From Sphingomonadaceae bacterium (GTDB lineage Bacteria; Pseudomonadota; Alphaproteobacteria; Sphingomonadales; Sphingomonadaceae), in assembly GCA_019239915.1 (NCBI GenBank), contig JAFAZF010000071.1, positions 1 to 55,826 of the forward strand: 55,826 bases of DNA. The letters are read 5' to 3'. The position numbers and the translations under genes are program-made. Below the pieces are notes generated by a model. It saw only the letters and a list, made by a program, of their open reading frames with translations, did no database searches and was not told the origin of the DNA. Shown here one piece after another: positions 1-55,826 of this stretch. Positions within the stretch are counted from its first letter, which is position 1. The number at the start of each line of letters is the position of its first letter.

Positions 1-1763
1 TCATCGGCCAGCCGGCCAAGCGCCAGGCGGTCACCAACCCGACCAGCACGATCTTCGCGGTGAAGCGCCTCATCGGCCGCCGCTTCGACGATCCGATCAC
101 CAAGAAGGACACCGAGCTCGTCCCCTATCATATCGTGAAGGGCGCGAACGGCGACGCCTGGGTGCAGGCAGGCGGCAAGGATTATTCGCCCTCCCAGATC
201 TCGGCCTTCATCCTCCAGAAGATGAAGGAGACGGCGGAAGCCTATCTCGGCGAGCCGGTCACCCAGGCGGTGATCACCGTCCCGGCTTATTTCAACGACG
301 CGCAGCGCCAGGCGACCAAGGATGCCGGCCAGATCGCCGGGCTCGAGGTGCTCCGTATCATCAACGAGCCGACCGCGGCGGCGCTCGCCTATGGCCTCGA
401 GAAGAACGAGAACAAGACGATCGCCGTCTACGATCTCGGCGGCGGCACGTTCGACATCTCGGTGCTCGAGGTCGGTGACGGCGTGTTCGAGGTGAAGTCG
501 ACTAACGGCGATACCTTCCTCGGCGGCGAGGATTTCGACGCCAAGATCGTCGAGTATCTGGCCGACGAGTTCAAGAAGCAGGAAGGCATCGACCTGCGCT
601 CGGACCGGCTCGCGCTGCAGCGGCTCAAGGAGGCGGCCGAAAAGGCCAAGATCGAGCTGAGCTCGGCGCAGACCACGGAGGTCAACCTGCCGTTCATCAC
701 CGCCGACCAGAACGGCCCGAAGCACCTCGTCAAGGCGATCAGCCGCTCGGATCTCGAGCGCCTCGTCGAAAGCCTGATCCAGCGCACGCTCGATCCCTGT
801 AAGAAGGCGCTCGCCGATGCGGGGCTGAAGGCCGCCGACATCCACGAGGTCGTCCTCGTCGGCGGCATGACGCGCATGCCCAAGGTGCGCGAAGTCGTGA
901 AGCAGTTTTTCGGCAAGGATCCGCACACCGGCGTCAACCCGGACGAGGTCGTCGCGATCGGCGCGGCGATCCAGGCCGGCGTGCTGCAGGGCGACGTCAA
1001 GGACGTGCTGCTGCTTGACGTGACCCCGCTGTCGCTCGGCATCGAGACGCTGGGCGGCGTGTTCACGCGCATGATCGACCGCAACACGACGATCCCGACC
1101 AAGAAGAGCCAGGTCTATTCGACCGCCGACGATAATCAGAACGCGGTGACGATCCGGGTCTTCCAGGGCGAACGCGAGATGGCCGCCGACAACAAGATGC
1201 TCGGCCAGTTCGACCTGATCGGCATCCCGCCGGCGCCGCGCGGCGTGCCGCAGATCGAGGTGACGTTCGACATCGACGCCAATGGCATCGTCAACGTCTC
1301 GGCGAAGGATCGCGGCACCGGCAAGGAGCAGCAGATCCGCATCCAGGCCTCCGGTGGCCTCTCGGACAACGACATCGAGCAGATGGTGCGCGATGCCGAG
1401 AAGTTCGCCGAGGAGGACAAGAAGCGTCGCGAGGCGGCCGAGGCGAAGAACAACGCCGAGAGCCTGATCCACACCACCGAGCGCCAGCTCCAGGAGCATG
1501 GCGACAAGGTCGATGCGTCGCTCAAGTCCGAGATCGAGGCGGCGGTCGCCGAGGCGAAGACCGCGGTCGAGAGCGGCGATCCGCAGACGATGACCGACAA
1601 GGCGCAGGCGCTCGCGCAGGTCGCGATGAAGCTCGGTCAGGCGATCTACGAGAAGGAGCAGGCGGCGAATGCCGGCGCCGCCGGCGCGGCGCAGGGCTCC
1701 GAGGCCGGCGCGGGCGAGGATGTCGTCGACGCCGAATTCTCGGAAGTCGACGACAACAAGTAA
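1..1763 (+). CDS. dnaK: Chaperone DnaK (Hsp70), 5' end outside window
   Basis: ATP-dependent cytosolic chaperone that works with DnaJ and GrpE. The reading frame is open from base 3, so about 50 N-terminal residues lie outside the window; the visible part is 586 codons. Hsp70 signatures are present: the phosphate loop with DLGGGTFD, the [10 protein letters not shown] segment, the interdomain linker [13 protein letters not shown], then the substrate-binding domain and helical lid. The C-terminus ends in an acidic tail (EFSEVDDNK) typical of DnaK. dnaJ follows 126 bases downstream on the same strand, the usual proteobacterial order. The promoter, expected to be heat-shock type, is not in the window. 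Internal GTG and ATG codons are not real starts because homology runs off the left edge. Confidence 0.98.
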
Positions 1764-1780
1764 GCGGACCGATGTCTCTA

Positions 1781-1853
1781 CCCGTCATACCGGCGAAGGC
1801 CGGTATCCAGTTCCACAGTGGGAGTTGGACCCCGGCCTGCGCCGGGGTGACGG
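1781..1853. repeat. Double-hairpin palindromic repeat between dnaK and dnaJ
   Basis: Two perfect 8-bp hairpins lie 22 bases apart. Arms at 1787-1794 and 1799-1806 pair across GAAG, and arms at 1829-1836 and 1841-1848 pair across CTGC. The outer parts read CCCGTCATACCGG and GCCGGGGTGACGG, like the dispersed palindromic elements common between genes in sphingomonads. In mRNA the pair could protect dnaK transcript 3' ends or lower dnaJ expression; that role is inferred. Confidence 0.75.
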
Positions 1854-1889
1854 AAAGGGACCGGAGAGTAAGCGAAGCCGGGGGGCTTC

Positions 1890-3011
1890 ATGGCCGAAAC
1901 TGACTATTACGAGCTGCTCCAGGTCGAACGGACTGCGGACGACAAGACGCTCAAGACCGCCTATCGCCGCATCGCGATGGAATGTCATCCCGATCGCAAC
2001 CCCGGCTGCAAGGTTTCCGAGGAGCGGTTCAAGGCGGTCAGCGAGGCTTATGACTGCCTGAAGGATCCGCAGAAGCGCGCCGCCTACGATCGCTTCGGCA
2101 AGGCGGCCTTCCAAAACGGCGGCGGCCCCGGCGGCTTCGGCGGGCAGGGGTTCGAGGGCTTTTCCGACATCTTCGAGAGCGTGTTCGGCGAGTTCATGGG
2201 CGGCGGCCGCGGGCAGGGGCGCCAGTCCAACCGTCGCGGTGCCGACCTTCGCTACGATCTCGAGCTCAGCCTCGAGGAGGCGTTCCACGGCAAGACGCAG
2301 GAGCTTGCGATCGACGTCGCGGCGGCCTGCGACACCTGCCATGGCTCCGGCGCCAAGGCCGGCACCGGCGCGACCACGTGCCGCACCTGCGCCGGCCACG
2401 GCCAGGTTCGCGCGCGCCAGGGGTTCTTCGTCGTCGAGCGCGCCTGCCCGACCTGCCATGGCGCCGGCCAGGTGATCGAGAGCCCCTGCGAAGTCTGCCG
2501 CGGCGAGGGCCGGGTCGACAAGGAGAAGCGGCTGGAGGTCCATATTCCCGCCGGCGTCGACGAGGGCACACGCATCCGCGTCGCCGGCGAGGGCGAGGCG
2601 GGCGCGCGCGGCGGGCCGCCCGGCGATCTCTACATCTTCATCCACCTGAAGCGCCACGCGGTGTTCGAACGCGAAGGCACGACGCTGTTCGCGCGTATCC
2701 CCATCGCCTTCACGACCGCCGCGCTCGGCGGCGAGATCGAGGTGCCGGGGCTCGACAAGCAGGTTCACGGCATCCGCATTCCGGCCGGCATCCAGTCCGG
2801 ACGGCAGCTTCGCCAGCGCGGCGCCGGCATGCCTGTGCTGAACGGACGCGGCCATGGCGATCTCGTCCTCCAGATCGACGTCGAGACGCCAACGAAGATG
2901 ACCGCGCGGCAGAAGGAACTGCTCGAGGAATTCCGCTCGCTCGAGACGGGCGAGGAGACGCCCGAATCGACGGGCTTCTTCGCCAAGCTCAAGGCGATGT
3001 GGGGGGAGTGA
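1890..3011 (+). CDS. dnaJ: Chaperone DnaJ (Hsp40)
   Basis: Co-chaperone that stimulates DnaK ATPase and delivers unfolded substrates. The 373-residue protein has full type I architecture. The J domain spans about 1-70 with the HPD motif at residues 33-35. A Gly/Phe-rich stretch follows at about 75-110. The zinc domain has four CxxCxGxG repeats (CDTCHGSG, CRTCAGHG, CPTCHGAG, CEVCRGEG), then comes the C-terminal substrate-binding region. The length is normal for the family. The ATG at 1890 is chosen because the J domain begins directly with AETDYYELLQV. It is probably co-transcribed with dnaK across the hairpin repeat, which would act inside the operon. Confidence 0.97.
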   Translation: MAETDYYELLQVERTADDKTLKTAYRRIAMECHPDRNPGCKVSEERFKAVSEAYDCLKDPQKRAAYDRFGKAAFQNGGGPGGFGGQGFEGFSDIFESVFGEFMGGGRGQGRQSNRRGADLRYDLELSLEEAFHGKTQELAIDVAAACDTCHGSGAKAGTGATTCRTCAGHGQVRARQGFFVVERACPTCHGAGQVIESPCEVCRGEGRVDKEKRLEVHIPAGVDEGTRIRVAGEGEAGARGGPPGDLYIFIHLKRHAVFEREGTTLFARIPIAFTTAALGGEIEVPGLDKQVHGIRIPAGIQSGRQLRQRGAGMPVLNGRGHGDLVLQIDVETPTKMTARQKELLEEFRSLETGEETPESTGFFAKLKAMWGE

Positions 3012-3027
3012 CACTTTCGGAATGATC

Positions 3028-3110
3028 CCGTTCGCGCTGAGCTTGTCGAAGCGCCGTCCTTCTTGGCCAACAGAGGAAGAACAGGGCTTCGACAGGCTCA
3101 GCCCGAACGG
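3028..3110. repeat. Long inverted repeat downstream of dnaJ
   Basis: A 25-base arm at 3028-3052 is the reverse complement of 3086-3110 with only two mismatches, around a 33-base spacer. The arm core (GAGC-TGTCGAAGC) matches a palindromic repeat family frequent in sphingomonad intergenic regions. It sits directly after the dnaJ stop and may end or process that transcript. There is no T tract, so an intrinsic terminator is not claimed. Confidence 0.7.
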
Positions 3111-3124
3111 AGTAAGGGCGTTCG

Positions 3125-4000
3125 ATGGACGATCTCGCCGCCCTCGTCGCCGAAGAGCTCGCGCTGCCCGTCGATCCGCGCGTGACCGCGATGGCGGCGG
3201 CGATTGCTGCGCAGCATGGGGCGGCTTCGCGGGCGGTGCTGTTCTACGGTTCGTGCCTGCGCGAAGCCGAGCTCGACGGGCTCATGCTCGATTTCTACCT
3301 GATCGTCTCGGACTATGATGCCGCCTATGGCAAAAGCTGGCTGGCGCGTGCCAACCGGCTGCTGCCGCCCAATGTCTTCCCGTTTCAACAGGGTGGGCTC
3401 GCCGCCAAATTTGCGGTGCTGAGCGAGGCGGATTTTGCGCGGATGTGCAGCTTGGAGGCGACCGATGTCTCCGTCTGGGCGCGCTTTGCGCAACCGTCAC
3501 GGCTGGTGTGGGCCAGCGACCAGCTTGCCCGGCAACGCGCCGTGCAGGCCGTCGCCAGCGCCGCGCCGACGCTGCTCGGGCACACACTGCCAATGCTGCA
3601 GGAGCCGGATGCTCTCGCGGTTTGGCAGACGGGCTTCGCGCTGACCTATCGGGCAGAACTTCGCGCGGAGCGCGGTGGACGCGGAGCTTCGATCGTCGAC
3701 TCAGATCCTGCGCGCTACGAACGCTTCGGTGTCGCGGCGCGGGCGCACGTCCAGCTGCTTATGTCGCCTGAAGCCACGCGCCGCTGGTGGAGGCGCACGC
3801 AGCGGCGTGGCAAGCTGCTGACGCTCGCGCGGCTCGCAAAGGCGAGCGCGACGTTCGCGGGCGGGATCGATTATCTCGCCTGGAAGATCAATCGCCACGC
3901 CGGCACCGCGATCGCGATCAAGCCTTGGCAGCGGCGCTGGCCGATCCTCGGCGCGATCAGCCTGCTGCCGCGGCTCGTCGCGCGCGGCGCGGTGCGCTGA
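3125..4000 (+). CDS. Nucleotidyltransferase-fold protein, possibly Tam41/Mmp37-like
   Basis: A 291-residue soluble protein with a nucleotidyltransferase signature near the N-terminus: FYGSC at residues 40-44 followed by MLDFYLIVSD at 54-63. The YGS plus hydrophobic-DF arrangement resembles mitochondrial Tam41, which makes CDP-diacylglycerol from phosphatidic acid and CTP. The following LAAKFAVLSEADFARM segment also fits that family loosely. If correct it would act at the inner membrane in phospholipid synthesis, but this is recognition from memory and other nucleotidyltransferases share the fold. Its 3' end overlaps the convergent histidine kinase gene by 44 bases, which suggests neither has a terminator there. 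No operon partner is visible. Confidence 0.6.
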   Translation: MDDLAALVAEELALPVDPRVTAMAAAIAAQHGAASRAVLFYGSCLREAELDGLMLDFYLIVSDYDAAYGKSWLARANRLLPPNVFPFQQGGLAAKFAVLSEADFARMCSLEATDVSVWARFAQPSRLVWASDQLARQRAVQAVASAAPTLLGHTLPMLQEPDALAVWQTGFALTYRAELRAERGGRGASIVDSDPARYERFGVAARAHVQLLMSPEATRRWWRRTQRRGKLLTLARLAKASATFAGGIDYLAWKINRHAGTAIAIKPWQRRWPILGAISLLPRLVARGAVR

Positions 4001-5981
4001 TCCGCGCAGTAGCGGGAGCGGGGGCGGCCGCTGCGTCGAGCTTCGCGAGCGCATCGCCGACGGCGCGGCCGAGCTGCGCGATCGTGAACGGCTTGCGCAG
4101 CAGCTCGCCGCCCGCGAGGTTCGTGGCGTCGCCCGCCTCGCCGACGAAGCCGCTCACGAACAGCGCGCCGATGTCGGGACGCTGAAGCCGGACGGCGGCG
4201 ATCAGCTCCGGGCCGGTCATGCCCGGCATCACCACGTCGGTGACGATCAGCCGAAGATCAGGCCGCGTTTCGAGCAGCGCGAGGGCTTCGGTGCCGCTCT
4301 CGCAGGCGACCGGGCGGTGGCCGAGTTCCTCGAGCGCGCCGCGAGTCGCGGCGAGCACGCGCGGATCGTCCTCGACGAGCAGGATCGGCTCGCCCGTCGG
4401 GGCGTTCGCGGGCAGCGGCGGCTCGATCGGGTCGACCGATGCCGTCGCGCCCGCATAGCGCGGCAGGTAGAGCGAGACCGCGGTGCCGACGCCCTCGGTC
4501 GAGCGGATCGCGACTTCGCCCTGCGATTCGCGCACGAAGCCGAAGATCTGGCTGAGCCCGAGGCCGGTGCCCTGGCCGGCGGGCTTGGTCGTGAAGAAGG
4601 GTTCGAACACGCGCTCGAGCACCGCCGCGCTCATACCGGCGCCAACGTCCTCCACGCGGATGCGGACATAGTCGCCCGCGGCGGCATCGCCGACTTCGCC
4701 ATCATCGAGCGCGAGGTTGTCGAGCGCGATCAGCAAGCGGCCATGCCCGGCCATCGCATCGCGGGCATTCACCGCGAGGTTGAGGATCGCGTTTTCAAGC
4801 TGATGCTTGTCGACCCACACCGACCACGCGTCCGGTGCGACTTCGGTCGCGATCTCGACGCGCTCGCCGATCGTGCGGTCGAGCATGTCGAGCATCCCCG
4901 CGATCAGCGCGGCGGGATCGAGTCCTTCGGGCAACAGCGGTTCGGCACGGGCGAAGCCGAGCAGGCGCCGGGTAAGCGCGGCGGCGCGCTCGGCGCCCTC
5001 CATCGCGCTGTCGATCTGCCGCGTGACCTCGTCACCGCCGCCCATCTTCTCGAGCCGCCGCCGCGCGAGCTCTAGGCCGCCGACGACGACCGCGAGCATA
5101 TTGTTGAAGTCGTGCGCGATGCCGCCCGTCAGCCGCCCGACCGCATCCATCTTCTGCGCCTGACGGAGCTGCGCCTCGGCGGCGGCGCGCTCGGCCATCT
5201 CCGTTTCGAGGCGCCGGTTCGTCTGGGAAAGCTCGCGCGTGCGCTCGGCGACGGCGCTTTCGAGCGAGAAGGCGCGCCCCGTCTCTTCGTCGGCGAGCGC
5301 GTCCGACCGGCGGCGCTCGGCAAGTGCATAAGCCGTGGCGAAGCCGAGCCCGACGGCGACGAGGACCAGCGCGATTCCGGTGAGCGAGAGCAGATAGGCG
5401 AAGCTGTTCGCCTCGCTGGTGAGATCCTGCGATTGCTGCGCGCGCGTAGCGAGGATCTGGCGCTGCCCTTGCTCGATCGCTACGAGCGAGCGCGTGATCG
5501 AGGGCACCGTGTTCGACTCTGCGGCGCGGCTGAACAGCTTCACCGCTTGCCAGCCCTTGCGCTGCGCCGCCTGGGCAGCCGCCTGGGCGAGCTCGTCGCC
5601 ACGCTGATCGTAGAGCAGGTCCAGCCCGGCGACGAGTTGCGCCTGATCGGGATCGTCGTGGGTCAGCGCCTTGAGCTGATCGAGCTGGCTGCCGGCATCG
5701 ACCCATTCATCATAATAGATGGTGCCGACATTGGGATCGCCGTTGAGGATGAAGCGCCCGAGCGCGGCTTCCGAGCGGGCCATCGAGCCGCCGACGCCGC
5801 GAACCAGCAGCATGACATTATAGGCATGGCGTTCGGCACTGGCCGCCTGATCGCGCGCATGGGCGGCGTTCGAGACGCGCAGGATCAGTGCGATGAGCAT
5901 GAGCGCGAGCACCAGCGCCGCACCCAGTGCGATGCCGCCGCGCCAAGACCGGCCGCTGCCCTCCCACTCGGACCCCGTCAT
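3957..5981 (-). CDS. Membrane hybrid histidine kinase with C-terminal receiver
   Basis: A 674-residue signalling protein. A membrane helix at about 16-36 and another at about 196-220 enclose a periplasmic helical domain of roughly 160 residues, the layout of CHASE3 sensors. The phosphoacceptor region has His290 in GGIAHDFNNML, the DFNN variant seen in many alphaproteobacterial kinases. The ATPase domain has the N box near residues 401-409, a G1-like DVGAGM and G2 GTGLGLS. A receiver domain at about 530-655 keeps the acidic pair VEDD, phosphoacceptor Asp582 in VTDVVMPG, and the KP lysine. The built-in receiver suggests a phosphorelay or an internal phosphatase sink. No cognate regulator is adjacent, so its signal and output are unknown. 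Confidence 0.9.
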   Translation of the reverse strand: MTGSEWEGSGRSWRGGIALGAALVLALMLIALILRVSNAAHARDQAASAERHAYNVMLLVRGVGGSMARSEAALGRFILNGDPNVGTIYYDEWVDAGSQLDQLKALTHDDPDQAQLVAGLDLLYDQRGDELAQAAAQAAQRKGWQAVKLFSRAAESNTVPSITRSLVAIEQGQRQILATRAQQSQDLTSEANSFAYLLSLTGIALVLVAVGLGFATAYALAERRRSDALADEETGRAFSLESAVAERTRELSQTNRRLETEMAERAAAEAQLRQAQKMDAVGRLTGGIAHDFNNMLAVVVGGLELARRRLEKMGGGDEVTRQIDSAMEGAERAAALTRRLLGFARAEPLLPEGLDPAALIAGMLDMLDRTIGERVEIATEVAPDAWSVWVDKHQLENAILNLAVNARDAMAGHGRLLIALDNLALDDGEVGDAAAGDYVRIRVEDVGAGMSAAVLERVFEPFFTTKPAGQGTGLGLSQIFGFVRESQGEVAIRSTEGVGTAVSLYLPRYAGATASVDPIEPPLPANAPTGEPILLVEDDPRVLAATRGALEELGHRPVACESGTEALALLETRPDLRLIVTDVVMPGMTGPELIAAVRLQRPDIGALFVSGFVGEAGDATNLAGGELLRKPFTIAQLGRAVGDALAKLDAAAAPAPATARISAPRRARRAAAAG

Positions 5982-6047
5982 ACCATCGCAGAGTAAGCGC
6001 TCGCACCAGTTAGCGAAAGATGAGCGCGATTCGCTCCGTCGCGTCTA

Positions 6048-7307
6048 TCAGGCGATGCAGCCCGTCGCGCGGCCCGCCGACGCGAACATCGTCAGGATCT
6101 CGCCGACCTGCTCGCTGGAATGCTCGGCGCAGAGCGAGCAGCGCAGCAGGAACATGCCGGCGGGCGTCGCTGGCGGGCGCGCGAGATTAACATAGAGGCC
6201 ACGCTCGAGCAGGCCCTGCCAGAGACTGACCGCCTGCTCCTGGCTCGGCAGCACGACCGCGATGATCGCCGACTGCGCTTCCTGCGTTCCGAGAGTGAAG
6301 CCGAGCTCGCGTAGCCCCTGGTGCAGCCGACGGCTGTTCTCCCAGAGGTGCGCGCGCTTGGCACCGGCGTGCATCAGCTTGCGGATCGAGGTCGCGGCGG
6401 TGGCGACGACCGAGGGCGGCAAGGAGGCGGTGAAGACGTAGGGGCGGCAGACGAGGCGCAGGACTTCGAACTTGGGATGGTTCGAAACGCAGAAGCCGCC
6501 CACCGTTCCGACACTTTTAGAGAACGTTCCGACGACGAAATCGACCTGATCCTCGACGCCCTGCTCCTCATAGACGCCGCGGCCATGCCCGCCGAAGAAA
6601 CCCATGCCGTGCGCTTCGTCGACGAGGATCATCGCGCCGTGCTTCTTGGCGGCAGCGATCATCTCGGGCAGCGGCGCGACGTCGCCGAGCATCGAGTATA
6701 CTCCCTCGAGTACGACGAGCTTCCCTGCTTCCCGCGGCAGGCGTGCGAGCCGCCTGTCGAGATCCTCGACCGAGTTATGGCGGAAGCGGACGATCTCGGC
6801 ATTGCCGAGCCAGCAGCCGTCATAGATCGAGGCATGACTGTCGGCATCGAGGATGATGTAGTCGCCCTTGCCCGCGAGCGTGCTGATCATGCCGAGATTG
6901 GCCTGATAGCCGGTCGAGAAGACGATCGCGTGCTCGGTGCCGTAGAAGTCGCGCAGCGCGGCCTCCACGTCCCGGTGGGGATCGTAGGTGCCGTTGAGCA
7001 CCCGGCTGCCGGTGGTGCCCGATCCGAACTCATCGAGCGCCTTCTTGCCCGCCGCGACGACGTCGGGATCGAAGGTCATCCCCATATAATTGTAGGTGCC
7101 GAGCAGGATCGTCTTGCGACCCTGGATCACCGCCTCGGTCGGCGAGGTCACCTTCTCCATCACGATCGCGAACGGATCGCGCACGCCGGTCGCCAACAGC
7201 GCCTCGCGCTCGGCGATCAACGGATCGAACTTCGAAAACAGGTCGCGCGGACGGTCGACCTCCGGCGGCGGCGGTGCGTCGTCCGCGGTTTCGAGGGAGT
7301 CGCTCAT
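6048..7307 (-). CDS. spt: Serine palmitoyltransferase
   Basis: PLP enzyme of the alpha-oxoamine synthase family that condenses L-serine with a fatty acyl thioester to give 3-ketodihydrosphingosine, the first step of sphingolipid synthesis. The 419-residue sequence follows the well-studied Sphingomonas paucimobilis enzyme almost block by block as I recall it. Visible catalytic residues are His158 (DADSHAS), Asp230 and His233 (LVDEAHG), and the PLP lysine Lys264 (GTFSKSVGT). The N-terminus lacks a membrane anchor, as in the soluble bacterial enzyme. It lies downstream of the acyl carrier protein gene on the same strand, with 130 bases between that hold part of a dispersed repeat. The ACP probably delivers the acyl group. 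Confidence 0.95.
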   Translation of the reverse strand: MSDSLETADDAPPPPEVDRPRDLFSKFDPLIAEREALLATGVRDPFAIVMEKVTSPTEAVIQGRKTILLGTYNYMGMTFDPDVVAAGKKALDEFGSGTTGSRVLNGTYDPHRDVEAALRDFYGTEHAIVFSTGYQANLGMISTLAGKGDYIILDADSHASIYDGCWLGNAEIVRFRHNSVEDLDRRLARLPREAGKLVVLEGVYSMLGDVAPLPEMIAAAKKHGAMILVDEAHGMGFFGGHGRGVYEEQGVEDQVDFVVGTFSKSVGTVGGFCVSNHPKFEVLRLVCRPYVFTASLPPSVVATAATSIRKLMHAGAKRAHLWENSRRLHQGLRELGFTLGTQEAQSAIIAVVLPSQEQAVSLWQGLLERGLYVNLARPPATPAGMFLLRCSLCAEHSSEQVGEILTMFASAGRATGCIA

Positions 7308-7437
7308 CGCAAATCAGTCCCGCCGGCGTTCGGCCTGAGCGCAGCCGAAGGCCATGCGCCTGTCTTTCGACTACGGGCTTCGGTTTCGCCCAGCCCTCCG
7401 CTCAGGGCGAACGGATATCCGGATGTCCGGGCCGGGC

Positions 7438-7683
7438 TCATCCCGCTCTCAGCTCCTCGACCGCGTCGACGAGCTGGCCGACGGTCTCGATCTCGGCCTG
7501 CATGTTCATCGTGATGAGGATGTCGAATTCGTCCTCGATGCCGGCGACGAAGTCCATCACGGTGAGGCTGTCCCATTCGAGATCGCCGGCGAAGGTCGTG
7601 TCGTCGGCCACCGTCACGCCCTTCTTGTTGAAGGGCGCGATCAGCCTCGCCACCTTGTCGAAAGTCTCGTCGCGGTCCGTCAT
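7438..7683 (-). CDS. Acyl carrier protein of the sphingolipid pathway
   Basis: An 81-residue acyl carrier protein. The phosphopantetheine attachment serine is Ser39 in DLEWDSLTVMDF. The motif departs from the housekeeping AcpP form (DSLDTVE), as expected for a specialised carrier. Position directly upstream of spt matches Caulobacter, where an ACP encoded next to spt is needed for ceramide synthesis. It probably holds the acyl chain used by serine palmitoyltransferase in the cytosol. The gene is divergent from the Pycsar-like gene at 7800, with about 116 bases between for both promoters. Confidence 0.92.
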   Translation of the reverse strand: MTDRDETFDKVARLIAPFNKKGVTVADDTTFAGDLEWDSLTVMDFVAGIEDEFDILITMNMQAEIETVGQLVDAVEELRAG

Positions 7684-7799
7684 GGCGGTCCCTTAATCAC
7701 TGGATCGCGGCCTTGCCAAGCGAATGCGGCGCGGGCGAGGCCGCGCTTGGCAGCGATCCGGCGGCATGCGAGAAATATGACGGTGCGGAGACGGGAATC

Positions 7800-8315
7800 G
7801 TGACGGAAAAACAAGAAGCAAGGGCTCGCGCCGCTCCCGCGAACGCCATCCACATGGTCCGCACGACGCAACAGGCGCACTATCAGCTCAGCCAGATGGC
7901 GGACCAGAAGGCCTCGATCCTGATGGGGGCGACGTTCGTGATCTTCACGATCACGATCGGGCAGGCGAAGAATGGCGGTCCGCCATTGCCGCTGCTGGTG
8001 CTGGGCGGTTTTGCCTTCTTCGCCGCCGCGCTCGCCGTGCTGCTCCTGCCGGCGATCGGGCCACGGCGGGGAGGGCCGGTGAACCTGCTTTTCTTCGGCT
8101 CATTCGCGCAGCTCGATCGCGAAGACTATATTGAGCGGGTGCTGAATGCGCTGGAGAGCGACGAAAGCGTCTACAGGACGATGGCGGACGATATCTGGCA
8201 GAACGGCAAGGTGCTCGCGCACAAGAAGTATCGGCTGCTGGGCTATGCCTATCGCGTGTTCCTGGTGGGCCTGACCGCCAGCTTTCTCACCTTCCTCGGC
8301 CAGCGCTTCCTGTAG
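7800..8315 (+). CDS. Pycsar-effector-like membrane protein (PycTM/DUF5706 type)
   Basis: The family matches the transmembrane effector domain of Pycsar anti-phage systems, which opens the membrane when a cyclic pyrimidine nucleotide binds. The signature QLSQMADQKASILMGA is at about 31-46, followed by two hydrophobic helices, then a cytosolic part with NLLFFGSF, DREDYIERV and DIWQNGKVLAHKKYRLL, and a final helix (VFLVGLTASFLTFL). This gives about 171 residues from the GTG at 7800, preceded by CGGAGACGGG. An in-frame ATG at 7713 would add 29 low-complexity residues and run into the acp promoter region, so it is less likely. No PycC-type cyclase gene lies nearby. A non-defence membrane role linked to the sphingolipid neighbours is equally possible. 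Confidence 0.75.
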   Translation: MTEKQEARARAAPANAIHMVRTTQQAHYQLSQMADQKASILMGATFVIFTITIGQAKNGGPPLPLLVLGGFAFFAAALAVLLLPAIGPRRGGPVNLLFFGSFAQLDREDYIERVLNALESDESVYRTMADDIWQNGKVLAHKKYRLLGYAYRVFLVGLTASFLTFLGQRFL

Positions 8316-8316
8316 C

Positions 8317-9237
8317 TCAGAGCCACTTGGCGGCACGATACCAGTCGGCCGTGTCCTTGAGACCGCGGTCGAGGCCGATCTCGGGCAGCCAGATCGTGCG
8401 CGGCGGCTGCATGTCCTCGCGCGACGTCCAGTCGGGATGGCAGAAATATCCGACGCGATCCGGCGTCAGCTTGGCGTTCTCGCCGCGAATCCACATGTCG
8501 AGCCGCCCGATCAGCTTGAGCAGCCAGCGCGGCAAGGCGGGGGTCGCCACGCGTTTGCGGCCGACCGCGAGCGCCAGCGCACGCGCGAGCTCGGCGTGGC
8601 TGACGCCGCCGCGATGGCCGTCGTCAGGCTCGTAGATGGCGGGCTCCTCGTCGCGCGCCTCGGCGAGCATCAGGAACAGCCGGACGAGATCGTCGACCGC
8701 GATCAGCGACAGCCGGCCGCGCGGCGGCAGCGGCACGACGCCGCGCCGCGCGAAGCGGAACAGCTCGAGCATCTCGCGATCGCCGACGCCATAGACCGCC
8801 GGCGGCCGCACGATCGACCAGGCGAGCGGCGAGGCAGCGACGATCGCCTCCGAGCGCGCCTTCGATGCGCCATAAGCGGACAGTTCCGGCTCGCGCGCCG
8901 CGAGCGACGAGATATGGACGAAACGCTGCACGCCTTCGCCGCGCGCCGCCTCGACCAGCGCCAGCGTGCCGGCGACGTTCGCCGCCTCGAAGGCCTGCGC
9001 GCTGGGCGCGTTGATCGCGCCGGCGACGTGGATCACCGCCTCGGTCCGCGAGACAAGGCGGGCGAGGCTTTCGGCATCCTCCAGCGAACCCTCGATCCAG
9101 GTAAGCCCGGGGCGGGGATGCTGCGGTTTGCGCGTCAAGGCGCGGACCTCGAACCCGGCGGCGGCGGCGTGGCGCAGCAGATGCTGGCCGATGAAACCGG
9201 TGCCGCCGGTGATCGCAAGCGTGGGCAACTGACTCAC
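8317..9237 (-). CDS. NAD(P)-dependent epimerase-type reductase, CerR-like
   Basis: A 306-residue extended SDR protein. The Rossmann motif TGGTGFIGQH is at about 10-19, and catalytic Tyr122 and Lys126 are in AYGASKARSE. In Caulobacter an oxidoreductase of this family encoded beside spt and acp (CerR) reduces a keto group during ceramide synthesis. The nearness of spt and acp here makes the same job likely, though it is not in their operon. The GTG start at 9237 overlaps the proB stop as GTGA, so translation is coupled to proB. Other substrates (a sugar nucleotide, or another keto-lipid) cannot be excluded from sequence. Confidence 0.7.
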   Translation of the reverse strand: MSQLPTLAITGGTGFIGQHLLRHAAAAGFEVRALTRKPQHPRPGLTWIEGSLEDAESLARLVSRTEAVIHVAGAINAPSAQAFEAANVAGTLALVEAARGEGVQRFVHISSLAAREPELSAYGASKARSEAIVAASPLAWSIVRPPAVYGVGDREMLELFRFARRGVVPLPPRGRLSLIAVDDLVRLFLMLAEARDEEPAIYEPDDGHRGGVSHAELARALALAVGRKRVATPALPRWLLKLIGRLDMWIRGENAKLTPDRVGYFCHPDWTSREDMQPPRTIWLPEIGLDRGLKDTADWYRAAKWL

Positions 9238-10373
9238 AACAACACCATATGATCGCGATGGACGAGCGCCGCGCGCGGCGCATAGCCGAGGATTTCGGGG
9301 AGCATCTCGGACCGGCGACCGGCGATCGCGCGGGCTTCGCCGGCATCATATTCGGCGAGCCCGCGGGCGACGACGTGGCCGTTGGGGCCGGCGATCTCGA
9401 CGAGGTCGCCGCGCGCGAAGCGGCCGTCGATGTCGGTCGCGCCAGCCGGCAGCAGGCTGCGCCCCTGCTCGAGCGCGGCAACCGCACCCGCGTCGATCAC
9501 GATCCGGCCGCGCGTAGCCAGTCGTCCGGCGAGCCAGACCTTGCGTGCCGAGGACGAGCGTCGGCCGAGGAAGACGGTGCCGCGGCCATCGGCGGCGAAG
9601 GCGGTGAGGGGATGGTCGCGCCGGCCGCTGGCGATGGCGAGGTGGGCTCCTGCGGCGCTCGCGATCCGCGCCGCCTCGAGCTTCGAAACCATGCCGCCCG
9701 AGCCCATTCCCGAGGCGGAGCCGCGGTCGGCCATGGCGAGGATGCGCCCGTCGATCCGCGCGACCTCGGAGACGAGCTCGGCGCTCGGATCGTTGCCGGG
9801 ATTGGCGGTATAGAGACCGTCGACGTCGGAGAGCAGGATCACGCCGTGGGCGCCGGCCGCCTGGGCCACGCGCGCGGCAAGGCGGTCATTGTCGCCGAAG
9901 CGGATCTCCGTGGTGGCGACGCTGTCATTCTCGTTGATGACCGGCACGGCACCGAGGCTCAGCAGCCTGTCGAGCGTCGCCATCGCGTTGAGATAGCGCC
10001 GGCGATCCTCGAGATCGTCGAGCGTGACGAGGATCTGCGCGGCGCTGAGCCCCTGCGCGTGCAGCAGCTCCGCCCAGCAATGCGAGAGGGCGATCTGGCC
10101 GACCGCGGCAGCGGCCTGCGCGTCGTCGAGGCTGGCGCGACCGTTGCCGGCGAGCTGGAGCCGCTTCGCGCCGAGCGCGATCGCGCCCGAGGAGACGATC
10201 GCGATGCGCTGACCTTGCGCGAGCCGCGCGGCGATGTCGGCGACGACCGTTTCGAGCCAGGCGCGGCGGACATGACCCTCGCCATCGACGAGCAACGCCG
10301 AACCGATCTTGACCACGAGCCGCGGGCAGGCGGAAGGCGCGAAGCGATCGGCGGGATGGGGCGAGGTGGCCAT
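9234..10373 (-). CDS. proB: Glutamate 5-kinase
   Basis: Phosphorylates L-glutamate with ATP in the first step of proline synthesis. The 379-residue protein begins with the kinase core (VVKIGSALLVDG, IVSSGAIALGA, INENDSVAT, LLSDVDGLYT, and GSGGMVSKLEAA) and ends with a PUA domain of about 80 residues, giving the usual full length. The ATG at 10373 is preferred over the longer open frame because AGAGG lies about 7 bases upstream and the core begins soon after. It is downstream of obgE on the same strand, 150 bases away, and coupled to the cerR-like gene by a 4-base overlap. Confidence 0.96.
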   Translation of the reverse strand: MATSPHPADRFAPSACPRLVVKIGSALLVDGEGHVRRAWLETVVADIAARLAQGQRIAIVSSGAIALGAKRLQLAGNGRASLDDAQAAAAVGQIALSHCWAELLHAQGLSAAQILVTLDDLEDRRRYLNAMATLDRLLSLGAVPVINENDSVATTEIRFGDNDRLAARVAQAAGAHGVILLSDVDGLYTANPGNDPSAELVSEVARIDGRILAMADRGSASGMGSGGMVSKLEAARIASAAGAHLAIASGRRDHPLTAFAADGRGTVFLGRRSSSARKVWLAGRLATRGRIVIDAGAVAALEQGRSLLPAGATDIDGRFARGDLVEIAGPNGHVVARGLAEYDAGEARAIAGRRSEMLPEILGYAPRAALVHRDHMVLL

Positions 10374-10487
10374 GGGGGCGCCTCTATCGCGGGCGCGGAC
10401 TCGCGATGCAATGGGCACTGTCCACCAATCCACCGTTCGCAGCGAGCCAAGTCAAAGTGCGTGCCAAGCGGGGCAGCATCCGTGGCA

Positions 10488-10511
10488 CGTCTTTCGACTT
10501 CGCTCGCGACA
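10488..10511. repeat. Fragment of dispersed palindromic repeat
   Basis: CTTTCGACTTCGCTCG lies between proB and obgE. Its reverse complement CGAGCGAAGTCGA also occurs near 11614-11626, and the same core appears in other intergenic gaps in this window. It is one arm of the element family; no complete hairpin is evident here. Confidence 0.5.
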
Positions 10512-10523
10512 GACCGGCGAAGA

Positions 10524-12151
<1,628 letters not shown>

Positions 12152-12243
12152 TGGAATTGCCTCTCCCTCGAGGGGTACAACGCGCATCTGCCCCCGATTG
12201 GTTGCAGTCGCGCGACGATTTCATTGTGAGGGAGAATCTAAAA

Positions 12244-12313
12244 GGGAGACGGGTGCTCCGTCTCCCTCATGAACCAGTTCCCTGATCCGGCCGAGACGCC
12301 CGTGCGGCGTCTC
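12244..12313 (-). terminator. Tandem hairpin terminator after rplU-rpmA
   Basis: Directly after the rpmA stop on the minus strand, an 8-bp hairpin (12293-12300 with 12306-12313) is followed by a perfect 9-bp hairpin (12244-12252 with 12258-12266). Reading on along the minus strand, the second is followed by CTTTTAGATTCTC. The second hairpin plus T-rich run fits an intrinsic terminator for the ribosomal protein operon. Confidence 0.75.
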
Positions 12314-12323
12314 CAGCGACGCC

Positions 12324-12587
12324 TTATTCCGCGGCTTCCGCCGCCACGCTCACATATTTGCGGCCGAGCTTGCCCTGGTGGAACACCACGCGGCCTGCCT
12401 CGAGCGCGAACAGCGTGTGATCCTTGCCCATGCCGACGTTGGTACCGGGATAGACCTTGGTGCCGCGCTGGCGGATGATGATGTTGCCGCCGATCACCTG
12501 CTCGCCACCGAACTTCTTGACGCCGAGACGACGCCCTGCGGAGTCGCGGCCGTTGCGCGATGAGCCGCCCGCCTTCTTATGTGCCAT
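12324..12587 (-). CDS. rpmA: 50S ribosomal protein L27
   Basis: An 87-residue component of the large ribosomal subunit near the peptidyl transferase centre. The sequence begins [16 protein letters not shown], the conserved N-terminal tail, and continues with [24 protein letters not shown] split by no gap. It is 14 bases downstream of rplU, the universal bacterial order, and is followed by a tandem hairpin terminator. Confidence 0.98.
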
Positions 12588-12601
12588 GTGACCCTAACTC
12601 C

Positions 12602-12973
12602 TTACGCTTCGGCGGCCGCGGAGGCGCCGGCTTCGGCTTCGGCCGGAGCCTTCGCCTTCTTCGCCTTGGCCTGCTCCGCTCCGATCGCCGTGATGCGCAG
12701 GATCGTGTGCTGCTGGCGGTGGCCGTTGCGGCGGCGATAATTGTGGCGACGGCGCTTCTTGAACACGATCACCTTTTCGCCCTTGGCCTGGGCGATGATC
12801 TCGGCCGAGACGGTAAGGCCGCCGACATCCTGCAGGCTGCCGCCTTCGCCGGCGAGCAGCACGTCGCCGAGCGACACGGTGTCGCCGGCCTCGCCCGCGA
12901 TCTTCTCGACGACGATCTTGTCGCCGGCGGCGACGCGATATTGCTTTCCGCCGGTGCGGACGATGGCGAACAT
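12602..12973 (-). CDS. rplU: 50S ribosomal protein L21
   Basis: A 123-residue large-subunit protein. It starts [14 protein letters not shown] and has the basic [16 protein letters not shown] segment that contacts 23S rRNA. An Ala/Lys/Glu-rich C-terminal extension of about 25 residues follows, common in alphaproteobacteria. The ATG at 12973 is chosen because the family N-terminus begins there; the frame stays open upstream but has no homology. A TTGACA hexamer lies at 13069-13064 on the minus strand, with a weak -10 (TAGCGG at 17 bases, or CATAGC at 15). This is a plausible promoter for the operon. Confidence 0.98.
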
Positions 12974-13101
12974 GGCGCTCTCTTCAGAAATTTGACGCGC
13001 GGCGACAGGCCCGAGGGCGCCGTTCTGCGCGGGAAGCGGCCCGCTATGCGATCGGCGTGCCGCTGTCAATGCCGGTGCAGGTTTTTAGCCCGCGCAGAGA
13101 C

Positions 13102-13482
13102 CTAATGGCGATGCTCCCGCCGGAGCTGGTAGCGGCCGTCGGCATAGGCATCGAACAGGCCGGCGATCGCGGGGTGGTCGACCGGTTCCTCGCTGTCGTC
13201 GGCAACCAGGTTCTGCTGACTGACATAGGCGACGTAGCTGCTCTCGGCGTTTTCGGCGAGAAGATGATAGAAGGGCTGATCCTTGGCGGGCCGGATATCC
13301 TCGGGGATCGCCTCATACCATTCGTCGCTGTTCGCGAAGACCGGATCGACATCGAAGATCACGCCGCGAAACGACAGCAGCCGATGCCGCACGACATCGC
13401 CGATCGCGAAGCGCGCGTGCGTCACCAGCGGCGCGAGTGGCGCCGCAGCTATGATGGCGGGGAGGGCGGAATGCTCGTCCAT
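13102..13482 (-). CDS. hspQ: Heat shock protein HspQ
   Basis: HspQ is a small hemimethylated-DNA-binding-fold protein that in E. coli is heat inducible and modulates Lon protease. The 126-residue sequence has the family core FAIGDVVRHRLLSFRGVIFD, then EWYEAIPEDIRPAKDQPFYHLLAEN and YVAYVSQQNLV. It is about 20 residues longer at the N-terminus than the E. coli protein. The ATG at 13482 has no ribosome-binding site. A good heat-shock promoter sits so close upstream that the message may be leaderless. Confidence 0.92.
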   Translation of the reverse strand: MDEHSALPAIIAAAPLAPLVTHARFAIGDVVRHRLLSFRGVIFDVDPVFANSDEWYEAIPEDIRPAKDQPFYHLLAENAESSYVAYVSQQNLVADDSEEPVDHPAIAGLFDAYADGRYQLRREHRH

Positions 13483-13492
13483 GGTTCAACTA

Positions 13493-13520
13493 ATGTAGGA
13501 AACACCCAAGCACTGGCAAG
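13493..13520 (-). promoter_or_regulatory. Candidate sigma-32 (RpoH) promoter of hspQ
   Basis: On the minus strand CTTG (13520-13517), a 17-base spacer and CCTACAT (13499-13493) fit the alphaproteobacterial RpoH pattern CTTG-N17-CYTATNT with one mismatch in the -10. The -10 ends only 10 bases before the hspQ ATG, so transcription should begin within a few bases of the start codon. Confidence 0.6.
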
Positions 13521-13644
13521 TTCCGTGTTGCATCCCCGCAACGCCAGCGGCGGCTTGGCAACGCTCCTTGCCTCGGCTAAGGGCGCCCCTCCGGCCAGCC
13601 GGCGCTCCTTTAGCAAGGCGCGCGGCGTGCATGTCTTCTCGTGC

Positions 13645-13734
<90 letters not shown>

Positions 13735-13758
13735 TCATTCCCGTGCAAAAAGAAAGGC

Positions 13759-14340
13759 TTAGTTGAGGAGTGCCATGCCGCTTGTGGCACGCTTTGCGCC
13801 GTGCGGCACAGTTTCCTCGGCGGCGGTATCGGTTTCATCGGGGGATCGAGTTGGCGCAAACCCGCCAGTCGATCCGAGGATGTCCAGCCCGCCAAGCAGG
13901 TCGGCGGGGATCAGGTGAAGGTAGCGCTCGGCCGTGATCTTGATGTCGCTGTGGCCGAGCCAGTCCCGGAGCCGAACGACATCCATGCCGCCGCGCGCTA
14001 GGCGCGTGCCGCAGGGTATGCAGGGTGACGTCATCGACATCCACGCCCTGCTTCTTCAGGTCCTGCCTGATCTGATCCCACATATACCAGGCGAGGCTGG
14101 GCTTCATGGGGAAGAACCGCTTGGCCTTCTCCGCGCAGCCCGCCTGGGCCTCCAGTGCAGGCAGCTCGTCGACCAGGGTCTTGGTCAACGGGACCGACCG
14201 GGGCTTGTCGTTCTTGGTGACGTACCGCGGCAGGGCCGCCAGCGTCGCGGTCCGCGCGCCGCCACCGGGCAGCGTGACGGTCACCCGCTGTATCCAGCCG
14301 GGCTCCATGGCGAGCGCCTCACTGACCTTCAGCGTCAGGG
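13759..14340 (-). pseudogene. Phage tyrosine recombinase (integrase), C-terminal fragment with frameshift
   Basis: The C-terminal catalytic part of a tyrosine recombinase: a box I-like VSEALAMEPGWIQ without its usual arginine, LPRYVTKNDKPRSVPLT, then HTLRH with the His-x-x-Arg motif. The frame changes near 14005-14020, and the rest (GTRLARGGMDVVRLRDWLGH, and ITAERYLHL with the nucleophilic Tyr) is read from another frame. Inserting one extra copy of the 11-mer TGCGGCACGCG would restore HTLRHACGTRLARGG, so loss of one of two tandem copies is a good explanation. The N-terminal arm-binding and core-binding domains are gone; the frame instead continues from the RNA polymerase gene. It cannot be an active integrase. 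Confidence 0.85.
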
Positions 14341-16411
14341 AGACTAGCTGCCCCCGCCAGTGGGCCTGGACCCGCTGCCCGAAGGCCTCGCGGTAGGCCT
14401 GCACGATGGGGAGCCCGTCGGGCGTCGTCCAGCGGATCGGGGTCTTGGCCTCGGCGGCCACCTTCGCGACGTCACGAAGCCACCGCATAGCCCGCGCAGC
14501 GGCGGACACGACCTCCGATATGGCCCCATACAGCACATGGCTCAGGTAGTTGGCGGCGTCGTAGTTGTCCGCGCCCCCGAGATGCGGCGGCAGCCCGCGC
14601 TCGGCGTGCTCGCGGTCGATCTCACTCAGTGACTGGAGGATCATGTCCTGCATCCCGAACCGGGTGGCCGAATAGACGAACGTCATCGTCGGCCGCTTGG
14701 CGATCTTGCGGATGATCTTGTCGCCCCGCCACGGGTCCGCCCTGGGGTCCTCACTGGTGTCCACCTGGGCCTGAGCTAGGCGGGCGACCTCGGCGTAGAC
14801 GTCGGCGGGCTTATCGGACGGAACCAGGTTGACCGCAGCGGCCCCCGTGGGGTCCCGCAGGAGCGCGCTGAAGTGCTGCAAGCCGGAGTTGCTCCCGTCG
14901 AGCGGGATGGGCAGGTGGGAGACGCTGTCCGGCCCCTCGCGGAGCATGTCGGCGAACTCGAAGCAGGCGGCGAGGGCCATGTAGGGGCTGTCGGCCTGCG
15001 TCCAGAAGCGGTCGCCGTCGAGCGGGTCGAGGGCGGAGTCGATGAGCTGGGCGGCATGGTCGTGGGTCCAATTTATGCGGTCCTCGAAGGAGACCTTGTC
15101 GACCCCAAAAAGGTTGGCGATGTGGATGGCCAGCCAGCGGGAGCCGGAGCTGCCGAGAGGGGCGCCCTCGGCGAACTCTAGGAGAGCTTTGCCGGTGTCG
15201 TCGGCCTGCGGGTGCAGCGCGGACGCCGGGATCGGGTAGACCCGGCCGCGGAAGTCGAGCGCGTGCGGGAAGTAGATGGCCTCCTCGTCGGCGAACTTGG
15301 CCGCCATCCAGAGGCGCTGCGAGACCGCGATGCGCTTGGAGTCGATGGCCGCATTCTGCTCGTAGGTCTCGGCGGCCTCCCGCTTCCACCTTGAGAAGAC
15401 CTCTTGGTCACCTTCGGGGTCCGGCATGGGTGGCAGAGGCAGGGCCTCACGAGGCGGGAGCCCGCCCAGGGAGCCACCGCCGTCCCAGGCCGCCCGCATC
15501 ACCTCAAGCACCCGGCGGTTGATCCGCCAAGGCGTCTCCTGTAGGTGGTTTACGGCCTCGTAGACGCGCGTGAGGTCGGCCTCGAGCAGCGCCTCGAGCT
15601 GGGCTTGGCCGTCCGCCTTGACCAGCCGGTTGCCCGGCCGGCGGCTGACATAGCCCCCGATGAACGGTGACCGCCAGCGCTTGGGCCGGACGATCATCGG
15701 CATCAGGAGGGGCTCGAGCAGCTCGCAGCGAGCGTGCTGCCGGTCGAGCCAGACCTGGGCGCCCTCGGTGAGCCGCAGGGTCCGCCTAGCGGTTCGATGG
15801 CCGGCCGCTTCGAGGTCAGACGTGAAGAGCCCTGTGGCCTCTGAGAGAAGCTCCAGGGCCTTGAGCCCGACGTGCAGCCGCTGCGTGCGATTGACGCTGA
15901 GGCGGGAGCCCTTCTCGTCGAGCAACTTCCGCAGGGCGGACTGGCTGTGCCGGTTGGCACGGCGGCGGCGGCCCTGGGTGGCGACGGCCTGGTAGCGGGC
16001 GCGGTCGGTGCGGCGGAAGGCGAGCATCTCGATGTGGTCGATGATCGCCCCGGCGACGTCGAGCGCGGCGGACTGGAGCCGGCGCATCTGGGCGGCCGAG
16101 TTGACCGCTGAGCGGGCCGTCAGGTAGGCGACTTGCTCGGGGTCGAGGTCGCGGAAGAAGGAGACTGCGGTGTGCCGGGGACCGGCCTTACCGGCATCGG
16201 CGTCGGCGATGAACTGGCGGATGGCTTCCGCCGTGGGCAGGACGACCAGCTTAAGGAGCTGTCGGCCCGGCGGGAGGTTAGCTTCCTCCTCGACGCCGGC
16301 CGCCTCATCCTTCCAAGGCATGGGGCGGGACTGTCGGTATCGGACGGCACCTAGGCCGCGGGCCTCGTCCTCCAGCTCAAGCTCGCGCCTGAGGTAGTCA
16401 CGAGGTGACAT
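14335..16411 (-). pseudogene. Phage single-subunit DNA-dependent RNA polymerase, truncated and fused to integrase
   Basis: T7-type RNA polymerase. About 690 codons are polymerase and the same open frame then runs into the integrase fragment, 858 codons in all. The upstream DFRGRVYP motif is at about 386-393. Motif A is LPIPLDGSNSGLQHFSALLR with the metal-binding Asp505. Motif B is KIAKRPTMTFVYSATRFGM with Lys572 and Tyr580, the same spacing as Lys631 and Tyr639 of T7. The sequence stops matching just after WTTPDGLPI and WRGQLVSL. Motif C (HDSFGT, second catalytic Asp) is missing, so the enzyme should be dead. It starts at ATG 16411 with AAGGA 6 bases upstream. Apart from the fusion no stop interrupts it, so the decay is recent or the product is tolerated. 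Confidence 0.88.
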
Positions 16412-16426
16412 AAGGTATCCTTATGT
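16408..16426. repeat. Perfect 19-bp palindrome over the RNA polymerase start
   Basis: ACATAAGG and CCTTATGT face each other across three bases. On the minus strand one arm holds the AAGG of the ribosome-binding site and the other holds the ATG, so the RNA hairpin would hide both. It could be translational control, a repressor operator or chance. Confidence 0.55.
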
Positions 16427-16467
16427 GGGTCGCCCTCCGGGCTCCCCAAGGGTGTTGGGTAATTGGC

Positions 16468-16725
16468 TCAGAAGGCCATGGACTCGAGGCCCTTGCGGAT
16501 CAGAGACCATACGGGTTCGGCGAGGCGGGCGGGATCCGTGACGGAGCCTTCCCTCGTCTGCTGGCCGCGGAGCAGTCCCTTGATGAAATCAGAACCCTTG
16601 CGGAACGCTCGGGCTCGATAGTTGCCACGGGTTCGATTGCCGCCGACGTTGTCGATGACGACGGTTCCCAGGCTGGTGATCTCGCCCGTGACTGCGCTGT
16701 GCAGCTCGGCTTTGACGACGATCAT
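16468..16725 (-). CDS. Small phage-type protein of unknown function
   Basis: An 85-residue protein between the attR end and the phage RNA polymerase, on the same strand. It begins MIVVKAELHSAVTGEITSLG and has a VIDNVGGNRTRGNYRARAFRKG segment. This looks like a short beta-rich conserved phage protein of the kind found near early genes, but I assign no function. The ATG at 16725 is supported by GGAG 8 bases upstream. Because it is intact and leftmost in the phage early region it may still be expressed. Confidence 0.6.
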   Translation of the reverse strand: MIVVKAELHSAVTGEITSLGTVVIDNVGGNRTRGNYRARAFRKGSDFIKGLLRGQQTREGSVTDPARLAEPVWSLIRKGLESMAF

Positions 16726-16740
16726 GTGATAATCTCCATG

Positions 16741-16766
16741 GCACAGCGCCGTGGCACAGCGCCGTG
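16741..16766. repeat. 13-bp tandem duplication in the prophage leader
   Basis: GCACAGCGCCGTG occurs twice head to tail (16741-16753 and 16754-16766), just upstream of the small phage gene. It could be integrase arm-type sites, regulatory repeats or a slippage product. Confidence 0.7.
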
Positions 16767-16860
16767 GGTTCGATTTCGTGTGGCGGAATGTGCCCCGGCT
16801 CAGCGCGTCTGCGCGCGTGCCTTGGGCACAGCACCCGTTTCGGGGGCTAAGTCATTGATG

Positions 16861-16891
16861 TGGCGGAGAGAACATTGCACCCTCTCCGCCA
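16861..16891. repeat. attR with overlapping inverted repeat
   Basis: The 14-bp att copy at 16878-16891 matches the tRNA-Ser 3' end. A perfect 10-bp inverted repeat (16861-16870 with 16882-16891, 11-base loop) overlaps it. The left arm also resembles the tRNA 5' acceptor strand (GCGGAGAG). This could be a pair of integrase core sites or a hairpin that blocks read-through from the prophage. Confidence 0.7.
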
Positions 16892-16919
16892 CGCGTTGAC
16901 CGGCTCAGGTCGGCGCCAC

Positions 16920-17569
16920 ATGACAATCGTGATCACCGCCTTCGCGCGATCGCCGGATCGCGGCCGCGGGCTGGCGCGCGACATGCGGGTCCGCTGGCGC
17001 TTGAGGAGGTGGGCCAATCCTAAGCGGTTCGCCTGCTTTCATTTGCCGCGATCAAGCAGCCAGCGCACCGCGCACTTGATCCTTTCGGACAGATCCCGAC
17101 CTATCAGGACGGCGATCTCGCGCTTTTCGAGTCAGGGGCCATCGTCTTCCACATCGCCGAACGCCACGGCTTGTTGCCCGTCGATGCGAATGGTCGCGCT
17201 CGCGCGATCGCCTGGATGTTCGCCGCGCTCAACACCGTCGAGCCGGCGATCGTCGAGCGTGAAGCCGCCGTGCTCCTGGAGGGCGACAAATCTTGGCACA
17301 AGGAGCGGCTGCCGATGCTGGAGCAGCGCATTCGCGATCTGCTGCGCGCGCTGGCCGATCGGCTCCGCGATGGCGAGTGGATCGATGGGGCGTTCAGCGC
17401 GGGCGACTTGCTGATGGTGACCGTGCTGCGCCGGCTCGAAGAATCGGGAATGGTCTCGGATTATCCAAAACTCGCCGGCTGTGTGGCACGTGGCGAGGCG
17501 TGGCCCGCCTGCAAGCGCGCGTTCGCGAATCAACTGGCCGTGTTTGCCGGCCACCCCATCGTGGATTGA
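16920..17569 (+). pseudogene. Glutathione S-transferase family gene, frameshifted and with a stop
   Basis: The gene begins at ATG 16920 (MTIVITAFARSPDRG, then RDMRVRW), the start of a thioredoxin-like GST N-terminal domain. After the codons for RVRW one base is missing near 16996. The next frame continues ALEEVGQS, meets a TAA at 17021-17023, and resumes AVRLLSFAAIKQPAH, DPFGQIPTYQDGDLALFESG and the helical C-terminal domain to 17569. Two independent lesions show a true pseudogene; an ATG at 17171 could at most give the C-terminal domain. It begins 29 bases after attR, so integration may have removed its promoter and let it decay. Confidence 0.8.
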
Positions 17570-17690
17570 TCGGGCGGCTCCGTCCAGCGTCGGACCGGCG
17601 TCACGCATGCGGCAAGGCAGAGGCGAAGCCTCCACATCGGAGCCTTTGCCCGCTCGTGCGGCGCGGCAATCTTGCGCACAAAGACGCGCC

Positions 17691-17903
17691 ATGGTTGTCC
17701 GTACCTTGCTGTATTTCGTCGTGCCCGAAGACGATCGCTGGGCGGTCCTTATCGACGATCGCCGCTACCTCTTTGCCACCGAGGCGGGAGCGCTGCGCGC
17801 GGCCGTCGACGCCGCCGGGCTCGATCGCGCCGGCGGTGCGATGGTAGAGATCCGGGTCCTAAGCCGCGATGGAGCGTGGCGCGTCGAGCCGCTGCGCGAC
17901 TGA
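17691..17903 (+). CDS. Small hypothetical protein
   Basis: A 70-residue protein beginning MVVRTLLYFVVPEDDRWAV. It has a short beta-rich body (LIDDRRYLFATEAGALRAAVDAA) that resembles small DUF2188-like proteins, where a Trp-containing strand is followed by a helix. I do not assign a function. The ATG at 17691 is chosen because similarity of this kind starts at the first strand; the open frame upstream is low-complexity. About 229 bases without a recognisable feature follow before the next gene. Confidence 0.45.
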   Translation: MVVRTLLYFVVPEDDRWAVLIDDRRYLFATEAGALRAAVDAAGLDRAGGAMVEIRVLSRDGAWRVEPLRD

Positions 17904-18132
17904 CGTTACTGTCACGATGGATCCGCTTACTGTTTGGGTCGCTCCAACGTTGATCCGGCACATTGTATCTATGCTCAATCTAAGTACATGCCATGTTCTA
18001 AATTGATCGGGCAGAGGTCGATCTACAACTTTTCAACTTGCTGGAACGGTCAAGTCATGAGACGCTCATGATCTGGAGAGCGCGTCGTGACGCGAAGTCT
18101 GCGCCATGACGCACCTGATAAGGTGATGCGTC

Positions 18133-18783
18133 ATGGCCTATGTCGATGATCATGCCCGTTCGAAGCTTCCTTCCCTCACCGCTGTGGCAATCGTTCACGT
18201 AGCAATCGGCTACGCGCTGATCAGCGGTCTCGCCGCAACGGTTATCCACCGTGTCGATCCGCCGTTGCTGACCTATCCGGTGGCGGCGGACCCGCCACCA
18301 CCACCGCCGCATCCGCAGCCGCTTCCGAAAACGCCGCGCGCCCCCACGCAGACCGTGCCGCCAATTTTGCCGCCGATCACCATCGACCTTTCGAGGCTGT
18401 CGCCGATCGATACGGGCCCGCTCACGGACAGCACGTCCGCCGATCCGGGGCCGCGAACGGAGGTCTGGACGGTGCCGCCGACTTCGCTCGCGGCCGCAGC
18501 GAGGCCTCGCGGCGACAAGACGGGGTGGATCACGAGCGAGGACTATCCCTCCGCAGCGCTCCGCCAAGGTGACGAGGGTACGGTGACCATCCGCGCGCGC
18601 ATCGGCACCGACGGCCACGTATCCGACTGCGCGATCGCGGTATCGAGCGGCCACGCATCGCTGGACGAAGCGACCTGCCGGCTTTACGCGCGGCGCGCTC
18701 GCTTCACGCCGGCGCGCGACGCCGGCGGTGCGGCGACCGAGTCCACCACCACCGATCGGATCGCCTGGCAAATTCCCCGCTAG
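18133..18783 (+). CDS. TonB-family energy transducer
   Basis: A 216-residue inner-membrane protein. An N-terminal anchor helix spans about 14-37, a proline-rich periplasmic spacer about 50-80, and a C-terminal TonB fold about 135-205 (EDYPSAALRQGDEGTVTIRA, DEATCRLYARRARFTPA). TonB links the ExbB-ExbD proton motor to outer-membrane receptors; here it may serve the TonB-dependent receptor at 24656-27100. No exbB or exbD is adjacent. The two cysteines in the C-terminal domain, in VSDCAIA and ATCRLY, are typical of sphingomonad TonB-like proteins as I recall them. Confidence 0.88.
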   Translation: MAYVDDHARSKLPSLTAVAIVHVAIGYALISGLAATVIHRVDPPLLTYPVAADPPPPPPHPQPLPKTPRAPTQTVPPILPPITIDLSRLSPIDTGPLTDSTSADPGPRTEVWTVPPTSLAAAARPRGDKTGWITSEDYPSAALRQGDEGTVTIRARIGTDGHVSDCAIAVSSGHASLDEATCRLYARRARFTPARDAGGAATESTTTDRIAWQIPR

Positions 18784-18806
18784 CGCTGGGCGATGCCGTC
18801 AGCAGG

Positions 18807-18829
18807 CGACCGTGAGCACCGCACGGTCG
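18807..18829. terminator. Hairpin between the convergent tonB-like and MFS genes
   Basis: CGACCGTG (18807-18814) and CACGGTCG (18822-18829) pair across seven bases in the gap between two convergent stops. There is no T run, so it is only a possible bidirectional terminator. Confidence 0.35.
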
Positions 18830-18886
18830 GCAGCAATGGGCGAGCTAGCAACAAGGCTCCCGCCTTGCCGTAGCGGCCATCGCCGG

Positions 18887-20422
18887 TCAGCTCGAGCGGC
18901 CGCTCATCTCCGCGCCGGCGTTGGGGTGAAACCGGGCGTTCACCGGCACCGCCAGAAGCGAGATCGCGGTCACCGTCCAGAAAGCCACAGAGAAATCGCC
19001 GAAGACAGGCTCGGGACGGTGATGCGCGACCATCGACACGTGCAGCGCGGTCGCACCGAGACAGATGCCGAGCGAGAGCATGAGCTGCTGGAAGGTCGAG
19101 TAGAAACTCGTCGCCGCGCTCATCCGCTCCTTGCCGATCTCGTCATAGGCGATGGTGTTGTAGGCGGTGAACTGGAAAGACATAAGGAAGCCCGAAAGCA
19201 CCAGCACCGCGAACACGCCCGCGAGCGGCCAACCCGGCCGAAACAGGCCGCAGCTCGCATAAGCCAGCGTCGCGAGCACGCCCATCACGACAAGACTGGT
19301 GCGGAAGCCGAGCGCGCGCAGCAGCCGCCGCGCGACCGGCTTCATGCCGAACGAGCCGATCGCGCCGCTGACCGTCATCACCCCGCTCTGCGCCGGCGAC
19401 AGTCCGAACCCCAGCTGCATCATCAGCGGCAGCAGGAAGGGCTGCGCGCCTTGCGTAATGCGCGTCAGCGAGCCGCCGATCACCGAGAGCCGGAAGGTCG
19501 GAACGCGCATCAGCGAGACATCAAGGATCGGGTGCTCCGCGCGCCGGGCATGACGCAGATAGAGCCATCCGGCGACGACGCCGATGGCGATCAGCGGGCC
19601 CGCGAGCCGCGCGGCGCTGGCGCGGCTTGCCGCTTCGAAGCCGGAGAGCAGGCAACCCAGCGCGATTGCGGAGAGCAGGAAGCCGGACCGGTCGAACCGC
19701 GCCGTCGATGGCTCGCGAATGTCGGCGATGAAGCGGCCGACGAGCACGATGCCGATCAGGCCGATCGGCAGATTGAGCCAGAAGATCCAGCGCCAATCGA
19801 GGTAGGTGACGATCAGACCGCCGACCGGCGGACCGACGATCGGACCGATCAGGGCCGGCATGATCAGCCAGGACATCGCCGAGACCATGTCGCGCTTGGC
19901 GACCGAGCGGAGCAGCACCAGCCGCCCCACCGGCATCATCATCGCACCGCCGATGCCCTGGGCGAAGCGCGCGAGCGTCATCAGCGGGAGGTTGGGCGCC
20001 AGCCCACAGGCGAGCGATCCGGTCATGAACAGCCCGATCGCCGCGCGAAATACGTTCTTGGCGCCGAAGCGATCGGCGACGGCACCGGATGCCGGAATGA
20101 ACATCGCGAGCGCCAACAGATAGGACGTGAGCGCGACGCTCATCTCCGGCGCGTGGACGCCGAAATCGCGGGCCATCGTCGGCAACGCCGTGGCCAGCAC
20201 GGTCGCGTCGAGATTTTCCATGAACATCGCGCAGGCGACGATCAACGCGACCGTGCGATAGTTGATGCTGGCGCCGCCGCCGCCCTGGTCGACCGTTCGC
20301 GCGATGCCGTCGGCGGCGGGCACGATGCCGTCGCGGACCTCGGAATTGACCGAGGCGATGCCGCGCCGCCGGGGACGCAGCAGCAGACGCGGATCGAACC
20401 CGCTCGGAAAGTGGAGGCGCAT
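18887..20422 (-). CDS. DHA2-type MFS exporter (EmrB/QacA family)
   Basis: A 511-residue inner-membrane transporter with about 14 hydrophobic segments, the size of the 14-helix drug:proton antiporters. The first helix carries ACAMFMENLDATVLATALPTMA, the usual D1 motif of this family. GAVADRFGAKNV gives motif A, and GPIVGPPVGGLI gives motif C, the antiporter signature. It probably exports drugs or metabolites using the proton gradient. The ATG at 20422 has AGGGG close upstream, and a basic N-terminus of about 50 residues precedes the first helix. It lies 115 bases beyond the sulfatase gene, so membership in that operon is uncertain. No membrane-fusion partner is visible. Confidence 0.9.
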   Translation of the reverse strand: MRLHFPSGFDPRLLLRPRRRGIASVNSEVRDGIVPAADGIARTVDQGGGGASINYRTVALIVACAMFMENLDATVLATALPTMARDFGVHAPEMSVALTSYLLALAMFIPASGAVADRFGAKNVFRAAIGLFMTGSLACGLAPNLPLMTLARFAQGIGGAMMMPVGRLVLLRSVAKRDMVSAMSWLIMPALIGPIVGPPVGGLIVTYLDWRWIFWLNLPIGLIGIVLVGRFIADIREPSTARFDRSGFLLSAIALGCLLSGFEAASRASAARLAGPLIAIGVVAGWLYLRHARRAEHPILDVSLMRVPTFRLSVIGGSLTRITQGAQPFLLPLMMQLGFGLSPAQSGVMTVSGAIGSFGMKPVARRLLRALGFRTSLVVMGVLATLAYASCGLFRPGWPLAGVFAVLVLSGFLMSFQFTAYNTIAYDEIGKERMSAATSFYSTFQQLMLSLGICLGATALHVSMVAHHRPEPVFGDFSVAFWTVTAISLLAVPVNARFHPNAGAEMSGRSS

Positions 20423-20537
20423 CGCCCCTATCTAGGGGCGAGGACGGATCGCGCCAGCGCTCTCGGGTTGATTAGGACGATCGGATAGGATGCGTGCGGC
20501 GGGAGGGCGGTCGCGACGTCGCCCACCCCCCTCGCTT

Positions 20538-23226
<2,689 letters not shown>

Positions 23227-23252
23227 GGCCAGTTCTCCTCTTCCGGCGGGGA

Positions 23253-24644
23253 TCAAAAACGGGTCGCGGGCGCCTCGGCGTCGAGCGCGCGGCGAATGTC
23301 GGCGTGGGTGGCCTCGTCGAGCGGGAAGCCGGCCACGAGCGCGGCCGAGACGAGATGCGCGAGCGCGGGCCCGAGCGTGAAGACGAGCAGCAACGCCCGC
23401 AACGCAGGCGGGCTGTTGTGGGCGGCGGCGGGATCGAAGCCCAACCAGGCGACGAGCGGCAGCGCGATTCCGACCGCGACCGCCATCGCCGCCTTCATCG
23501 AGATGCTGAACACCGAGAAGAACAGTGCGGTGCGGTCCTGACCGGACTCCAGCCGATGGCGATCGGCGACGTCGGCGACCATCGCGCGCAGCATCAGGTT
23601 GCCGGAGCCCTGCGCCAGCCCTTGCGCGAAGGTCAGTGCGAGCAGCAGCGGCAGCCGACCCGGCACCACCAGCAGCAGCCCAAGATTGATCGCGACCTGC
23701 AGCAGTTCGCCGAGCACGGCGGTGCGATGCTTGCCGAGGCGCTGGGCGATCCGCATCCAGATCGGGCCGGCGACGATGCCGAACGCGAACTGGAACAGGA
23801 AGAGTCCGCTCGCCCAGCGCGGCAGGCCCATATAGCTGCTCACGAAGAACACGAAGAGCGTTCCGCGGATGTTCTGCCCGAGCGTCACCGCGAAATCCGA
23901 GAGCAGCACGCGCATCAGCAGGCCGTCACGCAGGACGATGCCGAAGGCGGCGAGCAGCGCCGGCCGCCGTGCCGGCGTGCGCGGGGCGGCCGGTTCATCA
24001 TAGGCGCCCAGCGTCAGCAGCAGTGACGGCACCAGGCTGAGCAGGATCACTCCGCCCATCGCACCGAGCTTGAGCGTAGCGTCGCTCGGACGCAGCTGGT
24101 CGACGATCGTCGGCAGCAGCAGCACGAGCAGCAGCGAGGCTGCGCCGATGACATTCTGGTAGGTCGCGACGCGGGTGCGCTCGTGATAGTCCGCCGAGAG
24201 CTCGCCCGCCCAGGCGAGATAGGGTATCCAGAGCATCGACCAGCCGAGATAGAAGCCGAACAGCGCCAGCCCGACCTCGATCGGCGGAACCGGGTTCGGC
24301 GGGAAGAACAGCGCAACGCCGGAGAGCCCGAAGATCGCCGCGCCCGCGACGATCCAGGGCTTGCGCCGGCCGAAGCGGCTCCGGGTCCGGTCGCTGAGCG
24401 CGCCGATCAGCGGGTCGGCGAACGCGCCCCAGGTCTTGGCGATCAGGAAGATCGTCCCGAGGAGCGCCAGCGAGATGCCGTAATGCTGCGCATAGATCGC
24501 GGGCAGATAGACCCCGATCGGCATCTGCGCGGCGTAGATCGGGATCATCAGCGTCGAGAAGGCGGCGAGCCTTGCGGCGCCCGTTCCCGCCCGGGCTGCC
24601 GATGGCCGCGCTGGCGATGCGAATGCAGGAAAGGTCGTCGCCAT
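23253..24644 (-). CDS. MFS carrier of the glycoside-pentoside-hexuronide (MelB-like) type
   Basis: A 463-residue inner-membrane protein with about 12 hydrophobic helices. The segment WGAFADPLIGALSDRTRSRF followed by GRRKPWIV is the signature of the GPH cation symporter family, which moves sugars and sugar-like acids. It also carries the conserved YLGWSMLWIPYLAWAGELS region. In this operon it would take the substrate across the inner membrane after uptake by the TonB-dependent receptor encoded 11 bases upstream. A steroid- or glycoside-like sulfate would fit both partners, but the substrate cannot be read from sequence. Confidence 0.88.
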   Translation of the reverse strand: MATTFPAFASPARPSAARAGTGAARLAAFSTLMIPIYAAQMPIGVYLPAIYAQHYGISLALLGTIFLIAKTWGAFADPLIGALSDRTRSRFGRRKPWIVAGAAIFGLSGVALFFPPNPVPPIEVGLALFGFYLGWSMLWIPYLAWAGELSADYHERTRVATYQNVIGAASLLLVLLLPTIVDQLRPSDATLKLGAMGGVILLSLVPSLLLTLGAYDEPAAPRTPARRPALLAAFGIVLRDGLLMRVLLSDFAVTLGQNIRGTLFVFFVSSYMGLPRWASGLFLFQFAFGIVAGPIWMRIAQRLGKHRTAVLGELLQVAINLGLLLVVPGRLPLLLALTFAQGLAQGSGNLMLRAMVADVADRHRLESGQDRTALFFSVFSISMKAAMAVAVGIALPLVAWLGFDPAAAHNSPPALRALLLVFTLGPALAHLVSAALVAGFPLDEATHADIRRALDAEAPATRF

Positions 24645-24655
24645 GGCTCGCCTCC

Positions 24656-27100
24656 TCAGAATTTGGTGCGCAGCGTCGCGCCGAAGGTGCGGGGATCGCC
24701 GGTGATCGCCGTGATCAGGCCGAGATTGTTCGGCGTGAGCGTCTGGAAATAGTCCTTGTCGGCAAGGTTGCGGGCCCAGACCGAGATGTCCCAGCGCCCG
24801 TTCGCGGTGCGCACGCCGATGCGCAGGTTGAGCAGGCCGTAAGCCGGCACGCGCGAGTAGATCGAGTTCGAGACGGCGGTGAAGAAGCTCGAGCGGTGCG
24901 CATAGTCGGCATGCTCGTAGAGCTCGAGATCGCCGCCCAACCCGGCGCCGAGCGGCTGCGAGGCATCGGCGCCGAGGCTATAGGTGAACTTCGGCGCGCC
25001 GGCGATCTGGCGGCCGGTGAGGTCAACCGTGGCGCCGAGCGCCGGATCCTGCTCCACCGGCGCCGGGGCATCGCGATAGTTGCGATACTTGGCGTCGACG
25101 TAGGACAGCGCGCCCGAGATCGAGATGCGCCGGGTGATATCGAGCTGGGTGTCGAGCTCGGCGCCGCGGGCACGGACGCGGCCGACATTCTGGATGTACT
25201 GAAGATAGGTGCCGAGATTGGTGAGCGTCGTCACCGCGCTCTGATAGTTGGCGACGTTGGTCCAGAAGCCGGCGAGGTTGAGCGTCAAGCGGCGGTCGAG
25301 GAACTGGCTCTTGAGGCCGATCTCATAGGCATCGACCTTCTCCGGCGCGACCGTGCGCGGCACCGTCACGCCGATCGGAAAGGACTGGAGGTTGAGCCCG
25401 CCCGATTTCCCGCCGCGCGAGTAGCTCGCATAGACGAGGACGTCGCGATCGATCTTGTAGGAGAGGTTGGCGGTGCCTGAGACGCTGTCGTCGTGGCGGC
25501 TGGCACCGTAGGCGATGACCGGGTTGAAGCTGTTGCGGATGGCGATTGCGGCCGCGTTGCCCGTGGTGTCCGCGCCGCCGGTCCAGACCTGATTGAACAG
25601 ACCGGTCTTGTCTTCATGCGTGTAGCGAAGCCCTGCCGTCAGGCTGAGCGCGTCGGTCGCGTGCCACGTCGTCTGGCCGAAGGCCGCGTAGCTGTTGGTC
25701 TTGGGATTGGAATAGGAGTGCGCGCTGAAGCCGTTGAGCGCGGTCTGCCAGGTCGCGAGCGGGATCGGCGAGGTGGGCGGGCGATACCAGAGCGGCGCAT
25801 CCGAGCCGTAGCCGATGTCCGTGTAGCCGCGGACGATCTGCCAGAAATAATAGGCGCCGATCACCCAGTCGAAGCGGTTGTGCCCGTTCGAGGCGAGGCG
25901 GACCTCCTGGCTGAACTGGCGCTGGCGATCCGCCGTCTGCGCGAGCGTGTTGATCGAGAGCGCGCTGCTGTCGATGTCGTTTGCCGGATCCCAATCCCAC
26001 CAGCGATAGGCGCTGATCGCGGTCAGCGTCGCCCGTCCAAGGTCCCAGTCGAGCTGGCCCGAGACGCCGTAGCTGCGCATGTTCGCCTGATAGTTCGAGT
26101 TGGCGTCGGTCTTACGCGCGAAGGCGTCGAGGGTGACCGGCGTGTAGCCGGCGCGTGCGATGCGCGCGAAATAGTTGTTCGGAACGGCGACACCGTCGGT
26201 GTAGCTGGTGAAGGTGCCGGCCGGCAGGTTGATGCAGCAGGCGGCGGTCTGGCGCGCATAGTCGCCGATAAGGCGGATGCTGAGCCGTTCGCTCGGCTTC
26301 AGCAGCAGCTGCCCACGCACCGAGGTGTTGTGATAGTCCTGCGCGTCGCCGCCGGTGAGGACGTTGTCGATATAGCCGTCGTGGCTCGTCCGCGCGGCGC
26401 TGAGCCGGAAGGCGATCTTGTCGCCGACGAGCGGCGCCGAAACCGAGGCGCGCAGCTGATAATAGCCGTAGTTGCCGACCGACGCTTCGCCGTAGAAATC
26501 GGGCGCGAAGCTCGGCAGCCGGCTGCTGATGTTGATCGCGCCCGCGGTGGTGTTCTTGCCGAACAGCGTGCCCTGCGGCCCGCGCAGCACCTCGACATGG
26601 TCGAGATCGACGAGGTCGAACTGCGACTGGCCGGGCCGGCCGTAATAGACGTTGTCGACATAGACGCCGACGCCGTTCTCCAGCCCGTCGTTGGTGAGCG
26701 CGACGTTGGAGCCGAGCCCGCGGATGTTGATGTTGGTGTTGCGCGGGTTGAAGCTGAACACCTGCAGCGACGGGACGAGCTGCTGGATCTGGCCGAGCGT
26801 GAAGTTGCCGGTCCTCTCGAGCGTCTTCTCGCCGACGACGCTGAGCGCGATCGGCACGTCCTGCGCCTTCTCCTCGCGACGACGCGCGGTGACGACGATG
26901 TCGCTGCCGAGATCGTTCATCGCCAGCGCCGTCGGGGCGGCACCGGCCGCCGATGCGGCCGGTGCCGGTGCCGATGTGTCCGCGGCGGCCTTGTCCTCCG
27001 CCAACGCAGGGGCGGCGACGAGCCCGAAGGCCGCGGCGGTTGCGAGCAGGTGAAGACGGTATCGCGCATCGTTCGTTCGGGTCGTGTTCGTTCGAGTCAT
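24656..27100 (-). CDS. TonB-dependent outer-membrane receptor
   Basis: An 814-residue receptor. The signal peptide is at 1-34 (LLATAAAFGLVAAPALAE). The TonB box/plug start DIVVTARRREEKAQDVPIAL is at about 68-87, the plug domain spans about 75-200, and a 22-strand barrel region ends in FGATLRTKF with the terminal aromatic residue. It is the first gene of a four-gene operon with a carrier, a dioxygenase and a sulfatase, so it probably imports a bulky organic sulfate. Sphingomonads expand this family for aromatic and glycoside uptake. The start has AGGGGG 6 bases upstream. A promoter and palindromic operator lie about 280 bases upstream, so a long leader is implied. Confidence 0.95.
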   Translation of the reverse strand: MTRTNTTRTNDARYRLHLLATAAAFGLVAAPALAEDKAAADTSAPAPAASAAGAAPTALAMNDLGSDIVVTARRREEKAQDVPIALSVVGEKTLERTGNFTLGQIQQLVPSLQVFSFNPRNTNINIRGLGSNVALTNDGLENGVGVYVDNVYYGRPGQSQFDLVDLDHVEVLRGPQGTLFGKNTTAGAINISSRLPSFAPDFYGEASVGNYGYYQLRASVSAPLVGDKIAFRLSAARTSHDGYIDNVLTGGDAQDYHNTSVRGQLLLKPSERLSIRLIGDYARQTAACCINLPAGTFTSYTDGVAVPNNYFARIARAGYTPVTLDAFARKTDANSNYQANMRSYGVSGQLDWDLGRATLTAISAYRWWDWDPANDIDSSALSINTLAQTADRQRQFSQEVRLASNGHNRFDWVIGAYYFWQIVRGYTDIGYGSDAPLWYRPPTSPIPLATWQTALNGFSAHSYSNPKTNSYAAFGQTTWHATDALSLTAGLRYTHEDKTGLFNQVWTGGADTTGNAAAIAIRNSFNPVIAYGASRHDDSVSGTANLSYKIDRDVLVYASYSRGGKSGGLNLQSFPIGVTVPRTVAPEKVDAYEIGLKSQFLDRRLTLNLAGFWTNVANYQSAVTTLTNLGTYLQYIQNVGRVRARGAELDTQLDITRRISISGALSYVDAKYRNYRDAPAPVEQDPALGATVDLTGRQIAGAPKFTYSLGADASQPLGAGLGGDLELYEHADYAHRSSFFTAVSNSIYSRVPAYGLLNLRIGVRTANGRWDISVWARNLADKDYFQTLTPNNLGLITAITGDPRTFGATLRTKF

Positions 27101-27462
27101 GTGTCCCCCTGCGGGCGGCGCACATCGCCGTCCGTTGCGGCGGCTGCGGCCGCTCGCGATGTCCTCAAGATGATGTCTCGGCGGCGGCTAGGCCGCGCGG
27201 TGATCGTCTGCTGGCTTCATCGTCGTTCCTCCGTCATCGGGAACACGATGCCCGGCTGACTCCTTGCCGGACGGTCGTGCGCTTTAGCCGTTGGTGACGC
27301 GGAGCAAGCTGCCTCCCATCAAAAGCCGCGGGTCTGTGTGGCTGTTGCCGCTCGAGGATCGACAATGTCCTCGGCAGTTCCCTAGTCTCACAGTAGGGAA
27401 TTGGCGGTCAATACAAGTTCGCCTTTGCCACGCTTAAGCCGGGCTTGACGACGTGGGCCGGC
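27101..27462. promoter_or_regulatory. 362-base control region between TonB receptor and GntR regulator genes
   Basis: The gap holds a perfect palindrome TTCCCTA-N9-TAGGGAA at 27378-27400. On the minus strand a candidate promoter overlaps it: TTGACC at 27411-27406, 17 bases, AGACTA at 27388-27383. A protein bound to the palindrome would cover the spacer and -10, so repression of the receptor operon is likely. The GntR-type product encoded beside it is the obvious candidate. The remaining bases towards the receptor form a leader of about 275 bases in which I see no riboswitch. Confidence 0.6.
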
Positions 27463-28587
27463 TCAGCCGCCGACGGCGGCCGACGACGTGCAGTCCGCGA
27501 GGAGCGCGAGCATCTCATCGAAAAAGGCGACGGTCGACGCGCTCTCGTCGGGAGGCGCGGCGCTCACGGTCAGGTCGTCCCGAATGCGCATCAGGAGCGT
27601 GTGCACCTCCGAGAGCTGCTCGATGCCGGCTTTTGCCACGAGATCGCGGCGCACGACGTGCGCGAAGCCGGCGATCGTCGGCCGCCCCGCATGGACCCCG
27701 CCACCCCGTCCGCGGCGGACGGTGACGACGCCATGGCTGGCGAGCAATCCCATCGCCTCGCGGCAGATGTCGTAGCTGACGCCGAAGCGTGTCGCGAGCG
27801 CCGGTATCGATCCGATCGGGGCCCCCGGCGGCGCCTGCCGCACATCGAGTTCCCTCAGCAACGCGCGCGCCATGTGCTCGGCGAGCTTGTCCGGCCGCTT
27901 GCCATCGCGGACGAGCGCGAACAGCGTGCGCGGAACGGCGCGTGCGGAGATCATGCCGGCGCGCACCGTCTCCTCAGTGATTTCAATCTCGATTTCCGCG
28001 CCGCGACGGCAAGCGCGTGCCGTCGCATCCACGTCGCCCGACAATATGGCCGAGACGATCAACCCTTCCGCGGCCTGTACCCGGCTCGTTTTCTCCTCCT
28101 CGGTATCGCCGAGATGGAGCTCGCCACGCAGGATCTTGGCGTAGGCCTGGTTGAGCGCGGCGCCGACGATCTCGAGCGCCGGATTGCCGGTCGCCGCGAA
28201 GATCGCGGATCGCAGCTGCAGGCGCGCCTCGCGAAAGCAGGCGACACGCGGCGGCGTTGTGAGCATCTCGTCGCGCAGTTCGGCGATCCTGTCCCGCGCG
28301 ATCGCCGGGGCACGCTGCGCCGCCAGCATCGCCGCATGGCCGAAGAAGGGCATGTGCAACGCGAAGAAGGTGCGGAACGGCTGCCGCAGCGTCACGAGAT
28401 GCCAGGCGAGCGCCATCACCGCCGTCGCCGACACATCCTTGACGTAGAGGCCGCCGTGGACGCCGCTTCGCGTGACGACGCGGTTCGCCGCTTCCAGCTG
28501 GCGGATCGCGGTGCGCAGCGTCGGCCGGCTGACCGCGTAGCGCGCCATGAGATCCGCTTCGCGCCCGAGGAACGCTCCCGCTGCCAT
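27463..28587 (-). CDS. GntR-family regulator with two winged-helix domains
   Basis: A regulator of about 374 residues. The first DNA-binding domain has LMARYAVSRPTLRTAIRQLE followed by GVHGGLYVKDV. A helical ligand-binding region of about 190 residues follows, and a second winged helix (IPALATRFGVSYDICREAMG, then RRGRGGGVHAG) lies near the C-terminus. It probably controls the adjacent receptor operon. The start is a problem. The frame is open upstream to a TAG near 28795, and codons for DLARRVGRAIDTAIRTGG (from about 28641), which belong to the first helix of the domain, lie before the ATG at 28587. No ATG, GTG or TTG exists in that extension. A CTG start, or a small frameshift from the ATG at 28679, is possible. 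Confidence 0.78.
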   Translation of the reverse strand: MAAGAFLGREADLMARYAVSRPTLRTAIRQLEAANRVVTRSGVHGGLYVKDVSATAVMALAWHLVTLRQPFRTFFALHMPFFGHAAMLAAQRAPAIARDRIAELRDEMLTTPPRVACFREARLQLRSAIFAATGNPALEIVGAALNQAYAKILRGELHLGDTEEEKTSRVQAAEGLIVSAILSGDVDATARACRRGAEIEIEITEETVRAGMISARAVPRTLFALVRDGKRPDKLAEHMARALLRELDVRQAPPGAPIGSIPALATRFGVSYDICREAMGLLASHGVVTVRRGRGGGVHAGRPTIAGFAHVVRRDLVAKAGIEQLSEVHTLLMRIRDDLTVSAAPPDESASTVAFFDEMLALLADCTSSAAVGG

Positions 28588-28825
28588 CCCGCCTGTGCGG
28601 ATCGCGGTGTCGATCGCGCGGCCGACGCGCCGAGCCAGGTCCGGCGCGGGCCTTGCCGGTGCCTCGCGTGCGTCCGCATGATCGGGTAGGTCGGCCGCTG
28701 CTCGTCTCCCTTGCGACCGTTGTCTATCCCACCCGGGCAGCCCGATAAATAGCTGACTCGAGAGGATGGGCGGCGATGGTCGCGGCGAAAACGTCTAGGA
28801 TGGCGGCGGAGAAGAGGATGCCGCC

Positions 28826-30112
28826 ATGCTGACGTTGCGCAACTGCCGCCTGTTCGATGGCACGTCGATGCTCACCGGGCTTCACGACGTCCGGATCGAA
28901 GGCAATCTCATCGCGTCGGTGGCGCGGCACGACGGCCTCGCGACGGCCGAGAACGACGTCGACCTTCACGGCATGACGCTGCTGCCGGGGCTGGTCAGCT
29001 GCCATTTCCATCCGGACAACGCGAAGTTCACCTATGCCGAGTTCCTCGCCGGCGACCGGCTCGGCAAGGAGCGGCCGCCCGGCGTGATGATGGCGTTGGC
29101 GATCCGCGCCGCGCGCGCCCTGATCGACACCGGCTTCACCGGCTATGTCGGCGCCGCCTGCGCGCACAACATCGATGCGCAGCTCAAGATGGCGATCGAG
29201 GAGGAGATCGTGCCCGGCCCCCGCATCCGCCCGTGCAGCCACCATATCGGCACCACCGGCGACAATAACGACAGTCGCAAATGGTGGCAGCAGATGGTCG
29301 AGCCGGGCACCGACCTGTTCGCCGACGGCCGCGACGCGCTGCTCCGCCTCGTGCGGACGGAGATCCGCAACGGTGCCGAGATCATCAAGCTCTACGCGAG
29401 CTCGGGCCACGCCATCCCGGGGCATCGCGGCACGCGCAACATGGCGCGCGACGAGATCGCCGCGATCGTCGAGGCCGCAAAGGGCAGGGGCGTCAAGACG
29501 CGCGCGCACGTCTGCGAGAAGGACTTGATCCTCGAATGCATCGAGCTCGGCATCGACGTGATCGATCATGGCGATGAAACGGACGAGGAGTGCATCGCGG
29601 CGATGGTCGAAGCCGGTACGTTCTGGGTGCCGAGCCTCGCCTTCCTGCAGATGCTGATCGATAACAAAGCGCCCGATCCCGACGGTGCCACCGCCCGTGC
29701 CCACGCCAATCTCTACGAGATGCTGCCGAAGGCGCATCGCGCCGGCGTCCGCATCCTGCTCGGCGACGACTATTCCGGCGGGAGCTTGCCGCACGAGGCC
29801 GGCAGCTACGCGCGCGAGTTGCCGCTCTACGGCGCGATCGAGGGGCTATCGCCGGCCGACGTGCTCGCTTGGGGAACGCGCAACGCCGGCGCGCTGCTGG
29901 TCGACGCACCGGCCCGGACCGGCCTCGTCGCGCCCGGCGCGCTCGCCGACCTGATCGTCGTCGATGGTGATCCGCTCGCGGACCTGACGCTGCTGCAGCG
30001 TCCGCACGAGACGCTCAAGCTGGTGCTGGTCGATGGCCGGCTCGTCACCAACCGGTTGCCGCCGGAGCCGCTGCCGGTTCGGCCACGGGCATTGGTGAGC
30101 GTTTCAGGCTGA
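28826..30112 (+). CDS. Metal-dependent amidohydrolase family protein
   Basis: A 428-residue amidohydrolase of the imidazolonepropionase/prolidase-like group. The N-terminal small domain begins MLTLRNCRLFDG. The metal-binding His-x-His is in LVSCHFHPD. A catalytic-lysine-like EIIKLYASSG, RAHVCEKD and VIDHGDE with further ligands follow, and GDDYSGGSLPHE holds the late Asp. The C-terminal beta domain ends ADLIVVDGDPLADLTLLQ. It should hydrolyse a C-N or related bond in the cytosol. It is divergent from the GntR-type gene and near the SDR gene, so it may belong to the same catabolic island. The substrate is unknown. Confidence 0.87.
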   Translation: MLTLRNCRLFDGTSMLTGLHDVRIEGNLIASVARHDGLATAENDVDLHGMTLLPGLVSCHFHPDNAKFTYAEFLAGDRLGKERPPGVMMALAIRAARALIDTGFTGYVGAACAHNIDAQLKMAIEEEIVPGPRIRPCSHHIGTTGDNNDSRKWWQQMVEPGTDLFADGRDALLRLVRTEIRNGAEIIKLYASSGHAIPGHRGTRNMARDEIAAIVEAAKGRGVKTRAHVCEKDLILECIELGIDVIDHGDETDEECIAAMVEAGTFWVPSLAFLQMLIDNKAPDPDGATARAHANLYEMLPKAHRAGVRILLGDDYSGGSLPHEAGSYARELPLYGAIEGLSPADVLAWGTRNAGALLVDAPARTGLVAPGALADLIVVDGDPLADLTLLQRPHETLKLVLVDGRLVTNRLPPEPLPVRPRALVSVSG

Positions 30113-30137
30113 GCGGCCGGTCGCCTGCGTCCGCCGA

Positions 30138-30806
30138 TCAGACGTGGAGCTCGATCTCCGGCACCCACTCTCCGGCGCTAGCACGATAAAGCTCGGCATA
30201 CCGGTCGGCGATGCCCGGTGCGGTCGTCTCGTTGATTCCGCCGTGGATGATGATGTGGCCGAACCTAATTGCCGCGAGCGCCGGATCCTTCCGCTGCGCG
30301 ACGCTCACCGCCCGCAGCGCAGCCTTCGCCGCCGAGAGCGTCACGAAGCCGGGCCACGGATCGAGCGCGAGACCACCGCCCGTGAACAGGATGGTACCAT
30401 GGCCCCGCGCGATCATGTGCCGGGCGGCCGCCTGCGCCGCGGCGATCGCGCCACCGACACCGACCATCAGATCCGCATCGATCTCTTCGGCGGGCTGTTC
30501 GAGCAGGCTCGCCCAGCGGATCGTCGCGGCGTTGTAGACGAGCAGGTCGATCGCGCCGAACCTGTCCCTCACGCCATCCACCAGGCGCTGAAGAGCGGCG
30601 GGATCGGCGGCGTCGGCGGATTGCGCCACGGCCTCGATCCCGTCTTCCCGAAGCGCGGCGACGCGGGCGTCGAGCCGCTCCGCGTTGCGCGCCGCAAGAA
30701 CGGTGCGCCAGCCGTCGCGCCCGAAGCGGCGCGCGATCGCCTGAGCAAGTCCGGGGCCGCTGCCGATGATCAGCAAGGTCGGCATGTTCGCCGCGGGATT
30801 CGTCAT
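30138..30806 (-). CDS. Short-chain dehydrogenase/reductase, atypical (no catalytic Tyr)
   Basis: A 222-residue SDR-fold protein. The nucleotide-binding loop is GSGPGLAQAIARRFG, the NAG-like motif is VYNAATI, and a Ser-containing strand is near LFTGGGL. Where the YxxxK motif is expected the sequence reads LSAAK, so the lysine stays but the tyrosine is Leu. It may be a reductase with another proton donor, or not an oxidoreductase. The ATG at 30806 is supported by GGGAGAG 7-8 bases upstream; the open frame runs further without support. It is convergent with the amidohydrolase gene, 25 bases apart. Confidence 0.82.
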   Translation of the reverse strand: MTNPAANMPTLLIIGSGPGLAQAIARRFGRDGWRTVLAARNAERLDARVAALREDGIEAVAQSADAADPAALQRLVDGVRDRFGAIDLLVYNAATIRWASLLEQPAEEIDADLMVGVGGAIAAAQAAARHMIARGHGTILFTGGGLALDPWPGFVTLSAAKAALRAVSVAQRKDPALAAIRFGHIIIHGGINETTAPGIADRYAELYRASAGEWVPEIELHV

Positions 30807-30913
30807 CCGTTTCTCTCTCCCGATGCCGCTCGCTAGAGCGGTGGTGCTTCGTAGCACGCTAGCCGCTTTCCACCCGCGAAGCGCTGACTCGATCGGATGA
30901 AGAGAGAGCGCGA

Positions 30914-32671
30914 TCAAACGAGCAGACGCTCGCGCGTCAGTTCGTCGCGGCGGCGTATGCTGCGCGCCTTCAGAAGATCATGCCGGGAGAGGATGCCGAC
31001 GATGCGGCCGCTGCTTCGCTCGACGATCGGGATACGGCCCACTCCGGTCTCGACCATCATGTCGGCGACTGCGCCGATCGGCGTCTCGGCATGGGCAGCG
31101 GGTTGCGACGCGTCGGACAGCAGGTCGGCGAGGCTCGCCGCGTCCTCCGTGTCGATGTCCATCCAGCGCAGCGCGTCGCTACGCGATACCAGCCCCAGCA
31201 AGCGATCGTTCTCGTCGACGACCGGATAGCTGCGGTGGATCGCCTTCTCGGTGAAGAAGGCGACGGCCTCGCCGATCGGCATCGCGCCGGGGAGCGTCGC
31301 GGGCGATCGCGTCATGATATCGCCGGCCTGCAGAAATTCGAGCGGATCGACGGTATATTCCTGAAGGATGTGCCGCCCGCGCCGCGCGATCTTCTCGGTG
31401 AGGATCGAGCGGCGCATCACCAGCACGCTGACCGCATAGGCGCCGCCCGAGGCCGCGAGCGTGATCGGCAGCGCCTCGAAGTGCCCCGTCAGCTCGACCG
31501 CGAACAGCGCGCCGGTCAGCGGCGCCCGCATCGCGCCGCTCATGATGCCGGCCATGCCCAGCATCGCCCAATAGCCGGCGGAACCCGGCAGGAAACCGCC
31601 GATCAGGAAGCCGAGTGCGCCGCCCAGGATGAGCAGCGGGGCGAGCACGCCGCCGGAGGTTCCCGAGCCCAGCGCCACCAGCCACACCACCGCCTTGACG
31701 ATCAGCAGCGCCAGCGCGACGCGGACGGTCAGCCCGCCGTCGAGCAGATGCTGGATGTTGACGTAGCCCGCGCCGAGCACATGCGCGTCGATCAACCCGC
31801 CGAGCCCGACGACGGCGCCGCCGATCGCCGGCCACCACATCCAGTGCAGGGGCAGCCGGTGGAACAGGTCCTCGACGCGATAGAGCATTGCGGAAAGCAG
31901 CGCCGCCTCGAGGCCGGCGACGATGCCGATGCCGACGCCGACGCCAAGCTCGACACCGATGCCGGGCAAGCCGCGCGCGACGAACGGGAAAAGCGGGCCT
32001 GTACCGAGCAGCAGCGGCCGCCACGCCAGTGCGACGAGCGCTGCGACGACGACGGGAACGAAACTGCGCGGCTTCCACTCGAACAGCAGCACCTCGATCG
32101 CGAGCAGAACGGCGGCAAGCGGCGTGCCGAATATCCCGGTCATGCCCGCCGCGGCGCCGGCGACGAGCAGCGTCTTGCGCTCCGCCGCGCTCAGGTGGAA
32201 GCATTGGGCGAACAGCGATCCGATCGCGCCGCCGGTCATGATGATCGGGCCCTCGGCGCCGAACGGACCGCCGCTGCCGATCGAGATCGCGGACGACAGG
32301 GGCTTCAGCAACGCCACCTTCAGCGACAGTCGGCTCTCGCCATAGAGGATCGCCTCGATCGCCTCGGGGATGCCGTGGCCGCGGATCTTCTCCGAGCCGA
32401 ACCGCGCCATCAAGCCTATGACGAGGCTGCCGAGGATCGGAATGGCGACAACGGCCGCGCCGAGATGGTTGGCCGCGATGTCGGCGGCGGCGTCCGACAG
32501 CCGTCCGAACCAGAACAGGTTGGTGGCGATCGCGATCAGCTTGAGCAGCAGCCACGCGCCGAGCGCGCCGCCAGTGCCGACGACGAGCGCGGCCGCCGCC
32601 AGCATCGTCATCCGCCAGTCCGCGCTGTGATCCGCAAGCCGGACCGGGTTTTGCGCGATCGCCTTCGTCAT
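30914..32671 (-). CDS. CLC-type chloride channel/transporter with CBS pair
   Basis: A 585-residue membrane protein of the CLC family. Selectivity motifs are present: GSGGPFGAEGPIIMTGG, with the gating Glu, and GTSGGVLAPLLILGGALG. The Tyr-region helix is also present. Two CBS domains follow at about 445-565 (GDIMTRSPATLPG to the RIVGILSRHDLLKARS end), probably binding adenine nucleotides. It would exchange chloride for protons across the inner membrane. The SD AAGGAG is 5 bases before the ATG. A divergent marR gene 61 bases away shares an operator with it, so the channel is likely under MarR control. Confidence 0.93.
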   Translation of the reverse strand: MTKAIAQNPVRLADHSADWRMTMLAAAALVVGTGGALGAWLLLKLIAIATNLFWFGRLSDAAADIAANHLGAAVVAIPILGSLVIGLMARFGSEKIRGHGIPEAIEAILYGESRLSLKVALLKPLSSAISIGSGGPFGAEGPIIMTGGAIGSLFAQCFHLSAAERKTLLVAGAAAGMTGIFGTPLAAVLLAIEVLLFEWKPRSFVPVVVAALVALAWRPLLLGTGPLFPFVARGLPGIGVELGVGVGIGIVAGLEAALLSAMLYRVEDLFHRLPLHWMWWPAIGGAVVGLGGLIDAHVLGAGYVNIQHLLDGGLTVRVALALLIVKAVVWLVALGSGTSGGVLAPLLILGGALGFLIGGFLPGSAGYWAMLGMAGIMSGAMRAPLTGALFAVELTGHFEALPITLAASGGAYAVSVLVMRRSILTEKIARRGRHILQEYTVDPLEFLQAGDIMTRSPATLPGAMPIGEAVAFFTEKAIHRSYPVVDENDRLLGLVSRSDALRWMDIDTEDAASLADLLSDASQPAAHAETPIGAVADMMVETGVGRIPIVERSSGRIVGILSRHDLLKARSIRRRDELTRERLLV

Positions 32672-32696
32672 GCATGCTCCTTGTCGGGCGCGCAGT

Positions 32697-32715
32697 TATA
32701 TCGGAATACGATATA
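32697..32715. promoter_or_regulatory. Palindromic operator in the divergent clc-marR promoter
   Basis: TATATCG-N5-CGATATA is a perfect 7-bp inverted repeat. It overlaps TATAGT at 32712-32717, a -10 for marR, and TATAAC (minus strand, 32700-32695), a -10 for the channel gene. One dimer bound here would shut both promoters, the usual MarR arrangement. Confidence 0.65.
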
Positions 32716-32732
32716 GTCAATGAGGAGCGGCG

Positions 32733-33140
32733 ATGTCGGGTGGAAGCTCGGGTGCGGTCGACTATGCGGCACTGGCCCAGTTCCGCCACGCGCTGCGGCA
32801 GTTTCTGGTATTCAGCGAGCGCCGCGCGGCGGAGCACGGCCTGACCGCGCAACAACACCAGGCGCTGCTCGCGATCCGAGGCGCCGACGCAAGGCAGGTG
32901 ACGATCGGGTTCGTTGCGGAGCGGCTGGTGATCAAGCCGCACAGCGCATCGGAGCTGGTCGATCGGCTGGAGACGCTCGGCCTCGTGTCGCGCGCGCCAT
33001 CACCGCGGGACCGGCGCCAGGCGCTGATCGAATTGACGACGCGGTCACGCGCGCTGCTCGAGCAGCTTTCCGCCACCCATAGCGAGGAGCTCAGACGGCT
33101 GCGGCCGATGCTCACGGCGTTATTGACGCAGCTGGAGTGA
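32733..33140 (+). CDS. MarR-family transcriptional regulator
   Basis: A 135-residue winged-helix dimeric repressor. The helix-turn-helix is in TIGFVAERLVIKPHSASELV, and the wing is RAPSPRDRRQALIELT with the DxR motif typical of MarR. It starts with a dimerisation helix (LRQFLVFSERRAAEHGL). GAGGAG lies 5 bases before the ATG. It is probably autoregulated through the palindrome at 32697-32715 and controls the divergent CLC gene. The inducer is unknown; oxidants, phenols or acid stress are typical for the family. Confidence 0.92.
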   Translation: MSGGSSGAVDYAALAQFRHALRQFLVFSERRAAEHGLTAQQHQALLAIRGADARQVTIGFVAERLVIKPHSASELVDRLETLGLVSRAPSPRDRRQALIELTTRSRALLEQLSATHSEELRRLRPMLTALLTQLE

Positions 33141-33142
33141 CG

Positions 33143-33168
33143 CGCGCGGCGGCTGCCCGCCGCGCGCT
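33143..33168. terminator. Strong GC hairpin between convergent marR and flavoprotein genes
   Basis: A perfect 11-bp stem (33143-33153 with 33158-33168, loop CTGC) fills the 33-base gap between two facing stops. It probably acts as a bidirectional transcription stop or mRNA end protector. No T run is present. Confidence 0.55.
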
Positions 33169-33173
33169 CCGGT

Positions 33174-33650
33174 TCAGGCGGCGGTCGAGCTTACCCGCGC
33201 GTGGCTGCCTTCCTCGCTGGGCTGGATCTTGCCGCCGAACAGCATCTTGAGCTTGCCGCTCAGCGACATGTCGGTTTCCCAGAGCTCGGCGTCCGCAATG
33301 TCGAAGCGGAGCAGCGCGAGATTGGGATCGTTGCGGCCGCCCGGAAACCAGGCTTCGGCCGCGCGCGACCAGAGCTTGTCGATCATCGCGGGATCATTGT
33401 CGATCTGCGCCGTGCCGGACAGGCAGGCGAAATAATCCTGCCCCTTCGACACGAACTGGGCCATCGCACGACCGCCGCGCGCAAGGCGATTGTCCTTGCC
33501 GATGAAGAAATAGAGCCGGTCGACCTGATCCTTGTCGAGCTGCACGGTCAGCGGTTCACTGTGGCCGCCGCCCTCGAGCCCGATCATCACATAGGGGCCC
33601 GCCTCCATCTTGTGCCAAAGATGCTTCTTCAGTTCATGCTGATCGGTCAT
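33174..33650 (-). CDS. Pyridoxamine 5'-phosphate oxidase-fold stress protein
   Basis: A 158-residue split-barrel flavin-binding protein of the general stress type. It has HKMEAGPYVMIGLEG at the start, LYFFIGKDNRLARGG and AQFVSKGQDYFACLSGTAQI in the barrel, then KLWSRAAEAWFPGGRNDPNL, which is characteristic of this group. Such proteins bind FMN or F420-like cofactors and are linked to oxidative stress tolerance; the enzymatic activity is usually unknown. AAGGAG lies 8 bases before the ATG. It stands alone between marR (convergent) and tRNA-Glu. Confidence 0.88.
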   Translation of the reverse strand: MTDQHELKKHLWHKMEAGPYVMIGLEGGGHSEPLTVQLDKDQVDRLYFFIGKDNRLARGGRAMAQFVSKGQDYFACLSGTAQIDNDPAMIDKLWSRAAEAWFPGGRNDPNLALLRFDIADAELWETDMSLSGKLKMLFGGKIQPSEEGSHARVSSTAA

Positions 33651-33786
33651 CGGTGCGCTCCTTTCGCGACGAGAAGCGACGGCGCCAACCTAAGTTCCCT
33701 TTTCGATGGGCGCGATGGTTGCCGCGCCGGCATTCGCGGGTGTTGACTTCGCGCCCCCCGGCTCCTAACCGCCTCGCTCCGCCGCG

Positions 33787-33863
33787 CGGCCCCTTCGTCT
33801 AGCGGTCTAGGACGTCGCCCTCTCACGGCGAAAACACGGGTTCGAGTCCCGTAGGGGTCACCA
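33787..33863 (+). tRNA. tRNA-Glu (anticodon CTC)
   Basis: A 77-base tRNA. The acceptor GGCCCCT pairs with AGGGGTC (one G-T pair), position 8 onward is TCGTCTAG as in other tRNA-Glu, and the anticodon loop CTCTCA gives CTC. The T loop is TTCGAGT, the discriminator base is A, and CCA is encoded. No duplicated 3' end is seen nearby, so this copy has no integrated element in the window. Confidence 0.95.
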
Positions 33864-34001
33864 TCCGTCGGCGGGAGCATCGCTTCGATTGACCATTTGC
33901 TGCTCCGCAGCTTTTCGCGCCCGCACATCGGACCGGTCTGCTCTTGAGCGTTGGGCGATCGCCGCTACGCTCAGCGCAAAATAGAGCGCGCGGGGGAAAC
34001 G

Positions 34002-35858
34002 ATGCGGAACACGGGCTTTGGCGGGCGCGGTGTGCCTTGGCGGTTCAGCCGCGAAGCGCGACGAGACATGGCCGCCAAGTGTGCGCAGGGGGTGCGCCTG
34101 GCACGTTGGCGGCGGTTGTTGGCCGGCATCGCTGTCGTGCTGATGCTGCCCGGCACCGCGCTGGCCGACTGCACGATTTCTAAGTTCGGCGAATTTCCGG
34201 TGACGATGCGCGGCCTACGACCGATCGTCAGCGCGACGATCGATGGCAAGCCCGTCGAGTTCCTGGCCGACAGCGGCGCGTTCTTCAGCATGATCACGGC
34301 CGGTAGCGCCCGGGAACTCAAGCTGGTGCTGCAGCCTGCTCCCGAGCGGCTCCGAGTCCAAGGCATCGGCGGCAGCATCGACGTCAATGTCACGACCGTC
34401 ACCTTCGGAATCAGCGGCGCCACGATCCCGCGCGTGGAATTCCTCGTCGGGGGCGGTGAATTTGGCGTCACCGGGATGCTCGGGCAGAACTTCCTCGGCA
34501 TTCACGATGTCGAATATGATCTGCCGCACAGCGCGATCCGGCTGATGCAGACCCGCGGCTGCGAGAAAGCCAATCTCGCTTACTGGGCCAAACCCGGCGA
34601 GACCTATTCCGTCATGCCGACGGCCCCGTCTGAAACCGGCGATCACCACACGATCGGTGAAATCGAGATCAACGGTAAACACTTCCGAGCGATCTTCGAC
34701 ACCGGTGCCGGCCTGAGCATGCTATCCAGATCGGCGGCGGCACGGATCGGGCTGACGCCCACCACACCGGGTGCAGAGCCGGGCGGCCTCGCTTCGGGAA
34801 TCGGCAGGCAAGTTGTTCCGACATGGATCGTACCCGTCGAGACCCTGAAGCTCGGCGACGAGACCATCGAGCATGCGCACCTGCGGATCGGCGAAATGGG
34901 ACTCCTCGATGGCGACATGCTGATCGGTGCCGATTTCTTCATCTCCCATCGCGTGTTCGTGGCGAACTCGCAGCACCGGATCTTCTTCAGCTATCTCGGC
35001 GGTCCCGTCTTCAACCTCAGCGCGCACGCGGCGCAGACCGGGCCGGAGCGGCCGCTCGCGACGACAGCGGCCGTGGACGCCGACCAGCCCAACGACGCGG
35101 CGGCGTTCGACCGTCGCGGTGCCGTACGTGCCGCCGATCACGACTATCCCGGTGCAATCGCCGACTTCACGCAAGCCATCGCCCTGGCGCCCGGCGAAGC
35201 GCGCTATCGGGAGCAGCGCGCGGGCGCCTATCTACAGAATAAGCAGGAGGCGGCCGCCGCCGCCGATATCGACAAGGCCATCGACATCGCGCCGACCGAG
35301 GTCGAGGCGCGGCTAGCACGCGCGGCGCTGCGGATCAGGGCGAAGGACGAGCAGGGGGCGATTGCCGACCTGGACGTCGCGGATCGCAACGCGCCGCCGG
35401 CGGCAGACAGTCGGCTGGAGCTGGCGGAACTGTATGACCGGGCGGGATGGCCGGACCGCTCGATCCCGCTGGAGACGCTCTGGCTCGACAATCATCCCGA
35501 GGATGCGCGTCGACCGGTCGCGCTCAACGCGCGCTGCTGGGATCGCGCGCTTGCCGACAAGGAGCTGCCGCAGGCGCTCGCCGACTGCAACGCCGCCAAT
35601 CGGCTGCGTCCGCACATGCCCGGGTTCATGGATAGTCGCGGCATGGTCGAGCTGCGCATGGGCCAGTTCGACAAGGCTGTCGCCGACTACGACGCGGCGC
35701 TGGCGGTCAACGCCAAGCTACCGTGGTCGCTGTATGGGCGCGGCACGGCCGAAGTCGCGCAAGGCAAGATCGAGACTGGTCAAGCCGATATCGCCGCCGC
35801 CGTCGCGCTCGATCCGAGGCTTCCGGATCTCGCGAAGCGCTACGGTATCGCCAGGTAA
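34002..35858 (+). CDS. Exported double retropepsin-like aspartic protease with TPR repeats
   Basis: About 618 residues from ATG 34002 (GGGGA 6 bases upstream). The signal peptide has a long basic n-region and ends LMLPGTALA-DC. Two retropepsin-like domains follow: active-site Asp90 in FLADSGAFFSMI and Asp233 in IFDTGAGLSML, each with its later Gly-rich strand (GMLGQNFLG and DMLIGADFF). From about residue 350 on there are tetratricopeptide repeats (DYPGAIADFTQAIALAPGEA and similar). Single retropepsins need to dimerise; a tandem pair could fold into one two-Asp active site as in pepsin. It should be periplasmic and could process a partner bound to the TPR face. The substrate is unknown. Confidence 0.85.
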   Translation: MRNTGFGGRGVPWRFSREARRDMAAKCAQGVRLARWRRLLAGIAVVLMLPGTALADCTISKFGEFPVTMRGLRPIVSATIDGKPVEFLADSGAFFSMITAGSARELKLVLQPAPERLRVQGIGGSIDVNVTTVTFGISGATIPRVEFLVGGGEFGVTGMLGQNFLGIHDVEYDLPHSAIRLMQTRGCEKANLAYWAKPGETYSVMPTAPSETGDHHTIGEIEINGKHFRAIFDTGAGLSMLSRSAAARIGLTPTTPGAEPGGLASGIGRQVVPTWIVPVETLKLGDETIEHAHLRIGEMGLLDGDMLIGADFFISHRVFVANSQHRIFFSYLGGPVFNLSAHAAQTGPERPLATTAAVDADQPNDAAAFDRRGAVRAADHDYPGAIADFTQAIALAPGEARYREQRAGAYLQNKQEAAAAADIDKAIDIAPTEVEARLARAALRIRAKDEQGAIADLDVADRNAPPAADSRLELAELYDRAGWPDRSIPLETLWLDNHPEDARRPVALNARCWDRALADKELPQALADCNAANRLRPHMPGFMDSRGMVELRMGQFDKAVADYDAALAVNAKLPWSLYGRGTAEVAQGKIETGQADIAAAVALDPRLPDLAKRYGIAR

Positions 35859-35862
35859 CGCT

Positions 35863-37236
35863 TCAGGCGGCTGCCTTCTCGCGCTCCTTCATCTCCTGGT
35901 TGAGCATCTCGGCAAGCAGGAAGGCGAGCTCGATCGACTGGCCGGCGTTGAGCCGCGGATCACACTGGGTGTGATAACGATCGGCGAGGCCTTCGTCGGT
36001 GATCGCGACCGCGCCGCCGGTGCATTCGGTGACGTTCTGGCCGGTCATCTCGGCGTGGATGCCGCCGCCATGCGTGCCTTCCGCGCGATGCACCGCGAAG
36101 AAGCCGCGCACCTCGGCGAGGATGCGTTCGAACGGCCGCGTCTTGAAACCGTTCGCGGCCTTGATGACGTTCCCGTGCATCGGGTCGCATGACCATACGA
36201 CCGGCCGGCCCTCGCGCTTCACCGCGCGGACGAGATCAGGAAGATGTTTCTCGATCTTGTCGTGCCCATAGCGCGTGATCAGCGTGATGCGGCCGGGTTC
36301 GCGCGCGGGATCGAGCGTGTCGAGCATGCGCAGGAGCACGTCGGGCTCGAGGCTCGGGCCACATTTGATACCGATCGGATTGCCGATGCCTCGCAGATAT
36401 TCGACGTGCGCGGAGCCCTCGAACCGCGTGCGGTCGCCGATCCACAGCATGTGCGCGGAAAGCCCGTACCAGTTGCCGGTCAGGCTGTCCTCCCGGGTCA
36501 GCGCCTGCTCGTAGGCGAGCAGCAGCGCCTCGTGGCTGGTGTAGAAGGCGGTCGCCTTGAGCTGCGGCACCGTTTCCGGATTGATTCCGCAGGCCGCCAT
36601 GAAGTCGAGCGCTTCGCCGATGCGGTCGGCGAGCGCCTGGTAGCGTTCCGCCCAGGGGCTGCGGCCCATGAAATCTAGCGTCCAGCGGTGGACCTGGTGG
36701 AGATTGGCGTAGCCGCCCTGCGCGAAGGCACGGAGCAGGTTGAGCGTCGCCGCCGACTGGTTGTAGCCGCGCACCATGCGCTGCGGATCGGGCGTACGGC
36801 TCTCGGCGGTGAAGGCGATGTCGTTGACGTTGTCACCGCGATAGGAGGGCAGGGAGACGCCGCCCTGCTCCTCGGTATCGGTCGAGCGCGGTTTCGCGAA
36901 CTGGCCCGCCATGCGACCGACCTTCACGATCGGCAGCTTGGAGGCATAGGTCAGAACCACCGCCATCTGGAGCAGCACCCGAAAGGTGTCGCGGATGTTG
37001 TTGGGGTGGAATTCGGCGAAGCTCTCCGCGCAATCGCCGCCCTGAAGCAGGAACGCCTCGCCCGCCGCGACCTTGCCGAGCTCGGCCTTGAGCGCGCGTG
37101 CCTCGCCCGCGAAGACCAGCGGCGGATAACTCAGCAACTCCCGTTCGGCGCGCTGCAGCGCGTCCGCGTCGGGGTAGGTGGGCATCTGCCGCGCTTCGTA
37201 GGCGCGCCAGCTTTCGGGGCTCCAGCGGGAGGCCAT
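35863..37236 (-). CDS. aroG: 3-deoxy-7-phosphoheptulonate synthase, class II (DAHP synthase)
   Basis: First enzyme of the shikimate pathway; it joins phosphoenolpyruvate and erythrose 4-phosphate. The 457-residue length and motifs are of the plant-like class II type: [51 protein letters not shown] and [14 protein letters not shown]. The ATG at 37236 is chosen because AAAGGA lies about 7 bases upstream and the family begins SRWSPESWR. The open frame runs 43 codons further without support. Its stop is 4 bases from that of the retropepsin gene, which is convergent. Confidence 0.95.
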
Positions 37237-37300
37237 GGTTCGTTCCTTTCGGCGCGCGGCTTTGCGCCAGAGACCCGCGGAAAGCAACAAAGCAGCAATT

Positions 37301-38433
37301 TCAGCCCGCGGAGAAATATCGCGCAATGTGGTCGAGAATCTGGTGCGCCGCAGTGCCGTCACCATAGGGGAAGACGGCCTCGCTCATCGCGCGATGAGCT
37401 TCTTGATCAGCGATCAAACGAGCGGTTTCGGCGACGATACGAGCTGGATCATGGCCGACGAGCATGAGATTGCCTGTCGCGAGCGCCTCCGGCCGTTCGG
37501 TCGCCTCGCGCATCACCAACACCGGCGTGCCGAGCGCCGGCGCTTCCTCCTGAATGCCGCCGCTGTCGGTCAGGATAAGTCGCGCGCGCCGTATCGCATC
37601 GATTGCCGTCGGATAGTCGAGCGACGGCGTGAGCGCGATCGCTGGGTGGTCGGCGAGATGCCGTTCGACGATCGTGCCGATCTCGGGATTGCCGTGAACG
37701 GGAAGCAGCAGACGAACGTCGCCACGGTCAGCGATCATGCGCAGTGCGGTGCAGATCGCCACGAGCGGCGCTCCGATCGCCTCGCGGCGGTGGCAAGTGA
37801 CGAGGATGAGCGGGCGCGGGTCGCCGGCGAGCAGCCCGTCCAAACCGGAGAGTGAAGGCTGGGCTTCAAGGCGCTCGCGCATCCAGAGCACGGCGTCGAT
37901 CGCGCTATTGCCCGTTACCGCGGTCGCGCCGGGGCACGCTTCCGCACGCAAGTGGCCGAGCGCGGTTTCCGTCGGCGCAAACAGAAGGTCGGCGATGGCA
38001 TCGATCGCGATCCGGTTGCCTTCTTCGGGCCAGGGATTGCGCAGGTCACCCGAGCGAAGCCCCGCCTCGACGTGACCGATCGGTATCCCACGGTCTCTCG
38101 CGGCCAGCGCGCCGCCCAGCGCTGTGCTCGTATCGCCTTGGACGAGAACGAGATCGGGTGCCGCGGCGGCGAGCCAGTCGCCCGTGGCCGCGCGGATCGC
38201 GGCGACGGCACGATCGGGATCGCTGTCCGGAGGCATACCGAGGCGCACATCGGCCGCAAGCCCGAACGCCAAGAGCGCGCGGTCGAACGGTGCGCCGTGC
38301 TGGCCGCTATGCACGATCGTCAGGTGAAGCGCGGATCGTCGCGGCCGGCGATCGCGATCGGCGCGATCTTGATCGCCTCCGGCCGCGTCCCGACGATCAG
38401 CGCCAACCGGACCGGCCGCTGCGCGCCGCTCAC
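37301..38433 (-). pseudogene. wecB: UDP-N-acetylglucosamine 2-epimerase gene with a frameshift
   Basis: The non-hydrolysing epimerase that makes UDP-ManNAc for surface polysaccharide. The start is GTG 38433, 7 bases after the stop of the TPR gene. Its frame gives the proper N-terminus (LALIVGTRPEAIKIAPI, GRDDPRFT) and then a TGA at about 38325. From there the family continues in another frame: LTIVHSGQHGAPFDRALLAF, DLVLVQGDTSTALGGALAA, VEAGLRSGD, LVTCHRREA and DSGGIQEEAPALG to 37301. One missing base near 38324-38329 explains everything, and restoring it gives about 377 residues, the normal family length. It may be a real pseudogene, a phase-variable state or a sequencing error. An internal GTG at 38314 alone would lack the UDP-binding N-terminus. 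Confidence 0.8.
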
Positions 38434-38440
38434 CTGGTCG

Positions 38441-39418
38441 TCACGCGCCGGGGATGCCGAGTGCCTTGGCGGCCTCGCCCAGCCGCGCCAACTGCTCGCG
38501 ATCGCCAGCGAAGGCCTGACGCGCGCTGGCGAAGGCGGACTGCGCGCCGGCGGCGTCGTTGAGCACCATCTTGGCGCGCATCAGCCGCATCCAGCCATCG
38601 GCGTCGTGCGGGTTCTGCTGCAGCCGGGCGGCGAGCTTGGCGACCATGCCTTGGACCATCTGGTCCTGCGCCGAGGGCGGCAGCGAGGAGGCCTGCTCCA
38701 TCTGCTCGCGGCTGGGGCCGGGGATCGCGGCGGTGGCGATATCGGCGCCCGATCCCTGCGGCGGCGCGGCGGCGGCCTGCTGTGCGGGGGTCAGCTGCGC
38801 CGGCGGCGGCACGCGCCCGGCGACGTCGATCTTGTTCGCGGTCGCGACCTTGGTGATGAGTTCGCGAACCTGACCGTCCCATGGCGCCCCCGCCGGCGTG
38901 TCCTTGAGCAGCGCGATCCAATCGTCGACGGCGCCCTTGTGATCGCCCGCCATGTCCTTCTCGACGCCGATGAAATAGCGCGAGCGCGCATCCTTCGGAT
39001 CGATCTTCAGCGCGTGGCGGAAGGCGGCGTCTGCGTCCGGCGTCACCCCGGCGTTGCCGGCGAGCACCGTCGCCTCGCCGAGCGCCGACCAATAGTCCGC
39101 CTTGCCGGGATCGAGCGTCGCCGCCTGCTTGTAGGCGCGCGCGCTGTCGGCATAGCGGCCCGTCTCGAAATAGGACCAGGCGAGCATTCGCCAGCCGGCC
39201 GGATCATTGGGGGAGGTCTTCAGCTTCTTCTCGAGCTGGCCGACCATGTCCTGCACGCTGCCGACATTCTGGTTCGCGGCAACCGCGGCGGACGGCGGCG
39301 ACGGCGCCGGGCGCGAGCGCCAGACCGCGACACCGACCGCCGCGATCGCCACCAGCCCCGCCACGATGAGCATGATTCCGCCCGCGCCGATTCGCGCCAA
39401 CCCGCCCTGCCTAGCCAT
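38441..39418 (-). CDS. TPR protein, CcmI/CycH-like cytochrome c biogenesis factor
   Basis: A 325-residue inner-membrane protein. One N-terminal helix (GGIMLIVAGLVAIAAVGVAVW, about 13-33) leads into a periplasmic part with tetratricopeptide repeats (DPAGWRMLAWSYFETGRYAD, KADYWSALGEATVLAG, DARSRYFIGVEKDMAG and a later DADGWMRLMRAKMVL). This resembles CcmI/CycH, which presents apocytochrome c to the haem ligation complex. It is divergent from an operon encoding a decahaem cytochrome c, and that location supports a role in cytochrome c maturation. The other ccm genes are not in the window, so it could be a dedicated extra factor. Confidence 0.75.
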   Translation of the reverse strand: MARQGGLARIGAGGIMLIVAGLVAIAAVGVAVWRSRPAPSPPSAAVAANQNVGSVQDMVGQLEKKLKTSPNDPAGWRMLAWSYFETGRYADSARAYKQAATLDPGKADYWSALGEATVLAGNAGVTPDADAAFRHALKIDPKDARSRYFIGVEKDMAGDHKGAVDDWIALLKDTPAGAPWDGQVRELITKVATANKIDVAGRVPPPAQLTPAQQAAAAPPQGSGADIATAAIPGPSREQMEQASSLPPSAQDQMVQGMVAKLAARLQQNPHDADGWMRLMRAKMVLNDAAGAQSAFASARQAFAGDREQLARLGEAAKALGIPGA

Positions 39419-39600
39419 GTCCCCCGTTCATCCCCTTGCTCGTCTGCCGCTCATTTGGTTCGTCGTGCGCGGCCAATCCGTTCATCTGTCGCACATCTAG
39501 TCTAGCCGTCGCCGAACAAGATGATAGAGTGGAAGGCGGGTCGCGTCTCGAATACGCCTTCCGCACGCACGGACGGCACCAGGCGCAGGGGGTAAGTATC

Positions 39601-42051
39601 ATGGCTGAGGCGTATCGCGTCGCCATCGTCGGATCGGGTCCGGCGGGGCTCAGTGCAGCGGCACGTGCCGCGCAGCTCGGCATCAGCCATGTCCTGCTCG
39701 AGAAGACCGACCATCTTTCTGATACGATTTACAAATATCAGAAGGGCAAGCACGTCATGGCGACGCCGAGCCAGCTCGTGCTGCGCTCGGATTGCGACTT
39801 CGACGCCGGCAAGCGCGAGGCGATCCTCGACGTCTGGAATCGGCAGGCGAGCGAGCAGAAGATCAACGTCCGCTATCATAGCGAGGTCGTGAAGATCGGC
39901 GGAGTCGCGGGCGCGTTCACGATCGCGCTGAAAGGCGGCGCCGAGATCCAGGCCGAGGCGATCGTGCTGGCGATCGGCACGCAAGGCAATCCCAACACGC
40001 TGAGGGTGCCCGGCGTCGAAACCAACACCGTCCAGTATCAGCTCGACGATCCCGGCGAATATGTCGACGAGCATATCACCGTCATCGGCTCGGGCGACGC
40101 CGGCATCGAGAATGCCGTCGGCCTCGCCGCCGATCCCGAACAGCGCAACACCGTCACCATCCTCAACCGCTCGGCCGATTTCAGCCGCGCCAAGGACGCC
40201 AACGTCAAGCTGCTCTTCTCGATGCGCGATGCCGGTCGGCTGACGGTGATGACCGATACGGCACCGAACCTGCTCGAGGAAGGCTTCATCACGCTCGACA
40301 CGCGCGACGGCGTCGCCAAGATCCCCTGCAACCGAGTCATCGCGCGCATGGGCTCGGCCGCGCCGCGCAAGTTCATCGAAGAGTGCGGCATCGAGTTCAC
40401 CAGCCCCGATCGCGAGGCTTTCCCGAAGCTCTCGCCGGTCTTCGAGTCGACCAATGCCGGGATCTTCGTGATCGGCGCGCTCGCGGGCTATCCGCTCATC
40501 AAGCACTGCATGAACCAGGGCTATGACGTCATCGAGTTCATCAACGGCAACCGCACGCTGAAGCCCGCCGACGAACCGATCCTCGAGGGCAAGTTCAAGG
40601 ATCTGCCGGGACGCCGCGGAGTCGAATATTGGCTCGAGTTCCTGCGCGACAACGTGGCGATCCTCGAGGAGCTCTCGCCGCTGCAGATGCGCGAGTTCAT
40701 GCTCGATTCGGATGTGCATGCGGTGCGCAAGGGCGAGGTCGTCTTCGAGCGCAACGCGCCCGGCTCCTCGCTGTTCGGCATCGCCTCGGGCGGCGTCCGC
40801 ATCGAGATCGATCCGCGCGATCCCACCCGCGCCGTGCCGGTGCGCGCCGGCTCGGTGTTCGGCGAGGTCGGGCTGATCTCGGGACGGCGGCGCGGTGCCA
40901 CCGTGCGCGCGAGCGAGGATTCGATCCTCGTCGAGATCCCGCGCAACGCCGCCTTGAAGCTGATGGCGTCGGTACCCGCGGCGAAGCGCGCGCTCGCGCG
41001 CATCTCGGTCGAGCGCCAGCTGCTCCAGATCTTCGGTTCGGGCCTCGGCCCCGGCGATCTCGCCGAGGTCGTCAACTCGTCCGAGATCAAGTCGGTCAAG
41101 GCCGGCGAGACGATCATGAACGAGGGCGAGGAAGGCTACGACATCTACGTGATCCGCACCGGATCGATGATCGTCGAGAAGACTATCGGCGGCAAGCCGG
41201 TGTTCCTCTCGTACCTCCCCGCCGGCTCCTACATCGGCGAAATGGCGCTGATCGAAGGCGGCAAGCGCACCGCCACCGTTCGCGCCGGCATCAAGAGCGA
41301 GGTCATCAAGATTTCGGGCGAGGCGTTCAAGGCACTACTCGCCAAGCGCCCGAACCTGCTCGAGAAGGCGCGCGCCGACATGGCGACGCGGCAGGATCTC
41401 AATGCCTTCATCGAGGCGAAGAAGGACAGCTTCTCGGGCGTCGTCGACATGTACAGTTCGGTCGCGGGCTTCCTCGTCCAGAACGGCATCGGCGAAGCGA
41501 CCGACGTGCTGCTGATCGACGAGAATCTCTGCGTCGGCTGCGACAATTGCGAGAAGGCCTGCGCCGACAGTCATGAAGGACTCTCCCGCCTCGATCGCGA
41601 GGCGGGGCGCACCTATGCGCATCTCCATGTGCCGACCTCGTGCCGGCACTGCGAACATCCGCACTGCATGGCGGATTGCCCGCCGAATGCGATCCATCGC
41701 GGACCCGACGGCGAGGTGTTCATCGACGAGACCTGCATCGGCTGCGGCAACTGTCAGCGCAACTGCCCCTATGGCGTGATCCGCATGGACAAGGTGCCGC
41801 CGAAGAAGCCGAGCCTGCTTTCGTGGATCTTCTTTGGGCGAGGGCCGGGGCCGGGCGAACCCTCCAAGAAATGGAGCTACGCGCACGCCAAGGGCGGCGC
41901 CGAGCAGCCCAAGAAGGCGATCAAGTGCGATATGTGCTCGGGCATCGAAGGCGGCCCGGCTTGCGTCCGTGCCTGTCCGACTGGCGCCGCGATCCGCGTC
42001 GCACCCGAGGCGTTCCTCTCGGTTTCGCGGCTCGAGCGGATCGAGGGCTGA
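39601..42051 (+). CDS. Fusion: FAD/NAD(P) reductase - two cNMP-binding domains - four-cluster ferredoxin
   Basis: An 816-residue cytosolic protein. Residues 1-320 are a thioredoxin-reductase-fold flavoprotein with an FAD loop GSGPAG (11-16) and an NAD(P) loop GSGDAG (163-168) but no CxxC redox pair, as in ferredoxin reductases of this fold. Residues 353-470 and 478-595 are two cyclic-nucleotide-binding domains. Their phosphate cassettes keep Gly-Glu and Arg (FGEVGLISGRRRGATV; IGEMALIEGGKRTATV). Residues 640-800 are a ferredoxin module with sixteen cysteines in four groups (CVGCDNCEKAC, CRHCEHPHCMADC, CIGCGNCQRNC, CDMC...CVRAC), as in HybA/DmsB-type subunits. It probably passes electrons between NAD(P)H and the membrane partner encoded 2 bases downstream, under cAMP or cGMP control. 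The ATG at 39601 has GGGGG upstream. Confidence 0.9.
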   Translation: MAEAYRVAIVGSGPAGLSAAARAAQLGISHVLLEKTDHLSDTIYKYQKGKHVMATPSQLVLRSDCDFDAGKREAILDVWNRQASEQKINVRYHSEVVKIGGVAGAFTIALKGGAEIQAEAIVLAIGTQGNPNTLRVPGVETNTVQYQLDDPGEYVDEHITVIGSGDAGIENAVGLAADPEQRNTVTILNRSADFSRAKDANVKLLFSMRDAGRLTVMTDTAPNLLEEGFITLDTRDGVAKIPCNRVIARMGSAAPRKFIEECGIEFTSPDREAFPKLSPVFESTNAGIFVIGALAGYPLIKHCMNQGYDVIEFINGNRTLKPADEPILEGKFKDLPGRRGVEYWLEFLRDNVAILEELSPLQMREFMLDSDVHAVRKGEVVFERNAPGSSLFGIASGGVRIEIDPRDPTRAVPVRAGSVFGEVGLISGRRRGATVRASEDSILVEIPRNAALKLMASVPAAKRALARISVERQLLQIFGSGLGPGDLAEVVNSSEIKSVKAGETIMNEGEEGYDIYVIRTGSMIVEKTIGGKPVFLSYLPAGSYIGEMALIEGGKRTATVRAGIKSEVIKISGEAFKALLAKRPNLLEKARADMATRQDLNAFIEAKKDSFSGVVDMYSSVAGFLVQNGIGEATDVLLIDENLCVGCDNCEKACADSHEGLSRLDREAGRTYAHLHVPTSCRHCEHPHCMADCPPNAIHRGPDGEVFIDETCIGCGNCQRNCPYGVIRMDKVPPKKPSLLSWIFFGRGPGPGEPSKKWSYAHAKGGAEQPKKAIKCDMCSGIEGGPACVRACPTGAAIRVAPEAFLSVSRLERIEG

Positions 42052-42053
42052 CG

Positions 42054-42932
42054 ATGGCGACGCGTCAGCTCAGCCGGTCGGCGCTTGCCGGCGGCACCAA
42101 CCACGAAGGCTTCCTGCGGCACCGCAATTTTCGCTGGCTCAAGATCGCCGGGGGGCTCTGCCTCGTCTCGATCGTCGCCTATCTGCTGATCGACCAGAAG
42201 CCGCACCCGAACGGCGGCAGCGCCTATGGCTACACGCTCGGCACGATCGGCGCGCTGCTGATCCTGTGGCTGACGATGCTCGGGCTGCGCAAGCGTGCGA
42301 TGACGCGCGGCCGCTGGAGTCTCAAGGCGTGGACCTCGGCGCACGTCTATCTCGGCCTCTCGCTGATCATAGTCGCGACGCTGCACACCGGCTTCCACTT
42401 CGGCTGGAACGTCCACACGCTGGCCTATGTGCTGATGATGATCGTGATCCTCTCCGGCATGTACGGGATCACGGTCTACGCCGCGCTGCCGCGCTTCCTC
42501 TCGAACAATCGCGAAGAGACGACGCAGACGCAGATGCTCGACACGCTGCGCTCGCTCGATCGTCAGCTGCACGATGCCGCGCAGCCGCTCGATGCCGGTG
42601 CCGCCGAGCTGGTGCGCCGCAGTCTCGAAGACAATCCGTTCGGCGGCGGCCTCTGGCAGCGGCTCTCCGGCAACTACCCCAAGTGTCCCACGCGGATCGC
42701 CCAGCTCGAGCTGCGGCGGATGGCGCGCGGGATGCGCTCCTCGGTCGGCGCCGATCCGCTGGAGAAGGTTGACATGCTGCTCGAGCGCAAGGAGTCGGCG
42801 CTCACGCTGATCCGCCAGCATCTGCGCTACAAGGCGCTGCTCGAGGTCTGGCTCTACATCCACATTCCGGTGACGTTCGCGCTGATCGCCGCATTGGCCG
42901 CGCACATCATCAGCGTGTTCTTCTACTGGTAA
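42054..42932 (+). CDS. Membrane b-type cytochrome subunit with two His-x13-His helices
   Basis: A 292-residue integral membrane protein with about five hydrophobic helices (near 30-46, 60-78, 95-112, 120-142 and 265-288) and a cytosolic loop of about 115 residues between the fourth and fifth. His97 and His111 lie 14 apart in one helix, and His270 and His284 lie 14 apart in another. This is the spacing by which cytochrome b of bc1 complexes holds two haems across the membrane. Further histidines are His115 and His121. It would link the cytosolic Fe-S fusion (2-base gap upstream) to the periplasmic decahaem protein (10-base gap downstream). It is too short for, and not clearly homologous to, NrfD or DmsC anchors. 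Confidence 0.8.
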   Translation: MATRQLSRSALAGGTNHEGFLRHRNFRWLKIAGGLCLVSIVAYLLIDQKPHPNGGSAYGYTLGTIGALLILWLTMLGLRKRAMTRGRWSLKAWTSAHVYLGLSLIIVATLHTGFHFGWNVHTLAYVLMMIVILSGMYGITVYAALPRFLSNNREETTQTQMLDTLRSLDRQLHDAAQPLDAGAAELVRRSLEDNPFGGGLWQRLSGNYPKCPTRIAQLELRRMARGMRSSVGADPLEKVDMLLERKESALTLIRQHLRYKALLEVWLYIHIPVTFALIAALAAHIISVFFYW

Positions 42933-42942
42933 GGGGGCGGGC

Positions 42943-44820
42943 ATGAGCTTCATCGTCCGCCAGATCTCGCGCACGGCCGAGGGCCGCGAGATCATCCGTC
43001 CGCGCGAGTTCGATCAGGAGGTGCTGACCGTCGGCCGCGACACCGCGAGCGACATCCACCTCGCCGATCTTGCCGTCACGCTCAACCACGCCACCATCCG
43101 CCAACTCGGGCCCGACCGCATCCGTGTCGCGACCGAGAAGGACCTGCCGTTCACCGTCAACGGCCGCACCACTTCGGCAATGGAGATCCCCGTCGCGGGC
43201 GGCGCTGAGATCCGCTTCGGCAGCCATCGCCTGATGGTCTCGCGCGATCCCGAGGGCGGGGCGGGGCTGATCCGCATCGACGTCGAGCGCGTCGAGGCGC
43301 TGTCCGATGCATCCGAGGCGAAGGACGAAGCCAAGGTTTTCTCGCTCGCCGGCAAGATGCCGAGCAAGCGCGCGGTCGCGTGGGGAACGGTGATCGTCGT
43401 CCTGCTTGTCTTCCTGGCATGGCCGATCCTCACCGCCTTCCAGAGCCAGGGCGTCAAGGATCGCGGTCACGGCTTCCACGCCGACCAGACCTGGACGGCC
43501 GGCCCGCTCAGCCTCGCGCACAAGACGCTCGAGACCAACTGCCAGGCGTGCCACCAGAAGCCGTTCGTCGCGGTGCGCGACGATAGCTGCCTGGCCTGCC
43601 ACGCCGGCGTGCACGATCATGGCGATCCGCGCCGGCTGGCGGTGGCGAAGGCTGCGCCCGCGGGCTTCGACAAGATCGAGATCGCCTTCAAGGGCGCGTT
43701 CAACATTCCCGAGGGCCGCTGCGTCGATTGTCACCTCGAGCATGAGGGCGCGACGCGGATGCCGCCGGCACGGCAGAAATTCTGCGCCGATTGCCACGGC
43801 TCGCTGAGCACGCGTCTGACCGACACCGAGATCAGCGACGCCGCTGACTTCGGCACCGCGCACCCGCAGTTCCGTCCGGCGGTCGCGGTCAACTTCGACG
43901 GGCCGAGCCCGATCATCCGCCGCGTCTCGCTCGATCAGCAGCCCAAGGAAGACAACGGCCTCAAATTCCCGCACGCCATGCATCTCTCGACGACCAACGG
44001 CGTCGCGCAGATGGTGCGGACGATGTCCGGCGAGCAGAATTGGGGCCAGTCGCTCCAGTGCAAGGACTGCCATACGCCCGATGCCAACGGCGCCGGCTTC
44101 CGCCCGGTGACGATGGAGCAGAACTGTCAGATGTGCCACGATCTCGCCTTCGACAAGGTCGACGGCACGATCCGCACCTTGCGCCACGGAGATCCCAGGC
44201 AGGTCGTCGCCGAGCTCCGCTCCTATTACGGATCGCATGGCGTCGCGCGGCCGCCGATCCTCGGCGGCATGGGCCGGCGCATTCCGGGTCAGGGCGCCGC
44301 GGCAACGGCGGCGGCCGACTACTATCTGGCGGTCGGCCATAGCGGCGGCGCGGATGCGGCGATCGCCAAGGTCTTCTCGCCGGGCGGCGCCTGCTACGAC
44401 TGCCACATGATCAATCGCGCGACAAACCCCTACACGCTCAACTTCGAGGTGCACCCGGTTCGGCTGCCGCAGCGCTATTTCAAGCTCGGCTGGTTCGATC
44501 ACCGCGCGCACGAGACCGAGAGCTGCGAGAGCTGCCACTCCGCCAAGAAGTCGAACAGCGCGACCGACGTGATGCTGCCCGGCATTGCCACCTGCCGGAG
44601 CTGCCATGGCGGCGAGAGCGCGCACGTCCAGGTGCCGTCCTCCTGCGCGATGTGCCACGACTATCACCGTGGGGACGGCGCGCCGTTCGCGACGCGCACA
44701 GGGAATGGTTCGACGTCGGGCGGCGAGCCGGTTGCCAACCGTGGCGGCATGAGCGCGACCGGCCGTGCCGATCCAAGTCCTGTGACGCGCGTCACAGGCG
44801 GTAGGCGAGCGGCCGGATAA
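42943..44820 (+). CDS. FHA domain - membrane helix - periplasmic decahaem cytochrome c
   Basis: A 625-residue single-pass protein. An N-terminal FHA domain (about 10-100) has the phosphothreonine-binding pattern VGRDTASDIHLADLAVTLNH with Gly31, Arg32, Ser36 and His49. One membrane helix lies at about 144-166 (GTVIVVLLVFLAWPIL). The rest is periplasmic with ten CxxCH haem sites at residues 200, 216, 260, 281, 373, 396, 484, 528, 551 and 568, plus many extra histidines for bis-His ligation. No N-terminal signal peptide is present; the internal helix must export the haem domain. The FHA part would sense a phosphorylated partner in the cytosol while the haem part carries electrons outward. The C-terminal 60 residues are Gly/Arg-rich and lack haem sites. 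Confidence 0.9.
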   Translation: MSFIVRQISRTAEGREIIRPREFDQEVLTVGRDTASDIHLADLAVTLNHATIRQLGPDRIRVATEKDLPFTVNGRTTSAMEIPVAGGAEIRFGSHRLMVSRDPEGGAGLIRIDVERVEALSDASEAKDEAKVFSLAGKMPSKRAVAWGTVIVVLLVFLAWPILTAFQSQGVKDRGHGFHADQTWTAGPLSLAHKTLETNCQACHQKPFVAVRDDSCLACHAGVHDHGDPRRLAVAKAAPAGFDKIEIAFKGAFNIPEGRCVDCHLEHEGATRMPPARQKFCADCHGSLSTRLTDTEISDAADFGTAHPQFRPAVAVNFDGPSPIIRRVSLDQQPKEDNGLKFPHAMHLSTTNGVAQMVRTMSGEQNWGQSLQCKDCHTPDANGAGFRPVTMEQNCQMCHDLAFDKVDGTIRTLRHGDPRQVVAELRSYYGSHGVARPPILGGMGRRIPGQGAAATAAADYYLAVGHSGGADAAIAKVFSPGGACYDCHMINRATNPYTLNFEVHPVRLPQRYFKLGWFDHRAHETESCESCHSAKKSNSATDVMLPGIATCRSCHGGESAHVQVPSSCAMCHDYHRGDGAPFATRTGNGSTSGGEPVANRGGMSATGRADPSPVTRVTGGRRAAG

Positions 44821-44872
44821 AGCTTGCGGTCGGCCGCCGCCTCAGGAGCGGTCCTCGGGAGCGAAACCACGC

Positions 44873-45724
44873 ATGCTGATCGCGCAGATTACCGATCTTC
44901 ACCTCGGCGCGACGAACGGCGACCCTAGGGAAAGCAATGAATCACGGCTCGATCGGGTGCTCGCGCGGCTGACGTCGATGCGGCCGCGGCCCGATCTGCT
45001 GCTGCTGACCGGCGACCTCACCGAGAATGGCTCGTCCAGCGCCTATGCCGCGCTTGCCGAACGGCTGGCGGCGCTCGATTTCCCCGCCTTGCTCGCGGTC
45101 GGCAATCATGATCGCCGGGCGGCGTTTCGCACCCACTTCCCGCACGTGCCGGTGGATGGCGACTTCATCCACTACGTTCACGATGCCGGCCCGCTGCGCA
45201 TCGTCGTGCTCGACAGTCTCGAAGAGGGGCGACATGGCGGCAGCTTCTGCGATCGGCGTGCGGCGTGGCTGAAGCGGCGCCTCGATGAGGCGCCCGACCG
45301 TCCCACCATCATCGTGCTCCATCATCCGCCGATCGAGAGCGGCATCGGCTGGATGACGATCGCGCCGCACGCGCCGTGGGTAACACGCCTCGACGAGGTT
45401 CTCGCTGGCCGCTCCAACGTCGTGGCGATGCTCTCGGGGCATCTTCATCGCCCGATGGTGTCGAGCTGGGGCGGGACGATCATCGCTGCCTGCCCCTCGA
45501 CCGCACCGCCGCTCGCGCTCGAACTCGCGCCCATCGATCCGGCGCATCCGGACGGTCGGCCGCTCGTCACCGCCGACCCGCCGGCCTATGCGCTGCATCT
45601 TTGGACCGGCACGCGCCTGCTCACCCATTTCGAAACGCTGGGCGAGCATGTCCCGGTCGCGCGCTTCGACGCGCAGATGCAGCCTGTGATCGACTGGCTG
45701 GTCAACCAGCCCGCCGGCGACTGA
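44873..45724 (+). CDS. Class III cyclic-nucleotide phosphodiesterase-like metallophosphoesterase
   Basis: A 283-residue cytosolic enzyme of the CpdA/GpdQ group that hydrolyses cAMP or related phosphodiesters with two metals. The ligands appear in order: ITDLHLG (Asp8, His10), LLTGDLTENG, VGNHDRR, LHHPPIE and SGHLHRPM. It follows the decahaem gene by 52 bases on the same strand with GGGAG before the ATG. Placing a cyclic-nucleotide phosphodiesterase beside a protein with two cyclic-nucleotide-binding domains suggests it ends the signal that gates the redox complex. A glycerophosphodiesterase activity is the main alternative. Confidence 0.85.
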   Translation: MLIAQITDLHLGATNGDPRESNESRLDRVLARLTSMRPRPDLLLLTGDLTENGSSSAYAALAERLAALDFPALLAVGNHDRRAAFRTHFPHVPVDGDFIHYVHDAGPLRIVVLDSLEEGRHGGSFCDRRAAWLKRRLDEAPDRPTIIVLHHPPIESGIGWMTIAPHAPWVTRLDEVLAGRSNVVAMLSGHLHRPMVSSWGGTIIAACPSTAPPLALELAPIDPAHPDGRPLVTADPPAYALHLWTGTRLLTHFETLGEHVPVARFDAQMQPVIDWLVNQPAGD

Positions 45725-45726
45725 CG

Positions 45727-45873
45727 CTAAAGCGCGCGCCGCCCGCTGATCAGGTTGAAGATCGCGACGACGATCGCGATCACCAGCAGGATGTGGATCA
45801 GCCCGCCGGCAACGTGCAGCGCGAAGCCGAGCACCCACAGCAACAGCAGAATTCCGACGATGGTCCAGAGCAT
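45727..45873 (-). CDS. Small lmo0937-like membrane protein
   Basis: A 48-residue protein too short for normal gene callers. It begins MLWTIVGILLLLWVLGF, has a short GGLIH turn and a second helix ILLVIAIVVAIFNLI, and ends SGRRAL. This is the pattern of the small two-helix lmo0937 family found next to stress genes in many bacteria; the function is unknown. AAGGGAAG lies about 6 bases before the ATG. Its stop nearly meets that of the phosphodiesterase gene. Confidence 0.8.
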   Translation of the reverse strand: MLWTIVGILLLLWVLGFALHVAGGLIHILLVIAIVVAIFNLISGRRAL

Positions 45874-45954
45874 CGCATCTTCCCTTTCGCGCCGCATGGG
45901 CGGCTAAGATCAGGAGAACGTGCGTCGCCCGGAGCCCGTTCCGAAACCTCGCGG

Positions 45955-46830
45955 TCAGCGCGCCGGCGTGCTCGCTTCGGCGGTCACGGAACGCGCGAAG
46001 TCGATCATGTCGGCAAGCACCGGCGCCTTGCCGCGGAACGGCCGCGCAACCGCGGTGATGAGGCCGACATGGCCGACATTCGGATAGCGCCGCCGCGCGA
46101 CGCGTACGCCCACGGCGCGGAGATGCGCAGCGAGCGAATCGCTGTTGGCGGGACGAACGGTGGTGTCCTTGTCGCCGGTCGCGAGAAAGGCGGGCGGATC
46201 GCCGGCCTCGACGTAGCCGATCGGCTGGGTCTCGGCCGGGTTCGGCGCGCTGTCAAAGGTCGCGTGCACGATGGGGCCATCGAAGGGAAGGAAGTCATAG
46301 GGTCCGGCGAGGCCGATCAAGCCATGCACGCGGGCGCGGTCGGCACCCAGCCAGCGCGGATCGTAGGCGAGCATCGCCGCATTATAGGCGCCCGCGGAAT
46401 GGCCGGCGAGGATCAGCCTCTGGGGATCGCCGCCATGGGCCGGTGCATGCGCGACGACCCAGCGCACCGCGGCCGCATTGTCTTCCAGGAAGCTCGGGTA
46501 ACGCACGTCCGGCACCAGCCGGTAATCCGGGATCGCGACGAGGAAACCGCGCGCCGCCAGCGCGCGGCCGACGAAGGCGTAGCCGTCCTTTGTCCCCGAA
46601 CTCCACGAGCCGCCATAGATGAAGACTATGACCGGCAGCGAGGCGCCGTTCCGCGCGCTCGGCGCGTAGAGGTCGAGCGCCTGACGCGGATCGTTGCCGA
46701 AACGGGCGTCGCGCAGCACCAGCCCGGCGCCGCTATCCTTGGGAACGAGCGCGTCGAAGGTCTTGAGCGGCGAGCAGGCGGCCGCCAGCATGGCGAGCAG
46801 CGCGCCGACCGCGCGTCGTCCAAATCCCAC
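45955..46830 (-). CDS. Lipoprotein alpha/beta-hydrolase (carboxylesterase)
   Basis: A 291-residue secreted esterase. From the GTG at 46830 (AGGGGG just upstream) it begins with a lipoprotein signal peptide ending LLAMLAAAC, with the cysteine as lipid anchor. The hydrolase core has an oxyanion loop IYGGSWSSG, the nucleophile in LAGHSAGAYN, Asp in ATGDKDTTV and His in NVGHVGL, the complete triad. An open frame extends upstream into the divergent sigma factor gene but lacks a signal peptide and is rejected. It faces the sigma factor gene, so the two may share a regulated promoter region. The substrate is unknown; lipid or acetyl esters are possible. Confidence 0.85.
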   Translation of the reverse strand: MGFGRRAVGALLAMLAAACSPLKTFDALVPKDSGAGLVLRDARFGNDPRQALDLYAPSARNGASLPVIVFIYGGSWSSGTKDGYAFVGRALAARGFLVAIPDYRLVPDVRYPSFLEDNAAAVRWVVAHAPAHGGDPQRLILAGHSAGAYNAAMLAYDPRWLGADRARVHGLIGLAGPYDFLPFDGPIVHATFDSAPNPAETQPIGYVEAGDPPAFLATGDKDTTVRPANSDSLAAHLRAVGVRVARRRYPNVGHVGLITAVARPFRGKAPVLADMIDFARSVTAEASTPAR

Positions 46831-46897
46831 ATCGCCCCCTGTCGCTTGGCAGCCCCGCGAGAAGTTCCTACTGTGCGATTTGGATGAGGGCCGCAAG

Positions 46898-47470
46898 ATG
46901 ATCGACGGGAAGCCGGCGTCTTCGGCGGACATGCCAGCCGACATGCTCGGCGCCTTGCTGCGCCGCGTCGGGCTCGGCGATCGCGCCGCCTTCGAGGCAC
47001 TCTACCGGCGCACCTCCGCGAAACTTTTCGGCGTCTGCCTCCGTATCTTGCCAGGACGGCATGAGGCGGAGGAAGCGTTGCAGGAGGTCTATCTGTCGGT
47101 GTGGAGGCGAGCGGAATCCTACGATCCCGCGCGCGGCACCGCGATGACCTGGCTGATCACCATGGCGCGCAATCGTGCGGTCGATCGGCTGCGCTCCGGT
47201 GGCAAGTTCACGCCCGCGCCGATCGAACTCGCCGATACCGTCGCTGACGGTGCGCCGCTCGCAACCGCGATCATCGAGGAGGGGCAGGATACCGCGCGGC
47301 TCGCCCATTGCGTCGGCACGCTCGAGGCACACGAGGCGGTGCTGATCCGCACCGCTTTCTTCGAGGGCGCGACCTATGCCGAGCTCGCGACGCGCGTCGC
47401 GATGCCGCTCGGCACGATCAAGAGCCGCATCCGCCGCGCGCTTGCCAAGCTGCGCGCCTGCCTCGCATGA
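46898..47470 (+). CDS. ECF-family RNA polymerase sigma factor
   Basis: A 190-residue extracytoplasmic-function sigma factor. Region 2 reads EAEEALQEVYLSVWRRAESY and MTWLITMARNRAVDRLR, with core binding and -10 recognition. Region 4 reads EAVLIRTAFFEGATYAELAT and GTIKSRIRRALAKLR, with -35 recognition. AGGG lies about 8 bases before the ATG. The stop overlaps the anti-sigma start as ATGA. Its neighbours are a lipoprotein esterase and, after the anti-sigma gene, the lipid-modification cluster, which may be its regulon, as an RpoE-type factor controls cfa genes in Rhodobacter. I could not find a shared promoter motif by eye. Confidence 0.93.
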   Translation: MIDGKPASSADMPADMLGALLRRVGLGDRAAFEALYRRTSAKLFGVCLRILPGRHEAEEALQEVYLSVWRRAESYDPARGTAMTWLITMARNRAVDRLRSGGKFTPAPIELADTVADGAPLATAIIEEGQDTARLAHCVGTLEAHEAVLIRTAFFEGATYAELATRVAMPLGTIKSRIRRALAKLRACLA

Positions 47471-48171
47471 GCGATTCCGCGCTTTCGGAGGAGGACGACC
47501 TTCTCGCCGCCGAACGGGCCTTCGGGCTGCTCGATGCGAGCGAAGTCCGCGCGGCGGAAGCGCGCGCCGATCGCGACCCGGTTTTTGCGGCGGCATGCGC
47601 CTATTGGGACAATCACGCTGCGGCGCTGGCGGCCGGCGGCGGCGAAGAGCCCGGCGAGGCGCTGTGGGCGGCGATCGTCGCCCGGCTTCCGGCCAACGAT
47701 GGCGGCGGCGTGCCGGTTGCCCGGCTGCGTCGCTGGCAGGCGCTAACGCTGGCGGCGACGGCGGCGGCGATCCTGCTCGCGGTGATCGGCGGGCCGCATA
47801 TTGCGCGGCAACCGCCACTCACGCCCGCCGCGGTCACACCGGCTGCTCCGCTGATCGCCACGCTTACCGGCAAGGCCGGGACGGTGACGATCAGCTACGA
47901 TCGCGCCAACCAGAAGTTGCTGTCCGCCCCGAACGGGCTCGAGGTTGGCGATCGCGCCGCCGAGTTGTGGGTGATCCCGGTCGGCGGCAAGCCGCGCTCG
48001 CTCGGGGTCATCGCTGCCGCCACGCCGCGCTGGCAGCCGGCACGGCTTCCGGCGGCCTCGGCGATCGCACCCGGCGCGACGCTCGCCATCTCGCTCGAGC
48101 CGCAGGGCGGCTCGCCGACCGGCCAGCCGACCGGCCCGGTGGTTCTTACCGGCAGCGTCGTCCAAGCCTAG
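47467..48171 (+). CDS. Membrane anti-sigma factor (RskA-like)
   Basis: A 234-residue single-pass regulator. The N-terminal cytosolic helical domain (LLAAERAFGLLDASEVRAAE, DPVFAAACAYWDNHAAALA) binds the sigma factor. A membrane helix is at about 97-115 (ALTLAATAAAILLAVIGG), and a periplasmic domain has GKAGTVTISYDR and AAELWVIPVGGKPRSLGVI, as in RskA-type anti-sigma factors. It lacks the Zn-binding HxxxCxxC motif of ChrR-like anti-sigmas, so the signal is probably envelope stress read outside, with release by proteolysis. The 4-base overlap with the sigma gene ensures matched synthesis. Confidence 0.9.
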   Translation: MSDSALSEEDDLLAAERAFGLLDASEVRAAEARADRDPVFAAACAYWDNHAAALAAGGGEEPGEALWAAIVARLPANDGGGVPVARLRRWQALTLAATAAAILLAVIGGPHIARQPPLTPAAVTPAAPLIATLTGKAGTVTISYDRANQKLLSAPNGLEVGDRAAELWVIPVGGKPRSLGVIAAATPRWQPARLPAASAIAPGATLAISLEPQGGSPTGQPTGPVVLTGSVVQA

Positions 48172-48273
48172 CTTTGGTGCTACCGGGCCGGTTCAAAAAT
48201 AGCCCAGCTCGTGGTCAGCGCCACATCGGAGCGGCGCGTCATCTTGGCGAGCAGAATCGTCCGGTGAACTCGG

Positions 48274-48930
48274 TCAGGCTTGGCGTACATAACGAACGTC
48301 GCGGCCGCCCTTCGAGAAAGCGATGCCCGCCCAGCGCGCGTCGTCGTACCACATGTCCATCTGGACATCGCCCGTCAGCGCGAAATGCCGCGCTCGGGTC
48401 GTGCCGTTCGCGGTCGGGATCGTATCGACGCCGAGTGGCGTGATCTTCGGTCGCGCGATCGCGCCGGTCTCGGTGTTGATCCATGGACCTTCGAGTTCGC
48501 GGCGGTTCCAGTGCGTCGCCGGCATGGCATCGGCGGGCGCGACGTAGCGCGGCGTCTTGTTGCCGGTGACGACGAGCCCGCTCGCATCGCGGCGAACGGC
48601 GACCTGATAGGCGGTCCCATTGTCGTCGGTGGTGGCGTCGAGGCCGACTACCTGATCGCCCGACCAGGTCTCGGTCGCGCGATGCTTGTAATGGTAGAAG
48701 GTGATCCCGGCGAGCTTGTAGACGAGGTCCACCGCAACATGGACGCTCAGGCCGTCGCCCCGCGGCTCGAAGGTCAGCACATGCGTGCCGAGCTTGGATC
48801 CCTTCAGCAAGACGTCGAAGCCGAGCCGATTGCCCGCGGGCACCGGCAAAGCCGCCCGCGCCGCGATCGGCAGCAGGCCGAGTGCCGCGCCGCCGACGAG
48901 GATCTCGCGTCGATCGAACATGGTGGTCAT
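48274..48930 (-). CDS. Exported DUF6134-type protein with Tat-like signal
   Basis: A 218-residue protein. The N-terminus MTTMFDRREILVGGAALG has twin arginines before a hydrophobic stretch ending ARAALP, so Tat export is likely. The mature part is beta-rich (LTFEPRGDGLSVHVAVDL, YHYKHRATETWSGDQVVGL, PTANGTTRARHFALTGDV), as in a family of small proteins found with cyclopropane synthase genes. It may bind lipid like related DUF3108 domains, but this is a guess. The ATG at 48930 overlaps the upstream cfa stop as ATGA, so it is the last gene of that operon. Confidence 0.8.
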   Translation of the reverse strand: MTTMFDRREILVGGAALGLLPIAARAALPVPAGNRLGFDVLLKGSKLGTHVLTFEPRGDGLSVHVAVDLVYKLAGITFYHYKHRATETWSGDQVVGLDATTDDNGTAYQVAVRRDASGLVVTGNKTPRYVAPADAMPATHWNRRELEGPWINTETGAIARPKITPLGVDTIPTANGTTRARHFALTGDVQMDMWYDDARWAGIAFSKGGRDVRYVRQA

Positions 48931-50147
48931 CCCCTCAGCACATAAAGGCCGACATCGATCGTGCCGGTCCGGAAACCTGCCTCGCAGTAGCTCAGATAAT
49001 ATGTCCATATCCGCCGGAACGTCGCGTCGAAGCCGATCGCGGCGATCCGCGGCCATGCCGCCTCGAACCGCCGGCGCCATTCGGCGAGCGTGTCGGCATA
49101 GCCGTGACGGAAGGTCTCGACAGCGACGAGCGCCAGCCCGGCACGCGTCGCCTGATCGGCGATGATGCCGGGCGTCGGCAGCATGCCGCCGGGAAAGATG
49201 TAGCGCTGGATGAAGTCGCTGCCGCTGCGATAGGTCTCGAAGCGATCGTCGCGGATGGTGATGACCTGCAGCACGGCGGTGCCGCCCGGTGCGAGGCAGG
49301 CGCGCAGCTTCTCGAAATAGGCCGGCCAATATGCCTCGCCGACCGCCTCCAGCATCTCGATCGAGACGATGCGGTCATATCGCTCCTGAACATCGCGATA
49401 ATCCTGCAGCCGCAGCTCGACCTTGCCGCCGAGGCCGGCATCGGCGCAGCGCGCCCGTGCCGCGGCGAGCTGCTCGGTCGAGAGCGTGATGCCGGTGACG
49501 CTCGCGCAGCGCCGCGCGAGATGCGCCGCGAGCGCGCCCCATCCGCAGCCGATCTCGAGCACGCGCTCGTCGCCGCGGAGTTCGAGCAGATCGGCGATGC
49601 GATCGAGCTTGGCCTGCTGCGCCTCCTCAAGAGTCTGGTCGCCGCCCATGGCGATCGCCGAGGAATAGGTCATGCTGCGATCGAGCCACAGCCGGTAGAA
49701 GTCGTTGCCGAGATCATAGTGGAAGGCGATGTTGCGGCGGCTGCCCGTGCGCGAATTGCTGCGCAGCACGTGACGCATCCGGTTCATCGCTCGGAACAGC
49801 CAGAGCCCGTCCATCGTGCGCTGCAGCCGCGTGACGTTCTCGGCAGCAAGCGCGATCAGCGCGACGAGATCGGGCGAACTCCAATCGCCCGCGATATAGC
49901 CTTCCGCGAAACCGACGTCGCCGCTCGTCGCCAGGCGGCGGAGGCCACGCGCGTTGTGCAGCACCATCGTCGCGTCTTGCCCCGGCGCGCTCCCCACATG
50001 GTCGATACGCTCGCCCGAAGGCAGCACGACAGTGATACGCCCGGCGTCGAGATGACGGAGCACGCGACGGATCAGCCGGGAGGCGACGCCCTGCCGCGAC
50101 GGCTCGGCGGCCGGTAGGAAGTCGGCCGCATCGTTCTTCAGATACAT
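48927..50147 (-). CDS. cfa: Cyclopropane-fatty-acyl-phospholipid synthase family methyltransferase (first copy)
   Basis: A 406-residue SAM-dependent enzyme that adds a methylene bridge (or methyl) to unsaturated acyl chains in membrane phospholipids. The N-terminal lipid-binding domain covers about 1-130. The family helix NIAFHYDLGNDFYRLWLD is followed by the SAM loop VLEIGCGWGALAAHLA, then IVSIEMLEAVGEAYW and FIQRYIFPGGMLPT. The ATG at 50147 is chosen because MYLKNDAADF begins the family region. It overlaps the DUF1365 gene by 10 bases. The cluster order flavin oxidoreductase, DUF1365, cfa, DUF6134 is one transcription unit with overlapping ends. Confidence 0.93.
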   Translation of the reverse strand: MYLKNDAADFLPAAEPSRQGVASRLIRRVLRHLDAGRITVVLPSGERIDHVGSAPGQDATMVLHNARGLRRLATSGDVGFAEGYIAGDWSSPDLVALIALAAENVTRLQRTMDGLWLFRAMNRMRHVLRSNSRTGSRRNIAFHYDLGNDFYRLWLDRSMTYSSAIAMGGDQTLEEAQQAKLDRIADLLELRGDERVLEIGCGWGALAAHLARRCASVTGITLSTEQLAAARARCADAGLGGKVELRLQDYRDVQERYDRIVSIEMLEAVGEAYWPAYFEKLRACLAPGGTAVLQVITIRDDRFETYRSGSDFIQRYIFPGGMLPTPGIIADQATRAGLALVAVETFRHGYADTLAEWRRRFEAAWPRIAAIGFDATFRRIWTYYLSYCEAGFRTGTIDVGLYVLRG

Positions 50148-50950
50148 GCGGCTTCTCGCGTCGGCATTAGGGCTGGAATCGAGGCAGGCTCGGGGAAGGT
50201 GACCGGTCTCGTCGGGGGCGGCGGGTGATCCCGTACCGGCACGCGCTTGATCCAGAGCTTCAGAGCTTCCCACAGGATCGCGGCGACGACCTTGAAGGTG
50301 AGTAGCGGGAAAGCGAAGAAGGCGCGGAGCAGTTGGCGATCGTCGAGCGGGCGGCGCTCGGCGCGCAGCGCCGCGGTGATCAGCGGCCCGGCGCGATCGC
50401 TGCCGGTGATCGCGATCGCGAGGTCACCGCCCGGCGGCGTGACGCGGAACGCGTAGGCCATATCCATCGCCATGAAGGGCGAGACGTGGAACGTCTTGCG
50501 CGTCGCGTGGCGGATCGGGAGCGTGGCCGCTGCGGCGGGCAGCAGGTAGCTGTGCCGCTCGCCGAAGGTGTTGTTGACCTCGTAGACGATGGCGGCGAGC
50601 GTATCGTCCCGGCGGTGGCAGAAATAGACGCTGAGCGGATTGAACGCGAAGCCGAGGATGCGCGGCATCGTCAGCAACCGGATCGCGCCGCCGTCGGGCT
50701 CGACACCGGCAGCGCGCATCATTCGCTCGACCTGCGCGCGCAGCGGCTCGATGCCGCCATCGGCATGATCGCGGTCGCGGAAGCTGAAGATGTTGCGCCG
50801 GTTTCGCGAGAACAGCCGCAGCGAACGGTCGAGCCCATCGACCTCGTCGAGATCGAGCAGCAGCATGAACAGGCGATAGCGGAGGCGATGGTGCCGGGGC
50901 CGCACGCGCCGGTGCATGACGTACCCAGCGTAGAGGCCCGACGCCGCCAT
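50138..50950 (-). CDS. DUF1365 family protein
   Basis: A 270-residue protein of the DUF1365 family, which nearly always travels with cyclopropane synthase and a flavin amine oxidase. Family segments are visible: GYVMHRRVRPRHHRLRYRLF near the start, RILGFAFNPLSVYFCHRRDD, and RKTFHVSPFMAMDMAYAFRV. The biochemical role is unknown; a lipid-linked step is inferred. Start choices are ATG 50950 (TGATG overlap with the upstream stop) or GTG 50953 (GTGA overlap). Either implies translational coupling. Confidence 0.92.
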   Translation of the reverse strand: MAASGLYAGYVMHRRVRPRHHRLRYRLFMLLLDLDEVDGLDRSLRLFSRNRRNIFSFRDRDHADGGIEPLRAQVERMMRAAGVEPDGGAIRLLTMPRILGFAFNPLSVYFCHRRDDTLAAIVYEVNNTFGERHSYLLPAAAATLPIRHATRKTFHVSPFMAMDMAYAFRVTPPGGDLAIAITGSDRAGPLITAALRAERRPLDDRQLLRAFFAFPLLTFKVVAAILWEALKLWIKRVPVRDHPPPPTRPVTFPEPASIPALMPTREAACI

Positions 50951-52272
50951 CACGCCGCCTCCAGCACCTTAGGTGCCCGCGTCGGCGATAGGTGGATCCG
51001 GCCGGATTCGTTCGGCACCCGCCAGGGCCGCCGCACTCCGCCAAGCTGCTCCGCCACCACGAGCCCGGACTGCAACCCGTCCTCATGGAACCCCGCGCCG
51101 AAATAGGCGCCGCAGAACCAGGCGTTGCGGACGCCCTGAAGCGACCAGAGATCGCGTTGCGCGCGGATCGCGGCGACGTCGAATATCGGATGTTCGTAGC
51201 TTTCGCTGCGGATGATGCTGCGCGGATCGGGCGCGCGCAGCGGGTTGAGCGTCACGAACAGCGGCGTCGCGTTCGCTATGCCCTGCAGCCGGTTCATCCA
51301 ATAGGTGACCGAGAGTTCGGGCGCGTTGCCACCACCAGCCGCGGCATAGTTCCAGCTCGACCAGACGCGCTTGCGCCGCGGCATCAGCGTCGCGTCGTTG
51401 TGCAGCACCGCCTCGTTGCGGCGATAGGCGAAGGCGCCCAGCAACGCGCGCTCGGCGTCGTCGGCGTCGGCGATCAGCGCGAGCGCCTGATCGGCATGGG
51501 TCGCGAGCACGACCTGATCGAATCGACGGCTGCCATGATCGAAGATCAGCTCGGCGCCGGCCGCGTCGCGACGGATCGCACGGATGCCGGCGCGGGTGAC
51601 GATCTCCTCGACCGGGGCCGCGATGCGGTGGACATATTCGCGGCTGCCACCCACCACCGTGCGCCACAGCGGCCGTTGGCCGAGCTCCAGCAGGGCATGG
51701 TTCTCGCAGAAGCGGATGAAGGCCGCGGCGGGGTAGGAAGGTATGTCGCAGGCGGGGGTCGACCAGATCGCTGCCGCCATCGGATAGAGATGGTCCTCGC
51801 GAAAACCCGCGCCGTAGCGGCCGCGATCGAGATAGTCGCCGAGGCTCTCGTCGCCGAGATGCGGAAGATCGCGCGGTGCGGAGCGATAGAAGCGGACCAG
51901 GTCGCGCATCATGCCGAGGAAGCGCGGGCGCAACAGGTTGCGCTTCTGCGCGAAGATGCCGCGAAGATCGGTCCCCGAATATTCGAGCCGGCCGCCGTCG
52001 AGCGAGACCGCGAAGCTCATCTCGGTCGCCTTGGTGGGGACCGCGAGGTGCGCGAACAGCGCCGTCAGATTGGGATAGGTGCGCTCATTGTAGACAATGA
52101 AGCCGGTATCGACGGGGACGCCGCCGGCATTGACGGTGTTGCTGTGCCCGCCGATGCGGCCATCCACCTCGAACAGCGTCACCCGGTGGCGCTGGGAGAG
52201 CAGCCACGCCGCGGACATTCCCGAGATGCCGCTCCCGACCACGGCAATATCCATCCGGCCGTCACCGACCAT
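50950..52272 (-). CDS. FAD-dependent oxidoreductase (amine-oxidase fold)
   Basis: A 440-residue flavoprotein. The dinucleotide motif IAVVGSGISGMSAAWLL begins at about residue 9, followed by FEVDGRIGGHSNTV and VPVDTGFIVYNERTYPNL, as in the amine oxidase/desaturase family associated with cfa genes. The end has WFCGAYFGAGFHEDGLQSGL, the C-terminal FAD contact. It may desaturate or oxidise acyl chains before or after methylation by the Cfa-type enzymes. The ATG at 52272 has AGGGGGG 6 bases upstream and is preferred over the ATG at 52254. It is the first gene of the leftward lipid operon and is divergent from the DUF1295 gene. Confidence 0.9.
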   Translation of the reverse strand: MVGDGRMDIAVVGSGISGMSAAWLLSQRHRVTLFEVDGRIGGHSNTVNAGGVPVDTGFIVYNERTYPNLTALFAHLAVPTKATEMSFAVSLDGGRLEYSGTDLRGIFAQKRNLLRPRFLGMMRDLVRFYRSAPRDLPHLGDESLGDYLDRGRYGAGFREDHLYPMAAAIWSTPACDIPSYPAAAFIRFCENHALLELGQRPLWRTVVGGSREYVHRIAAPVEEIVTRAGIRAIRRDAAGAELIFDHGSRRFDQVVLATHADQALALIADADDAERALLGAFAYRRNEAVLHNDATLMPRRKRVWSSWNYAAAGGGNAPELSVTYWMNRLQGIANATPLFVTLNPLRAPDPRSIIRSESYEHPIFDVAAIRAQRDLWSLQGVRNAWFCGAYFGAGFHEDGLQSGLVVAEQLGGVRRPWRVPNESGRIHLSPTRAPKVLEAA

Positions 52273-52380
52273 CCTCGTCCCCCCCTTTGGCCGCCGCCCC
52301 ATTGCCGAAAACCGTGCATAACCGAGATACGACTTAGATTAGGATTCGGATTTCATGACAATCGGCTTCATCCGAAAAAG

Positions 52381-53202
52381 ATGGGGACACGTAATTCCGT
52401 GGTCATGAGCGTCCCGATCCTGCTGCTCGTCATAGCGATCGCGCTCTCGCTGCTGATGGCGGCGGCCTGGACGATCGCGCGACGGCCTGGTTTCTCGGGT
52501 TGGACGGACGTGATCTGGACGTTCGCGGTGGGGTTTGTCGGCGCGGGCGCGGCGTTGGCCCCGATCACCGGGCCGCCACAGGCGCGGCAGTGGCTGGTGG
52601 CGACGCTGATCCTGTTCTGGGCGCTGCGGCTCGGCGTGCACATCATGCTGCGCACCATCGGCCATGGCGACGATCCGCGTTACGCCGCGTTGCGCGACCA
52701 GTGGGGCACTCGCTTCGACGCCAACCTGTTCGGTTTTCTCCAGATCCAGGCGGCGGCCGGGCTGCTGCTCGCCATCTGTGTCCTCGTCGCGGCGCATAAT
52801 CCCGCGCCGGCTTTCGCGTGGAGCGACTATGCCGGTGTCGCAGTGCTGCTCGTCGCAGTGCTCGGCGAGGGCGTCGCGGACGCGCAGCTGCAGGCCTTCC
52901 GAAATGATCCGCGGAACAAGGGCCGCGTTTGCGACGCGGGACTCTGGCGCCTCTCACGCCATCCGAATTATTTCTTCGAATGGTTGGGCTGGCTGGCTTA
53001 CGCCGTAATCGCGATCGGCCCGGCGGGCGCGTTCGCGTGGGGCTGGCTGGCGCTCAGCGGTCCGGCCTTCATCTATTGGCTGCTCGTCCATGTTTCGGGG
53101 ATCCCGCCGCTCGAGGAGCATATGGCGCGATCTCGCGGGGCGGCGTTCGACGACTATCGCCGGCGCGTGCGTGCCTTCTGGCCGGTTCCACGGGGAAGAT
53201 GA
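52381..53202 (+). CDS. DUF1295 membrane protein (steroid-reductase-like)
   Basis: A 273-residue membrane protein with about six helices. The C-terminal signature RLSRHPNYFFEWLGWLAY, then GIPPLEEHMARSRGAAFDDY, is that of DUF1295, related to steroid 5-alpha-reductases and isoprenylcysteine methyltransferases that bind NADPH or SAM at this motif. It could reduce or methylate an acyl chain intermediate. Starts at 52381 (MGTRNSVVMS) or 52405 (MSVPILLL) are both weak in ribosome-binding sites. It begins the rightward operon followed after one base by the second cfa-type gene. Confidence 0.88.
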   Translation: MGTRNSVVMSVPILLLVIAIALSLLMAAAWTIARRPGFSGWTDVIWTFAVGFVGAGAALAPITGPPQARQWLVATLILFWALRLGVHIMLRTIGHGDDPRYAALRDQWGTRFDANLFGFLQIQAAAGLLLAICVLVAAHNPAPAFAWSDYAGVAVLLVAVLGEGVADAQLQAFRNDPRNKGRVCDAGLWRLSRHPNYFFEWLGWLAYAVIAIGPAGAFAWGWLALSGPAFIYWLLVHVSGIPPLEEHMARSRGAAFDDYRRRVRAFWPVPRGR

Positions 53203-53203
53203 T

Positions 53204-54229
53204 ATGAGCCTGATCGAAGCCGCCATTCGTGTCGTCGAGGTGGCGCCGCTGCCCGATCCGGTGACACGGTTCGGCATCGATTTCCTCGTCGGCCAGGCGC
53301 GGCGCAAGCTCGCCGCCGCGCCGCCAAGCGACGATCGCTTCGCCCGGGCGATGGTCGATCATCCGATCGCCGAGCACACCGACGCCGCGAACGCGCAGCA
53401 TTACGAGCTGCCGCCGGAATTCTTCGGGCACACGCTGGGGCCGCGCCGGAAGTATAGCTGCTGCCTCTATCCCACCGGCAGGGAGACGCTGGCGCAAGCC
53501 GAGTTGCTGGCGCTCGAGGAGACCATCGCGCACGCCGGCCTCGCCGATGGGCAGACGATTCTCGAGCTCGGCTGCGGCTGGGGCTCGCTGAGCCTGTTCA
53601 TGGCCCAGCGCTTTCCGAATGCACGGATCGTCGCCGTGTCCAACTCGGCGCCGCAGCGCGGCTATATCGAGCGGCAAGCGCAGTCGGCCGGCCTTGCGAA
53701 CCTGCGCGTGATCACCGCCGACATGAACCGGTTCGACCCGGATGCGAGCTTCGATCGCATCGTCTCCGTCGAGATGTTCGAGCATATGGCGAACTGGCAG
53801 GCGCTGCTCGCACGCGTGCGTGGCTGGCTCGCACCTGACGGGCGACTTTTCCTCCACGTCTTCAGCCATCGCTCGCAGCCCTACCGCTTCGACAAGGCGG
53901 ACAGGACGGATTGGATCGCGCAGCACTTCTTCACCGGCGGGATCATGCCCAGCCACGGCCTCATCGCGCACTTCCCCGATTGGTTCGCGGTGGAGCAGCA
54001 GTGGCGCTGGAGCGGTGAGCATTATCGCCGCACCGCGATCGACTGGCTCGCCAACTTCGATGCCAACCGCGCCGCGATCGATACGCTGCTGATGGAGGTG
54101 TATGACGACGACGCGCGACTCTGGCGGCGGCGCTGGCGCCTCTTCTATCTCGCCACCGCGGGGCTGTTCGGCCATGCCGGCGGCGCGGAATGGGGCGTCA
54201 GCCACTATCTGCTGCGTCCGGCGCCATGA
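53204..54229 (+). CDS. Cyclopropane-synthase-family methyltransferase (second copy)
   Basis: A 341-residue SAM-dependent methyltransferase. SAM loop TILELGCGWGSLSLFMA, VSVEMFEHMANWQ and FTGGIMPSHGLIAHF mark the family. It lacks most of the N-terminal lipid-binding domain of true Cfa and has a family-specific QHYELPPEFFGHTLGPRRKYSCCLY segment. It may methylate rather than cyclopropanate, as in the bacterial furan fatty acid pathway where a second Cfa-like enzyme acts. The start ATG 53204 has GGGGAAG upstream. The stop overlaps the next gene as ATGA. Confidence 0.9.
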   Translation: MSLIEAAIRVVEVAPLPDPVTRFGIDFLVGQARRKLAAAPPSDDRFARAMVDHPIAEHTDAANAQHYELPPEFFGHTLGPRRKYSCCLYPTGRETLAQAELLALEETIAHAGLADGQTILELGCGWGSLSLFMAQRFPNARIVAVSNSAPQRGYIERQAQSAGLANLRVITADMNRFDPDASFDRIVSVEMFEHMANWQALLARVRGWLAPDGRLFLHVFSHRSQPYRFDKADRTDWIAQHFFTGGIMPSHGLIAHFPDWFAVEQQWRWSGEHYRRTAIDWLANFDANRAAIDTLLMEVYDDDARLWRRRWRLFYLATAGLFGHAGGAEWGVSHYLLRPAP

Positions 54230-54795
54230 GTCGCAGCCGGCGCGTCGGCGCCTATACCGCGCACGAGGATGCGCGCACCGCCGCCTGCAGCACGATCGCG
54301 CTGGTGGTGGCGTGGAACCAGCCCATCTATCCCTTCTATGTCCACTGGATCGTGGGCGGCGACGCCTGGTCGGCGTGCTGGACCTTTCTTTCGACGCCTT
54401 TCTTCGTGGCGGTGCCGTGGTTGGCGACGCGCGATTCGCGTGCCGGCCGCGCGCTGCTCCCTGCCGCCGGCATCGCCAATATGATCGTCAGCGCCAAGGC
54501 GTTCGGACCGGCCTCGGGCGTTGCCTGGTTCCTGATCCCTTGCGTGCTCGTCGCGCTGCTCGCCTTCCGCCGCGGCGAGCGCGGCTATGTGGCGCCCTTG
54601 CTCGTCCTGGCTGCGTCGGCATTTTTGGTGCAGCCGCATCTGGGCGCCCCGCTCGGTAGCTTTTCGGCAGCGGACTATGCGCGCTTCGCCCGGATGAACC
54701 TCTACAGCGCCATCGGGCTCAGCTTCGTCGTGCTGTGGTCGCTGGGGCGGGCCTGGCTCCGCGATCAAAATCGCAGCGCGCGCGTCACCGCATAG
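54226..54795 (+). CDS. Multi-pass membrane protein of unknown function
   Basis: A 189-residue protein with five or six hydrophobic segments (TIALVVAWNQPIYPFYVHWI, FLSTPFFVAVPWLA, LLPAAGIANMIVSAKAFG, VAWFLIPCVLVALLAF, and LYSAIGLSFVVLWSLG). I do not recognise a named family. Its ATGA overlap with the second cfa-type gene puts it in the lipid cluster, so a role in that pathway is likely. The 3' end overlaps the convergent DUF2177 gene by 31 bases. Confidence 0.8.
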   Translation: MSRSRRVGAYTAHEDARTAACSTIALVVAWNQPIYPFYVHWIVGGDAWSACWTFLSTPFFVAVPWLATRDSRAGRALLPAAGIANMIVSAKAFGPASGVAWFLIPCVLVALLAFRRGERGYVAPLLVLAASAFLVQPHLGAPLGSFSAADYARFARMNLYSAIGLSFVVLWSLGRAWLRDQNRSARVTA

Positions 54796-55169
54796 CCGAT
54801 CGTCGCCGCGAAGGCGGTGAGGAAGGTGCCCCAGCACAGGTCCGCGACCGTGACCGTCGTCGACCAGCCCTTGAGCGTCGCCTGGTTGGTGAGGTCGTAG
54901 GTCCCATAGGCAACGAGGCCGAGCAGCGCGCCGCGCGCAGTCGCCGCATTCCGGCTTCGCGTAGCGAGCGCGGGCAGCACGACCAGGCCGACGATACCGC
55001 CGATGTAGAGCAGGTAAAAGAGCACCGCAGGTGCGGCGTTGAACCCAGGCAGCAGCATGTCCCCGAGCAGCGGCCGGTAGAGCCGCGGCGCCGCGAGCGT
55101 GAGCCACACCGAATCCATCGCAGCCATGGTCACGCCCGTCGCGACATAAGCGATCAAGATGCGCTTCAT
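54765..55169 (-). CDS. DUF2177 membrane protein
   Basis: A 134-residue protein with four helices. MKRILIAYVATGVTMAAMDS, YRPLLGDML, and YGTYDLTNQATLKGWSTT followed by DLCWGTFL are family marks of DUF2177, which usually occurs with DUF1295 and cfa genes. The function is unknown. The ATG at 55169 is chosen because the family begins KRILIAYV. It is convergent with the preceding gene. Confidence 0.88.
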   Translation of the reverse strand: MKRILIAYVATGVTMAAMDSVWLTLAAPRLYRPLLGDMLLPGFNAAPAVLFYLLYIGGIVGLVVLPALATRSRNAATARGALLGLVAYGTYDLTNQATLKGWSTTVTVADLCWGTFLTAFAATIGYAVTRALRF

Positions 55170-55318
55170 CTGCCCTTCCCCCGACGTGCGCAGCAATCGG
55201 TCGGCCAAGACACCGCAAGAATCCGCGTTGGGTGGTCGCCCGATCTGAGGTAGACCCACACGAGTCATCCGCGTGCGCGTAACCGTCGTTGCTGCCTCTC
55301 CTTGCGGAGACATACATC

Positions 55319-55753
55319 ATGCTTCCTCGTTTGCTGCTTTTTTCATGCGCCGTCGCGGCGATCGGCGCTCCTGCCGCCGCCGAGATTGGCCGCATCAAGC
55401 GCGTCTACGGCGATGCCCATATCGTCCGCGGCGCGGCGACGCTGCCGGCGACGACCGGCGAGGCGCTGCTCGAGCATGATGCGCTCGAAACCGGCCCCGA
55501 TGGACGCATCACGGTTGCGTTCATCGACAATACGCGATTCTCGATCGGCCCGAAGAGCCGGGTGGCGGTCGCGCAATTCAACTTCAACGAGACGACGCAT
55601 CAGGGCGGCCGCTTCGTCACCGAGGTCAATCGCGGGTCGCTGGCGGTCGTCTCGGGGGAGATTGCGCACGAAGACAAGGACGCCATGCGCGTGCGCACGC
55701 CGACGTCGCTGCTCGGTGTGCGCGGTACACGCTTCGTGGTCGACGTCCAGTGA
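55319..55753 (+). CDS. FecR-domain exported protein
   Basis: A 144-residue periplasmic protein. The signal peptide is MLPRLLLFSCAVAAIGAPAAA. The FecR fold follows (IGRIKRVYGDAHIVRG, ALLEHDALETGPDGRITVAF, SRVAVAQF, RTPTSLLGVRGTRFVVDV). It lacks a membrane anchor, so it is not a classical anti-sigma FecR but one of the short forms that travel with an outer-membrane lipoprotein. The stop overlaps the next start as GTGA. Confidence 0.85.
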   Translation: MLPRLLLFSCAVAAIGAPAAAEIGRIKRVYGDAHIVRGAATLPATTGEALLEHDALETGPDGRITVAFIDNTRFSIGPKSRVAVAQFNFNETTHQGGRFVTEVNRGSLAVVSGEIAHEDKDAMRVRTPTSLLGVRGTRFVVDVQ

Positions 55754-55826
55754 AACGCCGCCTGGCGTCGCTCATCGGCGCGGCGTTGTTAGTGGCAGGC
55801 TGCGCGACCGAGCGGGTGGTGCTGCT
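55750..55826 (+). CDS. Lipoprotein, 3' end outside window
   Basis: Only 25 codons are visible. From GTG 55750 the sequence begins MKRRLASLIGAALLVAGC, a lipoprotein signal with the lipobox LVAGC, then ATERVVLL. In related genomes a gene with this start after a short FecR gene encodes an OmpA-like lipoprotein; that is recalled, not proven here. It is coupled to the FecR-domain gene by a 4-base overlap. Confidence 0.7.
   Translation, partial: MKRRLASLIGAALLVAGCATERVVL

Follow-up and report, generated by a model that had tools for sequence, protein, structure and literature searches.

The window, a 55,826-nucleotide stretch of a Sphingomonadaceae contig, carries at positions 39601-45724 four open reading frames on the forward strand, spaced 2, 10 and 52 bases apart. 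The reading towards which we lean is that they encode the inner-membrane half of an NAD(P)H-linked trans-envelope electron conduit, which works with an outer-membrane-type module and is controlled by cyclic nucleotides at its input. The products of genes 1-4 are called RED, cytb, FHAcyt and phosphodiesterase (Table 1). The cytoplasmic FAD protein would exchange electrons with NAD(P)H and, on the outward route, pass them through the four [4Fe-4S] clusters of RED to the di-haem cytb; from cytb they would cross the inner membrane and enter the periplasmic decahaem cytochrome c, which is anchored with its FHA part. From there, the outer module (barrel, LVIVD decahaem cytochrome, HBP, C554) would take them to the cell surface and an extracellular partner. 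The proteins would act as a complex.

Table 1. Features of the locus, with window coordinates and the basis of each assignment.
Feature	Position	Strand	Size or basis
RED, YpdA-like FAD/NAD(P) reductase with two cNMP-binding domains and four [4Fe-4S] clusters	39601..42051	+	816 aa
FAD/NAD(P) reductase domain of RED, aa 5-307	39613..40521	+	Pyr_redox_2/3, YpdA fold
cNMP-binding domain 1	40720..40968	+	PF00027; cassette aa 420-435 (40858-40905)
cNMP-binding domain 2	41089..41346	+	PF00027; cassette aa 545-560 (41233-41280)
Four-cluster ferredoxin domain of RED, aa 637-798, 16 Cys	41509..41994	+	Fer4 families
cytb, di-haem membrane cytochrome b	42054..42932	+	292 aa; motif counts, fusion to RED in L208/L209
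FHAcyt, FHA-TM-decahaem cytochrome c	42943..44820	+	625 aa; CXXCH counts, Pfam c7/c3
FHA-like domain at aa 22-99, presumed cytoplasmic from topology	43006..43239	+	weak PF16697, column counts
Ten haem-c sites (CXXCH) at aa 200-572, presumed periplasmic from topology	43540..44658	+	motif positions
Class III (metallophosphoesterase) phosphodiesterase-like protein	44873..45724	+	283 aa; Metallophos, metal ligands
CcmI/CycH-like TPR gene, divergent conserved neighbour	38441..39418	-	PF23914, 72.1 bits

The four genes and domains named in a sequence-only reading of this DNA are present, as judged from ORFs, Pfam matches, conserved cysteines, CXXCH motifs and haem-b histidines. That reading would have been undermined if homologues never occurred together; RED, cytb and FHAcyt are adjacent and in the same order in all 38 Sphingomonadaceae regions fetched (38 of the 40 system genomes besides the window's own; G023 and G116 were left out). 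RED is 63-78% identical to 23 aligned Sphingomonadaceae relatives, and on this sequence conservation and the 38/38 order the gene set is kept far beyond what chance would allow. Outside the family, the fetched class-level set comprised 29 of the 34 strong matches and 5 of the 14 weak ones. The divergent TPR gene, a possible accessory for haem-c attachment, lies upstream of RED in 37 of the 38 family regions (30 within 1 kb, 7 at about 3-4 kb). Matches of the TPR model antisense to RED in class-level regions were discarded as stop-to-stop readings of divergent genes; the model was left out of the phylum-search regions and the 80 named loci. Residue counts for RED, cytb, FHAcyt and the barrel refer to near-complete copies only.

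The flavin domain of RED matches Pyr_redox_3 (92.5 bits) and Pyr_redox_2 (76.2 bits), and the glycines of both dinucleotide motifs are kept in 151/151 sequences. The structure model (pLDDT 76.3, but under 50 over a large share of the Fe-S region) was used for the flavin domain and not for the layout of the domains. The closest fold to the flavin domain is the bacillithiol disulfide reductase YpdA/Bdr (7a7b, TMt 0.86, 20% identity), yet RED falls below the YpdA cut-off (TIGR04018, 111.5 vs 339.9 bits), is fused to cNMP and Fe-S domains, and, unlike YpdA, has a Cys in just 8/151 sequences at the column that we take to be the YpdA active-site position. The Fe-S part matches Fer4 families, including PF13247 (43.7 bits, cut-off 26.2), and all 16 cluster cysteines are kept in 151/151 sequences. 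Since 80 of the 151 sequences were found via reductase and Cys-containing peptide patterns, such invariance counts are biased; the cNMP cassettes lie outside the patterns.

The membrane step is assigned to cytb, which matches Ni_hydr_CYTB weakly (25.3 bits, below the 30.1 cut-off). Two Wx3Hx13H motifs occur in 134/134 cytb sequences and SGxxG in 131/134; from these motifs, H97/H111 and H270/H284 are the likely haem ligands. The TM helices were read from the sequence by eye. RED and cytb form a single ORF in L208 and L209 (G629 and G524, one genus outside the class).

FHAcyt matches Cytochrome_C7/c3 families, and its CXXCH number is almost constant: 10 in 129 of 131 sequences and 9 in the other 2. 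Its topology, with a TM segment at about aa 147-165, was likewise read by eye. The FHA-type match (PF16697) is weak, 23.4 bits against a cut-off of 33.2. FHA domains that bind phospho-Thr have a conserved GR, a Ser (SxxH) and an Asn (NG); here GR is present in 131/131 sequences and Asn in 74/131, and the top residue of the Ser column reaches at most 37/131. Canonical phospho-Thr reading was therefore rejected, the usual binding Ser column being unconserved. PDB searches with FHAcyt and the outer cytochrome gave weak matches only.

An outer module accompanies these genes: a decahaem cytochrome with LVIVD repeats, a predicted 18-strand barrel, an HbpS-like protein (HBP) and a tetrahaem cytochrome (C554) that matches the cytochrome c554 family. 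In the window's own genome, outer cytochrome and barrel lie on contig C1, HBP and C554 on C16. The large outer cytochrome occurs in 41/41 Sphingomonadaceae system genomes (in 20 of them inside the region fetched; 21 found otherwise, 19 + 2) vs 1/78 genomes without the system, a contrast between genomes that share ancestry and are thus not independent events; the exception, G022 (67% complete), carries this cytochrome but no gene 2. Outer and inner genes are unlinked in 18 of the 38 family regions. Of the 29 strong class-level regions, 18 have HBP, barrel and outer cytochrome running in one direction with the inner genes; 9 show none of these three (three of the nine being contigs below 5 kb), and 3 of the 29 (L170, L174, L185) have no RED match. 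The idea of a closed four-gene system was therefore given up: the outer cytochrome module sits on other contigs here, and many other Proteobacteria keep it in one operon with the inner genes.

The scan of 84,980 species genomes found, in Alpha-, Beta- and Gammaproteobacteria, at least 572 stretches encoding RED relatives; as the scan ran with two patterns, the number of loci may be smaller than that of stretches. Eighty named loci were kept from among the matches listed, many of them cut by contig or flank ends: RED is found in 80, FHAcyt in 66, cytb in 64, HBP in 56, barrel in 53, outer cytochrome in 52 and C554 in 30. In L257, L265 and L293, RED has no cytochrome genes in its stretch. Many carrier lineages are not known to be electroactive. 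Carriers include named cultured strains open to experiment (Sphingobium herbicidovorans, Dokdonella immobilis, Solimonas terrae).

The phosphodiesterase belongs to this system in a narrower sense. It matches Metallophos (63.7 bits); class III enzymes bind metal through DxH, GD, GNHD, H and GHxH, and D8, H10, D48, N78, H79, H150, H190 and H192 are invariant across 20 sequences. It shares fold family and metal-ligand pattern with CpdA and SpdA, scores under both curated cut-offs (CpdA 93.4 vs 225, SpdA 119.6 vs 400 bits) and, unlike them, is tied to an electron-transfer locus. Co-occurrence of a class III phosphodiesterase, raised by the sequence-only reading, is seen within Sphingomonadaceae: the gene adjoins genes 1-3 in 36 of 38 regions and is present in 17/17 system genomes vs 0/19 others (17 of 41 and 19 of 78 sampled), 12 of the 19 giving weak partial matches. 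Elsewhere it is rare. The model matched 0/34 class-level regions, 0/80 named loci and 1/11 phylum-search regions (L211, outside the family, 281 bits, 4.7 kb from the cluster), and the enzyme was dropped as a core part.

Control at the input is suggested by the two cNMP-binding domains (PF00027 twice, 112.7 bits, cut-off 27.5), which are positioned between the flavin and Fe-S domains of RED. G421, E422 and R431 of the first phosphate-binding cassette and G546, E547 and R556 of the second are kept in 151/151 sequences. The transmembrane redox path of the sequence-only reading is supported, and both of its cyclic-nucleotide cassettes are intact. The domains probably set whether electrons enter the wire, and the phosphodiesterase that Sphingomonadaceae added probably clears the ligand or keeps a competing 2',3' isomer away. 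The own genome also holds a cyclase-type gene (PF00211, 54 bits). A bolder proposal, which we hold tentatively and at less than even confidence, is that Proteobacteria widely share a trans-envelope wire which takes its electrons straight from NAD(P)H and is allosterically switched by a cyclic nucleotide bound in the electron-carrying protein itself, with a phosphodiesterase added in Sphingomonadaceae as the reset. If this is true, export (or uptake) of electrons is under second-messenger control in the wire itself and not through gene expression. The best score of the phosphodiesterase, to the SpdA model, points another way: SpdA, its nearest characterised relative, shows no detectable 3',5'-cAMP activity and high activity on 2',3'-cAMP/cGMP (PMC4222275), and only 1 of 125 regions outside Sphingomonadaceae (34 + 11 + 80) has a match to the phosphodiesterase model. 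The domains could then be structural, or serve a ligand other than 3',5'-cAMP/cGMP, with no gating, and the phosphodiesterase could act on RNA-derived 2',3'-cyclic nucleotides for unrelated reasons. We regard this as rather unlikely, because the G-E...R residues of both cassettes are kept in every sequence although the RED proteins have diverged to identities near 50% (47-54% with the window's own).

Direction is a separate matter, and nothing in the sequence fixes it. The same conduit might run inward, from an extracellular donor (Fe(II), Mn(II) or reduced organics) to NAD(P)+ or quinone, with cyclic nucleotides permitting costly uptake when needed. Electrons run downhill from NAD(P)H to b- and c-haem, and driving them up to NAD(P)+ would take membrane energy; the loci found include Dokdonella and Solimonas, which are heterotrophs, so that we rate inward flow as decidedly improbable. 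It gains from the models of He et al. 2017 for PCC3 and PCC4, with the same cytb motifs, in which an extracellular donor feeds the quinone pool (PMC5566968), and from PMC10734462, whose listing for 27 Gallionellaceae genomes includes a 10-haem FHA protein.

The destination could also lie short of the exterior. The barrel model (18 long strands, pLDDT 73.6) has AlgE as its best PDB match (E 7.6e-17), with MOMP and Occ porins as further best folds; MtrB is absent from its best 50, Pfam has no family for it, and all 45 near-complete copies end in F or Y. It resembles AlgE-type exporters, not MtrB, which makes a sheath role a guess. Together with the HbpS-like HBP and the match of C554 to the cytochrome c554 family, these folds fit a system that supplies reductant to redox enzymes of the periplasm or outer membrane (haem/thiol repair, or detoxification of soluble oxidants by the large decahaem protein), the barrel being a substrate porin or exporter. 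We hold this to be unlikely: ten haems in both large cytochromes (129/131 for FHAcyt; 37/37 full-length copies of the outer cytochrome) and the recurrent barrel suggest, as a matter of judgement, a wire rather than an enzyme. The outward, NAD(P)H-linked conduit is kept as the preferred reading, with the outer cytochrome presumably exposed at the surface.

The whole system has no account in the open-licence PMC full text searched, as far as the available portions go (PMC5566968, PMC10734462, PMC9226611, PMC13322032, PMC4222275), and papers on Thioclava and Methylobacter describe other systems in the parts seen. The earlier statement that no description was known thus stands for the whole and fails for a distant relative: among published systems its closest relative is PCC4, which He et al. 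2017 (PMC5566968) present as a putative porin-cytochrome cluster. Common to both are a 5-TM inner-membrane protein (IMP) with SGxxG and two Wx3Hx13H motifs, an upstream pfam13247 Fe-S gene, decahaem and tetrahaem cytochromes and a porin. The gene sets of L180 and L184 (4-haem, cNMP/Fe-S, IMP, 10-haem, 5-haem, candidate porin) agree with that of PCC4, and the cytb and Fe-S protein of L180 are homologous to those of the window. L180 lacks the flavin domain; NAD(P)H is therefore not a donor shared by every relative, and quinones may serve. The present system adds the FAD/NAD(P) domain, the FHA domain, the LVIVD decahaem outer cytochrome and HBP; its haem set is 4 (C554), 10 and 10, against periplasmic 4, 5 and 10 in PCC4, and seven type I regions (12-20 kb each) hold no further ORF with at least three CXXCH for a pentahaem protein. 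The one PCC4 candidate porin tried (L184) has no similarity to the barrel (hhalign prob 0.1). The term 'cyclic nucleotide' is absent from the main text of He et al.

PCC3 has the same IMP motifs, a porin and periplasmic/extracellular cytochromes, in Alpha-, Beta- and Gammaproteobacteria (PMC5566968, PMC10734462); its haem medians are 34 and 21 (PMC5566968), with 10-35 extracellular haems in Gallionellaceae (PMC10734462), vs the near-constant 10 and 10 here. The two may be kin; identity with PCC3, compared by haem numbers, was set aside. The FHA protein with 10 haems in the same paper is probably of the gene 3 family, as likened by description; it is filed under 'Other', and 'forkhead' appears once in the text.

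The general plan is shared with MtrCAB, PioAB and MtoAB. That plan comprises an inner-membrane donor, a periplasmic decahaem, a barrel and a surface decahaem. Extracellular electron conduits described so far are, in the main, pictured as quinol-fed via dedicated inner-membrane cytochromes and as controlled by expression. Where the MtrCAB type has an MtrB/PioB-type porin and an MtrA-type decahaem, the barrel here has no MtrB-type porin among its best 50 folds, and gene 3 matches c7/c3 families. In place of the CymA-like cytochrome of the MtrCAB type, the input would be an arm of flavin, Fe-S clusters and cytochrome b; if the conduit is read correctly, electron flux would be switched by a second messenger, electrons would have a new point of entry at the inner membrane, and the barrel partner would be of another kind than MtrB.

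The redox system encoded in the window is real, conserved and larger than first reported. The four open reading frames, their strands and the gaps between them (2, 10 and 52 bases) all match the sequence-only reading, and Pfam agrees with the domains claimed for them. The gene 1 product (RED) comprises a pyridine-nucleotide reductase, two cyclic-nucleotide-binding (cNMP) domains and Fer4 domains; gene 2 gives a weak cytochrome b561-type match; gene 3 combines c7/c3 haem domains with a weak FHA-type match; and gene 4 encodes a metallophosphoesterase. The flavin domain of RED has a YpdA-like fold, and YpdA is the NCBIfam model nearest to the front of gene 1, at a score under its curated cut-off.

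Cofactor-binding residues are strongly conserved. In all 151 near-full-length RED sequences the glycines counted for FAD and NAD binding are retained, together with the sixteen cysteines of the Fe-S sites and, in each of the two phosphate-binding cassettes, a Gly-Glu pair and an Arg. The 134 cytochrome b sequences all have two W-x3-H-x13-H motifs with four histidines between them, and ten CXXCH motifs occur in 129 of 131 FHA cytochromes (nine in the other two). In the FHA part of these 131 sequences, Gly-Arg is kept and the Ser of the usual FHA motif is not.

Conservation was followed within the window's own family, which we infer to be Sphingomonadaceae because Sphingobium herbicidovorans falls within the identity range of its members (RED, 75% to the window's against 63-78%; cytochrome b, 67% against 52-70%); RED of named loci from other groups shows 47-54%. 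A gene 2 search of 119 family genomes gave 42 matches, 41 of them strong, in 35 of 96 genera (a tally including the weak match). Apart from the window's genome, 40 gave a strong match, and the region was retrieved from 38 of these. Genes 1-2-3 lie side by side in the same order in all 38, and gene 4 adjoins them in 36, so the genes do travel together; of the two exceptions, G072 (L117) has its gene 4 orthologue beside the outer cytochrome, and G030 has it elsewhere on the same contig. A neighbouring TPR gene (see table) is perhaps a dedicated haem-c maturation helper. In S. herbicidovorans the system is carried on pMSHV, a replicon of ~1 Mb (L039/L078), and gene 3 is present in 12 Sphingobium plasmid records.

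Features in and around the cluster in the window
Feature	Coordinates	Strand	Remarks
CcmI/CycH-like TPR gene	38441-39418	-	divergent, upstream of cluster; present in 37/38 family regions, at a distance of 3-4 kb in 7
Four-gene cluster	39601-45724	+	
ECF-type sigma factor, then RskA-type anti-sigma factor	46760-48171	+	downstream of cluster

The claim of a four-gene system holds as regards the genes, but the system extends further, and its outer module lies elsewhere in the window's genome. On the S. herbicidovorans plasmid a convergent set of genes comes after the cluster, coding for a large cytochrome, the outer cytochrome (1329 aa, ten CXXCH, LVIVD repeats), a 612-aa protein matching no Pfam family, an HbpS-like protein (HBP) and a tetrahaem C554-type protein. 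Beyond the C554 gene lie a 2092-aa protein without a Pfam family and a ShlB-type transporter. In the window's genome, contig C1 carries the large cytochrome and the 612-aa type protein, and contig C16 carries HBP and C554. The large cytochrome was inside the fetched region in 20/38 cases; genome-wide search was positive in the other 18 genomes and the window's (19/19), and negative in 11 family genomes without gene 2 (0/11). Among the remaining family genomes it occurs in 2/2 with gene 2 and in 1/67 without a strong gene 2 match, the latter 67% complete. The totals, from related and hence not independent genomes, are 41/41 with the system vs 1/78 without. Ten CXXCH occur in all near-full-length copies of this cytochrome (18/18 and 19/19). 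The 612-aa type protein (from L232) is a predicted barrel of 18 long strands, closest to AlgE. Outer-membrane barrels typically end in Phe or Tyr, as do 45/45 near-complete copies.

The system also extends beyond the family. A class-level profile search of 385 genomes gave 51 matches, 48 outside the window's family (34 strong); regions were retrieved for 29 of the strong matches and 5 of the weak ones. The strong regions contain RED in 26 and the FHA cytochrome in 29; HBP, barrel and outer cytochrome are co-directional in one apparent operon in 18/29, and none of the three was seen in 9/29. A phylum-level search (398 genomes, 20 matches, 11 regions fetched) added five type I loci outside the class (L205-L209). 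In two genomes of one out-of-class genus, RED and cytochrome b form a single ORF of 1120-1125 aa, which argues that both act as one unit.

Among named species genomes, at least 572 stretches encode RED relatives. The 80 RED loci kept among the matches listed, most titled Alpha-, Beta- or Gammaproteobacteria, include Oceanibacterium, Solimonas, Dokdonella, Tahibacter and Lysobacter; 66 contain the FHA cytochrome, 64 cytochrome b, 56 HBP, 53 the barrel, 52 the outer cytochrome and 30 C554. Several betaproteobacterial-titled loci have RED at the far end, and the retrieved flank reaches only as far as the FHA cytochrome; cytochrome b would then lie outside the flank. No partner genes were seen within the stretch in L257 (Thiomargarita MAG), L265 (Thiotrichales MAG) or L293. 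Six MAGs with implausible species titles (e.g. Bordetella parapertussis, Klebsiella pneumoniae, Mesoflavibacter; L273, L281, L285, L287, L288 and L295) are probably mislabelled bins and do not show that the species named possess the system.

The sequence-only reading proposed testing whether a class III phosphodiesterase co-occurs with the other three genes; within the family it does, but outside it only rarely. Orthologues (43-56% identical along almost their full length) occur in 17/17 system genomes tested, the window's included, vs 0/19 others, 12 of which give weak partial matches (28-39%). Across 20 sequences of the protein the metal ligands do not vary. Gene 4 scores near SpdA and CpdA, under both curated cut-offs, with SpdA best; SpdA is reported to cleave 2',3'-cAMP, not 3',5'-cAMP (PMC4222275). 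The 80 kept loci contain no phosphodiesterase, and the single out-of-family model match (L211, 281 bits) follows the FHA cytochrome at a distance of 4.7 kb. Having been met only once outside the family, the phosphodiesterase counts as an addition to the core rather than a component of it.

The least forced reading of the system is an electron path from NAD(P)H to the outside. NAD(P)H would feed the FAD of RED, from which electrons would pass through four [4Fe-4S] clusters, two haems b and ten haems c to the outer-membrane module and outwards, the proteins presumably forming a complex. Since two intact cNMP domains lie between the flavin and Fe-S domains, the best guess for their role is that a ligand would control electron entry. 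The window's genome contains a cyclase-type gene. Gating by cyclic nucleotides is a plausible idea.

No account of the whole system was found in the open-licence literature searched by text, but the earlier statement that no description of it was known needs qualifying, as PCC4, a putative porin-cytochrome cluster, seems to share its inner core. As proposed by He et al. 2017 (PMC5566968), PCC4 comprises a porin, cytochromes with 4, 5 and 10 haems, an Fe-S gene of pfam13247 and an inner-membrane protein whose motifs are identical to those of the present cytochrome b. Weakly matching PCC4-like loci are L180-L184, L210 and L213-L215; the gene content of L180 and L184 fits PCC4. The two Fe-S proteins scanned (L180, L183) have cNMP and Fer4 domains and no reductase/flavin domain; by eye, the first cassette in these loci looks intact and the last degenerate. 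Because the L180 protein aligns only to the cNMP and Fe-S portion of the window's RED, and the motifs match, the common core would be cNMP-ferredoxin, cytochrome b and decahaem cytochrome. L174 and L185, which have a tetrahaem-type gene, cytochrome b and FHA cytochrome and no RED match, are possible intermediates between the two types. The inner-membrane protein of PCC3, compared by description only, has the same motifs. A table row lists a ten-haem FHA protein in 27 Gallionellaceae genomes (PMC10734462), probably of the gene 3 family. The present system differs from PCC4 in its outer cytochrome, flavin and FHA modules and, on the one candidate porin tried, in its barrel; it belongs to the porin-cytochrome type and carries second-messenger domains where electrons would enter.
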